NCBI GenBank assembly: GCA_002689385.1
Contig: NZFX01000017.1
Coordinates: 1 to 34,954 of the forward strand
Source: Phycisphaerae bacterium
GTDB taxonomy: Bacteria; Planctomycetota; Phycisphaerae; Phycisphaerales; SM1A02
Reading direction: 5' to 3'
Length of the DNA: 34,954 nucleotides
The stretch's first letter is position 1; every line of letters starts with the position of its first letter. Below, piece after piece: positions 1 through 34,954 of the stretch. Both the position numbers and the translations under genes were made by a program. The notes under the pieces are model-generated. The model was not told where the DNA came from. It ran no database searches and saw nothing but the letters and a program-made list of their open reading frames with translations.

Positions 1-1039
1 TCCAGTTGTGACCAATTTCGTGAGCCGAAAGATCTGTCGTACAACCAAAGCTTCCACAGCAATCTGATTCTACTAAACCATATGCGGAGTTTGTATAACA
101 AACAACACCGAGATAAGCGATACCAATAGTGCCTCCTTGAATGCTTTTGCCTGTAAACAAGTGAGCAAGATCTCGAGGAATAGAACCTTGATTTGAATTC
201 CATTCGTTGCCAAACTGGCTGAGTAATGTTTCAGCATTTGTTGATGTATACGGGTCACTCGAACTTGACCGAACGATAATAGTAGTGATTTCGTGTCGTA
301 AACTAACTTCACTCTCATATTGTTGATTAATACTATTAATCACAGAGTTAATCCGAGTTTCGGTACTGCTTCCCCAGTCTTGATAGTATTCATAATCTGT
401 ATCTACACCAAGCTGAGCAATTTGTAATCCACCGCCGCGGTTAGCTTGATTACCTTCTTCGTAATTAGCAAGCATGTGCAGAACACTACCCACTTCTTGG
501 TGGCCATCAGCAGCACAAATGCCTCCTGATGAGATAATGTCAGCCGTTTTATAAAACGCGTAGATATTTGAGTTTTCGCGGCCAATTTTTTCGCCAACTG
601 GTTCCATCCAAAATTCTTGGCCATCCGCCAAACGAATTCGAGCAACTAAACCATATTCCATAAGCGTTGCAGAAGCAATACTTCCAGGAAGTTCAGCGAT
701 CGTTCCTCGCATCGTTCGAACAGGACTTGCTGGTACTTCATACAATTCACCATCGTCATCCTGCATAAAGACTTTGTAATCTTCGTCTCGTACAGAGTGC
801 GTAGACAGTTCAAGAGTGTATGACAATCCTTCAAATGGAATTGCAATCGAAATGTCACGGCCAACTGTAGGATTCACGCGAATTCGAGCATTCCAACTAT
901 CTTCAAGCCGAAGCGCTGAATTGATTTCACGATCAAGCGGGCTTGTATTTAAAAAACCGGTGGTGTGAGCTGTGGCAGACGTTGAACACAAGGCAGTGAC
1001 GCAAAGTGCAAAGCTAGGAACGATGGAATAAAGGGTCAT
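1..1039 (-). CDS. Secreted zinc metalloprotease, M12/reprolysin-like (3' end cut by window edge)
   Basis: An open frame runs from an ATG at 1039 to the window edge, giving 346 visible residues with no stop. The N-terminus (MTLYSIVPSFALCVTALC...ATA) is a signal peptide, so the protein is exported. Residues of roughly 25-190 look like a propeptide or pre-catalytic region. The frame continues through a Cys-containing region (ESDCCGSFGCTTDLS) and ends at AHEIGHNW, which is the start of the extended zinc motif HExxHNxGxxH of M12-type (reprolysin-like) peptidases. The Glu is the catalytic base and the two His are zinc ligands; the third ligand lies beyond the edge. A Shine-Dalgarno TAGGAGAG sits about 6 nt before the ATG. 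The family call rests on the HEIGHNW motif plus export signal. The C-terminal domains, often cell-surface anchors or dockerin-like in such proteins, cannot be seen. Confidence 0.75.
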   Translation of the reverse strand, partial: MTLYSIVPSFALCVTALCSTSATAHTTGFLNTSPLDREINSALRLEDSWNARIRVNPTVGRDISIAIPFEGLSYTLELSTHSVRDEDYKVFMQDDDGELYEVPASPVRTMRGTIAELPGSIASATLMEYGLVARIRLADGQEFWMEPVGEKIGRENSNIYAFYKTADIISSGGICAADGHQEVGSVLHMLANYEEGNQANRGGGLQIAQLGVDTDYEYYQDWGSSTETRINSVINSINQQYESEVSLRHEITTIIVRSSSSDPYTSTNAETLLSQFGNEWNSNQGSIPRDLAHLFTGKSIQGGTIGIAYLGVVCYTNSAYGLVESDCCGSFGCTTDLSAHEIGHNW

Positions 1040-1055
1040 AGAACTCTCTCCTACT

Positions 1056-1072
1056 AGTAAAAATGCAGCCCC
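1056..1072 (-). other. Short hairpin in the metalloprotease 5' leader
   Basis: Read on the minus strand, a G+C-rich segment can fold into a 6-bp stem (GGCTCC with GGGGCT, including G-U pairs) around a 5-nt loop, a short distance upstream of the Shine-Dalgarno of the metalloprotease gene. It may affect mRNA stability or translation. Stem strength is modest, so this is a weak call. Confidence 0.25.
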
Positions 1073-1116
1073 ACCATGGAGCCAACAACACACTATTCGT
1101 GCATATAAAGTCAATG

Positions 1117-1179
1117 GTTGCGGGTTTTTTTCCGCAACTAACAATAAGCCCCCTTCTGCCCTCAAGGATACTGCTTATT
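1117..1179. repeat. Two adjacent inverted repeats between the metalloprotease gene and the beta-helix fragment
   Basis: Two perfect 7-bp inverted repeats lie side by side. The first is GTTGCGG (1117-1123) with CCGCAAC (1132-1138) around an 8-nt loop that is almost all T. The second is AATAAGC (1143-1149) with GCTTATT (1173-1179) around a 23-nt loop containing a possible CCTT/AAGG inner pairing. Neither is followed by a T-run on either strand, so they are not canonical intrinsic terminators. They could still be termination or processing hairpins for the minus-strand fragment at 1227-1565. Confidence 0.35.
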
Positions 1180-1226
1180 CAGCAAAATACCACTTTTAAT
1201 TAAAAATAATCGGCATTTATTTGTCA

Positions 1227-1565
1227 TTATTTACTCTTAACTGTCTCAGAATTTCTTGTAAATTCACATTGGGTAATTTGAGATGTAAGACTGAGCCGGT
1301 GACTGATTGATTCACCAGACTTGGCTTCATTCTGTGTAGACCTACGATTTTCAATCATCGAAGAATACTTATTGTAATTTGCGATGGCTCCGCCATTGAG
1401 GGAATTCGTATTATTGTAAAAAACACACTCTTGAGTAACTGGCGCAGTCTTGCCAAACTGCGAAGCCGCGTCATCTGTAAACATTGGACCACCATGAACC
1501 AGTGCTTCATTTGTTACAAATTGCGACTTTTTTATTGTTGTCGAAGAAGCATGCTGGTTCATCAT
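1227..1565 (-). CDS. Fragment of a right-handed beta-helix / polymorphic outer-membrane-repeat type protein
   Basis: This 112-codon frame has an ATG at 1565, but the same frame stays open upstream to a TAG at 1641-1643 with similar-looking sequence. Three segments resemble rungs of parallel beta-helix repeats with the pattern CxFxxNxxxxxGGAI: SQFVTNEALVHGGPMF, ECVFYNNTNSLNGGAIAN and QCEFTRNSE, the last lacking its GGA part. Proteins of this type are normally hundreds of residues long, secreted, and start with a signal peptide. Here there is no signal peptide, no clear Shine-Dalgarno and only about three degenerate rungs. It therefore looks like a decaying remnant of a larger surface protein rather than a working gene. 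A short real protein cannot be excluded. Confidence 0.4.
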   Translation of the reverse strand: MMNQHASSTTIKKSQFVTNEALVHGGPMFTDDAASQFGKTAPVTQECVFYNNTNSLNGGAIANYNKYSSMIENRRSTQNEAKSGESISHRLSLTSQITQCEFTRNSETVKSK

Positions 1566-2012
1566 GACGCAGCATCTGCTTGCTGAATTTGTATTGATAA
1601 CATAACCCGTAATGACAATCTTGTTTTGTTTTAGGCCCTGCTATGAGCAGACCGTTCATTTCCTGAATCTACCTATGATGGCGACACCATGAACCAACTG
1701 AAACGATATGCGTTAGTGTTGTATGTGCTTTTTTCTACCCAAAATGGAATCTTCACTTTTTATCTTGTCTAAAGCTTTGTGTAACGATGTGAACGCCCGA
1801 TTCCACCTGCTTTCGCTATCTGCATCCACATAAATAACCTCGGCGGGTGCTAGACCCGCCGAGGTTAGGAGGAGAGATATGGCAATATAAATTCTTAGGT
1901 AACGCCCCTGTACTCAATGCAAAACGAGAACTGACTGTACGTATTGCATTTGATACAAAAAAATCGTTTTTTAGTATAAAAATAAGGTTTATAATTCTTC
2001 CACGTCACCCCC
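1566..2012. other. Gene-poor stretch
   Basis: No convincing complete gene is visible on either strand. The stretch contains the upstream continuation of the beta-helix fragment (to 1640) and a 27-codon plus-strand frame at 1689-1772 (MNQLKRYALVLYVLF...) that looks like a signal-peptide stub without a clear ribosome binding site. It also contains the strong hairpin and aborted start at 1836-1890, and an A/T-rich segment (about 1955-2000) with a TATAAT at 1990-1995. The mixture of stubs suggests eroded accessory genes. Confidence 0.5.
1836..1866 (+). other. Perfect 13-bp hairpin directly upstream of an orphan Shine-Dalgarno and start codon
   Basis: AACCTCGGCGGGT (1836-1848) and its exact reverse complement (1854-1866) flank a 5-nt loop, GCTAG. 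Immediately downstream is an excellent Shine-Dalgarno (AGGAGG, 1867-1872) and, 6 nt later, an ATG at 1879. That frame closes after three codons (ATG GCA ATA TAA). There is no T-run after the stem on plus and only a poor one on minus, so it is not a standard terminator. The arrangement looks like a 5' leader whose gene has been lost, or a minimal leader ORF. Confidence 0.6.
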
Positions 2013-2040
2013 TTGACCACTGGTGAGTCCATGCTAAAAT
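2013..2040 (+). promoter_or_regulatory. Candidate promoter for tRNA-Asp
   Basis: A TTGACC (-35, 2013-2018) and a TAAAAT (-10, 2035-2040) are separated by 16 nt. They would start transcription near 2047, a few nucleotides before the mature 5' end of the tRNA at 2054. Both boxes differ from the sigma-70 consensus at one position. Confidence 0.6.
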
Positions 2041-2053
2041 CTCCATTCCAATT

Positions 2054-2127
2054 GGGGCGGTAGCTCAATTGGTTAGAGTACCGGCCTGTCGAGCCGGATG
2101 TTGCGGGTTCGAGTCCCGTCCGCCTCG
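2054..2127 (+). tRNA. tRNA-Asp (anticodon GTC)
   Basis: This 74-nt cloverleaf has a 7-bp acceptor stem (GGGGCGG with CCGCCTC, one G-U pair), a D arm (AGCTCAATTGGTTAGAG), and an anticodon stem CCGGC/GCCGG around CTGTCGA. The anticodon is GTC. The T arm is GCGGG/CCCGT around TTCGAGT. The discriminator base is G, an identity element for aspartate tRNA. The 3' CCA is not encoded and must be added enzymatically. The gene stands alone, with its own promoter upstream and a terminator just downstream. Confidence 0.97.
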
Positions 2128-2132
2128 CTTAC

Positions 2133-2165
2133 AAAAAACACGACTGCTTTGCAGGCGTGTTTTTT
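2133..2165 (+). terminator. Intrinsic terminator after tRNA-Asp, probably bidirectional
   Basis: A6-CACG-A-CTGC, loop TTT, GCAG-G-CGTG-T6: a stem of CACG+CTGC with one mismatch, flanked by an A-run on one side and a T-run on the other. This is a canonical rho-independent terminator for the tRNA on plus. The A-run becomes a T-run on minus, so it can also end the mreB-polA transcript, whose last gene stops at 2258. Confidence 0.85.
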
Positions 2166-2257
2166 CTTTTGCTTAACGAACGATGTGTTGCTTTGCAACA
2201 TATGAGCAACTTTGTCGCTCGGGTCGCTTCTGGACTGAAAACGACCCGCGGGATTGT

Positions 2258-5065
2258 TTATTTACATTCGGCCCAATTCATGCCAATTGAAGCATCGGCA
2301 ACAACAGGCACATCAAGCGCCATCGCTGTTTCCATCACATCTACAAGTAAATCACGGACAGCTTCTGCGTCTTTTTCGGGGGTTTCAACAACAAGTTCAT
2401 CGTGAATCTGCATCAGCAAACGGGCATCTGGGAACGTTTCGGCTAATCGTGAATGCACATTATTCATCGCAACCTTTATTAAATCCGCCGCACTCCCCTG
2501 CACCACACTGTTAATTGCAACTCGCTCCGCAAGCGCTTGCAGTTGTTGGTTCGATGCGTGAATATTTCGAATTTGCCTACGACGATGTTCTATTGTTTCA
2601 ACATAACCCAGCGCGTTGGCCTGCTCTACACAAGTCGCAAGAAATGTATCGATTCCTTTAAAACGGATTTTGTACTCATCGATAATTTGCTCGGCTCGAT
2701 CGGGCGAGCAATCGAGTTGCCTTGATAAACCCCACTTAGTAATGCCATAGACAATGCCAAAGTTCACCGCTTTTGCCGCAGACCGTTGTTCGCTTGACAC
2801 CTCTTCGATAGCAGTGCCAAAGACCTCGGATGCAACTGCTTTGTGAATGTCTTGCCCATCGCGAAATGCCTGCAACAAAGCCTCGTCACCACTTAAGTGT
2901 GCAAGCATACGCAACTCGACTTGTGAATAATCAGCCGCAACAAAAATGTTGCCTTCTTCGGGCACGAATGCCCTTCGGATTTCACGGCCAATCTCAGAAC
3001 GAATTGGTATATTCTGTAAATTCGGATCGCTACTTGAAAGTCGACCAGTTGAAGTACCCGTTTGATTAAACGATGCATGCACTCTTCCTGTTGCAGGGTT
3101 GATTGCATCAACTAACGAACCAAGATACGTATTCACAAGTTTTGTTAATTTCCTATACTCAAGAATGAGCGTAGGAAGTTGTGTTTCAATGTCCGGGTCG
3201 CTTGCTAATTTTTCTAACACCTCAACATTTGTCGAATGAAACGTTTTGCCTTTCTTAATCGGCTTGATTGCCAAGCCAGGCGAATCGCCAAAGAGCACTT
3301 CAGATAATTGTTTAGGTGAATCTGGGTTAAAAGGAAACGGAGCAACCGTTTCTATCTCTTGCTTAAGTTCATCGATTCGCTTTACGATATTATCTCGTTG
3401 GCGATGTAACTCACTTGGGTCAACTTTAATGCCTGCAATTCGCATTGCGGCTAACACCCGCACGAGCGGCATTTCAATCTCTGAATAAAGTGTGCGCAAT
3501 TCACCAGTAAGACGTGGCTCAAATACATTCCATAACTGAAACGTAATGTCAACATCTTCAGACGCATATGGATACGCGTCGGCAAGCGGAACAAGGTTAA
3601 AGGTCAATTGATTCTTACCCGTACCAATCAACTCTTTAATGGAAAGACATTCATAATCAAGCGTGCCGAGTGCAACAGCATCCATTGAATACCCCGAGCG
3701 TGAAGCATCTACGATCCATGCAGCAATCAATGTGTCGTGCAACGGTCCCTTCACAACAACACCCGCATTTTCAAGTACGACAAGGTCGTACTTGATGTTG
3801 TGACCAATTTTTTCGATAGCTGCATTTTCTAAAATTGGGCGAAGTGCCTCCATGACAACTTCTTGTTCCAGATGGTCCTCTGGGCACATCGTTGGAATAT
3901 ACGCCCCATCTCCCGCGCCTAAGGAGATAGACACGCCGCAAAGTTTTGCCTTCATTGGGTTCAGCCCAGTTGTCTCTGTATCAACTGCGATGATGCTTGC
4001 TTTCGCACACTTCTTGACAAGTGCTTCTAGTTTTTTCTTTGTATCAATAAGCGAGTACCCTGCGTTATACGCAGGGTGGTCACGGTCTGGGCCCATATCA
4101 AACAACCCACCAATGATTGGCTTTGCTTTTTTTACGGTTGGCGCTTTAGGTTCTTCTTCAACAACAACTGCATTAGTTGTACCTTGAGCAAGCCGTTTTA
4201 CATCGTTTGGAAAACGATTAAAACCCAGCCCTTTGAACAGCGTTGTGATAGCCGGCACATCCCACTTCGTGCAATCGCTAATAGCGTCTGCAACATTAAA
4301 ATCAAATTCAACATCATCTTTTAATGTTACAAGTATTCGGCTTGTAGCAAGTTGGTCCTTTCCAGCAAGCAAATTTTCTTTTCGTTTGCCTTTGATTTTG
4401 TCTATGTTTTCATAGATGCCGTCAATGGAACCAAACTCCATTACCAATTTCGCTGCTGTTTTTGGACCAATACCAACAACGCCGGGTATGTTGTCGCTTG
4501 TATCTCCCATCAATGCAAGAATATCTGCAACCATGGATGGAGGGATTTGCATATCTGGGGTTTTAAACACATCATCAGGCGATACTGTTACGCCCTTGTG
4601 TGCATCGAACAATTCAACTCGTTCATCTATAAGTTGCGTTAAATCTTTATCCCTTGAAATTACTCGAATATGTAACTCTGGGTCTTCTTTTCGCATCCGC
4701 TTCACAAGCGTGGCAATGACATCATCTGCTTCAACGACAGGTTCGCCAAGAATTGGAATATCCAATGCTTCAAGCACTTCGAGACATCTGTCTACTTGGC
4801 CTGCAAAGTCATCTGGTGGTGGTTCTCTATTTGCTTTGTACTCTGGATCGATTTCCGTCCGAAACGATTCGTCATCGCTTGTAACATCAATGACAACTGC
4901 TAAATAATCTGGGTTCTCTTCTCGCAACAACTTCAGTAGCATCGAAGTAAATCCGTACACCATGTTCGTTGGCTCGCCCGTTGCTGGGCTACTCATCGGT
5001 GTTCTGATAGCGTAATACGCACGAAAAAATTGTGCGTGCCCATCAATAATGTACAGTGATGCCAT
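2258..5065 (-). CDS. polA: DNA polymerase I
   Basis: The 935-residue protein has the three-domain layout of full-length Pol I. Residues about 1-290 are the 5' nuclease domain (LYIIDGHAQFFRAYYAI, VEADDVIAT, GDTSDNIPGVVGIGPKTA). Residues about 335-515 are the 3'-5' exonuclease. All proofreading motifs are intact: Exo I AVDTETTG (D362, E364), Exo II HNIKYD (N423, D427) and Exo III YASED (Y500, D504). The rest is the polymerase, with motif A (ADYSQVELRMLAHLSGD), motif B (RSAAKAVNFGIVYG) and motif C (MQIHDELVVE, with the catalytic Asp). The motif B residue F in NFGIVYG is the one linked to dideoxynucleotide discrimination. The protein fills repair gaps and removes Okazaki primers. The ATG at 5065 overlaps the stop of the upstream gene by one base (TAATG), so translation is coupled at the end of the mreBCD run. 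Confidence 0.98.
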   Translation of the reverse strand: MASLYIIDGHAQFFRAYYAIRTPMSSPATGEPTNMVYGFTSMLLKLLREENPDYLAVVIDVTSDDESFRTEIDPEYKANREPPPDDFAGQVDRCLEVLEALDIPILGEPVVEADDVIATLVKRMRKEDPELHIRVISRDKDLTQLIDERVELFDAHKGVTVSPDDVFKTPDMQIPPSMVADILALMGDTSDNIPGVVGIGPKTAAKLVMEFGSIDGIYENIDKIKGKRKENLLAGKDQLATSRILVTLKDDVEFDFNVADAISDCTKWDVPAITTLFKGLGFNRFPNDVKRLAQGTTNAVVVEEEPKAPTVKKAKPIIGGLFDMGPDRDHPAYNAGYSLIDTKKKLEALVKKCAKASIIAVDTETTGLNPMKAKLCGVSISLGAGDGAYIPTMCPEDHLEQEVVMEALRPILENAAIEKIGHNIKYDLVVLENAGVVVKGPLHDTLIAAWIVDASRSGYSMDAVALGTLDYECLSIKELIGTGKNQLTFNLVPLADAYPYASEDVDITFQLWNVFEPRLTGELRTLYSEIEMPLVRVLAAMRIAGIKVDPSELHRQRDNIVKRIDELKQEIETVAPFPFNPDSPKQLSEVLFGDSPGLAIKPIKKGKTFHSTNVEVLEKLASDPDIETQLPTLILEYRKLTKLVNTYLGSLVDAINPATGRVHASFNQTGTSTGRLSSSDPNLQNIPIRSEIGREIRRAFVPEEGNIFVAADYSQVELRMLAHLSGDEALLQAFRDGQDIHKAVASEVFGTAIEEVSSEQRSAAKAVNFGIVYGITKWGLSRQLDCSPDRAEQIIDEYKIRFKGIDTFLATCVEQANALGYVETIEHRRRQIRNIHASNQQLQALAERVAINSVVQGSAADLIKVAMNNVHSRLAETFPDARLLMQIHDELVVETPEKDAEAVRDLLVDVMETAMALDVPVVADASIGMNWAECK

Positions 5066-6072
5066 TACCTACTTGCCAAGTTTCTGAGCACGGCTTCTGT
5101 TGCACTATCGAGTTCTATGTCTCGCCTAGACATAACAGTCTTTGCAACTGCAAGAAACTTTTCTATATGGTATGTGCGTTCGCCAGCGTCTGTTATCCAA
5201 GCAAACCGTTTTGTTGGAGAAGGTGTGTACGAAGTCGTTGCAACCATGGCACCAGTACCTACTATTGTCCCCGTCATTATCGTAGAACTGATTGCGAACT
5301 TAGCATGATCACCAATAAAACACCCTACGAATTGCCGTTCCGTCCGATGTCGTTTGCCTGATAAATCCTGCACAATAACGTCACCATAAGTGTTAAGTAA
5401 ATTGGAGTTTGTTGTCCCAGCACCAAGGTTTACCCACTCGCCTATCACGCTGTCTCCAAGGTGGCCATCATGCGATTTATTTGCGTACCCTTGAAAAATT
5501 GTCCCGCCTACTTCCCCTCCGACTTTGCAGTGCGGACCCAGCACCGTATTTGATTTAACAAGTGCTCCATCTGTAATGGTGCAATATTTACCTATCCAAC
5601 ATGGTCCAACGAGCACTGCATTGGAGCGAATGACAGCGCCTTCTTCAATTCGAATTGCACCATCGTTTGCGTCTAAAACAACTCCCTGTAAAATACTTGC
5701 CATTTCATGCACATCAATTCTATGTTCACCCGTTGTTTCAGCTGCAACTTCACTATTGAGGGGTTCTGCTTGTGCTAAATCTTCAGCAAGCAATGCAGGT
5801 AAGTGCGAGAGGATATCCCAAGGTGTTTTTATCTCTGGATGGTCGCCGAGTTCTGAACTTGCCTTTTCAACAATCGCCAAGCCTGTTCGTGAAGCAATCA
5901 TTTTGGCTCGAAGAGGGTCATCACAAAGAAACCCGGATGGCAAAGTTCCCAATCGTTTCGAGATTCGCTCGAGTGTTGTCACGCCACCAGTTCGATGTTC
6001 AAAGGAAGCACGCAAATCTGAAAGTGGTGCTAGCCCCGCTTGATGATCGTCTTTGATGTACCACGTAGTCAT
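5065..6072 (-). CDS. GlmU-like sugar nucleotidyltransferase/acyltransferase family protein with left-handed beta-helix
   Basis: With the ATG at 6072 this is a 335-residue protein. The N-terminal third (KDDHQAGLAPLSDLR..., GGVTTLERI, LPSGFLCDD) resembles the degenerate nucleotidyltransferase-like domain of GlmU-family proteins found in Bacteroidota and Planctomycetota. The C-terminal half is a left-handed beta-helix of hexapeptide repeats (AVIRSNAVLVGPCWIGKYC, TIFQGYANKSHDGHLG, VIGEWVNLGAGTTNSN), the acetyltransferase part that in GlmU acetylates glucosamine-1-phosphate. No clear GlmU pyrophosphorylase signature is visible, so the substrate is unknown. I chose the start at 6072 over an in-frame ATG at 6195. 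It leaves a 7-nt gap after mreD, has a GGAG 11 nt upstream, and fits the usual family N-terminus; the longer form would overlap mreD by 116 nt. Confidence 0.8.
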   Translation of the reverse strand: MTTWYIKDDHQAGLAPLSDLRASFEHRTGGVTTLERISKRLGTLPSGFLCDDPLRAKMIASRTGLAIVEKASSELGDHPEIKTPWDILSHLPALLAEDLAQAEPLNSEVAAETTGEHRIDVHEMASILQGVVLDANDGAIRIEEGAVIRSNAVLVGPCWIGKYCTITDGALVKSNTVLGPHCKVGGEVGGTIFQGYANKSHDGHLGDSVIGEWVNLGAGTTNSNLLNTYGDVIVQDLSGKRHRTERQFVGCFIGDHAKFAISSTIMTGTIVGTGAMVATTSYTPSPTKRFAWITDAGERTYHIEKFLAVAKTVMSRRDIELDSATEAVLRNLASR

Positions 6073-6079
6073 AGTTGTA

Positions 6080-6649
6080 TTATCTCCACGTAGCTCTTCG
6101 GCCAGTTGGTGAATGAAACTTCCAAATCCCAATTGTCGATAAAAAACACCATCCAATTGGTACGGCAAGAAGCCCTGTGTAGATCGCTGTTCCAAAAAGT
6201 TTTACAAATTCACCCATTCCACCACCGACGGCTGCTGGATTCCAGGGCATAAACCCGCGTGTAACAAGCACAAATGCATGCACCGCGGCGGTGACGACCA
6301 CCGCACCGAACGCAAAAAATGCAATTGTGAGGATTCTTCTACGAAACACAATATTCCGTACTTTCAAAATCAAATACGTAGTGACGACAAATCCAAGTGC
6401 ACTTGGGCCAATAATGTGCGCGCCTGCTCCAAGTTGCCCATGACCAGGCGACAAATCAACAAGCGCACCGAGCAGCAATGCCACTAGAAGTGCGGTTGTT
6501 TCTGGTGCAAACAATGCAACAAAGACAATCAAGCACGGCATGGCTTGTGGCGTAATGGACCCTGTTGAACGAAGCGTAAATGCTTCAGCAAAACTTGCAT
6601 CAAATGCGAGTGCGAGGATGGTGGCAACGATGACAACTATTGCGTTCAT
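6080..6649 (-). CDS. mreD: Rod shape-determining protein MreD
   Basis: This 189-residue, very hydrophobic protein has about five to six predicted membrane spans, for example NAIVVIVATILALAF, LIVFVALFAPETTALLVAL, ILTIAFFAFGAVVVTAAV and AIYTGLLAVPIGWCFL. The motif LLLGALVDLSPG matches the conserved loop of MreD proteins. MreD is the integral membrane member of the elongasome that works with MreB and MreC in lateral wall growth. The sequence is divergent, and the call depends partly on position: it starts inside the end of mreC (4-nt ATGA overlap) and is followed after 7 nt by the GlmU-like gene. The C-terminal tail is short and basic (SPTGRRATWR). Confidence 0.85.
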   Translation of the reverse strand: MNAIVVIVATILALAFDASFAEAFTLRSTGSITPQAMPCLIVFVALFAPETTALLVALLLGALVDLSPGHGQLGAGAHIIGPSALGFVVTTYLILKVRNIVFRRRILTIAFFAFGAVVVTAAVHAFVLVTRGFMPWNPAAVGGGMGEFVKLFGTAIYTGLLAVPIGWCFLSTIGIWKFHSPTGRRATWR

Positions 6650-7536
6650 GGCGTCGCCTCACTTCCCGTGCCAAGAACAACAACGTTTGCATGTTCTCGC
6701 GCCCGCCTTCGTGGGTAGACCATGATGGATTGCCGAAGCGGCGCCTCGTCAAGTTGTTCGATTGATGCAACCACACCAAGCCCTAATCCAATTCCTAACT
6801 GTGGCCATGCGGGGTCATCGAGAATAACTAGGTCGCCTTTAAGAATGCCCTTGTTCGCAGGCACTTCAGATGTAAAAGTACCCTCCCCAGTTGGCGTCAA
6901 TAATATTTCTGCAAGCAGTGGCGGGCGGGCGTCCTGCAACGGATGCGAAGGCACAATCGCAGCGCGAATATATCCAGATTCTTTATTCGTTGGCGGCAGT
7001 AACTCCATTCGAGTCATGCCAACGCGTGCAATGCGACCCACTATATCCCTGCCTACTATTGCTATGTCCCCCTCAAGAATACGACCGAGCGATTCTCGAG
7101 ATAATTTCAGTTCAACAAAACCAGAAGAATCACTTGGTTTCATTCCGGTCAAATCAACGGAGACCACCAATGGTGGTTGAGGATTTCGAAGTGCCGTCTC
7201 AGGAAGAGATTGCAAAATACGTAGTTGGTCTGCGAGTTCGGTCGAACGCAACATTTGGCCGTGATACAGCTGGCGATAATGATCGCGTTCAGCCACCGCT
7301 AGATCATTACGTTCTTGTTCATCGGTATGCAAATCAAATGGCTCGATGGATGGTCGCACCCAATTTTTTATAATCATGCCAACATGTGAAAATGGAGTCA
7401 CTGGAACGCGGACTAAATCGGCAACGTCGGAAGTCCAACCAAGCCAAGTCGCCGGAAAGCAAGAAATCAAAATAGTGAAACCAACTGCAATCGGCAGGGT
7501 TTTAGGGTACTTACGAAATGTGCCGTAGTTGCTCAC
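6646..7536 (-). CDS. mreC: Rod shape-determining protein MreC
   Basis: The 296-residue form starts at a GTG at 7536. It has a short basic cytoplasmic end (SNYGTFRKYPK), a single membrane span (TLPIAVGFTILISCFPATWLGW), a predicted helical segment rich in charged residues (HTDEQERNDLAVAERDHYRQL), and a C-terminal beta-rich region typical of MreC (DIAIVGRDIVGRIARVG, GDLVILDDPAWPQLGIGLGLGVV). MreC is a periplasmic scaffold for the elongasome. A longer frame reaches an ATG at 7599 but would overlap mreB by 37 nt. The GTG has a purine-rich GGAAGGGGG about 15 nt upstream and gives a normal MreC N-terminus. It ends with a 4-nt overlap with mreD. Confidence 0.85.
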   Translation of the reverse strand: MSNYGTFRKYPKTLPIAVGFTILISCFPATWLGWTSDVADLVRVPVTPFSHVGMIIKNWVRPSIEPFDLHTDEQERNDLAVAERDHYRQLYHGQMLRSTELADQLRILQSLPETALRNPQPPLVVSVDLTGMKPSDSSGFVELKLSRESLGRILEGDIAIVGRDIVGRIARVGMTRMELLPPTNKESGYIRAAIVPSHPLQDARPPLLAEILLTPTGEGTFTSEVPANKGILKGDLVILDDPAWPQLGIGLGLGVVASIEQLDEAPLRQSIMVYPRRRAREHANVVVLGTGSEATP

Positions 7537-7562
7537 GGTGTAACAGCGGTACCCCCTTCCGC

Positions 7563-8609
7563 TTAGTCGTCCATATCTGATTCGAGCACGGCTTTCCAAA
7601 GCTCGAGGTTTTCAAGATAAATACTTGTGCCTTGGGCAACACAGGTGAGTGGCTCTTCTGCAATGGTTACTTCTAAGCCGGTGGCTTCAGAGATTACAAC
7701 ATCAATACCGCGAAGTAACGCACCACCGCCTGCAATGCAAATCCCATTTTCAACCAAGTCGGCTGATAGTTCTGGCTCTGCGCGCTCTAATGTTCGCTTT
7801 ACTACATCGATAATATGCTCGATTGGTTCAGACATTGCTGAGCGAATCTCTTCGCTTGTAACGTTCTTTTTGTCTGGCATACCTGTGATATTGTCTCGGC
7901 CTCGAACATCAATGGTGGTTTCTTTTTCCATTGGAGACGCTGAACCCACTTCAATCTTTATACGCTCAGCAGTTTGTTCACCAATAGTCAAACCATGATT
8001 TTTCTTCATGTAGCTGATGATAGATTCATCAAAATCATCACCAGCAACTCGAACTGATTCGCATGTTGCAATATCGCCAAGGGACATAATTGCCACTTCG
8101 GTTGTACCGCCACCAATATCGACAATCATAGATGCTGTTGGTTCTGCAATTGGAAGACCCGCGCCGATGCCTGCAGCCATTGGTTCTTCCACAAGATAGA
8201 CACGGCGTGCACCTGCACGTTCCGCTGAATCAAGCACAGCCCGTTTTTCAACAGCGGTAATGCCAGAGGGAACTGCAATAACAACGCGTGGGCCAATGAC
8301 TCGCCCGCGACCGCTGACTTTACGAATAAAGTAACTGAGCATCGCTTCGGTAATTTCAAAATCGCTAATCACGCCATCCTTAAGAGGGCGAATCGCAGTA
8401 ATAGAGCCGGGCGTTTTGCCAAGCATTTCTTTCGCGCTATAACCAACAGCATTGCCGTTGTTCAATACGCGATTGGTTCCACGCTTTACCGCAACAACCG
8501 AGGGTTCATCCAAAACAATGCCCTCACCCCGAACGCACACAAGGGTATTGCATGTGCCAAGGTCGATGCCCATATCAACGCTAAACCAACTTAGTAACTT
8601 GTCAAACAC
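7563..8609 (-). CDS. mreB: Rod shape-determining protein MreB (actin homologue)
   Basis: The 348-residue protein aligns by eye with MreB over its whole length. The phosphate-1 motif is DMGIDLGTCNTLV, the connecting and phosphate-2 regions are AVPSGITAVEKRAV and IVDIGGGTTEVAIMSLG, and the adenosine region is ICIAGGGALLRGID. The N-terminal amphipathic stretch MFDKLLSWF is the usual membrane-contact segment. MreB polymerises under the membrane and positions lateral cell wall synthesis, so the organism probably makes peptidoglycan. The start is GTG at 8609, preceded by AGGAG with 9 nt spacing. A gap of about 104 nt upstream may hold a promoter, although no convincing pair of boxes was seen. It is the first gene of the mreBCD-glmU-like-polA run. 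Confidence 0.97.
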   Translation of the reverse strand: MFDKLLSWFSVDMGIDLGTCNTLVCVRGEGIVLDEPSVVAVKRGTNRVLNNGNAVGYSAKEMLGKTPGSITAIRPLKDGVISDFEITEAMLSYFIRKVSGRGRVIGPRVVIAVPSGITAVEKRAVLDSAERAGARRVYLVEEPMAAGIGAGLPIAEPTASMIVDIGGGTTEVAIMSLGDIATCESVRVAGDDFDESIISYMKKNHGLTIGEQTAERIKIEVGSASPMEKETTIDVRGRDNITGMPDKKNVTSEEIRSAMSEPIEHIIDVVKRTLERAEPELSADLVENGICIAGGGALLRGIDVVISEATGLEVTIAEEPLTCVAQGTSIYLENLELWKAVLESDMDD

Positions 8610-8713
8610 TTCGTATGCTCCTACCTACAACAATACAATTTCATACTCTTGCACTACAGTGGAGATGATACGGGAAATATGCCAACCCCATACAACAGAC
8701 GGCTACTTCGACC

Positions 8714-8890
8714 TTACTGCTGATCGATTAGCACCATAGGACCGCCTTCTACGCGGTCTGTCGCTGAGTGTTCAGTATTCACCAAAACCATCCAAGACAC
8801 GCCACCTGTGAGCAAGAGCGCTGCAACAACTAAAAGGACCGTAAAAACATCTGGGGCGCATGAGCGCGTTGTTGTTTGTGCGTCTGCCAT
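8714..8890 (-). CDS. 58-residue single-span membrane protein of unknown function
   Basis: An ATG at 8890, only 3 nt after the stop of the upstream coiled-coil gene, opens a 58-codon frame ending in TAA at 8714-8716. The protein has a short polar cytoplasmic-like end (MADAQTTTRSCAPD), one strong membrane span (VFTVLLVVAALLLTGGVSWMVLV) and a short polar tail (NTEHSATDRVEGGPMVLIDQQ). I do not recognise the family. The near-zero spacing, the clean span and the position between two envelope genes argue that it is real. It may be a small partner of the preceding membrane coiled-coil protein. Confidence 0.65.
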   Translation of the reverse strand: MADAQTTTRSCAPDVFTVLLVVAALLLTGGVSWMVLVNTEHSATDRVEGGPMVLIDQQ

Positions 8891-8893
8891 GGG

Positions 8894-9781
8894 TCAATTA
8901 CGCCCTTTGACAGAGTACACCGTTGAACCAACAACGACCGCACCACGGGATGCATCTTCAAGGGTCACTTCACCGACTGAACGATTGATATCAACCTGAT
9001 GAACAAGAAGTCGACCGAGGAATGTACCATCTTCGCCAACTGTCATAACCCAGCCATCTTGGACACCATCGCGTGAGCCAAGATTTATTTCAACAAGCAC
9101 TTTATCATCAGCCCGTGATACTTGGAGCACGGTGCCGGTGAGTGTTTTGTTTGGTGCAACGCCGCTTTCTACGACTGCTACAACATCGAGGTCTCCATAT
9201 TTTGCAACGAATGCATCATACTTTTCAATCAATGTTGCAAATTGAACTTCCATCAGACGGCGTTCTTCATTCGCTTTTCGCTTCGCTCGTTCAGCTTCAT
9301 CTGCTTCGTATTGAATTTGCTCAAGCGTATCTTCCATTTCCATAACTTGACGAGTGCCCTTGATAAGCTTTTCTCGCAAGTCGTAATTTTCTTCAACAAA
9401 CCGTTGCTTCAGTGCACTGTTTACTTGAGTCGCAGATGCCAACGATTGGTTGTTTGCATTTGACTGATCAAGCTGTGTACCAAGAACACGAATTTGGTCA
9501 TTCAATGATTCGATTGAAGCACGAGTACTCGATTGGCTTGAACGAAGCGAACCGATAGTCGCTTCGCGCGCGTCTATGTCTTGTTGCATTCGCAGTTGTT
9601 GCGAAATCAATGCTTGCTCCGCTTCGCCGGCTCGGGCCTGAGCTAAGAGTTGCTGATCCTTCGCTGCGCGATACATCGATTTATAACTGTTCTCATTCGT
9701 GGTATATGTTGCCACGAGGGGAACCATTGCTACAGCGAGTAGCGCGACGAGAACGATGAATACTTTTGTCAAAATGTGCAC
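8894..9781 (-). CDS. Membrane-anchored coiled-coil protein with C-terminal beta domain
   Basis: The 295-residue protein starts at a GTG at 9781, with GAGG 7 nt upstream. Residues about 5-26 are a membrane anchor (KVFIVLVALLAVAMVPLVATY). Residues about 35-185 are a long coiled coil rich in Q, E, A and R (AQARAGEAEQALISQQLRMQQD, DTLEQIQYEADEAERAKRKANEE). The last 90 residues form a beta-rich domain (TGTVLQVSRADDKVLVEINLG, GWVMTVGEDGTFLGRLLVHQV). This layout resembles MreC (anchor, coiled coil, beta domain), and it lies just before mreBCD, but the sequence is not clearly MreC, which is present separately. I infer an envelope or elongasome accessory role. The last residues are followed after 3 nt by the 58-residue membrane protein. 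Confidence 0.7.
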   Translation of the reverse strand: MHILTKVFIVLVALLAVAMVPLVATYTTNENSYKSMYRAAKDQQLLAQARAGEAEQALISQQLRMQQDIDAREATIGSLRSSQSSTRASIESLNDQIRVLGTQLDQSNANNQSLASATQVNSALKQRFVEENYDLREKLIKGTRQVMEMEDTLEQIQYEADEAERAKRKANEERRLMEVQFATLIEKYDAFVAKYGDLDVVAVVESGVAPNKTLTGTVLQVSRADDKVLVEINLGSRDGVQDGWVMTVGEDGTFLGRLLVHQVDINRSVGEVTLEDASRGAVVVGSTVYSVKGRN

Positions 9782-9816
9782 GAGTTAACCTCTTATTACT
9801 TTGCGTACTAAAAACT

Positions 9817-9846
9817 TCACACTGGCTTATAATCACCAGCCCCCAT
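9817..9846 (-). other. Possible 9-codon leader ORF upstream of the coiled-coil gene
   Basis: Between the HEAT-repeat gene and the coiled-coil gene, an AGGAG (9854-9858, minus) sits exactly 7 nt before an ATG that opens the frame MGAGDYKPV and stops at TGA. The mini-ORF overlaps a weak 4-bp hairpin (CTGG/CCAG). It could be a translated leader controlling the downstream gene, or chance. Confidence 0.25.
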
Positions 9847-9916
9847 TCCTATTCTCCTAAAATCACCAAAAACCTAACTAGGTGACGGGTAGTTTTACCC
9901 CGATTGAACGTTTTTG

Positions 9917-11011
9917 TCAATCCAAAACAGGTATAGAATCGCCATTATCGATACGAAGAATGGCTCCAGAGGCAGAAATCTGCACAAACGGGTCCACATC
10001 ACGAAGCATAAGTGCAAGCGGACCAAGAGATAACCGATTTCCCTGCACGCCAAGAGCGGCTGCACACTGAGAACGAATGTTCGAAGAATCGTTTGAAGAA
10101 TACCCCAATACTATTTCAAGAGGCATTCTGCTTGGCGCAATCTCGGCGAGAGCCGTTGCTGCGACGAGTCGAATCTCATCAGGATACCGCCTCGTTCCCA
10201 ATAGAATTGACTCAAGGGTTGATACAACTTCATAGTCTTTAAGGTGGGCTGCAATTTGACAGGAAAGTGCTGTGACCTCTGCTTCTTGCGCTGAACTAAA
10301 AATTCCAGCGCGCACAACTTCTAACTCTTTTCGTTCACCAAGTAAAACCAATGCCTCAGCCATCTGCAGATTGATCAGTCGTCTTCGAATCGGCGTGATA
10401 GAGGTTTGTGGAACTTTAAGAGATTCGCGAATCATGTGAACTGCGGATTTATTCCCCATCATACCCAGAACAAGTGCTGCATTCCCCTGCAATTCTGCAT
10501 CACCACTTTGCAACATAGCAGCGATTGGATTCAAATCTACCTTTTGTCCACAACGATATAAAGAATAAAGTGCAGCGGCCTGCACTGACAGCGAGGTGTC
10601 TAACAGCAGTGGCTCAAGAAACATTGCGAGGTTGCACATTTTTTTCTTGCCAACCATCATTGCCGAAACGAATCGAACTGCTCGGTTTTCATCACCAAGT
10701 GCAAAACGCAACGTATCTTCAAGAACAACATCAGGTGCGTACTTCAATGCTTCAATTGCATTTGATCGCATTCGTGGGTCCGTTGATTTAGCACCTTGGC
10801 GAAGAATCTCCAAGGCACGATTGCGCACGGCTTCGCCATTCACAATTGTCGGCGAAGTTTTTGACTTTGCCACCTCATTCATAGTCTTCACCGATTGGTT
10901 TTTTGAACTCCAGGGGTCTTCACTTGAACGCTGAACGGCATCTGGACCGCAAGAAGCTAGTGTTAGCAACGGCGCCATTAAAACGAAAGTATTAAAGATT
11001 TGTTTGATCAT
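9917..11011 (-). CDS. HEAT-repeat lipoprotein
   Basis: Starting at the ATG at 11011, the 364-residue protein begins with a lipoprotein signal (MIKQIFNTFVLMAPLLTLASC), where LASC is the lipobox and the Cys would be lipidated. A polar linker to about residue 65 follows. The rest is a series of HEAT-type helical repeats, for example DPRMRSNAIEALKYAPD, NRAVRFVSAMMVG, TSLSVQAAALYSLYRCG, DAELQGNAALVLGMMGN and SSNIRSQCAAALGVQGN. Such scaffolds bind other proteins; the partner is unknown. A longer frame reaches an ATG at 11065, but 11011 has GGAG 11-14 nt upstream and gives a proper lipoprotein signal. The start overlaps lnt by 20 nt. Lnt is the enzyme that would N-acylate this lipoprotein. Confidence 0.85.
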   Translation of the reverse strand: MIKQIFNTFVLMAPLLTLASCGPDAVQRSSEDPWSSKNQSVKTMNEVAKSKTSPTIVNGEAVRNRALEILRQGAKSTDPRMRSNAIEALKYAPDVVLEDTLRFALGDENRAVRFVSAMMVGKKKMCNLAMFLEPLLLDTSLSVQAAALYSLYRCGQKVDLNPIAAMLQSGDAELQGNAALVLGMMGNKSAVHMIRESLKVPQTSITPIRRRLINLQMAEALVLLGERKELEVVRAGIFSSAQEAEVTALSCQIAAHLKDYEVVSTLESILLGTRRYPDEIRLVAATALAEIAPSRMPLEIVLGYSSNDSSNIRSQCAAALGVQGNRLSLGPLALMLRDVDPFVQISASGAILRIDNGDSIPVLD

Positions 11012-12629
11012 TTGTGCATTCACTCCACTTAAAAGAAGAACCAATAATGAGCAGGATACTCCCAATCAAGGAAAGCCATGCAACCCAATCGCCAAGTATT
11101 CTGCTCGCAGGTGTTTGTACTGCAGAAAACACTTGCAAAGATAAAACGCCCGATTCCAAAACGGGGAGTTCTTTTTTGACGTTTCCAAAAATATCTATGT
11201 AGCAACTGATACCAGTGTTCGCAACTCGAACCATTGGCGTTCGGTTTTCGATACATCGCATTCTTGCTTCGCGGACGTGTTGCGTGTGCGCGGCAATGTC
11301 GTCACCGAACCAGCCATCGTTGCTCAAGTTTATAAGTAGCTCTGCTTTGCGCTCGCCGTTTTCCCAAACTAAGTTCCGAACCACACCCGGGACGGTGTCC
11401 TCAAAACAGATGGGCGTTGCGAATGTAATTTCTGCTTTATCCCCAAACTTGCTTACCGCAGATAATGTAAAATGCTCCGTGTTTTTCCCCACATGTAAAT
11501 CAAACAACATCGCTGCACCAAAGGTATCTCTCACCCAGTTTTGTAAAGCAGGAAACGCACGTAAGTATGGAATTCGTTCACCAAATGGCGTAAGAAACGC
11601 TTTGTCATACCGCTGAGAACTTCCGTCTGGGTGTACGAGAACTGCAGAGTTGAATTGTGTACCCGTTTCAATTCGAAGCGATGTTGCTTCTTCGATAATA
11701 TGTATGTCGAGCCATGTCTGGGAGCCTACGAGCATTGGTGTATCGATTTTTTTTACAGTGTCGCGAAGGACTTTCGCCCAGTACCAGAGTGGCAAAAACT
11801 CCTCACTGTAGGGAGAAAAATCCGACTTGCCTACTGAAAAACCTGCACCTGGCAACATTGTTTCCGGCCAAATGATAAGGCCTGGCTTTGGCTCCATGCT
11901 CGCAGCTTCATACGTCAGCTGAATTGCATCCGCAACATCAGACCGTTGCTTTTCCCAGCTCCAGGCCACCTTATTTGATTGTGGCACGTTTGTTTGAATG
12001 GCTGCGACATTCAAAGTGTTACTATTACGTTCGTAAAAATAATGAAAACCTGCTGGACGTAGATACAACGCAAGAATCACACAACCAACAAATGTAACCG
12101 TCCACCAACGAACTGTTGTTGCCGTTACAAGAAGTCCTGCAATTGCAATGACAAGAAAACTTGCAAGCCAAACACTTCCGATTGTTGCAATTGACACAAC
12201 TGGTTGCCAATCAAGAATGCCAAGGCCAGCAAGGAACCACGGGTATCCATCAAAAATAACGATGCCACGCAAACATTCAAGTCCTACCCAAAGTACAGGG
12301 GCAGTCACTACCGCCGAAAGATGTAGTTTCAAATGTACGCGCCTGATTAACCACACAAAAGTTGGCGACCAAAATGCCATGTAAAAACCAAGACCAATCC
12401 ACCCAGCTATTGCAACGTGATCAAGCCAAGCGTGCAGCCAAAGCCAAAGTGGAAGCTGAAAAACAAATGTCCAAATAACCGCACTTTTTGTGGTCTTTGC
12501 GTGCAGTGCAATGACTAATAAAAGTGCGGGCCCCGCTATCGCTGCAGGAAAAAAACCAAACGGCGCAACGGAAAAGAGCGTACAAATAGCAGACGCTAGT
12601 GCAGTCACCACCAATAACCACGTTTTCAT
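10992..12629 (-). CDS. lnt: Apolipoprotein N-acyltransferase
   Basis: This 545-residue inner-membrane enzyme adds the third acyl chain to lipoproteins. The N-terminal about 200 residues are a block of hydrophobic spans (LLVVTALASAICTLFSVAPFG, FPAAIAGPALLLVIALHA, WPETM follows later). The periplasmic nitrilase-like domain carries the expected triad: Glu in IIWPETMLPG, Lys in YDKAFLTPFGERIPYL and Cys in TPICFEDTVPG. NLSNDGWFG and RCIENRTPMVRVANTG are further conserved Lnt motifs. A final C-terminal span (WVAWLSLIGSILLIIGSSF) is present. The ATG shares one base with the accD stop (TAATG). Lnt is typical of Gram-negative, outer-membrane-bearing bacteria, which bears on planctomycete envelope structure. 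Confidence 0.96.
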   Translation of the reverse strand: MKTWLLVVTALASAICTLFSVAPFGFFPAAIAGPALLLVIALHAKTTKSAVIWTFVFQLPLWLWLHAWLDHVAIAGWIGLGFYMAFWSPTFVWLIRRVHLKLHLSAVVTAPVLWVGLECLRGIVIFDGYPWFLAGLGILDWQPVVSIATIGSVWLASFLVIAIAGLLVTATTVRWWTVTFVGCVILALYLRPAGFHYFYERNSNTLNVAAIQTNVPQSNKVAWSWEKQRSDVADAIQLTYEAASMEPKPGLIIWPETMLPGAGFSVGKSDFSPYSEEFLPLWYWAKVLRDTVKKIDTPMLVGSQTWLDIHIIEEATSLRIETGTQFNSAVLVHPDGSSQRYDKAFLTPFGERIPYLRAFPALQNWVRDTFGAAMLFDLHVGKNTEHFTLSAVSKFGDKAEITFATPICFEDTVPGVVRNLVWENGERKAELLINLSNDGWFGDDIAAHTQHVREARMRCIENRTPMVRVANTGISCYIDIFGNVKKELPVLESGVLSLQVFSAVQTPASRILGDWVAWLSLIGSILLIIGSSFKWSECTNDQTNL

Positions 12630-13480
12630 TATTTCCCCGCGTAGTCAATTAAGCTTGAAATTTCGCTTCGCAATTCGCTTCGTGGGACAACACAGTCCAC
12701 GAAGCCGCACTCAAGTAAGAACTCTGAGCGCTGAAAACCATCCGGCAAATCTTGCTTAATGGTTTGTTGAATAACCCGTGGACCAGCAAAGCCAATTAGT
12801 GCTTTGGGTTCTGCAAGGATAACATCGCCGAGCATCGCAAAACTTGCCGTCACACCACCTGTTGTTGGGTCTGTTAGGACAGAGATAAACAAACCTCCCA
12901 TGTCATCAAACCGAGCAAGAGCTGCGGACGTTTTGGCCATCTGCATAAGTGACAAACCAGATTCCATCATGCGAGCGCCGCCTGAAGTTGCGACGATGAT
13001 AAGTGGCAGATCTTGGTCTGCGGCACGTTCGATAGCACGACGGATTTTTTCACCAACCACGCTACCCATTGAACCGCCAAGGAACGCGAAGTTCATAACC
13101 CCTAAGACAACTTTTCGTCCCTTGATAAATGCGTACCCCGTTTGAATCGCATCATTTTTCTTTGTTTTCTTTTGAGCAGCAACAAGCCGGTCTTCGTACG
13201 ACTTTAAGTCAACGAAGGACAGAGGGTCTTGTGGCGACAAGTTGTCATCAAATGACTCAAACGTTTCTGGGTCGACCAATTGTTTAATGCGCTGCTCGGC
13301 AGGCACCCTGAAATGCTTTTGGCATTCAGGACAAACTTCTAGATTGTTTTCAACACTTCTACGAAAAAGAATTGCACTGCATGCATCACAACGAATCCAA
13401 AGACCCTCACGGATGGACCGCTTGCGAGCCGGGGAAGTCGCTTCGTCAGCAAACTGCTGTGTTGTTTCTTGTTTGGTCAT
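12629..13480 (-). CDS. accD: Acetyl-CoA carboxylase carboxyltransferase subunit beta
   Basis: The 283-residue length matches bacterial AccD. The N-terminal zinc ribbon is visible as RCDACSAIL and EVCPECQKHF (two CxxC pairs, residues about 30-57). It is followed by the crotonase-fold carboxyltransferase domain with DPLSFVDLKSYEDRL, GVMNFAFLGGSMGSVVGEK, ATSGGARMMESGLSLMQMAK, LTDPTTGGVTASFAMLGD and GFAGPRVIQQTI. The beta subunit pairs with AccA to transfer CO2 from biotin to acetyl-CoA, the first step of fatty acid synthesis. accA is not in the window. The gene lies 33 nt after rpe and is coupled to lnt by a 1-nt overlap. Confidence 0.97.
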   Translation of the reverse strand: MTKQETTQQFADEATSPARKRSIREGLWIRCDACSAILFRRSVENNLEVCPECQKHFRVPAEQRIKQLVDPETFESFDDNLSPQDPLSFVDLKSYEDRLVAAQKKTKKNDAIQTGYAFIKGRKVVLGVMNFAFLGGSMGSVVGEKIRRAIERAADQDLPLIIVATSGGARMMESGLSLMQMAKTSAALARFDDMGGLFISVLTDPTTGGVTASFAMLGDVILAEPKALIGFAGPRVIQQTIKQDLPDGFQRSEFLLECGFVDCVVPRSELRSEISSLIDYAGK

Positions 13481-13513
13481 TGATTCAGTAGGTTCTAAAG
13501 AAAAGGATATCGG

Positions 13514-14203
13514 TTAATGACCTCGTAATCCAGTAATTGCGCTCGCATAATCGTCTGTGCCAAAAATAGCAGACGCTGCAACAAGAACGTCGCACCCTGC
13601 TTCTCTGCACGCTTCACATGTTTTTGGTCCTACACCGCCATCCATCTGCAAACGTTGGTCAGGGCGAAGTCGCTCTGAAATCGTTGAGACTTTCGAAAGA
13701 ACTTCCGGAATGAATGCCTGCCCTGAAAAGCCCGGATTAACACTCATGACTAAAATTAAATCAAATGTTTCGATGTAGGGAAGGATTTCTTCCACATCAG
13801 TCGGTGGGTTAATCGCAATACCTGTGTCCATCCCCGCTTTGCGTGCTGCCTCGGCAACTACAAATGGATCATCTTCTGCTTCGACGTGCGTAGTAAACAA
13901 GTTCGCACCAGCGTCTGCAAACGGTTGAACATACATCAGTGGCTTGTTCACCATTAAATGAACATCGAGGTACGCTTCGGGTAATGCTCCCCGGAGCGAA
14001 GCGCAGAGCGCAGGCCCCATTGTCAGGTTCGGAACAAAGTAGCCATCCATAACATCAAGGTGAAGAAGGTCAGCACCGCTCACAAGAACTGCTTTGCACT
14101 CGTCGCCGAGATGCGCAAAGTCAGATGAAAGAATCGATGGTGCCACGAGTGGAAGCGATGTTGGTGCTTTAAGCAAACTCATTCTTTCTACCTGCGTCGT
14201 CAT
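13514..14203 (-). CDS. rpe: Ribulose-phosphate 3-epimerase
   Basis: The 229-residue TIM barrel has the family landmarks APSILSSDFAHLGDE, LHLDVMDGYFVPNLTMGP (metal-binding His/Asp and catalytic Asp), LDVHLMV, VMSVNPGFSGQAFIPEVL (loop that closes over the phosphate) and MDGGVG. It interconverts ribulose-5-phosphate and xylulose-5-phosphate in the pentose phosphate pathway. The start is uncertain: ATG 14203 is 6 nt after the upstream stop. An internal ATG at 14182 has an AGG about 8 nt upstream and gives a more typical N-terminus (MSLLKAPTSLP). Confidence 0.96.
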   Translation of the reverse strand: MTTQVERMSLLKAPTSLPLVAPSILSSDFAHLGDECKAVLVSGADLLHLDVMDGYFVPNLTMGPALCASLRGALPEAYLDVHLMVNKPLMYVQPFADAGANLFTTHVEAEDDPFVVAEAARKAGMDTGIAINPPTDVEEILPYIETFDLILVMSVNPGFSGQAFIPEVLSKVSTISERLRPDQRLQMDGGVGPKTCEACREAGCDVLVAASAIFGTDDYASAITGLRGH

Positions 14204-14209
14204 GAACGA

Positions 14210-15268
14210 TTAACTCGCATCTACCCGTTGTTGCTGTGTTCGATAACTATCAAGGGTAAATTTATACTCTGCTTTATCTTTTTCTTTGGCAGAAAAATAT
14301 GCTTTACGTTGCCATTCGATTGCTTGGCCAAAATCGCCATTTGCAAAATGTACTAATGCAATTGTCGAAAGGTATATCGGGTCAGTTTTCTTTCGTGCAA
14401 ACGCCTGTGCGGTTTCTGCTAACTTCATTGCAACATCCAAGCGTTGTTTGCTTCCGCGAATGCGGTCATCAGTCGCAATAGAAGCGGCTAGCCAAGTCAA
14501 TAACTCAGGGTCTTCAGAACCACGAGAAAGCATCAACTCTGAAACAAGTTTGTACGCTCCTGCTGTATCGCCCTGCTCAAGCAAGAGCATTTCGAACAAC
14601 TCAAGGTAAAGATTCGCGAAGATGTATGGATCAACTTTAATTGCATCTTTGTAATGTTTCTCTGCTTCAGCCCAGCTGTTTAGTGCACGAAATTGTTTTG
14701 CACCATCAATCGCTGGCTTTGCTTTTTTTGATTTAGCCAAGTCGTATCGGCCAGTCATCACTTTGCGCAGTGTGTCTTCGAATGCTTCTTCAAGTGGGTT
14801 GCCAATAAATTGAATGATGCCATTTTTATCAACGATGAACGCTGATGGAATTCCGTTTTGTCCGGCTTTCTTTGCCCAGTTGCGTTCTGTTCGACCATTA
14901 TGGTCAATTGCAACGATGTAGTCCATTTTCATACCTTGCTGTCGAACGAACTTGGAAACAAGCTCTGTTTCTTTATCTGTAGAAATTCCTACAATTTTCA
15001 AACCGTCTTCGGCGAACTCTTCTTGCAATTGCGTAAGGTGTGGGATGGACCGCTTGCAAGGACCGCACCACGTCGCCCAAAACTCGATGACGTACGGGTT
15101 GCTTTCAGAGGGATTGAACTCGCCTTTTACCCATGTCTCAACATTTAAGGCCGGTGCTGGGTCGCCAACCGAAAGTTGCTTTCGACCGCCCGGTTGAGCT
15201 GTAGCAAGCGAGACGACGCTAAAGAGCGTGAAAATGAAAAACAGTGTTGCGAATGTTCGTGTGCGCAT
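14210..15268 (-). CDS. Secreted TlpA/ResA-like thioredoxin with C-terminal helical repeats
   Basis: The 352-residue protein begins with a signal peptide (TRTFATLFFIFTLFSVVSLATAQ), so it acts outside the cytoplasm. Residues about 30-175 are a thioredoxin fold of the TlpA/ResA/AhpC type (VGDPAPALNVETWVKGEF, FWATWCGPCKRSIPHL with the CGPC redox pair, GISTDKE, GIPSAFIVDKNGIIQFIG). The C-terminal half is helical and TPR-like (WAEAEKHYKDAIKVDPYIFANLYLE, FANGDFGQAIEWQRKAYFSA). The thioredoxin plus TPR layout is common in Planctomycetota and Bacteroidota, where partners are seldom known. The family's usual role is thiol reduction, for example in cytochrome c maturation. A clear AGGAG lies about 8 nt before the ATG. 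Confidence 0.88.
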   Translation of the reverse strand: MRTRTFATLFFIFTLFSVVSLATAQPGGRKQLSVGDPAPALNVETWVKGEFNPSESNPYVIEFWATWCGPCKRSIPHLTQLQEEFAEDGLKIVGISTDKETELVSKFVRQQGMKMDYIVAIDHNGRTERNWAKKAGQNGIPSAFIVDKNGIIQFIGNPLEEAFEDTLRKVMTGRYDLAKSKKAKPAIDGAKQFRALNSWAEAEKHYKDAIKVDPYIFANLYLELFEMLLLEQGDTAGAYKLVSELMLSRGSEDPELLTWLAASIATDDRIRGSKQRLDVAMKLAETAQAFARKKTDPIYLSTIALVHFANGDFGQAIEWQRKAYFSAKEKDKAEYKFTLDSYRTQQQRVDAS

Positions 15269-15325
15269 GTGTGGTAACTCCTAAAAAAATCTTCGTTCAA
15301 CCGCTAAGTGGGTTGTATATGTCAA

Positions 15326-16489
15326 TCATACGGCATCATCGAGCATTGCAACACTCTTAAATGCCTTTCCTTCGAGCATTTGTAAGCTCGCGCCCCCTCC
15401 TGTGGAAATATGGGTCATTTGGGCGTCTAAGCCAAACAAAGAAATAGCTGCAGCCGAGTCTCCTCCACCGACAATAGACATTGCCGCATTGGCTGTTGCG
15501 TTGGCAATTGCTTCTGCTACGCGTCGAGTGCCCGCGTCAAATGGCTCCATCTCAAAGACACCCATTGGTCCATTCCAAATAATCGTTTTTGCACAAGTGA
15601 GGATTTCAGCATACCGTTTTGCCGTATCTGTGCCTATGTCAAGCGCCATCCACCCTCCTGGAATCGCACCAACAGACGCACGAGTTTCGGCGCCTGTTTC
15701 TATTTTTTGTGCGCAGACGTGATCCCCTGGAAATACCAATGATGTTTTGCTTTTTGAAGATAATTCGATTATTCGCGAAGCATCTTCAATCCGATCAGCT
15801 TCAACTAAACTTGCCCCAACCTGTACCCCTTTTGCAACTAAAAACGTGTACGCCATCGCGCCGCCAATCAAAATTGTGTCTACTTTGCCGAGCAAATTTT
15901 CAATAGCACCCATTTTGTCAGAAACTTTTGCACCACCCAGTACTGCGACAAATGGTTTTTTAGCATGGGTAATTGCGTGATCTAAATATTGCAATTCTTT
16001 TGCTAACAAAAGGCCCGCAACTCTTGGCTTGCCCTTCATCATTTCGGGAACTGCCACCATCGAAGCATGGTTGCGGTGTGCCGCACCAAATGCATCATTG
16101 CAATACATGTCGCCCTTTGTCGCGAGTGTTTTTGCATACGCCTCATCGCCAGTTTTTTCGCCTTTATGAAAACGTACATTTTCAAGCAGTACTATTTTTG
16201 ATGATTCGTCATCATCTGAGCAAACGACCTTCTCACTGAGGAGTTCTCCAAGACGTTTTGCAACAGGAGCGAGTGAATATGCTTGTTCAAAGCCATTTCC
16301 GGTTGGTCTGCCGAGGTGGCTCATCAGAGTTAGTGACCCACCTCGATCAAGCACACTCTGGATACTCGGTAACGCCATCTGTATTCGACGGTCATCCGAA
16401 ATCGCACCGCCGTGCATAGGGACATTAAAGTCCACGCGCATGAGTACTCTTTTTCCAGCAACATCAATATGTTCGATGGTTTGTTTCAT
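15326..16489 (-). CDS. pgk: Phosphoglycerate kinase
   Basis: With the ATG at 16489 this is a 387-residue protein with all the signatures of Pgk: RVLMRVDFNVP, LMSHLGRP, VVLLENVRFHKGE, DAFGAAHRNHAS, AVLGGAKVSDKMGAI, IIWNGPMGVFE and VGGGDSAAA. It transfers phosphate from 1,3-bisphosphoglycerate to ADP in glycolysis and works in reverse in gluconeogenesis. An in-frame GTG at 16495 would add two residues. There is no Shine-Dalgarno. Instead TATAAT (16504-16499, minus) lies 9 nt before the ATG, suggesting a very short or absent leader. It is divergent from miaA, with only 21 nt between starts. Confidence 0.96.
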   Translation of the reverse strand: MKQTIEHIDVAGKRVLMRVDFNVPMHGGAISDDRRIQMALPSIQSVLDRGGSLTLMSHLGRPTGNGFEQAYSLAPVAKRLGELLSEKVVCSDDDESSKIVLLENVRFHKGEKTGDEAYAKTLATKGDMYCNDAFGAAHRNHASMVAVPEMMKGKPRVAGLLLAKELQYLDHAITHAKKPFVAVLGGAKVSDKMGAIENLLGKVDTILIGGAMAYTFLVAKGVQVGASLVEADRIEDASRIIELSSKSKTSLVFPGDHVCAQKIETGAETRASVGAIPGGWMALDIGTDTAKRYAEILTCAKTIIWNGPMGVFEMEPFDAGTRRVAEAIANATANAAMSIVGGGDSAAAISLFGLDAQMTHISTGGGASLQMLEGKAFKSVAMLDDAV

Positions 16490-16495
16490 GTTCAC

Positions 16496-16504
16496 TATAT
16501 TATA
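16496..16504. promoter_or_regulatory. Shared -10 region of divergent pgk and miaA
   Basis: The A/T-only block TATATTATA holds TATAAT on the minus strand (16504-16499), 9 nt before the pgk ATG. On the plus strand it holds TATTAT (16498-16503), 7 nt before the miaA GTG at 16511. With the usual 6-8 nt from -10 to +1, both transcripts would begin at or within a few bases of their start codons. No good -35 boxes were seen on either side. Confidence 0.5.
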
Positions 16505-16510
16505 TGAAGT

Positions 16511-17431
16511 GTGAGACCTATCATTCTTATCCTTGGACCAACTGCAGGCGGAAAAACTTCCCTTGCTATTTCACTTGCAAACGCGCTCCCTGGCGGAGGT
16601 GAATGCATTTGTGCAGATTCAATGCAAGTCTATAGAGGGATGGATGTCGGTACCGCAAAACCAACGCAGGAAGAACGTGCTCAAGCAGCCCACCACCTCG
16701 TGGATATTGCTGATCCTGAACAAGATGGATTTACTGTTGAATCGTGGCTAGCACTCGCGGAAGAGACCATCAATGATGTTCGAAGTCGCGAAAAGTGGCC
16801 CATAGTTGTCGGCGGTACAAATCTCTATGTGCAGTCACTCTTGTTTGGATTATTCGACGGACCAGACTGCGATCAGGAAAAGCGGGATGCCCTGAATGCT
16901 GAAACGAACGCAGACCTGCAAGAACGATTGCGAAAACTCGATCCAGAAGCATCAGAACGCATTCACATCAACGATAAACGCCGGCTGGTGCGTGCAATTG
17001 AAGTCTGCGAAGCAACGGGTCATCCACTTTCATCCTTGCAATCGCAGTGGGGAAAGCCGATGCCAAGAGAAGATGCAATCATGATTGGCTTACATTGGCC
17101 CGTCAAGGCAATCAATAAACGTATCAATTCTCGAGTTAAAGCCATGTTCAACGAAGGGCTTCTTGCTGAAGTTGAGGGATTAAAGGGCAAACTCGGAAAA
17201 CAAGCTCGGGAGGCGCTAGGTTACAAGCAACTTCTCGCGCACCTCGATGGCGAATGCACTCTCGATGAAGCGCATGAACGAATCAAGATTCTGACTCGCA
17301 GATATGCAAAACAACAGCGAACTTGGCTAAGAAGGTTCCAAGTATTGCCTTCTGCACATTTTATTGAAATTGGCGACAATGGAATACAACCTGCTGTAGA
17401 ACAAGCACTTGCGTACATAACTGAGTGGTAA
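16511..17431 (+). CDS. miaA: tRNA dimethylallyltransferase
   Basis: The 306-residue protein has a P-loop at residues 8-16 (GPTAGGKTS), the substrate motifs CADSMQVYRGMDVGTAKPT and GGTNLYVQSLLFGL, and the conserved DKRRLVRAIEVCEATGHPLS and ALGYKQL segments. MiaA transfers dimethylallyl from DMAPP to A37 of tRNAs reading UNN codons. DMAPP comes from the MEP pathway, two enzymes of which (dxs, ispG) are nearby. The start codon is GTG, with no Shine-Dalgarno. It is preceded 7 nt upstream by an A/T-rich -10-like block, so the mRNA may be leaderless. Confidence 0.96.
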   Translation: MRPIILILGPTAGGKTSLAISLANALPGGGECICADSMQVYRGMDVGTAKPTQEERAQAAHHLVDIADPEQDGFTVESWLALAEETINDVRSREKWPIVVGGTNLYVQSLLFGLFDGPDCDQEKRDALNAETNADLQERLRKLDPEASERIHINDKRRLVRAIEVCEATGHPLSSLQSQWGKPMPREDAIMIGLHWPVKAINKRINSRVKAMFNEGLLAEVEGLKGKLGKQAREALGYKQLLAHLDGECTLDEAHERIKILTRRYAKQQRTWLRRFQVLPSAHFIEIGDNGIQPAVEQALAYITEW

Positions 17432-17448
17432 TTTTCTTCATAGTGCAC

Positions 17449-17476
17449 TTGACAACCTGTGAAAAGTCGTTTCAAT
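17449..17476 (+). promoter_or_regulatory. Candidate promoter for topA
   Basis: A perfect -35 TTGACA (17449-17454) is followed after 16 nt by TTCAAT (17471-17476), which matches four of six -10 positions. Transcription would begin near 17483 and give a leader of about 70 nt before the TTG start of topA. Confidence 0.5.
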
Positions 17477-17553
17477 GCTCCCCCTGAGGGAAAGCGGGAC
17501 GCCCTGCTTGACCGATGGAATGAGGCGAAGAACCACTTTCAGAGATTATTATT

Positions 17554-20190
17554 TTGGCTAAAAAGAAAACAACAAAGAAAAAGACAAGCAAGAAATCGAC
17601 CAAGAAAAAGGTGGCGAAAAAACGCAACGCTGTACCAGACGCTACTGGCAAGCACCTTGTCATTGTCGAATCCCCTGCCAAAGCCAGAACTATTAACAAG
17701 TACCTTGGCGATGATTACGCAGTCACATCATCGGTTGGTCATATTCGTGACCTCCCCGCCAGAGCACCAAAGGGCGTAAAACAACCTGTGCCTGGTGTTG
17801 ATTTAGAGCACGATTTTGCACCGACGTATGAAGTGCTTAAAGGAAAAAACTCCCTTGCGAGCGATTTAAAAAAGGCAGCGAAAGTTGCAAAAGATGTCTG
17901 GTTTGCAAGCGACCTTGATCGTGAAGGAGAAGCGATTTCCTGGCATCTCGCTGAACTGCTAAAGGTTGAGCCATCAAAAGCAAAACGCGTTATTTTTAAT
18001 GCGATTACAAAAAAACAAATTGAAGAAGCATTCGAACACCCGCACCCAATCAATATGGACTTCGTTAACGCGCAACAAGCGCGGCGAATTCTTGACCGAA
18101 TTGTAGGGTATAAAGTTTCGCCCCTTCTTTGGAAACGAGTAGCTGGCGGACTTAGTGCCGGCCGAGTTCAATCTGTAGCCGTACGCATTGTTGTCGAACG
18201 TGAAAAAGAGATTGAAGCACATATACCTTATGAATCTTGGAGTGTAGTCGGCCGTTTCACACTTGACCAAAGTGCAATTGATTCGCTTACAACACAATGG
18301 GAAGAACACGTTGGAACAAAAGATGAGCGAGGCAAAGGGCCGACTCGAAAACAGATGAACGCCTTCCTAGCAAAGCATGGTTCGCTTGAAGCATCACTTG
18401 TAAAAATTAATGGTGAAACATTTAAAGTCATACGACCTGCTGACTGCAAAGACAATACTCTCGATGCGCATAAAGCCCGGTTACTTGAAATCGGCGAAGT
18501 AGTTGGATTGGACAATCCAACGCTTGAAGTTACGCAAAATGAAGAAGGAAGAGGACCTGCAAAACATTGCATTTCGCTCAAAGGCGATATAGCAAAAGGT
18601 ATTTTCTATAAAGTTGGTGACATTACACAAAAGGACAGTACCGTTCGTCCGACTGCACCTTTTATCACTTCATCCCTTCAAGCATCTGCCTCGACAGCGC
18701 TCGGCTTTGCTGCAAAAAGAACCATGCGCGCAGCACAGGGTTTATATGAAGATGGTGCAATTACTTACATGCGTACAGACTCTACGCATCTTTCTCGTGA
18801 TGCAATACATTCTGCACGAACCTATATAGTCAACAAGTTTGGCGAAAAATACCTTCCTGCAAAACCAAATTTTTACAAATCAGCTAACCAAGACGCACAA
18901 GAAGCACACGAAGCAATCCGGCCAACCGATGTCGGAATGCATCCTGACACGCTTAAAGCTTCGATGAATGAAGACCAGAAACGACTGTACGGATTAATTT
19001 GGTCACGTTTTGTCGCATGCCAAATGACTCCTGCTCGCTGGCACCGCACTGAAATTTTCTTTGATAGACAAGACGAAAATACTGGCGCAACTTTCAAAGT
19101 TGGTGGCCGCACACTCGCGTTCGATGGTTTTTACCGAGCAAGTGGCGTTCCGTCTTCAGACACTGAGCAAAATCTTCCCGAGTTAAAAGAAGGTTGCGAC
19201 CTGTACCCGTTTGACCTAACACCAAAACAAAATTTCTCATCACCACCGTCAAGATACAGCGAAGCTTCGCTCATCAAAAAGTTGGAATCCGAAGGAATCG
19301 GTAGACCATCCACGTACGCATCCATCATCGATGTCATTCAATACAGAAAATACGTTGAAAAAATCGGCAGTGCCTTCCACCCAACCGATTTAGGAGAAGT
19401 AGTCACAGAGAAACTCATCGAAGCGTTTCCAGTTTTGATGGGCGTCGAGTACACTCGTTCGCTTGAAGAGCGGCTCGACAATGTTGCCAAGGGTGAAACC
19501 GATTGGGTGGACATGTTGCACGACTTTTATGGCCGTTTCAGCAAGCGCTTAGAAACTGCATACGAAGAAATGCCGCATGCAAAAGCTGAAACAAAACCAG
19601 CCATTTACAAGTGCCCTGCTTGCGAAAGTCGAACTGAATATCGCTTTGGTAAAAACGGGCGGTTCCTTTCATGCACTGCTTACCCTGAATGCAAATACGC
19701 GGCGCCGATTGATCGAAAGGGTCGACCGCTTCTTCCTGAACGCGTTGACGTGGCTTGCCCTGAAGATGGTTCAGCAATGGAAAAAAGAACTGGGCGTTTT
19801 GGTCCGTTCCTTGCCTCGGTGAATTACCCAGATATTAAAACGGTTGTGAACTTGGATAAAAAAGGATGCCTCAAGTATCCATCTCCGCCTGCATTGCTTG
19901 TTGAAACATTGATTTGCGAAAAGTGTGAAAGCCCGATGAATTTACGTAACGGCAAACGTGGCCCTTGGCTTGGGTGTTCGACATTCCCCAAATGCAAAGG
20001 ACGCATGGGCTGGAAAACGCTTGATGACGACGTACTCAAAGAACTTGAAGCAGCCCTCGATGCGCACATGGAAGTAAACCCACAAATCATCGTGAAAACT
20101 ATGAGTGGCATGGTAATTCCAGAAGGCACGCCCATCGAAGACCTTCTCATTGAAGGCAATGTTGCTGAACTCGAAATCTACACCGATTAA
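17554..20190 (+). CDS. topA: DNA topoisomerase I with lysine-rich N-terminal tail
   Basis: The 878-residue type IA topoisomerase has a TOPRIM domain at about 33-145 (HLVIVESPAKA with E39; FASDLDREGEAISWH with D120, D122 and E124). The catalytic tyrosine is Y405 in AITYMRTDSTHLS. Other core motifs are QQARRILDRIVGYKVSPLLW and LSAGRVQSVAV. The C-terminus has zinc-ribbon repeats: CPACES...CTAYPECKY and CEKCESP...CSTFPKCKG have four Cys each. A middle repeat (ACPEDGSAMEKRTGRFGPF) has lost most of its Cys. The first about 24 residues are almost all Lys, Thr and Ser. The start is a TTG at 17554, chosen because no ATG or GTG fits before the TOPRIM fold; the Shine-Dalgarno is poor, so the exact start is uncertain. 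It relaxes negative supercoils. Confidence 0.96.
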   Translation: MAKKKTTKKKTSKKSTKKKVAKKRNAVPDATGKHLVIVESPAKARTINKYLGDDYAVTSSVGHIRDLPARAPKGVKQPVPGVDLEHDFAPTYEVLKGKNSLASDLKKAAKVAKDVWFASDLDREGEAISWHLAELLKVEPSKAKRVIFNAITKKQIEEAFEHPHPINMDFVNAQQARRILDRIVGYKVSPLLWKRVAGGLSAGRVQSVAVRIVVEREKEIEAHIPYESWSVVGRFTLDQSAIDSLTTQWEEHVGTKDERGKGPTRKQMNAFLAKHGSLEASLVKINGETFKVIRPADCKDNTLDAHKARLLEIGEVVGLDNPTLEVTQNEEGRGPAKHCISLKGDIAKGIFYKVGDITQKDSTVRPTAPFITSSLQASASTALGFAAKRTMRAAQGLYEDGAITYMRTDSTHLSRDAIHSARTYIVNKFGEKYLPAKPNFYKSANQDAQEAHEAIRPTDVGMHPDTLKASMNEDQKRLYGLIWSRFVACQMTPARWHRTEIFFDRQDENTGATFKVGGRTLAFDGFYRASGVPSSDTEQNLPELKEGCDLYPFDLTPKQNFSSPPSRYSEASLIKKLESEGIGRPSTYASIIDVIQYRKYVEKIGSAFHPTDLGEVVTEKLIEAFPVLMGVEYTRSLEERLDNVAKGETDWVDMLHDFYGRFSKRLETAYEEMPHAKAETKPAIYKCPACESRTEYRFGKNGRFLSCTAYPECKYAAPIDRKGRPLLPERVDVACPEDGSAMEKRTGRFGPFLASVNYPDIKTVVNLDKKGCLKYPSPPALLVETLICEKCESPMNLRNGKRGPWLGCSTFPKCKGRMGWKTLDDDVLKELEAALDAHMEVNPQIIVKTMSGMVIPEGTPIEDLLIEGNVAELEIYTD

Positions 20191-20213
20191 TCCTTCCTTA
20201 AGGATAATTAATC
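20184..20213 (+). terminator. Weak hairpin after topA
   Basis: ATCCTT, loop CCTT, AAGGAT immediately follows the topA stop codon, flanked by A/T-rich TTAA segments that can extend the stem. There is no T-run, so termination would be inefficient. It lies just before the putative ispG promoter. Confidence 0.3.
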
Positions 20214-20223
20214 AAGAATCTCA

Positions 20224-20229
20224 TACAAT
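20224..20229 (+). promoter_or_regulatory. -10 box placed for a leaderless ispG mRNA
   Basis: TACAAT occupies positions -12 to -7 relative to the A of the ispG ATG (20236). This is the spacing expected if transcription starts on the start codon itself. There is no Shine-Dalgarno between the box and the ATG (GCTTGA). No strong -35 is seen 17 nt upstream. Confidence 0.5.
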
Positions 20230-20235
20230 GCTTGA

Positions 20236-21417
20236 ATGGAACGGCGAAAAACCCGAAAAATAGTTGTTGGCGATGTTGCAATTGGGGGTGATGCCCCAGT
20301 TTCCGTGCAGTCAATGACTTCGGGCTACACGCATGACATTGATGCATGCGTTGCTGAAATTCATCGGCTCACAAAAGCAGGTGCAGATATTGTCCGTGTT
20401 GCAGTACCTGAGAAGAAAGACACACTCGCGCTTCCAGAAATCCTATCGCAAGTTACTGTTCCAATCGTTGCCGATGTGCACTTTCATTTCAAACGTGCAC
20501 TTGAAGCAATTGAATCAGGCGTACATAAAATTCGGCTAAACCCCGGGAACATCGGCGATATCAGCCAAGTGCATTCAGTGATAGACGCGTGTAAAGACGC
20601 GCAGATTCCAATTCGAATCGGTGTCAACGAAGGTTCTGTGGTTGAAAGAAAAGACAAACAAAAACGCCAAGCAGAACTTGCCTCTTTTTTTAGCGATCGC
20701 AAACAAGGACACTTACTTGCAATGATGATTGCAAAAGTGGAAGAGTACCTTGAGATTTTCCATGCGCGTGATTTTCACAACATTTGTTTAAGTGCAAAGC
20801 TCATGGACGCACGACTTGTTATTGACATTTACCAAGAACTTTCCAAGCGTTTTGATTACCCTCTACACTTAGGCGTAACACACGCAGGCCCTCGCGAGAC
20901 GGGTTCTATTCGGTCCATTTCAGCACTGGGATCTCTCCTTTCGCAAGGTATAGGCGACACAATTCGAATTAGTTATGCAAGTGATCCTGTCTTTGAAGTT
21001 GAAGACGGTGTTGAACTGTTGAACTGCCTAGACCTTCGAAAACGAATAGGCGCTGAACTTATAGCTTGCCCGAGTTGCGGACGTATCCAAGTCGACTTAT
21101 TCAAACTAGTTGACGATGTTCGTAAGCAACTTGAAAATGATATTGACGTGCCGATCAAGGTCGCGGTCATGGGATGCGTCGTGAACGGTCCAGGTGAAGC
21201 AGAAGGCGCCGACGTCGCTGTGTTCGCTGGTGACAGACGAGGAATTATTTACGTTCAAGGCGAACGTGTTGCCAACATAGGCGAAGACGAGATACTCGAC
21301 CGACTTCTGACTGAATGCAAGGCATTACAGGAGCGAGTCCGTTCCGGCGAAACAAAGCTTGGTGAAAAAGCAATACATATAGTCGCCCCGATAACTGTCG
21401 AAGGCAACGAGACTTGA
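20236..21417 (+). CDS. ispG: 4-hydroxy-3-methylbut-2-enyl-diphosphate synthase
   Basis: The 393-residue protein has the N-terminal TIM-barrel motifs of IspG/GcpE (VGDVAIGGDAPVSVQSMT, ADIVRVAVPE, PIVADVHFHFKRALEAI, KIRLNPGNIG, IRIGVNEGS, HLGVTHAGP). It also has the C-terminal 4Fe-4S ligands: two Cys in IACPSCGRIQVDL, the third in VMGCVVNGPGEAEGADV, and the Glu in NGPGE. It carries out the penultimate reductive step of the MEP isoprenoid pathway. Its length matches the short bacterial form without the plant-type insertion. The last codons overlap the start of the prepilin-like gene by 4 nt. Confidence 0.97.
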   Translation: MERRKTRKIVVGDVAIGGDAPVSVQSMTSGYTHDIDACVAEIHRLTKAGADIVRVAVPEKKDTLALPEILSQVTVPIVADVHFHFKRALEAIESGVHKIRLNPGNIGDISQVHSVIDACKDAQIPIRIGVNEGSVVERKDKQKRQAELASFFSDRKQGHLLAMMIAKVEEYLEIFHARDFHNICLSAKLMDARLVIDIYQELSKRFDYPLHLGVTHAGPRETGSIRSISALGSLLSQGIGDTIRISYASDPVFEVEDGVELLNCLDLRKRIGAELIACPSCGRIQVDLFKLVDDVRKQLENDIDVPIKVAVMGCVVNGPGEAEGADVAVFAGDRRGIIYVQGERVANIGEDEILDRLLTECKALQERVRSGETKLGEKAIHIVAPITVEGNET

Positions 21418-22334
21418 ATTACAACAAACGAGCTTTTTCCATTATCGAAATGATTGTGGTGATTGCAATCATTGGCGTGCTTGCTGCAATCATCCTCCCA
21501 TCACTCAACGGCGCACGGCTACGTGCACAAAAAACACAAGAACTTTCGATCATTAGCCAATCCGGAAAAGCGTGGTTCATGTACACCAGTGACCATCAAG
21601 GAAAACTTCTGCCTGGGTATCTAAGTGCCGGTGTACAAGAATATCGAGAACTCGCTTGGGCTTTTCCTGATGAGTCCATTATTCCACCCGCACCATTTTA
21701 TGAATCGACGCAACCAAATGATGCGGGCTCTTGGCCTTGGCGTCTTTTAAGTTATATGAACAATAACTGGAACTCCCTGCTTTTTTACAAAGAAATTGAT
21801 TGGGATGCAAACGGAACCCACCTTAAAGAACACGCAAATGAAATCGCAACGCAACCAGCGTTCGGCTACAACGGGTTTTATCTCGGGGGTTGGTGGGACA
21901 TTGACAACCACAGCCAGAAACAAGAAATGGTATTTAAATCAGTCACGCTCACAGACGGAAGAACTGAAGGTGTTGTTGCTACATTCGATTCGCAGATAAA
22001 AAAGACAAGCCGTCAGATCGTATTTTGCAGTACTTTTCTTGCAGAAGAAGGTATTTATGAAGAAATGCCAAGCGATACCAATGGAACGTTCATGGCAATA
22101 CCGAGTGTTTTTGCACGAGTTGTAAAATGGCTACCCTTTGGACAAAATCGTATCGATGCACGGTCTGAAACTTCAGTACCACTAGGTCGCTTTAATGGCA
22201 TGCCTGCAATTTGCAACGCTGATGGTTCAACAAAAAATGTAGAAATCGAAACACTCGTTGACCAAAGTTTATGGATTTCAAAAGCACAAACTATTGGCGA
22301 TATTCCTGCGAGTTCTTTTAGTCACACGCAATAA
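21414..22334 (+). CDS. Prepilin-like protein with type IV pilin / type II secretion N-terminus
   Basis: The 306-residue protein begins MNYNKRAFSIIEMIVVIAIIG. This is a short positive leader, a likely cleavage site between A and F, and Glu at mature position 5, followed by the long hydrophobic helix of type IV pilins and pseudopilins. The remaining 270 residues are an unrecognised globular domain with many aromatic residues (WRLLSYMNNNWNSLLFY, YNGFYLGGWWDID). Near the end is CNADGSTKNVEI, which resembles the DG(S) feature of the large planctomycete H-X9-DG/DUF1559-type prepilin-like family. The start is TTG at 21414, inside the last codons of ispG (TTGA overlap). Its stop abuts the stop of the convergent TraB-like gene with no gap. 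Confidence 0.8.
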   Translation: MNYNKRAFSIIEMIVVIAIIGVLAAIILPSLNGARLRAQKTQELSIISQSGKAWFMYTSDHQGKLLPGYLSAGVQEYRELAWAFPDESIIPPAPFYESTQPNDAGSWPWRLLSYMNNNWNSLLFYKEIDWDANGTHLKEHANEIATQPAFGYNGFYLGGWWDIDNHSQKQEMVFKSVTLTDGRTEGVVATFDSQIKKTSRQIVFCSTFLAEEGIYEEMPSDTNGTFMAIPSVFARVVKWLPFGQNRIDARSETSVPLGRFNGMPAICNADGSTKNVEIETLVDQSLWISKAQTIGDIPASSFSHTQ

Positions 22335-23681
22335 TTAATCGCTTTTTTCAACTGCCGAATTTTTTTTAGCTGTATTCTCCATTTGAATTTGCATCATCAC
22401 TCGCATTTGGCGCATGTATTTTTCATCAAGAAGCGACTTACTCGGATCAACACTCATCGTTGGAAACCATCGCTCCTCGACTGGAACATAGCCAAACAAA
22501 TCAAACAACCTCGGTGCAAGGTCCGACATATGCCCCGCGCCGTAGAGCACGGCGATTGTCTTCAAATCTTCAGCAATCGAAAGGGTCGCGGCAACATCGC
22601 CAAGTAATTCTGTGTTTCGGTCAACAATAATAACATGGGAAAGCTCTGGTTCAATGTCATCAAGCATTTGATCAGAACTCGGCATCGAAAGCACCTCAAT
22701 CATCAAAAGGCGTGCTGTTTCCCGAATGCCACCGCCCAAAAGTGAATCAAGCATTGGAATAATCTTCATCATTCCCGTTGCAATTTTTGCTGTGAAGGAC
22801 GCGCCTGTAATTGCATCAAGCAAAGCAGGGTCAGCACCGCGCTCAACTAGTTTAGATTGCACTTCATCAATAGTTAAGTCACTGCAAAACCAATTCGGAT
22901 CTTCATACGGCAACGCTTCAAGTTGGAATTCAAAACCAAGCGCATCCGCAAACTCTGCCTGCATGCCCTTTGATTCAACTTCTTCCAAATCTTCTTCCTC
23001 TTCATCTAAAAAAATTCCTGCTTCAAGTAGTTCTTCTTCGTCAAGTAAATCTTGTACCGTTGGCACATCCACCACACGAGAAACCGTTAAGTCTTCTGCG
23101 CTGCCAGAGCCACCAACCGCACCATCAGAGCCAAAACTCCAAAGCGTAATTGTTCCTCTGTCTTCATTCACTTGCAACGCAAACGGCCGTCCCCACGCAT
23201 CGACGGATGCATCTTCAACCCAGCCCGACAACCTTCGGTCAAGCAATCCAGCATCTGAAATAACATCATCAAGTGTTTCAGGTATAAACTCCGTTTCCTC
23301 GGAAGCGCGTTTTGCAATATCAGCAACAAATTCCAACGATTTTTTAGTCGATGCAACTTTTTCTTCATCCGTAACGCCGCTTGGAGGTCGCGATCCAGAC
23401 GGACGAACGGACTCGTACAGCACAATGTCCATTTCATCTAACAGTTCAGTAATATCATTGTAAAAAGAACTATCCGCAATATGCGCAACGCCAATTAGCC
23501 AAAGGTCGGGCTTACCCCCAGATGCAAAGCGTCTAGAAACAAGTTCAAGAGAAACAATGTTTTCACCTGTTGTTTTTCGAGCCCACTCCAGTGATGGTTC
23601 AACAACACGCTCTGGAACAACGGTAGGTGCTGGATCTTGCGAAACCGCAAGTAGACATATAAATGGTGCGAATGAAATCAT
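22335..23681 (-). CDS. TraB/GumN-like protein with inserted GspG-type pseudopilin module
   Basis: From the ATG at 23681 (AAGGAG 7 nt upstream) this is a 448-residue protein with a short N-terminal signal-like stretch (MISFAPFICLLAVSQ). The N-terminal part (PDLWLIGVAHIADSSFYNDI, DIVLYES) and C-terminal part (HVIIVDRNTELL, KTIAVLYGAGHMSDLAPRLF) are the split halves of the TraB/GumN fold, a putative metal-dependent hydrolase-like family. Between them, at about residues 116-203, lies a segment like the C-terminal domain of the type II secretion major pseudopilin GspG: ISDAGLLDRRLSGW, VDAWGRPFAL and TLWSFGSDGAVGGSGSAEDL, including the calcium-loop pattern. A Glu-rich acidic linker follows (LDEEEEDLEEVE). 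It is translationally coupled (ATGA) to the ExbB-like gene. Function unknown. Confidence 0.75.
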   Translation of the reverse strand: MISFAPFICLLAVSQDPAPTVVPERVVEPSLEWARKTTGENIVSLELVSRRFASGGKPDLWLIGVAHIADSSFYNDITELLDEMDIVLYESVRPSGSRPPSGVTDEEKVASTKKSLEFVADIAKRASEETEFIPETLDDVISDAGLLDRRLSGWVEDASVDAWGRPFALQVNEDRGTITLWSFGSDGAVGGSGSAEDLTVSRVVDVPTVQDLLDEEELLEAGIFLDEEEEDLEEVESKGMQAEFADALGFEFQLEALPYEDPNWFCSDLTIDEVQSKLVERGADPALLDAITGASFTAKIATGMMKIIPMLDSLLGGGIRETARLLMIEVLSMPSSDQMLDDIEPELSHVIIVDRNTELLGDVAATLSIAEDLKTIAVLYGAGHMSDLAPRLFDLFGYVPVEERWFPTMSVDPSKSLLDEKYMRQMRVMMQIQMENTAKKNSAVEKSD

Positions 23682-24292
23682 GTTGAATCTCCTTGTTGTG
23701 CTGCTGCAATCATTGCTTCGATTCTGCCGATTGCTCTTGATGACCATCCTCTAAACAACATATATGGAAAAAGTGTAATCAACGCGATGATTAACCCAAA
23801 TGCAGTGGTTAAAAGCGCTGCAGCAATTCCACCAGCTACATCGGATGGATCGGTCAACACTTCTTGCGCGCCTAGTAATTTGAACGATTGAATTATGCCT
23901 ACGACCGTTCCTAAAATTCCAAGCAAAGGCGAAGCAGTGATAATGGTTGAAAGTGCAACCATGAACCTATCGATGCGTGGCCGCTCTGCTTCAATGGCCC
24001 CCATCGCAACGGCATCGCTCGCTCCATCGTCGAGCAAAGTGTTTGCAATTGCACCGTACGGTGATCCATCATTCTTCACAATTTTTTTTGCACCCGTTGT
24101 GTCGCCCTTACGAAAACACGCGTTTAGTTTTGCGAGCCGTCCAAGCGACCCCCTGCCTCCAACGAGAAACCAAAACCAACAACGTTCCAAAATAAGCGCA
24201 ACGCTGAGCACACTTAAAATGAAAAGTGGAATCATGACGTACCCACCCTTGTCAATAAACGTAATGAAATCTTGCATTAGTTCTTCTTGCAT
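23678..24292 (-). CDS. MotA/TolQ/ExbB proton channel family protein
   Basis: Starting at the ATG at 24292, the 204-residue protein has three predicted membrane spans: YVMIPLFILSVLSVALILE, TASPLLGILGTVVGIIQSF, and GGIAAALLTTAFGLIIALITLFPYML. The last two carry the family's conserved ILGTVVGI and GGIAAALLTTAFGL signatures. Such proteins form pentameric proton channels with ExbD/TolR partners that energise envelope processes. No ExbD/TolR gene is adjacent, which is unusual; instead the TraB/GspG-like gene overlaps it by 4 nt. A longer frame reaches 24394 but runs through the promoter region and into the divergent gene. The ATG at 24292 has no Shine-Dalgarno and sits 7 nt after a -10 box, suggesting a leaderless mRNA. 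Confidence 0.85.
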   Translation of the reverse strand: MQEELMQDFITFIDKGGYVMIPLFILSVLSVALILERCWFWFLVGGRGSLGRLAKLNACFRKGDTTGAKKIVKNDGSPYGAIANTLLDDGASDAVAMGAIEAERPRIDRFMVALSTIITASPLLGILGTVVGIIQSFKLLGAQEVLTDPSDVAGGIAAALLTTAFGLIIALITLFPYMLFRGWSSRAIGRIEAMIAAAQQGDST

Positions 24293-24297
24293 GCCAT

Positions 24298-24311
24298 AGA
24301 TTGTACAATCT
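24298..24311. promoter_or_regulatory. Palindromic double -10 between the ExbB-like and polyprenyl synthase genes
   Basis: AGATTGT/ACAATCT is a perfect 14-bp palindrome and contains TACAAT on both strands. On minus (24305-24300) it lies 7 nt before the ExbB-like ATG. On plus (24304-24309) it lies 15 nt before the polyprenyl synthase ATG at 24325. The whole intergenic region is 32 bp, so one element could serve both directions. A dimeric regulator site is an alternative reading of the palindrome. Confidence 0.5.
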
Positions 24312-24324
24312 GTACGTGACACCA

Positions 24325-25209
24325 ATGACATTTCCCAATCCACCAGCTGAATTGCTTGAAGTAGCCAAGATAATTGAAATCGAACTCGAATCATGCCTCA
24401 TAGAACAGCAATTGCCTCCGCACCTTGCTGAAGCCGCAAGGTACGCCGTGATGAATGGCGGAAAACGGGTTCGACCGGCGCTTACTCTTTTGTGTTGCGA
24501 AGCTGTGGGTGGCTCTCGCCGCCAAGCGATGCATGCGGCGCTTGCAGTGGAACTGGTCCATTGCTTTAGTTTAGTGCACGACGACCTTCCCTCCATCGAT
24601 AATGATGATCTTCGTCGCGGAAAACCAACATTGCACATAAAGTCTGGTGAAGCAATGGCTGTACTCGCAGGCGATTTATTGTTACCCGTTGCGTTCTCGC
24701 AATTGATTGCAGAAGAATACACCTGCGACCAACAAGCAACATTAACGAAATTGCTTGCAAAAGCAACAAGCGACATGGTCATTGGGCAAGTCTATGATAC
24801 GCTTGGTGGACTTCCCGAGCATCTCGAACCACTCGAACAACTTGAAGAAATTCACCGTAATAAAACGGGTGCTTTGATTTGTTGCTCTTGCCAGATGGGC
24901 GCCGTTTGCGGTAATGTCTCTTCAGAAGCGTACGAAGCAATCTCCTCTTTTGGAAGTGCCATCGGTCTGATGTTTCAAATTGTTGATGACCTGATTGATT
25001 TACATGGCAATGCAGCGCTTGTTGGAAAAGCCACGGGTAAAGATGCAGAAGCTGGAAAAACAACGTACCCCGGAACCATAGGCGTAGAAGCATCCAAGAA
25101 ATCCGTGCGGGAACTCCAAAAACAAGCAGATAATGCACTTCAATCACTCAATTTTGACACAGAAACCTTGGCATCTTTCAATCTTTGGATGGCTCACAGG
25201 ACTCGTTGA
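24325..25209 (+). CDS. ispA: Polyprenyl (farnesyl/geranylgeranyl) diphosphate synthase
   Basis: The 294-residue protein has both aspartate-rich motifs of trans-prenyl synthases: VHDDLPSIDNDDLRRGKPT (first, DDxxxxD form typical of bacterial FPP synthase) and FQIVDDLIDLHG (second). It also has NGGKRVRPAL near the N-terminus and GKATGKDAEAGKTTYP after the second motif. It condenses IPP with allylic diphosphates; IspA-like FPP synthase is the best guess, but GGPP synthase cannot be excluded from sequence alone. I use the ATG at 24325 rather than an upstream in-frame TTG at 24301, which falls within the promoter palindrome. The dxs start follows 20 nt after the stop, giving an ispA-dxs pair of the kind seen in many bacteria. 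Confidence 0.92.
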   Translation: MTFPNPPAELLEVAKIIEIELESCLIEQQLPPHLAEAARYAVMNGGKRVRPALTLLCCEAVGGSRRQAMHAALAVELVHCFSLVHDDLPSIDNDDLRRGKPTLHIKSGEAMAVLAGDLLLPVAFSQLIAEEYTCDQQATLTKLLAKATSDMVIGQVYDTLGGLPEHLEPLEQLEEIHRNKTGALICCSCQMGAVCGNVSSEAYEAISSFGSAIGLMFQIVDDLIDLHGNAALVGKATGKDAEAGKTTYPGTIGVEASKKSVRELQKQADNALQSLNFDTETLASFNLWMAHRTR

Positions 25210-25212
25210 GCG

Positions 25213-25218
25213 TACAAT
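25213..25218 (+). promoter_or_regulatory. Candidate -10 box before dxs
   Basis: TACAAT lies in the 20-nt gap between ispA and dxs, 11 nt before the dxs ATG, so a dedicated short-leader transcript is possible. No matching -35 is clear, and co-transcription with ispA is equally likely. Confidence 0.35.
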
Positions 25219-25229
25219 AGCTGTCTGAT

Positions 25230-27161
25230 ATGAATACTGAACTTCTCTCGACAATTCAATCACCTGCAGATCTTAAAAAGCTCTCGATAGAAGCACTTCC
25301 AAAACTTGCTAATGAGATTCGTCACGCAATCTGCGAACAAGTAAAAAAGAGTGGCGGCCACTTAGCGCCAAACCTTGGTGTTGTTGAGTTAATGATTGCT
25401 TTGCATTACGTCTTTGATTTTTCAAGCGACCGACTTTTGTTTGATGTTGGGCACCAGTGCTACACGCATAAATTGCTCACTGGCCGTCAGGAACTGCTTG
25501 GCAAGTTGCGACAACGAGGCGGCATGTCTGGTTTTCCATCACCTGATGAATCGCCGTTCGATTTATTCTCGGTGGGACACGCTGGCACGGCAATTTCTAC
25601 TGCCGTTGGCATGGCTCGTGGCGACACCCTCAACGGCGAGTCTTACGAACCGACAACAAACAACGATGGAAGGCGCGTCGTTGCATTTGTTGGCGATGCT
25701 TCAATCGTCAACGGTGTTGCGATGGAGGGTTTGAATAACGCTGGAACGTTAAAACGTCAGTTCCTCGTTGTCCTCAATGACAACAACATGTCTATTGCAA
25801 ATCCTCAGGGCGCGATTGCAGATTATTTCGACCACCTCCGAGTTGGTTCAACATATCGCTCGATGAAAAAAGCAGCGAAGAACGTCATGGGCAAATTGCC
25901 CGGCGGCTCAATGCTCGAAGACATGACACACCGAATGACCGAGATGATGAAAGATGCAATCTTTGAAGATTCATGGTTTGAACATTTCGGCTTGCTCTCC
26001 GTTGGCCCAGTCGATGGGCACGATCTGCCGTCGTTGATTGAAATGCTCGTAGAAGTTCGCGATGTCGACAGACCGCTGTTGCTTCATGCGCACACAGTCA
26101 AAGGCAAAGGTTTTGAATACACCGAACAAAACGCCACGAAGTTTCATTCACCAAAACCATTTGATGTAAAAAACACCTCCGTTGAAATGCAACCATCTGG
26201 AAGAAGTTTTACGTCTGCGTTTGCTGATTCACTTTGTGATTTGATGTTGCATGATGAAAAAGTTGTTGCCGCAACCGCGGCGATGCCGGGTGGCACTGGA
26301 ATTGATTCCGCGTTAGAAAAATTCCCAAACCGCGTCTGGGATACAGGCATTTGTGAATCACACACCATGGACATGCTTGCTGGCATGGCGAAAACCGGCT
26401 GTAAACCATTCTTTGCGGTGTACTCAACGTTCCTGCAACGAGCGTTCGACCAAGCGTTCCAAGAAGTTGCGCTCCAAGGGTTACCTGTTCGGCTCTGCCT
26501 CGACAGATCGGGCGTTGTTGGTGGCGATGGCGCTGTCCATCACGGTTTCTGCGACATTGCACTGCTTCGCGTTTTGCCAAACGCAGTGCTCATGGCGGCA
26601 ATTGATGAACCGACGCTCAAATCTTCCATGACATTCATGGCGAGCTACAACGATGGACTCACTGCGCTTAGATACCCTCGTGACACTGTGCGCGAACACG
26701 CACCCGACTGCCCTTCGTTTGTTCTTGGCAAAGCACACCAACTTCGAAAGAGCGCATCTTCAAAACTTGCTATTCTCGGCTATGGCACAACTGCAATCGA
26801 TGCACTTAATGCCGCCGACCGTGTCGATGAAACAGCAATAGATGTTTACGACGCTCGGTTCGCAAAACCAGTCGACGGTGAACTTATCGAACGCTTGCTT
26901 ACAAATGGCACCCCAATCATTACCGTTGAAGAACACTCCATTATTGGTGGGTTTGGTTCAGCTGTGCTTGAAGAAGCTGCGAGACGAAACCTCGACACAA
27001 CACTCATCACATCCCTTGGCTTGCCTGATCACTGGATTGGTCATGGCTCACGAGCAGAACAACTCGCACAAACGGGTATCGATGCAGCCGGCATCGCCGC
27101 CGTTGCCTCCCGCATTTTGTCTTCAATCGAAACTGAAGCACCATTTGTTGTCACAAAGTAG
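25230..27161 (+). CDS. dxs: 1-deoxy-D-xylulose-5-phosphate synthase
   Basis: The 643-residue protein has the full transketolase-like layout. The thiamine-diphosphate binding domain shows SGGHLAPNLGVVELMIALHYVF, FDVGHQCYTHKLLTGR and FVGDASIVNGVAMEGLNNAG, where the usual GDG is GDA. The middle pyrimidine-binding domain shows RVWDTGICESHTMDMLAGMA and LDRSGVVGGDGAVHHG, and the C-terminal domain shows ITVEEHSIIGGFGSAV. It makes DXP from pyruvate and glyceraldehyde-3-phosphate, the first committed step of the MEP pathway that ispG also serves. It follows ispA by 20 nt. Confidence 0.97.
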   Translation: MNTELLSTIQSPADLKKLSIEALPKLANEIRHAICEQVKKSGGHLAPNLGVVELMIALHYVFDFSSDRLLFDVGHQCYTHKLLTGRQELLGKLRQRGGMSGFPSPDESPFDLFSVGHAGTAISTAVGMARGDTLNGESYEPTTNNDGRRVVAFVGDASIVNGVAMEGLNNAGTLKRQFLVVLNDNNMSIANPQGAIADYFDHLRVGSTYRSMKKAAKNVMGKLPGGSMLEDMTHRMTEMMKDAIFEDSWFEHFGLLSVGPVDGHDLPSLIEMLVEVRDVDRPLLLHAHTVKGKGFEYTEQNATKFHSPKPFDVKNTSVEMQPSGRSFTSAFADSLCDLMLHDEKVVAATAAMPGGTGIDSALEKFPNRVWDTGICESHTMDMLAGMAKTGCKPFFAVYSTFLQRAFDQAFQEVALQGLPVRLCLDRSGVVGGDGAVHHGFCDIALLRVLPNAVLMAAIDEPTLKSSMTFMASYNDGLTALRYPRDTVREHAPDCPSFVLGKAHQLRKSASSKLAILGYGTTAIDALNAADRVDETAIDVYDARFAKPVDGELIERLLTNGTPIITVEEHSIIGGFGSAVLEEAARRNLDTTLITSLGLPDHWIGHGSRAEQLAQTGIDAAGIAAVASRILSSIETEAPFVVTK

Positions 27162-27178
27162 AAAGTACTAATTCTCGC

Positions 27179-27907
27179 ATGTCTATCTTAATAATCGAAC
27201 ACAGCAACTTAACGGGCTCTGATCGCCTAGGTGAGCGACTCCGCGAAGATGGCCACCGTTTACAAGTCGTCCGCGTTCATCTTGGAGAACAACTTCCAAC
27301 TGACCTTGATGAAATTGACGGCGTGATTAGTTGCGGTGGTCCACAAGACCCAATATGCGACGAGCCATGGGTTGAGCATGAACTGCGATTACTTCGAAGC
27401 GCAAACAATCTCGAACTACCTATCTTTGGATTATGCCTTGGAAGTCAACTTCTTGCACGAGCATTGGGCGGCGAACTGTCCAAATGCGAATCGCCTGAAA
27501 TGGGTTGGTATAACGTTGACCTTACACCCGTTGGTCGATCAGATTTTATTCTTTCAGGGCAACCATGGAGTGGTCCACAATTCCATTGGCACCATTGGCA
27601 AGTTAGCGCACTCCCTGATGGTGCAACACTGCTTGCTTCAAGTGAACGATGCAACGTCCAAGCATGGATGCACGGCACAAATACGTACGCTGTTCAATAC
27701 CACCCTGAGTGCACCATTGCTTGTATAGAATCATGGATTGAAGACGACGCAGCAGATGTAAAAAACGCAGGCATTTCAGCATCAACTATTCGCGAAGAAA
27801 CTGAGAAAAACTTTGCTGACTATGAACGTCTTACAGACCGATTGTTCGATTTAATTTCACAGTTACTTATGCCGATGCACAACCGTCTTTCACGACAACG
27901 CGTGTAA
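27179..27907 (+). CDS. Class I glutamine amidotransferase, GMP synthase-like
   Basis: The 242-residue single-domain protein has the triad of class I glutamine amidotransferases: nucleophile C86 in IFGLCLGSQLLARALGG, and H175 and E177 in VQYHPECT. The N-terminal SILIIEHSN and ISCGGPQDP segments match the stand-alone group resembling the GMP synthase amidotransferase domain. Such proteins either release ammonia from glutamine for an unknown partner or hydrolyse gamma-glutamyl compounds. No synthetase domain is fused. It starts 17 nt after dxs and ends 2 nt before the methyltransferase, so all three are probably co-transcribed. Confidence 0.85.
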   Translation: MSILIIEHSNLTGSDRLGERLREDGHRLQVVRVHLGEQLPTDLDEIDGVISCGGPQDPICDEPWVEHELRLLRSANNLELPIFGLCLGSQLLARALGGELSKCESPEMGWYNVDLTPVGRSDFILSGQPWSGPQFHWHHWQVSALPDGATLLASSERCNVQAWMHGTNTYAVQYHPECTIACIESWIEDDAADVKNAGISASTIREETEKNFADYERLTDRLFDLISQLLMPMHNRLSRQRV

Positions 27908-27909
27908 CC

Positions 27910-28518
27910 TTGTCAAACGCTCCCGATTATCTAAAACCCTATCAAGAAGCGGTCGAAGCGCACGGCGGAACATTCGACGCAACACTTTGGCGTTCCAAAG
28001 AGGGGCAAGCACTGCGCTTCAAAGTCTTTTGCGACTTTATTGATTTCAATGACTGTTCTATTCTAGATGTTGGCTGCGGGATTGGCGACTTTGCAGACTA
28101 CCTTGTAAAACGGGATGTTTCTTTTTCTACGTTTCACGGTGTTGATGCGATGGAAGCGATGGTCAAAACTGCGATGAACCGCAATCTCGCAAAGTCAACA
28201 TTTACAACGGCAGATGTGCTGCGAACACCAAACTTTTTTCGTGGGGACTGGATTACGTTTTCTGGCACGTTAAATGCTATGGATGAAACTGCAGCGATGA
28301 AGTTGATTGACGATGCTTTTGATGCTTCAAGTAAAGGTGTTGCATTTAACTTTCTTTCTAACCAATCCGGCAGAGAACCAAAAAGCGAAGACCTTTCGCC
28401 TGCTGCGCGATTTAATACAACTGCTTGGGTTGAGCATGCGTTTACGCTTACGCCAAACGTCGACTTTACACAGTCGTACTTACACGGGCACGATGCCACT
28501 ATCGTGCTCCGCAAATAG
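27910..28518 (+). CDS. SAM-dependent class I methyltransferase
   Basis: The 202-residue protein has the Rossmann-like SAM-binding motif I (SILDVGCGIGDFADYLV, residues about 49-65), an acidic residue after beta-2 (FHGVDAMEAMV) and the motif around FTTADVLRTPNFFRGDWITFSGTLNA. The substrate cannot be told. The start is TTG at 27910, two bases after the amidotransferase stop, with no in-frame ATG nearby; this makes the exact start uncertain. The coupling to the amidotransferase suggests a shared pathway. Confidence 0.8.
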   Translation: MSNAPDYLKPYQEAVEAHGGTFDATLWRSKEGQALRFKVFCDFIDFNDCSILDVGCGIGDFADYLVKRDVSFSTFHGVDAMEAMVKTAMNRNLAKSTFTTADVLRTPNFFRGDWITFSGTLNAMDETAAMKLIDDAFDASSKGVAFNFLSNQSGREPKSEDLSPAARFNTTAWVEHAFTLTPNVDFTQSYLHGHDATIVLRK

Positions 28519-28535
28519 TACTTGGCACTGAGATG

Positions 28536-28562
28536 CGTGCATTGCATGAAAAAAGATGCACG
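28536..28562 (+). terminator. Weak hairpin after the methyltransferase gene
   Basis: CGTGCAT (28536-28542) pairs perfectly with ATGCACG (28556-28562) over a 13-nt loop and is followed by ATTTTA. The long loop and short T-run make it at most a weak terminator. It does lie right between the ispA-dxs run and the sppA promoter. Confidence 0.35.
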
Positions 28563-28579
28563 ATTTTACGAAGTATTTG

Positions 28580-28607
28580 TTGGTAGAGCAAAAAACTGCT
28601 TTACAAT
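28580..28607 (+). promoter_or_regulatory. Candidate promoter for sppA
   Basis: TTGGTA (28580-28585) and TACAAT (28602-28607) are 16 nt apart. They predict a start near 28614 and a leader of about 20 nt containing the AAGGAG Shine-Dalgarno (28622-28627), 7 nt before the ATG. Confidence 0.6.
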
Positions 28608-28634
28608 GGCAAGCTTACTTTAAGGAGAATTGAT

Positions 28635-29651
28635 ATGGAAACACACGCAGAAACAAACCAACAAACCACGTTAAAAGTTGTCGCTACAACTGGTGGATTT
28701 AAAACATTCGTCGCGTTCCTTGCAGCAATGTTCATTTTTCTCATTGTTTTCCTAGTTGGAATCATCGCAGGCGTTTCAGGGTTCGCAGCAGCCACCGAAG
28801 ATAATGGGCTAGTAAGCACACACGTTTCGCACAAGGGTAACAACAACACTGTTGCCGTTCTTCACATCGATGGAGTCATCGATGGGTCAAACGCATCGTA
28901 CGCACAACAAGCCATAGAAAAAATACTTGACGATAAACATGCCCGTGCTGTTGTGCTTCGTGTTGACTCACCAGGAGGTGACGTGACCGCCTCCGATGAA
29001 ATTTGGCACAACATTCAACGGCTTAAAGAAGCTGGTCTTCCTATCATTGCAAGCTACGGCAGTGTTGCGGCATCAGGTGGCTATTACATTTCTTGCAATG
29101 CAGATCACATCCTTGCCCAAGAAACTTCTATTACTGGCTCCATCGGTGTCATCGCTTCCATCATGACTTTCCAAGACCTTCTCGAAAAGATTGGAGTCAA
29201 ACCAGTCACACTTATAGCAAAGAGTTCTCCTGAAAAATCAGTTGCTAACGATGTCTATCGAAACTGGACTGTCAAAGACAAACAAAAAATGAACAGTATT
29301 CTTCAGGCGATGTACGCAGTCTTCTACGACCGAGTTGCAGAAGGACGTTCATCAGTCATACCTGACGCGAAGAAACTAAAAGCCGTCGCGAATGGTTCAG
29401 CGTACACAGCACAACAAGCGCTCGACAAAGGGCTCATCGATGGAATTGGCTATTTAAACAACGCAGTTGACATCGCAGAGCAACGCGCTTCCTTACAAAA
29501 CGGAAATGCAACCGTTGTCCACTATTCTCGCGCTACACCTTCGTTTGGTGGTCTTCTTGGCGTTCAATCAAGTGAACTTACAACATCCGATGTCAGATCA
29601 ATGTTGCAAGAATTCACCATGCCAAAACTGATGTACTTGTACAACCAGTAA
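28635..29651 (+). CDS. sppA: Signal peptide peptidase SppA, S49 family
   Basis: The 338-residue protein has a short cytoplasmic end and one membrane anchor (TFVAFLAAMFIFLIVFLVGIIAG, residues about 24-46), followed by a single S49 domain. It shows the ClpP-like crotonase features VLHIDGVIDGS, AVVLRVDSPGGDVTASDEIW, SYGSVAASGGYYISC (the Ser before AASGG is the likely nucleophile) and SITGSIGVI. The Lys of AKSSPEKSVAND is in the region of the catalytic base. SppA degrades released signal peptides in the membrane. The single-domain, about 340-residue length matches the short bacterial type rather than the tandem E. coli protein. It has its own promoter and an AAGGAG Shine-Dalgarno. Confidence 0.9.
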   Translation: METHAETNQQTTLKVVATTGGFKTFVAFLAAMFIFLIVFLVGIIAGVSGFAAATEDNGLVSTHVSHKGNNNTVAVLHIDGVIDGSNASYAQQAIEKILDDKHARAVVLRVDSPGGDVTASDEIWHNIQRLKEAGLPIIASYGSVAASGGYYISCNADHILAQETSITGSIGVIASIMTFQDLLEKIGVKPVTLIAKSSPEKSVANDVYRNWTVKDKQKMNSILQAMYAVFYDRVAEGRSSVIPDAKKLKAVANGSAYTAQQALDKGLIDGIGYLNNAVDIAEQRASLQNGNATVVHYSRATPSFGGLLGVQSSELTTSDVRSMLQEFTMPKLMYLYNQ

Positions 29652-29720
29652 CCGCCACGCAGAGGTAAGCAAAGCTGGAATCGCCTGCCTTCGCACTTTC
29701 ACCAAACGCAAGGAACAGAC

Positions 29721-30039
29721 ATGCCAACACTACTTCACTTGTTGAATCAATCGGTGGGCGTCATGCATTTGCCTCATCATTACAAAAATAATAGAAGCTG
29801 AAATTGGCGTCACCTTCCAGGATGCAAAACAATTTTCTGAGCTTCGAGCACTGCGCGGCTGGTCCATCAAAAACAGAAACACAAACGTTTCGCCACATGT
29901 TGCCTCGTTGCCAAAGGGAAAAATGTACATTTTTAATTGTGACTTACGCAACGGACTTCTTGAACAAACATGCTGGGGCGTACATGGGTACACGGCAGAG
30001 TCTGCAGTCCACATCATCGACGCCTTACTTGAAGAATAA
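29721..30039 (+). pseudogene. Small unknown gene interrupted by an apparent +1 frameshift in an A5 run
   Basis: An ATG at 29721 with AAGGA 6 nt upstream opens MPTLLHLLNQSVGVMHLPHHYK, which stops shortly after. From 29746 a second frame is open to a TAA at 30037-30039 and reads plausibly (IIEAEIGVTFQDAKQF, KMYIFNCDLRNGLLEQTCW, AVHIIDALLEE), but it has no usable ATG, GTG or TTG in its first half. Removing one A from the AAAAA run at 29784-29788 joins the two frames into a 105-residue protein. Its stop abuts the ATG of the next gene (TAAATG). It may be a sequencing or assembly error, a true mutation, or slippage-controlled expression. The family is not recognised. Confidence 0.5.
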
Positions 30040-31020
30040 ATGCATTACACTGCCATGGTGAAACATGCCTCCATCATCTCGTTTACCTTCATCATTCTTT
30101 TCGCAGTCGTTGCTGGCCTATTTGTGGTGTCAAAACAACGTGAAACGAGCATTGTAAGATTGCTTGATTCTCATACGACTGCTGACCAAATCGTCGGTGT
30201 AGATAAGGCAAAAGGCAAACCGTTTAATGAGCTTGTGATTCTTTTTGAAAAACTACTCTTAAAGCAAAATGATGCTTCTGCTCGTGCACAAGAAGTTCTT
30301 GTTACGACTGCATTTTCAGAACACCGCGTTGAAGATCTCAGCACACTTCCAATTCAAAAAGAACTTCTTGAAGCAGTTAACTGGTGGAATGAAGAACATA
30401 AAAAAACAACGCGTTTTGCACCATCAAATGCTCTATTGGTTCCTTCTCTGCATCAAGTGGCATGGCTTACGGGCGTTGAAGACCCACCTATGTTCGATGT
30501 GCTCATCGAAACATCTGTTCAAGATCGCGACGGAAGCGTCGTCTTAGGCGTACTTGCAATTGAAAAGTTTACAACTGAGCAACAACGCAATACTTTGATT
30601 CAAGAATGGACGACGGACTACGACTTTGCTCGGCAAAAATCTGCAGTCCTCCTCGCGATGTTGGCTGACACATCGTTCGAATTTCCCCATACACAACGCC
30701 AGGCACTTTCTACACTGCAAGCCATTCAAAAAGACAGCGATTACTTACTTGCATGGCGAGCGCTGCATGACGAAGACGGAATGATTATCCCCGACATTGC
30801 ACTCGCAGGCATGCTTGCCAATGAAGAAAAGTTTTTCCCGATTCTTCTTAAAAGTGTAAAAGAAAATAAATGGCAGCATCCCGAGCACCCAATATTAATC
30901 GCCTCCTACTTCGCGCCTGAAATTGCCGGCAAACTTCCGTTTGATTTTCTTCAAAATAGCGAAACAAGAAAGAAATGGTGGTCGCTCTACACTTGCGGGT
31001 TACTGCTTGAAAGACGATGA
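30040..31020 (+). CDS. Unknown membrane-anchored protein
   Basis: The 326-residue protein has an N-terminal membrane span (IISFTFIILFAVVAGLFVVSK, residues about 12-32) followed by a mainly helical, soluble domain rich in L, A, E and K. Examples are AQEVLVTTAF, LLEAVNWWNEEHKKT and HTQRQALSTLQAIQKDSDYLLAWRAL. No catalytic motif or known family is recognised; the helical spacing could be a divergent repeat scaffold, which is a guess. The ATG directly abuts the preceding stop. The gene ends with a 4-nt ATGA overlap with the thioesterase. An alternative start at 30055 would remove five residues. Confidence 0.75.
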   Translation: MHYTAMVKHASIISFTFIILFAVVAGLFVVSKQRETSIVRLLDSHTTADQIVGVDKAKGKPFNELVILFEKLLLKQNDASARAQEVLVTTAFSEHRVEDLSTLPIQKELLEAVNWWNEEHKKTTRFAPSNALLVPSLHQVAWLTGVEDPPMFDVLIETSVQDRDGSVVLGVLAIEKFTTEQQRNTLIQEWTTDYDFARQKSAVLLAMLADTSFEFPHTQRQALSTLQAIQKDSDYLLAWRALHDEDGMIIPDIALAGMLANEEKFFPILLKSVKENKWQHPEHPILIASYFAPEIAGKLPFDFLQNSETRKKWWSLYTCGLLLERR

Positions 31021-31424
31021 TACACACTATGGACAAAACAGCAGCACTCTGCGTCATTATGATGCCCCGCGATGCAAACGGCCTTGGGACAATCTTTGGT
31101 GGAATTATCTTGTCATACATTGACCAAGCTGGTTTTGTTGAAGCAAGGAGAAGCGGCATACATCGATGGGTAACTGCGTCAATGGACAAGGTTGACTTTG
31201 AAAAGCCTGTATACGTTGGCGATGTTGTTCGGTTTATTACTAAGACTGTTAAAGCTGGTCGCACCTCCGTTGTTATTGAAGTAACGGTTGAATCGGAACG
31301 GTTTAACTCTGGAAAAAGAGTTATTGTTACGACGGCATCCATGACGATGGTCAGCGTGGATGCAGACGGGAATCCTATTCCATTTGATTCTCCTCCAACG
31401 TGCCAAATGGGCGGAAACAAATGA
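31017..31424 (+). CDS. Acyl-CoA thioesterase, hotdog fold (YciA-like)
   Basis: The 135-residue protein has the hotdog-domain signature NGLGTIFGGIILSYIDQAGFVEARR, where the Asp is in the position of the family's catalytic acid. It also has TASMDKVDFEKPVYVGDVVRF and VTVESERFNSGKRVIVTTASMTMVSVD, as in YciA/acyl-CoA hydrolases of the 4HBT superfamily. Such enzymes hydrolyse acyl-CoA to free acid and CoA. The substrate length is not predictable. It overlaps both neighbours by 4 nt (ATGA), so it is coupled with the upstream unknown gene and purN. Confidence 0.88.
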   Translation: MIHTMDKTAALCVIMMPRDANGLGTIFGGIILSYIDQAGFVEARRSGIHRWVTASMDKVDFEKPVYVGDVVRFITKTVKAGRTSVVIEVTVESERFNSGKRVIVTTASMTMVSVDADGNPIPFDSPPTCQMGGNK

Positions 31425-31996
31425 TATCTATCGCAGTGCTATTCAGCGGTGGTGGAAGAACTGTATTGAACCTTCTTGATCAGATTGAAGACGGTTCACT
31501 ACATGCAACTATCACACTAGCCATTGCATCCAGAAATGGTATCGCGGGCATCGACCGACTTGCCCAACGCGGCATTGATGTTGCTATTGCGAAACAAGAA
31601 GGTGATGCACCAGAGCAAATCGACGCACGAGTACAAGCATGGCTTAAAGATGCAAAGCCAGATTTAATTATACTTTGTGGGTACCTTCGACTTCTCACAA
31701 TAGAACCGTGGATGCAAGGTCGCGTTTTAAACATACACCCCTCCCTACTTCCAGAATTCGGCGGCAAAGGGATGTACGGGATGCATGTGCATAACGCAGT
31801 ACTTGAAAGCGGGTGCGAACAATCTGGATGCACTGTTCACTTTGTCGATGAGGAATACGACCACGGTCCAACTATTTTGCAAAAAATATGTGCAATCGAT
31901 TCCGACGATACGGCTCAAAGCCTTGCTGATAAGGTGTTCCAGCTTGAATGCGAGGCATATCCAAATGCTATACGTAAAGTTGCCGAGCAACTCTAG
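31421..31996 (+). CDS. purN: Phosphoribosylglycinamide formyltransferase
   Basis: From the ATG at 31421, the 191-residue protein begins MISIAVLFSGGGRTVLNLL and contains the catalytic NIHPSLLPEF, followed by GGKGMYGMHVHNAVL and the hallmark GCTVHFVDEEYDHGPTI with the conserved Asp. The Asn, His and Asp of the active site are all present. It formylates GAR with 10-formyl-THF in de novo purine synthesis. A GTG at 31400 would add seven residues, but 31421 overlaps the thioesterase stop as ATGA, the same coupling style as neighbours. The sequence is of the GGKGMYG type seen in some non-proteobacterial PurN. Confidence 0.95.
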   Translation: MISIAVLFSGGGRTVLNLLDQIEDGSLHATITLAIASRNGIAGIDRLAQRGIDVAIAKQEGDAPEQIDARVQAWLKDAKPDLIILCGYLRLLTIEPWMQGRVLNIHPSLLPEFGGKGMYGMHVHNAVLESGCEQSGCTVHFVDEEYDHGPTILQKICAIDSDDTAQSLADKVFQLECEAYPNAIRKVAEQL

Positions 31997-32012
31997 GGTA
32001 TGATGCACAGCG

Positions 32013-32894
32013 ATGAGTGATACACATGCCAAAAAATCGAAACGTCCCTTTTTAAAAGGACTCGCTGTTCTCCTTCCCTCGATTTTGACGCTCTGGCTTA
32101 TTGTCAAAGCGTACCAGTTCATTGATTCTGCAATTGCAGAGCCAATCAACCGAGGGATTCGTGCCGGCTTCATCGAGATACCAAACTATTTCCCCTCTCT
32201 CGCAGAAACACTCGCGATGGGGCCAACGCCAGAAAAACTCGAGGAAGCGGCTCGAGTTGCCAACATTTCTGCTACTGATACTGCTGCTCTTCATTCGCTT
32301 GCAATGGACATGTTTGCAGATTCAGTGAACACGTGGTGGGCAGAAAATATCTGGATGAATTTTCTTGGATTAGCTGTTGCTGCAGTTATTGTGTACATCT
32401 GCGGTCGGCTTGTTGGTGGATTTATTGGAAGAGCTTTTTACAAACGCATAGAAAAAATAATGGTCGCTGTGCCCGTCATCCGAAAGGTCTATCCCTACAT
32501 CAAGCAACTAGTTGACTTTTTGATTAGCGACGAAGATAAACCGAAATTTAGCCGAGTGGTCGCTGTGGAATATCCACGCAAAGGCATTTGGTCGGTGGGT
32601 TTTATGACCGGCGGTTCATTGCAATCCATCGAAAAGAAAATCCCTGACTCCATCACTGTTTTTATCCCAAGTTCGCCTACTCCTTTCACGGGATACACGA
32701 TTACGGTGCAAAAGAAAGACACGGTCGACTTACCTATTTCGGTCGAAGAGGCCATCCGGTTTGCTGTCAGCGGCGGCGTACTCGTTCCAGATCACCAGAT
32801 AATGGCAAACGGCCTTACAAGTGTTTCGGGCACTCAGGAAATATCGGCAGATGAATCTGCTAAAATGGATGAAATAGATCTTCAAAAAGATTAG
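32013..32894 (+). CDS. DUF502 family membrane protein
   Basis: The 293-residue protein has two membrane spans (FLKGLAVLLPSILTLWLIVKAY and NFLGLAVAAVIVYICGRLVGGFI). It has the family core PVIRKVYPYIKQLVDFL, VVAVEYPRKGIWSVGFMTG, ITVFIPSSPTPFTGYTITVQ and EEAIRFAVSGGVLVPD. DUF502 proteins are widespread inner-membrane proteins of unknown function. Here there is a longer loop (GPTPEKLEEAARVANIS...) between the spans. TATGAT at 31999-32004 lies 8 nt before the ATG and there is no Shine-Dalgarno, so a separate, nearly leaderless transcript is possible. Confidence 0.92.
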   Translation: MSDTHAKKSKRPFLKGLAVLLPSILTLWLIVKAYQFIDSAIAEPINRGIRAGFIEIPNYFPSLAETLAMGPTPEKLEEAARVANISATDTAALHSLAMDMFADSVNTWWAENIWMNFLGLAVAAVIVYICGRLVGGFIGRAFYKRIEKIMVAVPVIRKVYPYIKQLVDFLISDEDKPKFSRVVAVEYPRKGIWSVGFMTGGSLQSIEKKIPDSITVFIPSSPTPFTGYTITVQKKDTVDLPISVEEAIRFAVSGGVLVPDHQIMANGLTSVSGTQEISADESAKMDEIDLQKD

Positions 32895-32912
32895 AAGAAA
32901 GAAGCGCACTCC

Positions 32913-33236
32913 ATGCAAATCAATATCACAAGCAAACAACTAGACATGACTCCAACCATTAAAGAGTATGCAAGAGGCAAGTCTGAAAAACTCACACGTT
33001 TTTACGATCGCATCGAACAAATCGATATGAAAATAGAAAAAACAACACACGGTTTTATTGTTGAGTTAATTTCTGATGTCGAGCACCACGATAACATAGT
33101 CTCAAAAAGTGAAGATGACGACATGCATGCTGCCATTGATAGTTGTATCGACAAAAGTGTTCGCCAATTAACCGACCTTAAAAACAAACTTCGCGACAAC
33201 AAACACAACACTCCTGCTGGAGGACAAGACCGATGA
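32913..33236 (+). CDS. hpf: Ribosome hibernation promoting factor, short form
   Basis: The 107-residue protein has the HPF/YfiA beta-alpha-beta-beta-beta-alpha core (MQINITSKQLDMTPTIKEYA, GKSEKLTRFYDRI, SEDDDMHAAIDSCIDKSVRQLTDLKNKL). It lacks the C-terminal dimerisation domain of long HPF, so it is the short type. HPF binds the decoding centre of idle ribosomes in stationary phase. It is coupled to ptsN by a 4-nt overlap (ATGA), an arrangement related to the rpoN-hpf-ptsN cluster of many bacteria. Some conserved basic residues are replaced by acidic ones in the D-rich region, so it looks divergent. Confidence 0.9.
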   Translation: MQINITSKQLDMTPTIKEYARGKSEKLTRFYDRIEQIDMKIEKTTHGFIVELISDVEHHDNIVSKSEDDDMHAAIDSCIDKSVRQLTDLKNKLRDNKHNTPAGGQDR

Positions 33237-33703
33237 AACTCATGGACATAGTCGTAAAAGACGCCATTATTACTGAACTCAAAGCATCCAAACGCGATGA
33301 AGTCATCGCTGAGATGGTCGACGCGCTTGTTACGTCTGGTTGTGTTACTGAAGACCAACGCGTTGATTTTACTAAATCAATTATTCGCCGAGAAAACAAA
33401 GGTTCGACTGGTTTTGGCCACGGCGTTGCAGTACCACACGTTAAACACGCTGACATAAAAACAATGCGTATTGCTATTGGCAATAGCGCAGAAGGCATAG
33501 ACTTCAAGGCACTCGACCGCGAGCCGGTGTACTCTATTGTGTTGCTTCTAAGCCCAGAAGATCAACCTGAAAATCACCTCGACGCAATGGAAGCAATTTT
33601 TAGTTCACTAAGCCAAGACACATTCCGGCGTTTCCTTCGCCAAGCAAATTCTTCAGATGATGTGCTTACGCTTTTAACTGAAACAGACAACGCCGTTCGC
33701 TAA
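33233..33703 (+). CDS. ptsN: PTS IIA component, PtsN-like (EIIA-Ntr/fructose family)
   Basis: The 156-residue protein has the EIIA type-2 fold with IIRRENKGSTGFGHGVAVPHVKH, where the His of VPH is the phosphorylation site. It also has VYSIVLLLSPEDQPENHLDAMEAIFSSL. It starts inside the end of hpf with GGAGG 10 nt upstream. Without sugar-transporting EIIB/EIIC in the window it is most likely a regulatory nitrogen-PTS IIA. EIIA-Ntr receives phosphate from HPr-like proteins, and the HPr gene follows. Confidence 0.9.
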   Translation: MKLMDIVVKDAIITELKASKRDEVIAEMVDALVTSGCVTEDQRVDFTKSIIRRENKGSTGFGHGVAVPHVKHADIKTMRIAIGNSAEGIDFKALDREPVYSIVLLLSPEDQPENHLDAMEAIFSSLSQDTFRRFLRQANSSDDVLTLLTETDNAVR

Positions 33704-33709
33704 CGGTCG

Positions 33710-33715
33710 TTGACA
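33710..33715 (+). promoter_or_regulatory. Perfect -35 box before the HPr gene
   Basis: TTGACA lies just after the ptsN stop. No good -10 is found 16-18 nt downstream (the best is TTGTAG). A TATCAA about 9 nt before the HPr ATG is another weak candidate. A separate ptsH promoter is therefore possible but unproven. Confidence 0.3.
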
Positions 33716-33775
33716 CATTTATTTACCGAAAACTTGTAGCTCTTTTCGAGTTACCGCATCTATCAAACCCTATTT

Positions 33776-34048
33776 ATGGCTACCGCAACTAAAACAGTAA
33801 AAATCAACAATCGCCTCGGCATGCATGCACGCCCTGCAATGTTGTTTGCTGAAATTGCAGGTAAATTTTCCGCCGACATTACGGTTGGTCATGCGAACAG
33901 CGACCAGGTTGATGCCAAGTCCATCATGCAACTCATGATGCTCGCCGCAACCGAAGGCACTGCACTTACTATCAATGCAGACGGTGACGATGCCGACGAT
34001 GCGCTCACTGAATTGATCGAGTTAGTGAACTCCGGTTTTAACGAATAA
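33776..34048 (+). CDS. ptsH: Phosphocarrier protein HPr (or NPr)
   Basis: The 90-residue protein has the active-site loop RLGMHARPAMLF, where His is the phosphorylated residue, and VDAKSIMQLMMLAA, where the Ser is in the position targeted by HPr kinase in other bacteria. HPr passes phosphate from EI to EIIA proteins; with the neighbouring ptsN it forms two of the three parts of a regulatory PTS. EI (ptsP/ptsI) is not in the window. A gap of 72 nt after ptsN separates the two. The gene ends 17 nt before the convergent gpsA. Confidence 0.93.
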   Translation: MATATKTVKINNRLGMHARPAMLFAEIAGKFSADITVGHANSDQVDAKSIMQLMMLAATEGTALTINADGDDADDALTELIELVNSGFNE

Positions 34049-34065
34049 ACAATCCAGCGGGTCGT

Positions 34066-34954
34066 TTACCGTCGAAGTTGCTCTGCACGCAAATCTCTTG
34101 ACATCAACGAGAGAATCGCCTCCTTCATCGAAAGTTTTTCATACAAAACGTTGTACATTGCATTTGCAATTGGCATCTCAATGCCCTGTTCTTTTGCTAA
34201 TGCATGCACTGCTTTTGTTGTTGCAACACCCTCGACCACCGAACCCATTGTCTCTGTAATAGTTTGCAAATCTTCACCCTTTCCAAGACGTTCTCCGCAT
34301 GTTCGGTTTCGCCCGTGAGGACTGAAACACGTTGTTGCTAGGTCGCCTACGCCAGCAATGCCAAAAAACGTTTCAAGTTGTGCGCCAAGTGAAACGCCCA
34401 GACGTGAAATTTCTGCGAGCCCCCTTGAAAGCATCGCAGACTTCGCATTGTCTCCAAGCTCCATTCCGTCACAAATGCCTGCAGCAATCGCAATAACATT
34501 TTTAAGTGCGCCTGCAAGTTCAACGCCAAATGGGTCACCATGCGTATAAATTCTAAGCCACGGGACGTCAAACAAATCTTGCACTTGCTTTGCAACTGCT
34601 TCGTCTGTCGAACTTGCAACCATTGCAGCAGGTTGTCTTCGAACTAGTTCAGTCGCGATAGTTGGCCCAGACAAAACGCACATTGCGTGTCCCCCGCCGA
34701 TGACATCTTCGATGATTTGCGTTGGCAATAAATTAGTACCAATCTCGATTCCCTTTGCTACGCAAGCAACTGGAACATCATCCGAAACAACACTCGAAAG
34801 CGATCCCCAGACTTTGCGAATAAACTGTGTAGGAATTGCATTAAGCGCAACATCGACTCCTGCAAATGCCTCTTGTGCATTTGGGGTAACGCGGATGGCA
34901 TCGGACAGCGTAAAATCAGGCAAGCGTGCCGATGTGCGCCGTTCAGCGAGATCA
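34066..34954 (-). CDS. gpsA: Glycerol-3-phosphate dehydrogenase [NAD(P)+] (5' end cut by window edge)
   Basis: The frame runs from a stop at 34066 to the right edge and is still open there; a TTG at 34921-34923 is internal, since upstream codons (DLAERRTSARLPDF) match the family. About 45 N-terminal residues with the GxGxxG fold are missing. Seen are VALNAIPTQFIR, VACVAKGIEIGTNLLPTQII, AMCVLSGPTIATELVRRQPAAMV, ELAGALKNVIAIAAGICDGMELGDNAKSAM (with the catalytic Lys), GIAGVGDLATTCFSPHGRNR, and EGVATTKAVHALA. It makes sn-glycerol-3-phosphate for phospholipid synthesis. Confidence 0.96.
   Translation of the reverse strand, partial: DLAERRTSARLPDFTLSDAIRVTPNAQEAFAGVDVALNAIPTQFIRKVWGSLSSVVSDDVPVACVAKGIEIGTNLLPTQIIEDVIGGGHAMCVLSGPTIATELVRRQPAAMVASSTDEAVAKQVQDLFDVPWLRIYTHGDPFGVELAGALKNVIAIAAGICDGMELGDNAKSAMLSRGLAEISRLGVSLGAQLETFFGIAGVGDLATTCFSPHGRNRTCGERLGKGEDLQTITETMGSVVEGVATTKAVHALAKEQGIEMPIANAMYNVLYEKLSMKEAILSLMSRDLRAEQLRR

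Follow-up and report, generated by a model that had tools for sequence, protein, structure and literature searches.

A GspG-type pseudopilin domain inserted into a TraB/Tiki-type protein of Planctomycetota

GspG is a filament subunit whose pilin helix lets it polymerise. A protein encoded on a contig of a Phycisphaerae bacterium (34,954 nucleotides, hereafter the window) raises the question of how a GspG-like segment comes to lie inside an enzyme-like fold, and what it could do there. The initial annotation of this gene, made from the sequence alone, proposed that a TraB/GumN-type protein had captured a GspG-type module, perhaps as a calcium-dependent structural element or as a link to the secretion machinery. 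We examined the identity of both parts, the site and history of their fusion, the possible role of the module, and the use of similar modules elsewhere in the phylum. The features discussed are listed in Table 1.

Table 1 Features of the window protein, its neighbours and other planctomycete proteins with GspG-like modules (positions refer to the window unless a locus is named)
Feature	Position	Strand	Remarks
TraB/Tiki-type protein with inserted GspG soluble domain (P0001)	22335..23681	-	448 aa
N-terminal TraB half, residues 34-102	23376..23582	-	GxxH (H67) and catalytic-type Glu (E90)
Inserted GspG soluble domain, residues 103-203	23073..23375	-	T2SSG, EpsG profile, structure, hhalign
Module D-A-W signature (D161, W163)	23193..23201	-	Conservation across carriers
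Module calcium-loop sequence, residues 182-197	23091..23138	-	S-F-G-S-D-G...G-G...D
Linker from module back to TraB fold, residues 204-239	22965..23072	-	Acidic, low-confidence (pLDDT)
C-terminal TraB half, residues 240-412	22446..22964	-	R355-N356 and GxxH (H384)
MotA/TolQ/ExbB-type gene	23678..24394	-	Pfam MotA_ExbB 1.6e-23; overlaps start of TraB-type gene by 4 nt
Prepilin-like gene	21414..22334	+	N_methyl 28.6 bits, cut-off 21.2; convergent, abuts TraB-type gene
f49 four-module tandem proteins	L119:1707-3110; L120:499-2046; L123:159-1733	+; -; +
f99 HEAT and three-module proteins	L121:1670-3529; L122:3-1874	-; +
f23 zinc-ribbon membrane protein	L129:3-1202	+	C-terminal GspG soluble domain
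f23 868-residue protein	L130:76-2679	+	DUF1559-type match; C-terminal GspG soluble domain
POT/PTR2 peptide transporter, extra loop with GspG-like core	L004:1072-3102 (window genome, G000:C34)	-	Also L151-L163

A GspG soluble domain between two TraB-type halves

Both motifs on which the initial annotation had relied, VDAWGRPFAL and TLWSFGSDGAVGGSGSAEDL, were found in the window protein, and its match to the Pfam family T2SSG (PF08334) exceeded the family's cut-off (E = 8.4e-6; 26.3 bits, cut-off 21; residues 154-199). GspG was the only NCBIfam match (TIGR01710, E = 4.8e-6), at 26.6 bits far below the equivalog cut-off of 88.85. Because of this score and because the prepilin motif is absent, as it is from all 54 carriers of the fusion, the window protein is not a pseudopilin. 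The homologues agreed: T2SSG matched all 30 surveyed at E ≤ 0.01 (best, 3.1e-13), and at locus L026 the match covered residues 105-193, from near the start of the profile. A profile of our alignment A1 (n = 30) retrieved EpsG and XcpT chains from the PDB (1.7e-8 to 1.8e-7, positions 102-201), and the module profile aligned with 14 genuine planctomycete GspG sequences at an hhalign E-value of 2.5e-24. Influenza haemagglutinin rows in the search against the PDB had E-values of 0.04 or weaker and were treated as background.

Structure prediction gave the segment a pseudopilin fold, as expected from the initial reading. The AlphaFold model of the window protein has a mean pLDDT of 87.1, with the module blocks at 93-98, and the modelled module superposes on EpsG (3fu1_B, 112 residues) with a Z-score of 10.3 and an rmsd of 2.2 Å over 91 aligned residues. 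Model residues 103-201 correspond to EpsG residues 27-131; the captured piece is the entire soluble domain, lacking the prepilin signal and α1-N. A Foldseek search with the whole model also placed EpsG first, at modest E-values of about 0.01. The module had been delimited at residues 116-203; the motifs and coordinates behind this were right, but the true module is longer, about 103-203, because the helix equivalent to the soluble portion of the pilin helix belongs to it. The linker that follows is very acidic (DEEELLEAGIFLDEEEEDLEEVE) and modelled at a pLDDT of 62-66 over residues 221-240; it is long only in part of the window genus and shorter in other family members.

The description of the flanking halves as TraB/GumN-like also held. 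Alone, the window protein scored just under the Pfam cut-off for TraB_PrgY_gumN (PF01963; 1.4e-5, 25.6 bits, cut-off 26.8), probably because the insert splits the match, while 25 of the 30 homologues matched at E ≤ 0.01, and 20 of 23 relatives that lack the insertion match TraB (L099 with 40.4 bits). In a profile-profile comparison, the full carrier profile aligned with the 23 insertion-free TraB relatives at E = 5.4e-51, pairing the halves and skipping the module. In the window model, a parallel-sheet core (strands 59-65, 86-89 and 375-381) holds the catalytic-type Glu and both GxxH motifs. A model of an insertion-free relative resembles ChaN (Z 7.1, 162 aligned residues, 4.9 Å), EreC (Z 5.3) and Bcr135 (Z 4.8), and the window model itself resembles EreC (Z 4.3). 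ChaN and Bcr135 are structural relatives in the Tiki superfamily, which shares with the Ere family a His-Glu pair for hydrolysis (PMC6254334). The Z-scores for the likeness to the Tiki fold are modest (4.3-7.1), and its tie to the window protein is also supported by the profile match between carriers and insertion-free proteins. The insertion-free TraB profile matched no PDB sequence, so that structure comparison and Pfam carry the assignment of the fold. Structurally, the TraB part came closest to a subunit of Tetrahymena mitochondrial complex IV (8b6h_DQ / 7w5z_E; Z 8.4-9.2), with Z 8.7-9.2 for 8b6h_DQ and Z 9.2 for the insertion-free model. By Pfam, no second TraB-type protein was detected in the window genome.

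Insertion site, conservation and history

The relatives without the module show what the site looks like when empty. The distance between the catalytic-type Glu and the conserved Gln that comes next is 20-29 residues in proteins without the insert (n = 19) and 117-151 in those with it (n = 53). In the insertion-free model, the strand that ends in this Glu (residues 91-94) runs into a single loop and then a helix (114-126); in the window model, strand 86-89 is followed by the module and then helix 240-248, and the module lies exactly at the position of that loop. The initial proposal that a GspG module was captured into a TraB/GumN-type fold is strongly supported by the profile comparisons, the predicted structures, the homologues without the insertion and the tree described below. 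The insertion, the GspG homology, the predicted fold, the empty-site homologues and the conservation of both parts are shown computationally. Judging from the topology of the models, the module probably sits at the sheet's catalytic edge, on the rim of the active site.

Both parts retain their characteristic residues. In the A1 alignment (n = 30), H67, E90, R355, N356 and H384 of the TraB halves and P134, D161, W163 and G184 of the module are invariant, and the calcium loop is near-invariant at S182, D186, G187, G190, G191 and D197. Across all 54 carriers, H67 and E90 are present in every protein, as are D161 and W163; R355, N356 and H384 are found in 53 (the remaining one has a gap) and G64 in 46. 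The aspartates of the calcium loop are kept slightly less often (D186 in 51 carriers, D197 in 48), and five loci (L024, L054, L073, L075 and L076) have lost the loop while keeping D-x-W. Overall, the module is somewhat less conserved than the TraB halves, both in the genus (0.54 vs 0.64) and in the family (0.34 vs 0.39-0.41).

We detected homologues of the window protein in 42 of 61 near genomes and none in plasmid records. In a class-wide survey, full fusions were confined to the window order; proteins of family f11 matched the TraB halves alone, with positions of about 108-215 of the profile left as a gap, and the ORFs of genuine GspG (150-170 aa) matched the module region alone. A survey of the phylum found insertion-free TraB proteins to be widespread in Planctomycetota, and located full or partial fusions outside the class in families f63, f85, f57 and f83.

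In a tree of the TraB halves, a single branch parts the 54 carriers from 41 insertion-free proteins (support 100/99; recovered in 200 of 200 bootstrap trees), in a sample that was selected with a profile built from carriers and may be biased. The modules likewise group together (96/71), in an alignment of few columns. One insertion thus suffices, and a single event, apparently an old one, followed by shared descent is the simplest reading. Carriers from outside the class, L073, L075 and L076 (f63), L074 (f85) and L077 (f57), branch among the other carriers, pointing to transfer or to misplaced bins.

Possible roles of the inserted domain

We consider it probable that the carriers are exported hydrolases of the Tiki/TraB fold in which a once-inserted GspG domain, stabilised by its Ca2+ loop, acts as a lid or as an element that recognises the substrate or a partner. 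Export is suggested by signal-peptide-like N-termini, which are clearer in family members than in the window protein. Hydrolysis would be carried out by the His/Glu set, with a peptidase or esterase as the likely activity. The GspG soluble domain entered, apparently once, the loop after the strand that ends in the catalytic-type Glu, and would fold there as an independent domain; it is this placement that points to a lid or recognition role. A role of the carriers as filament subunits is unlikely. Our literature search returned no biochemistry for the TraB/GspG-fusion family.

Calcium binding by the module is inferred from the GspG-type pseudopilins, whose folding and stability depend on calcium (PMC6692295). 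The calcium-dependent structural role put forward at the outset remains plausible, since most carriers keep the loop sequence, although a few have lost it; with the loop degenerate in several carriers, calcium would not be essential in all of them.

The lower conservation of the module fits a partly free element and counts somewhat against a lid or recognition role. It favours instead a reading of the module as mainly a structural spacer, which is tolerated and retained for its good folding and has no dedicated binding function. The loss of the calcium loop in several carriers and the occurrence of similar modules in unrelated hosts and in tandem point the same way. We nevertheless think this improbable: the module is present in all 54 sampled carriers, throughout the order and beyond, with an invariant D-x-W, and the tree contains no clear secondary loss.

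Somewhat less probable still is docking, in which the module would mimic GspG and tether the enzyme to the type II secretion/pseudopilus machinery or to the prepilin-like neighbour. The window genome does encode a genuine GspG (L001), beside pseudopilin-like genes and a GspF-like ORF. The prepilin-like gene abuts the TraB-type gene tail to tail, as first described, and this convergent neighbour is conserved across much of family f1, which fits a link to secretion but is no demonstration of it. Against docking, every carrier lacks the prepilin motif, the captured part begins after the hydrophobic pilin helix, and the fusion persists in families f4 and f2, where the flanks examined mostly showed no prepilin-like neighbour. 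On its other side, the TraB-type gene adjoins an ExbB/TolQ-type gene in many f1 members and also in f4; in the window this gene has no adjacent ExbD, none being found in the window and five ExbD matches elsewhere in the genome.

A chance or convergent resemblance to GspG, limited to the calcium-loop motif, is very improbable. In the window protein alone, Pfam significance is indeed confined to residues 154-199; however, the long T2SSG match at L026, the hhalign comparison with genuine GspG and the whole-domain superposition on EpsG led us to reject chance similarity. An assembly chimera or a frameshift artefact of the metagenome bin is the remotest explanation, for although the window genome is available as 87 draft contigs, such an artefact is refuted by the homologues, with the same architecture in 54 proteins from separate genomes, many with the same neighbours.

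GspG domains in other planctomycete proteins and comparison with known systems

The TraB carriers are not the only planctomycete hosts of GspG modules. In family f49, secreted-looking proteins with a signal peptide and no prepilin signal carry four tandem modules (T2SSG, 3.4e-42); in f99, HEAT-repeat proteins end in three (1.3e-53); and in f23, two proteins have C-terminal modules (8.1e-21 and 1.7e-21). The module tree places the f23 fusions within a group of f23 GspG and its relatives (99/99), and most f99 copies beside f99 GspG (89/79). As these modules group with the GspG of their own family, they are probably separate captures, those of f99 apparently taken from that family's own GspG. A further case is a POT-type transporter of the window genome, with a loop of about 240 residues that its congeners L166 and L167 lack. 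The GspG-like core of this loop (DPWG...SEGPD) matched GspG in profile-profile comparison (E = 2.1e-9), and single sequences stayed below the Pfam cut-off (best, 17.2 bits); because the support comes from the profile-profile comparison, a second insertion is probable, not proven.

These repeated captures suggest that the calcium-stabilised pilin domain serves planctomycetes as an extracytoplasmic building block. That it is a general mobile module in the phylum, captured independently and linking its hosts to one another or to the secretion machinery, is a more tentative proposal, which we hold to be possible and on balance doubtful. In practice, T2SSG matches in Planctomycetota that lack the N-terminal signal should not be called pseudopilins.

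The TraB and GspG domains are each already known. Within the literature that we searched, which is incomplete and leaves most subscription journals outside, we found no work joining T2SSG with TraB, or GspG with Planctomycetes, and no account of the combination, of its single origin with empty sites, or of the phylum's wider use of GspG domains. Here the soluble part of a filament subunit is an independent domain that has been moved to the edge of an enzyme's active site, and since homologues with an empty site are available, what a natural domain insertion does becomes directly testable.

Compared with known systems, the module resembles GspG/EpsG/PulG (PF08334, TIGR01710) in its helix, D-x-W-G motif, beta sheet and calcium-loop sequence, whereas the carriers lack the prepilin signal and the hydrophobic α1-N, and hold the domain inside another protein. 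With TraB/PrgY/GumN and the Tiki superfamily (Tiki, ChaN, EreC, Bcr135) they share the modelled fold, two GxxH motifs and the catalytic-type Glu; unlike insertion-free TraB relatives, they carry a GspG domain of about 100 residues and a linker after this Glu. The proteins of f49, f99 and f23 are like the TraB carriers in having a GspG soluble domain without the pilin N-terminus, but their modules reside in different hosts.
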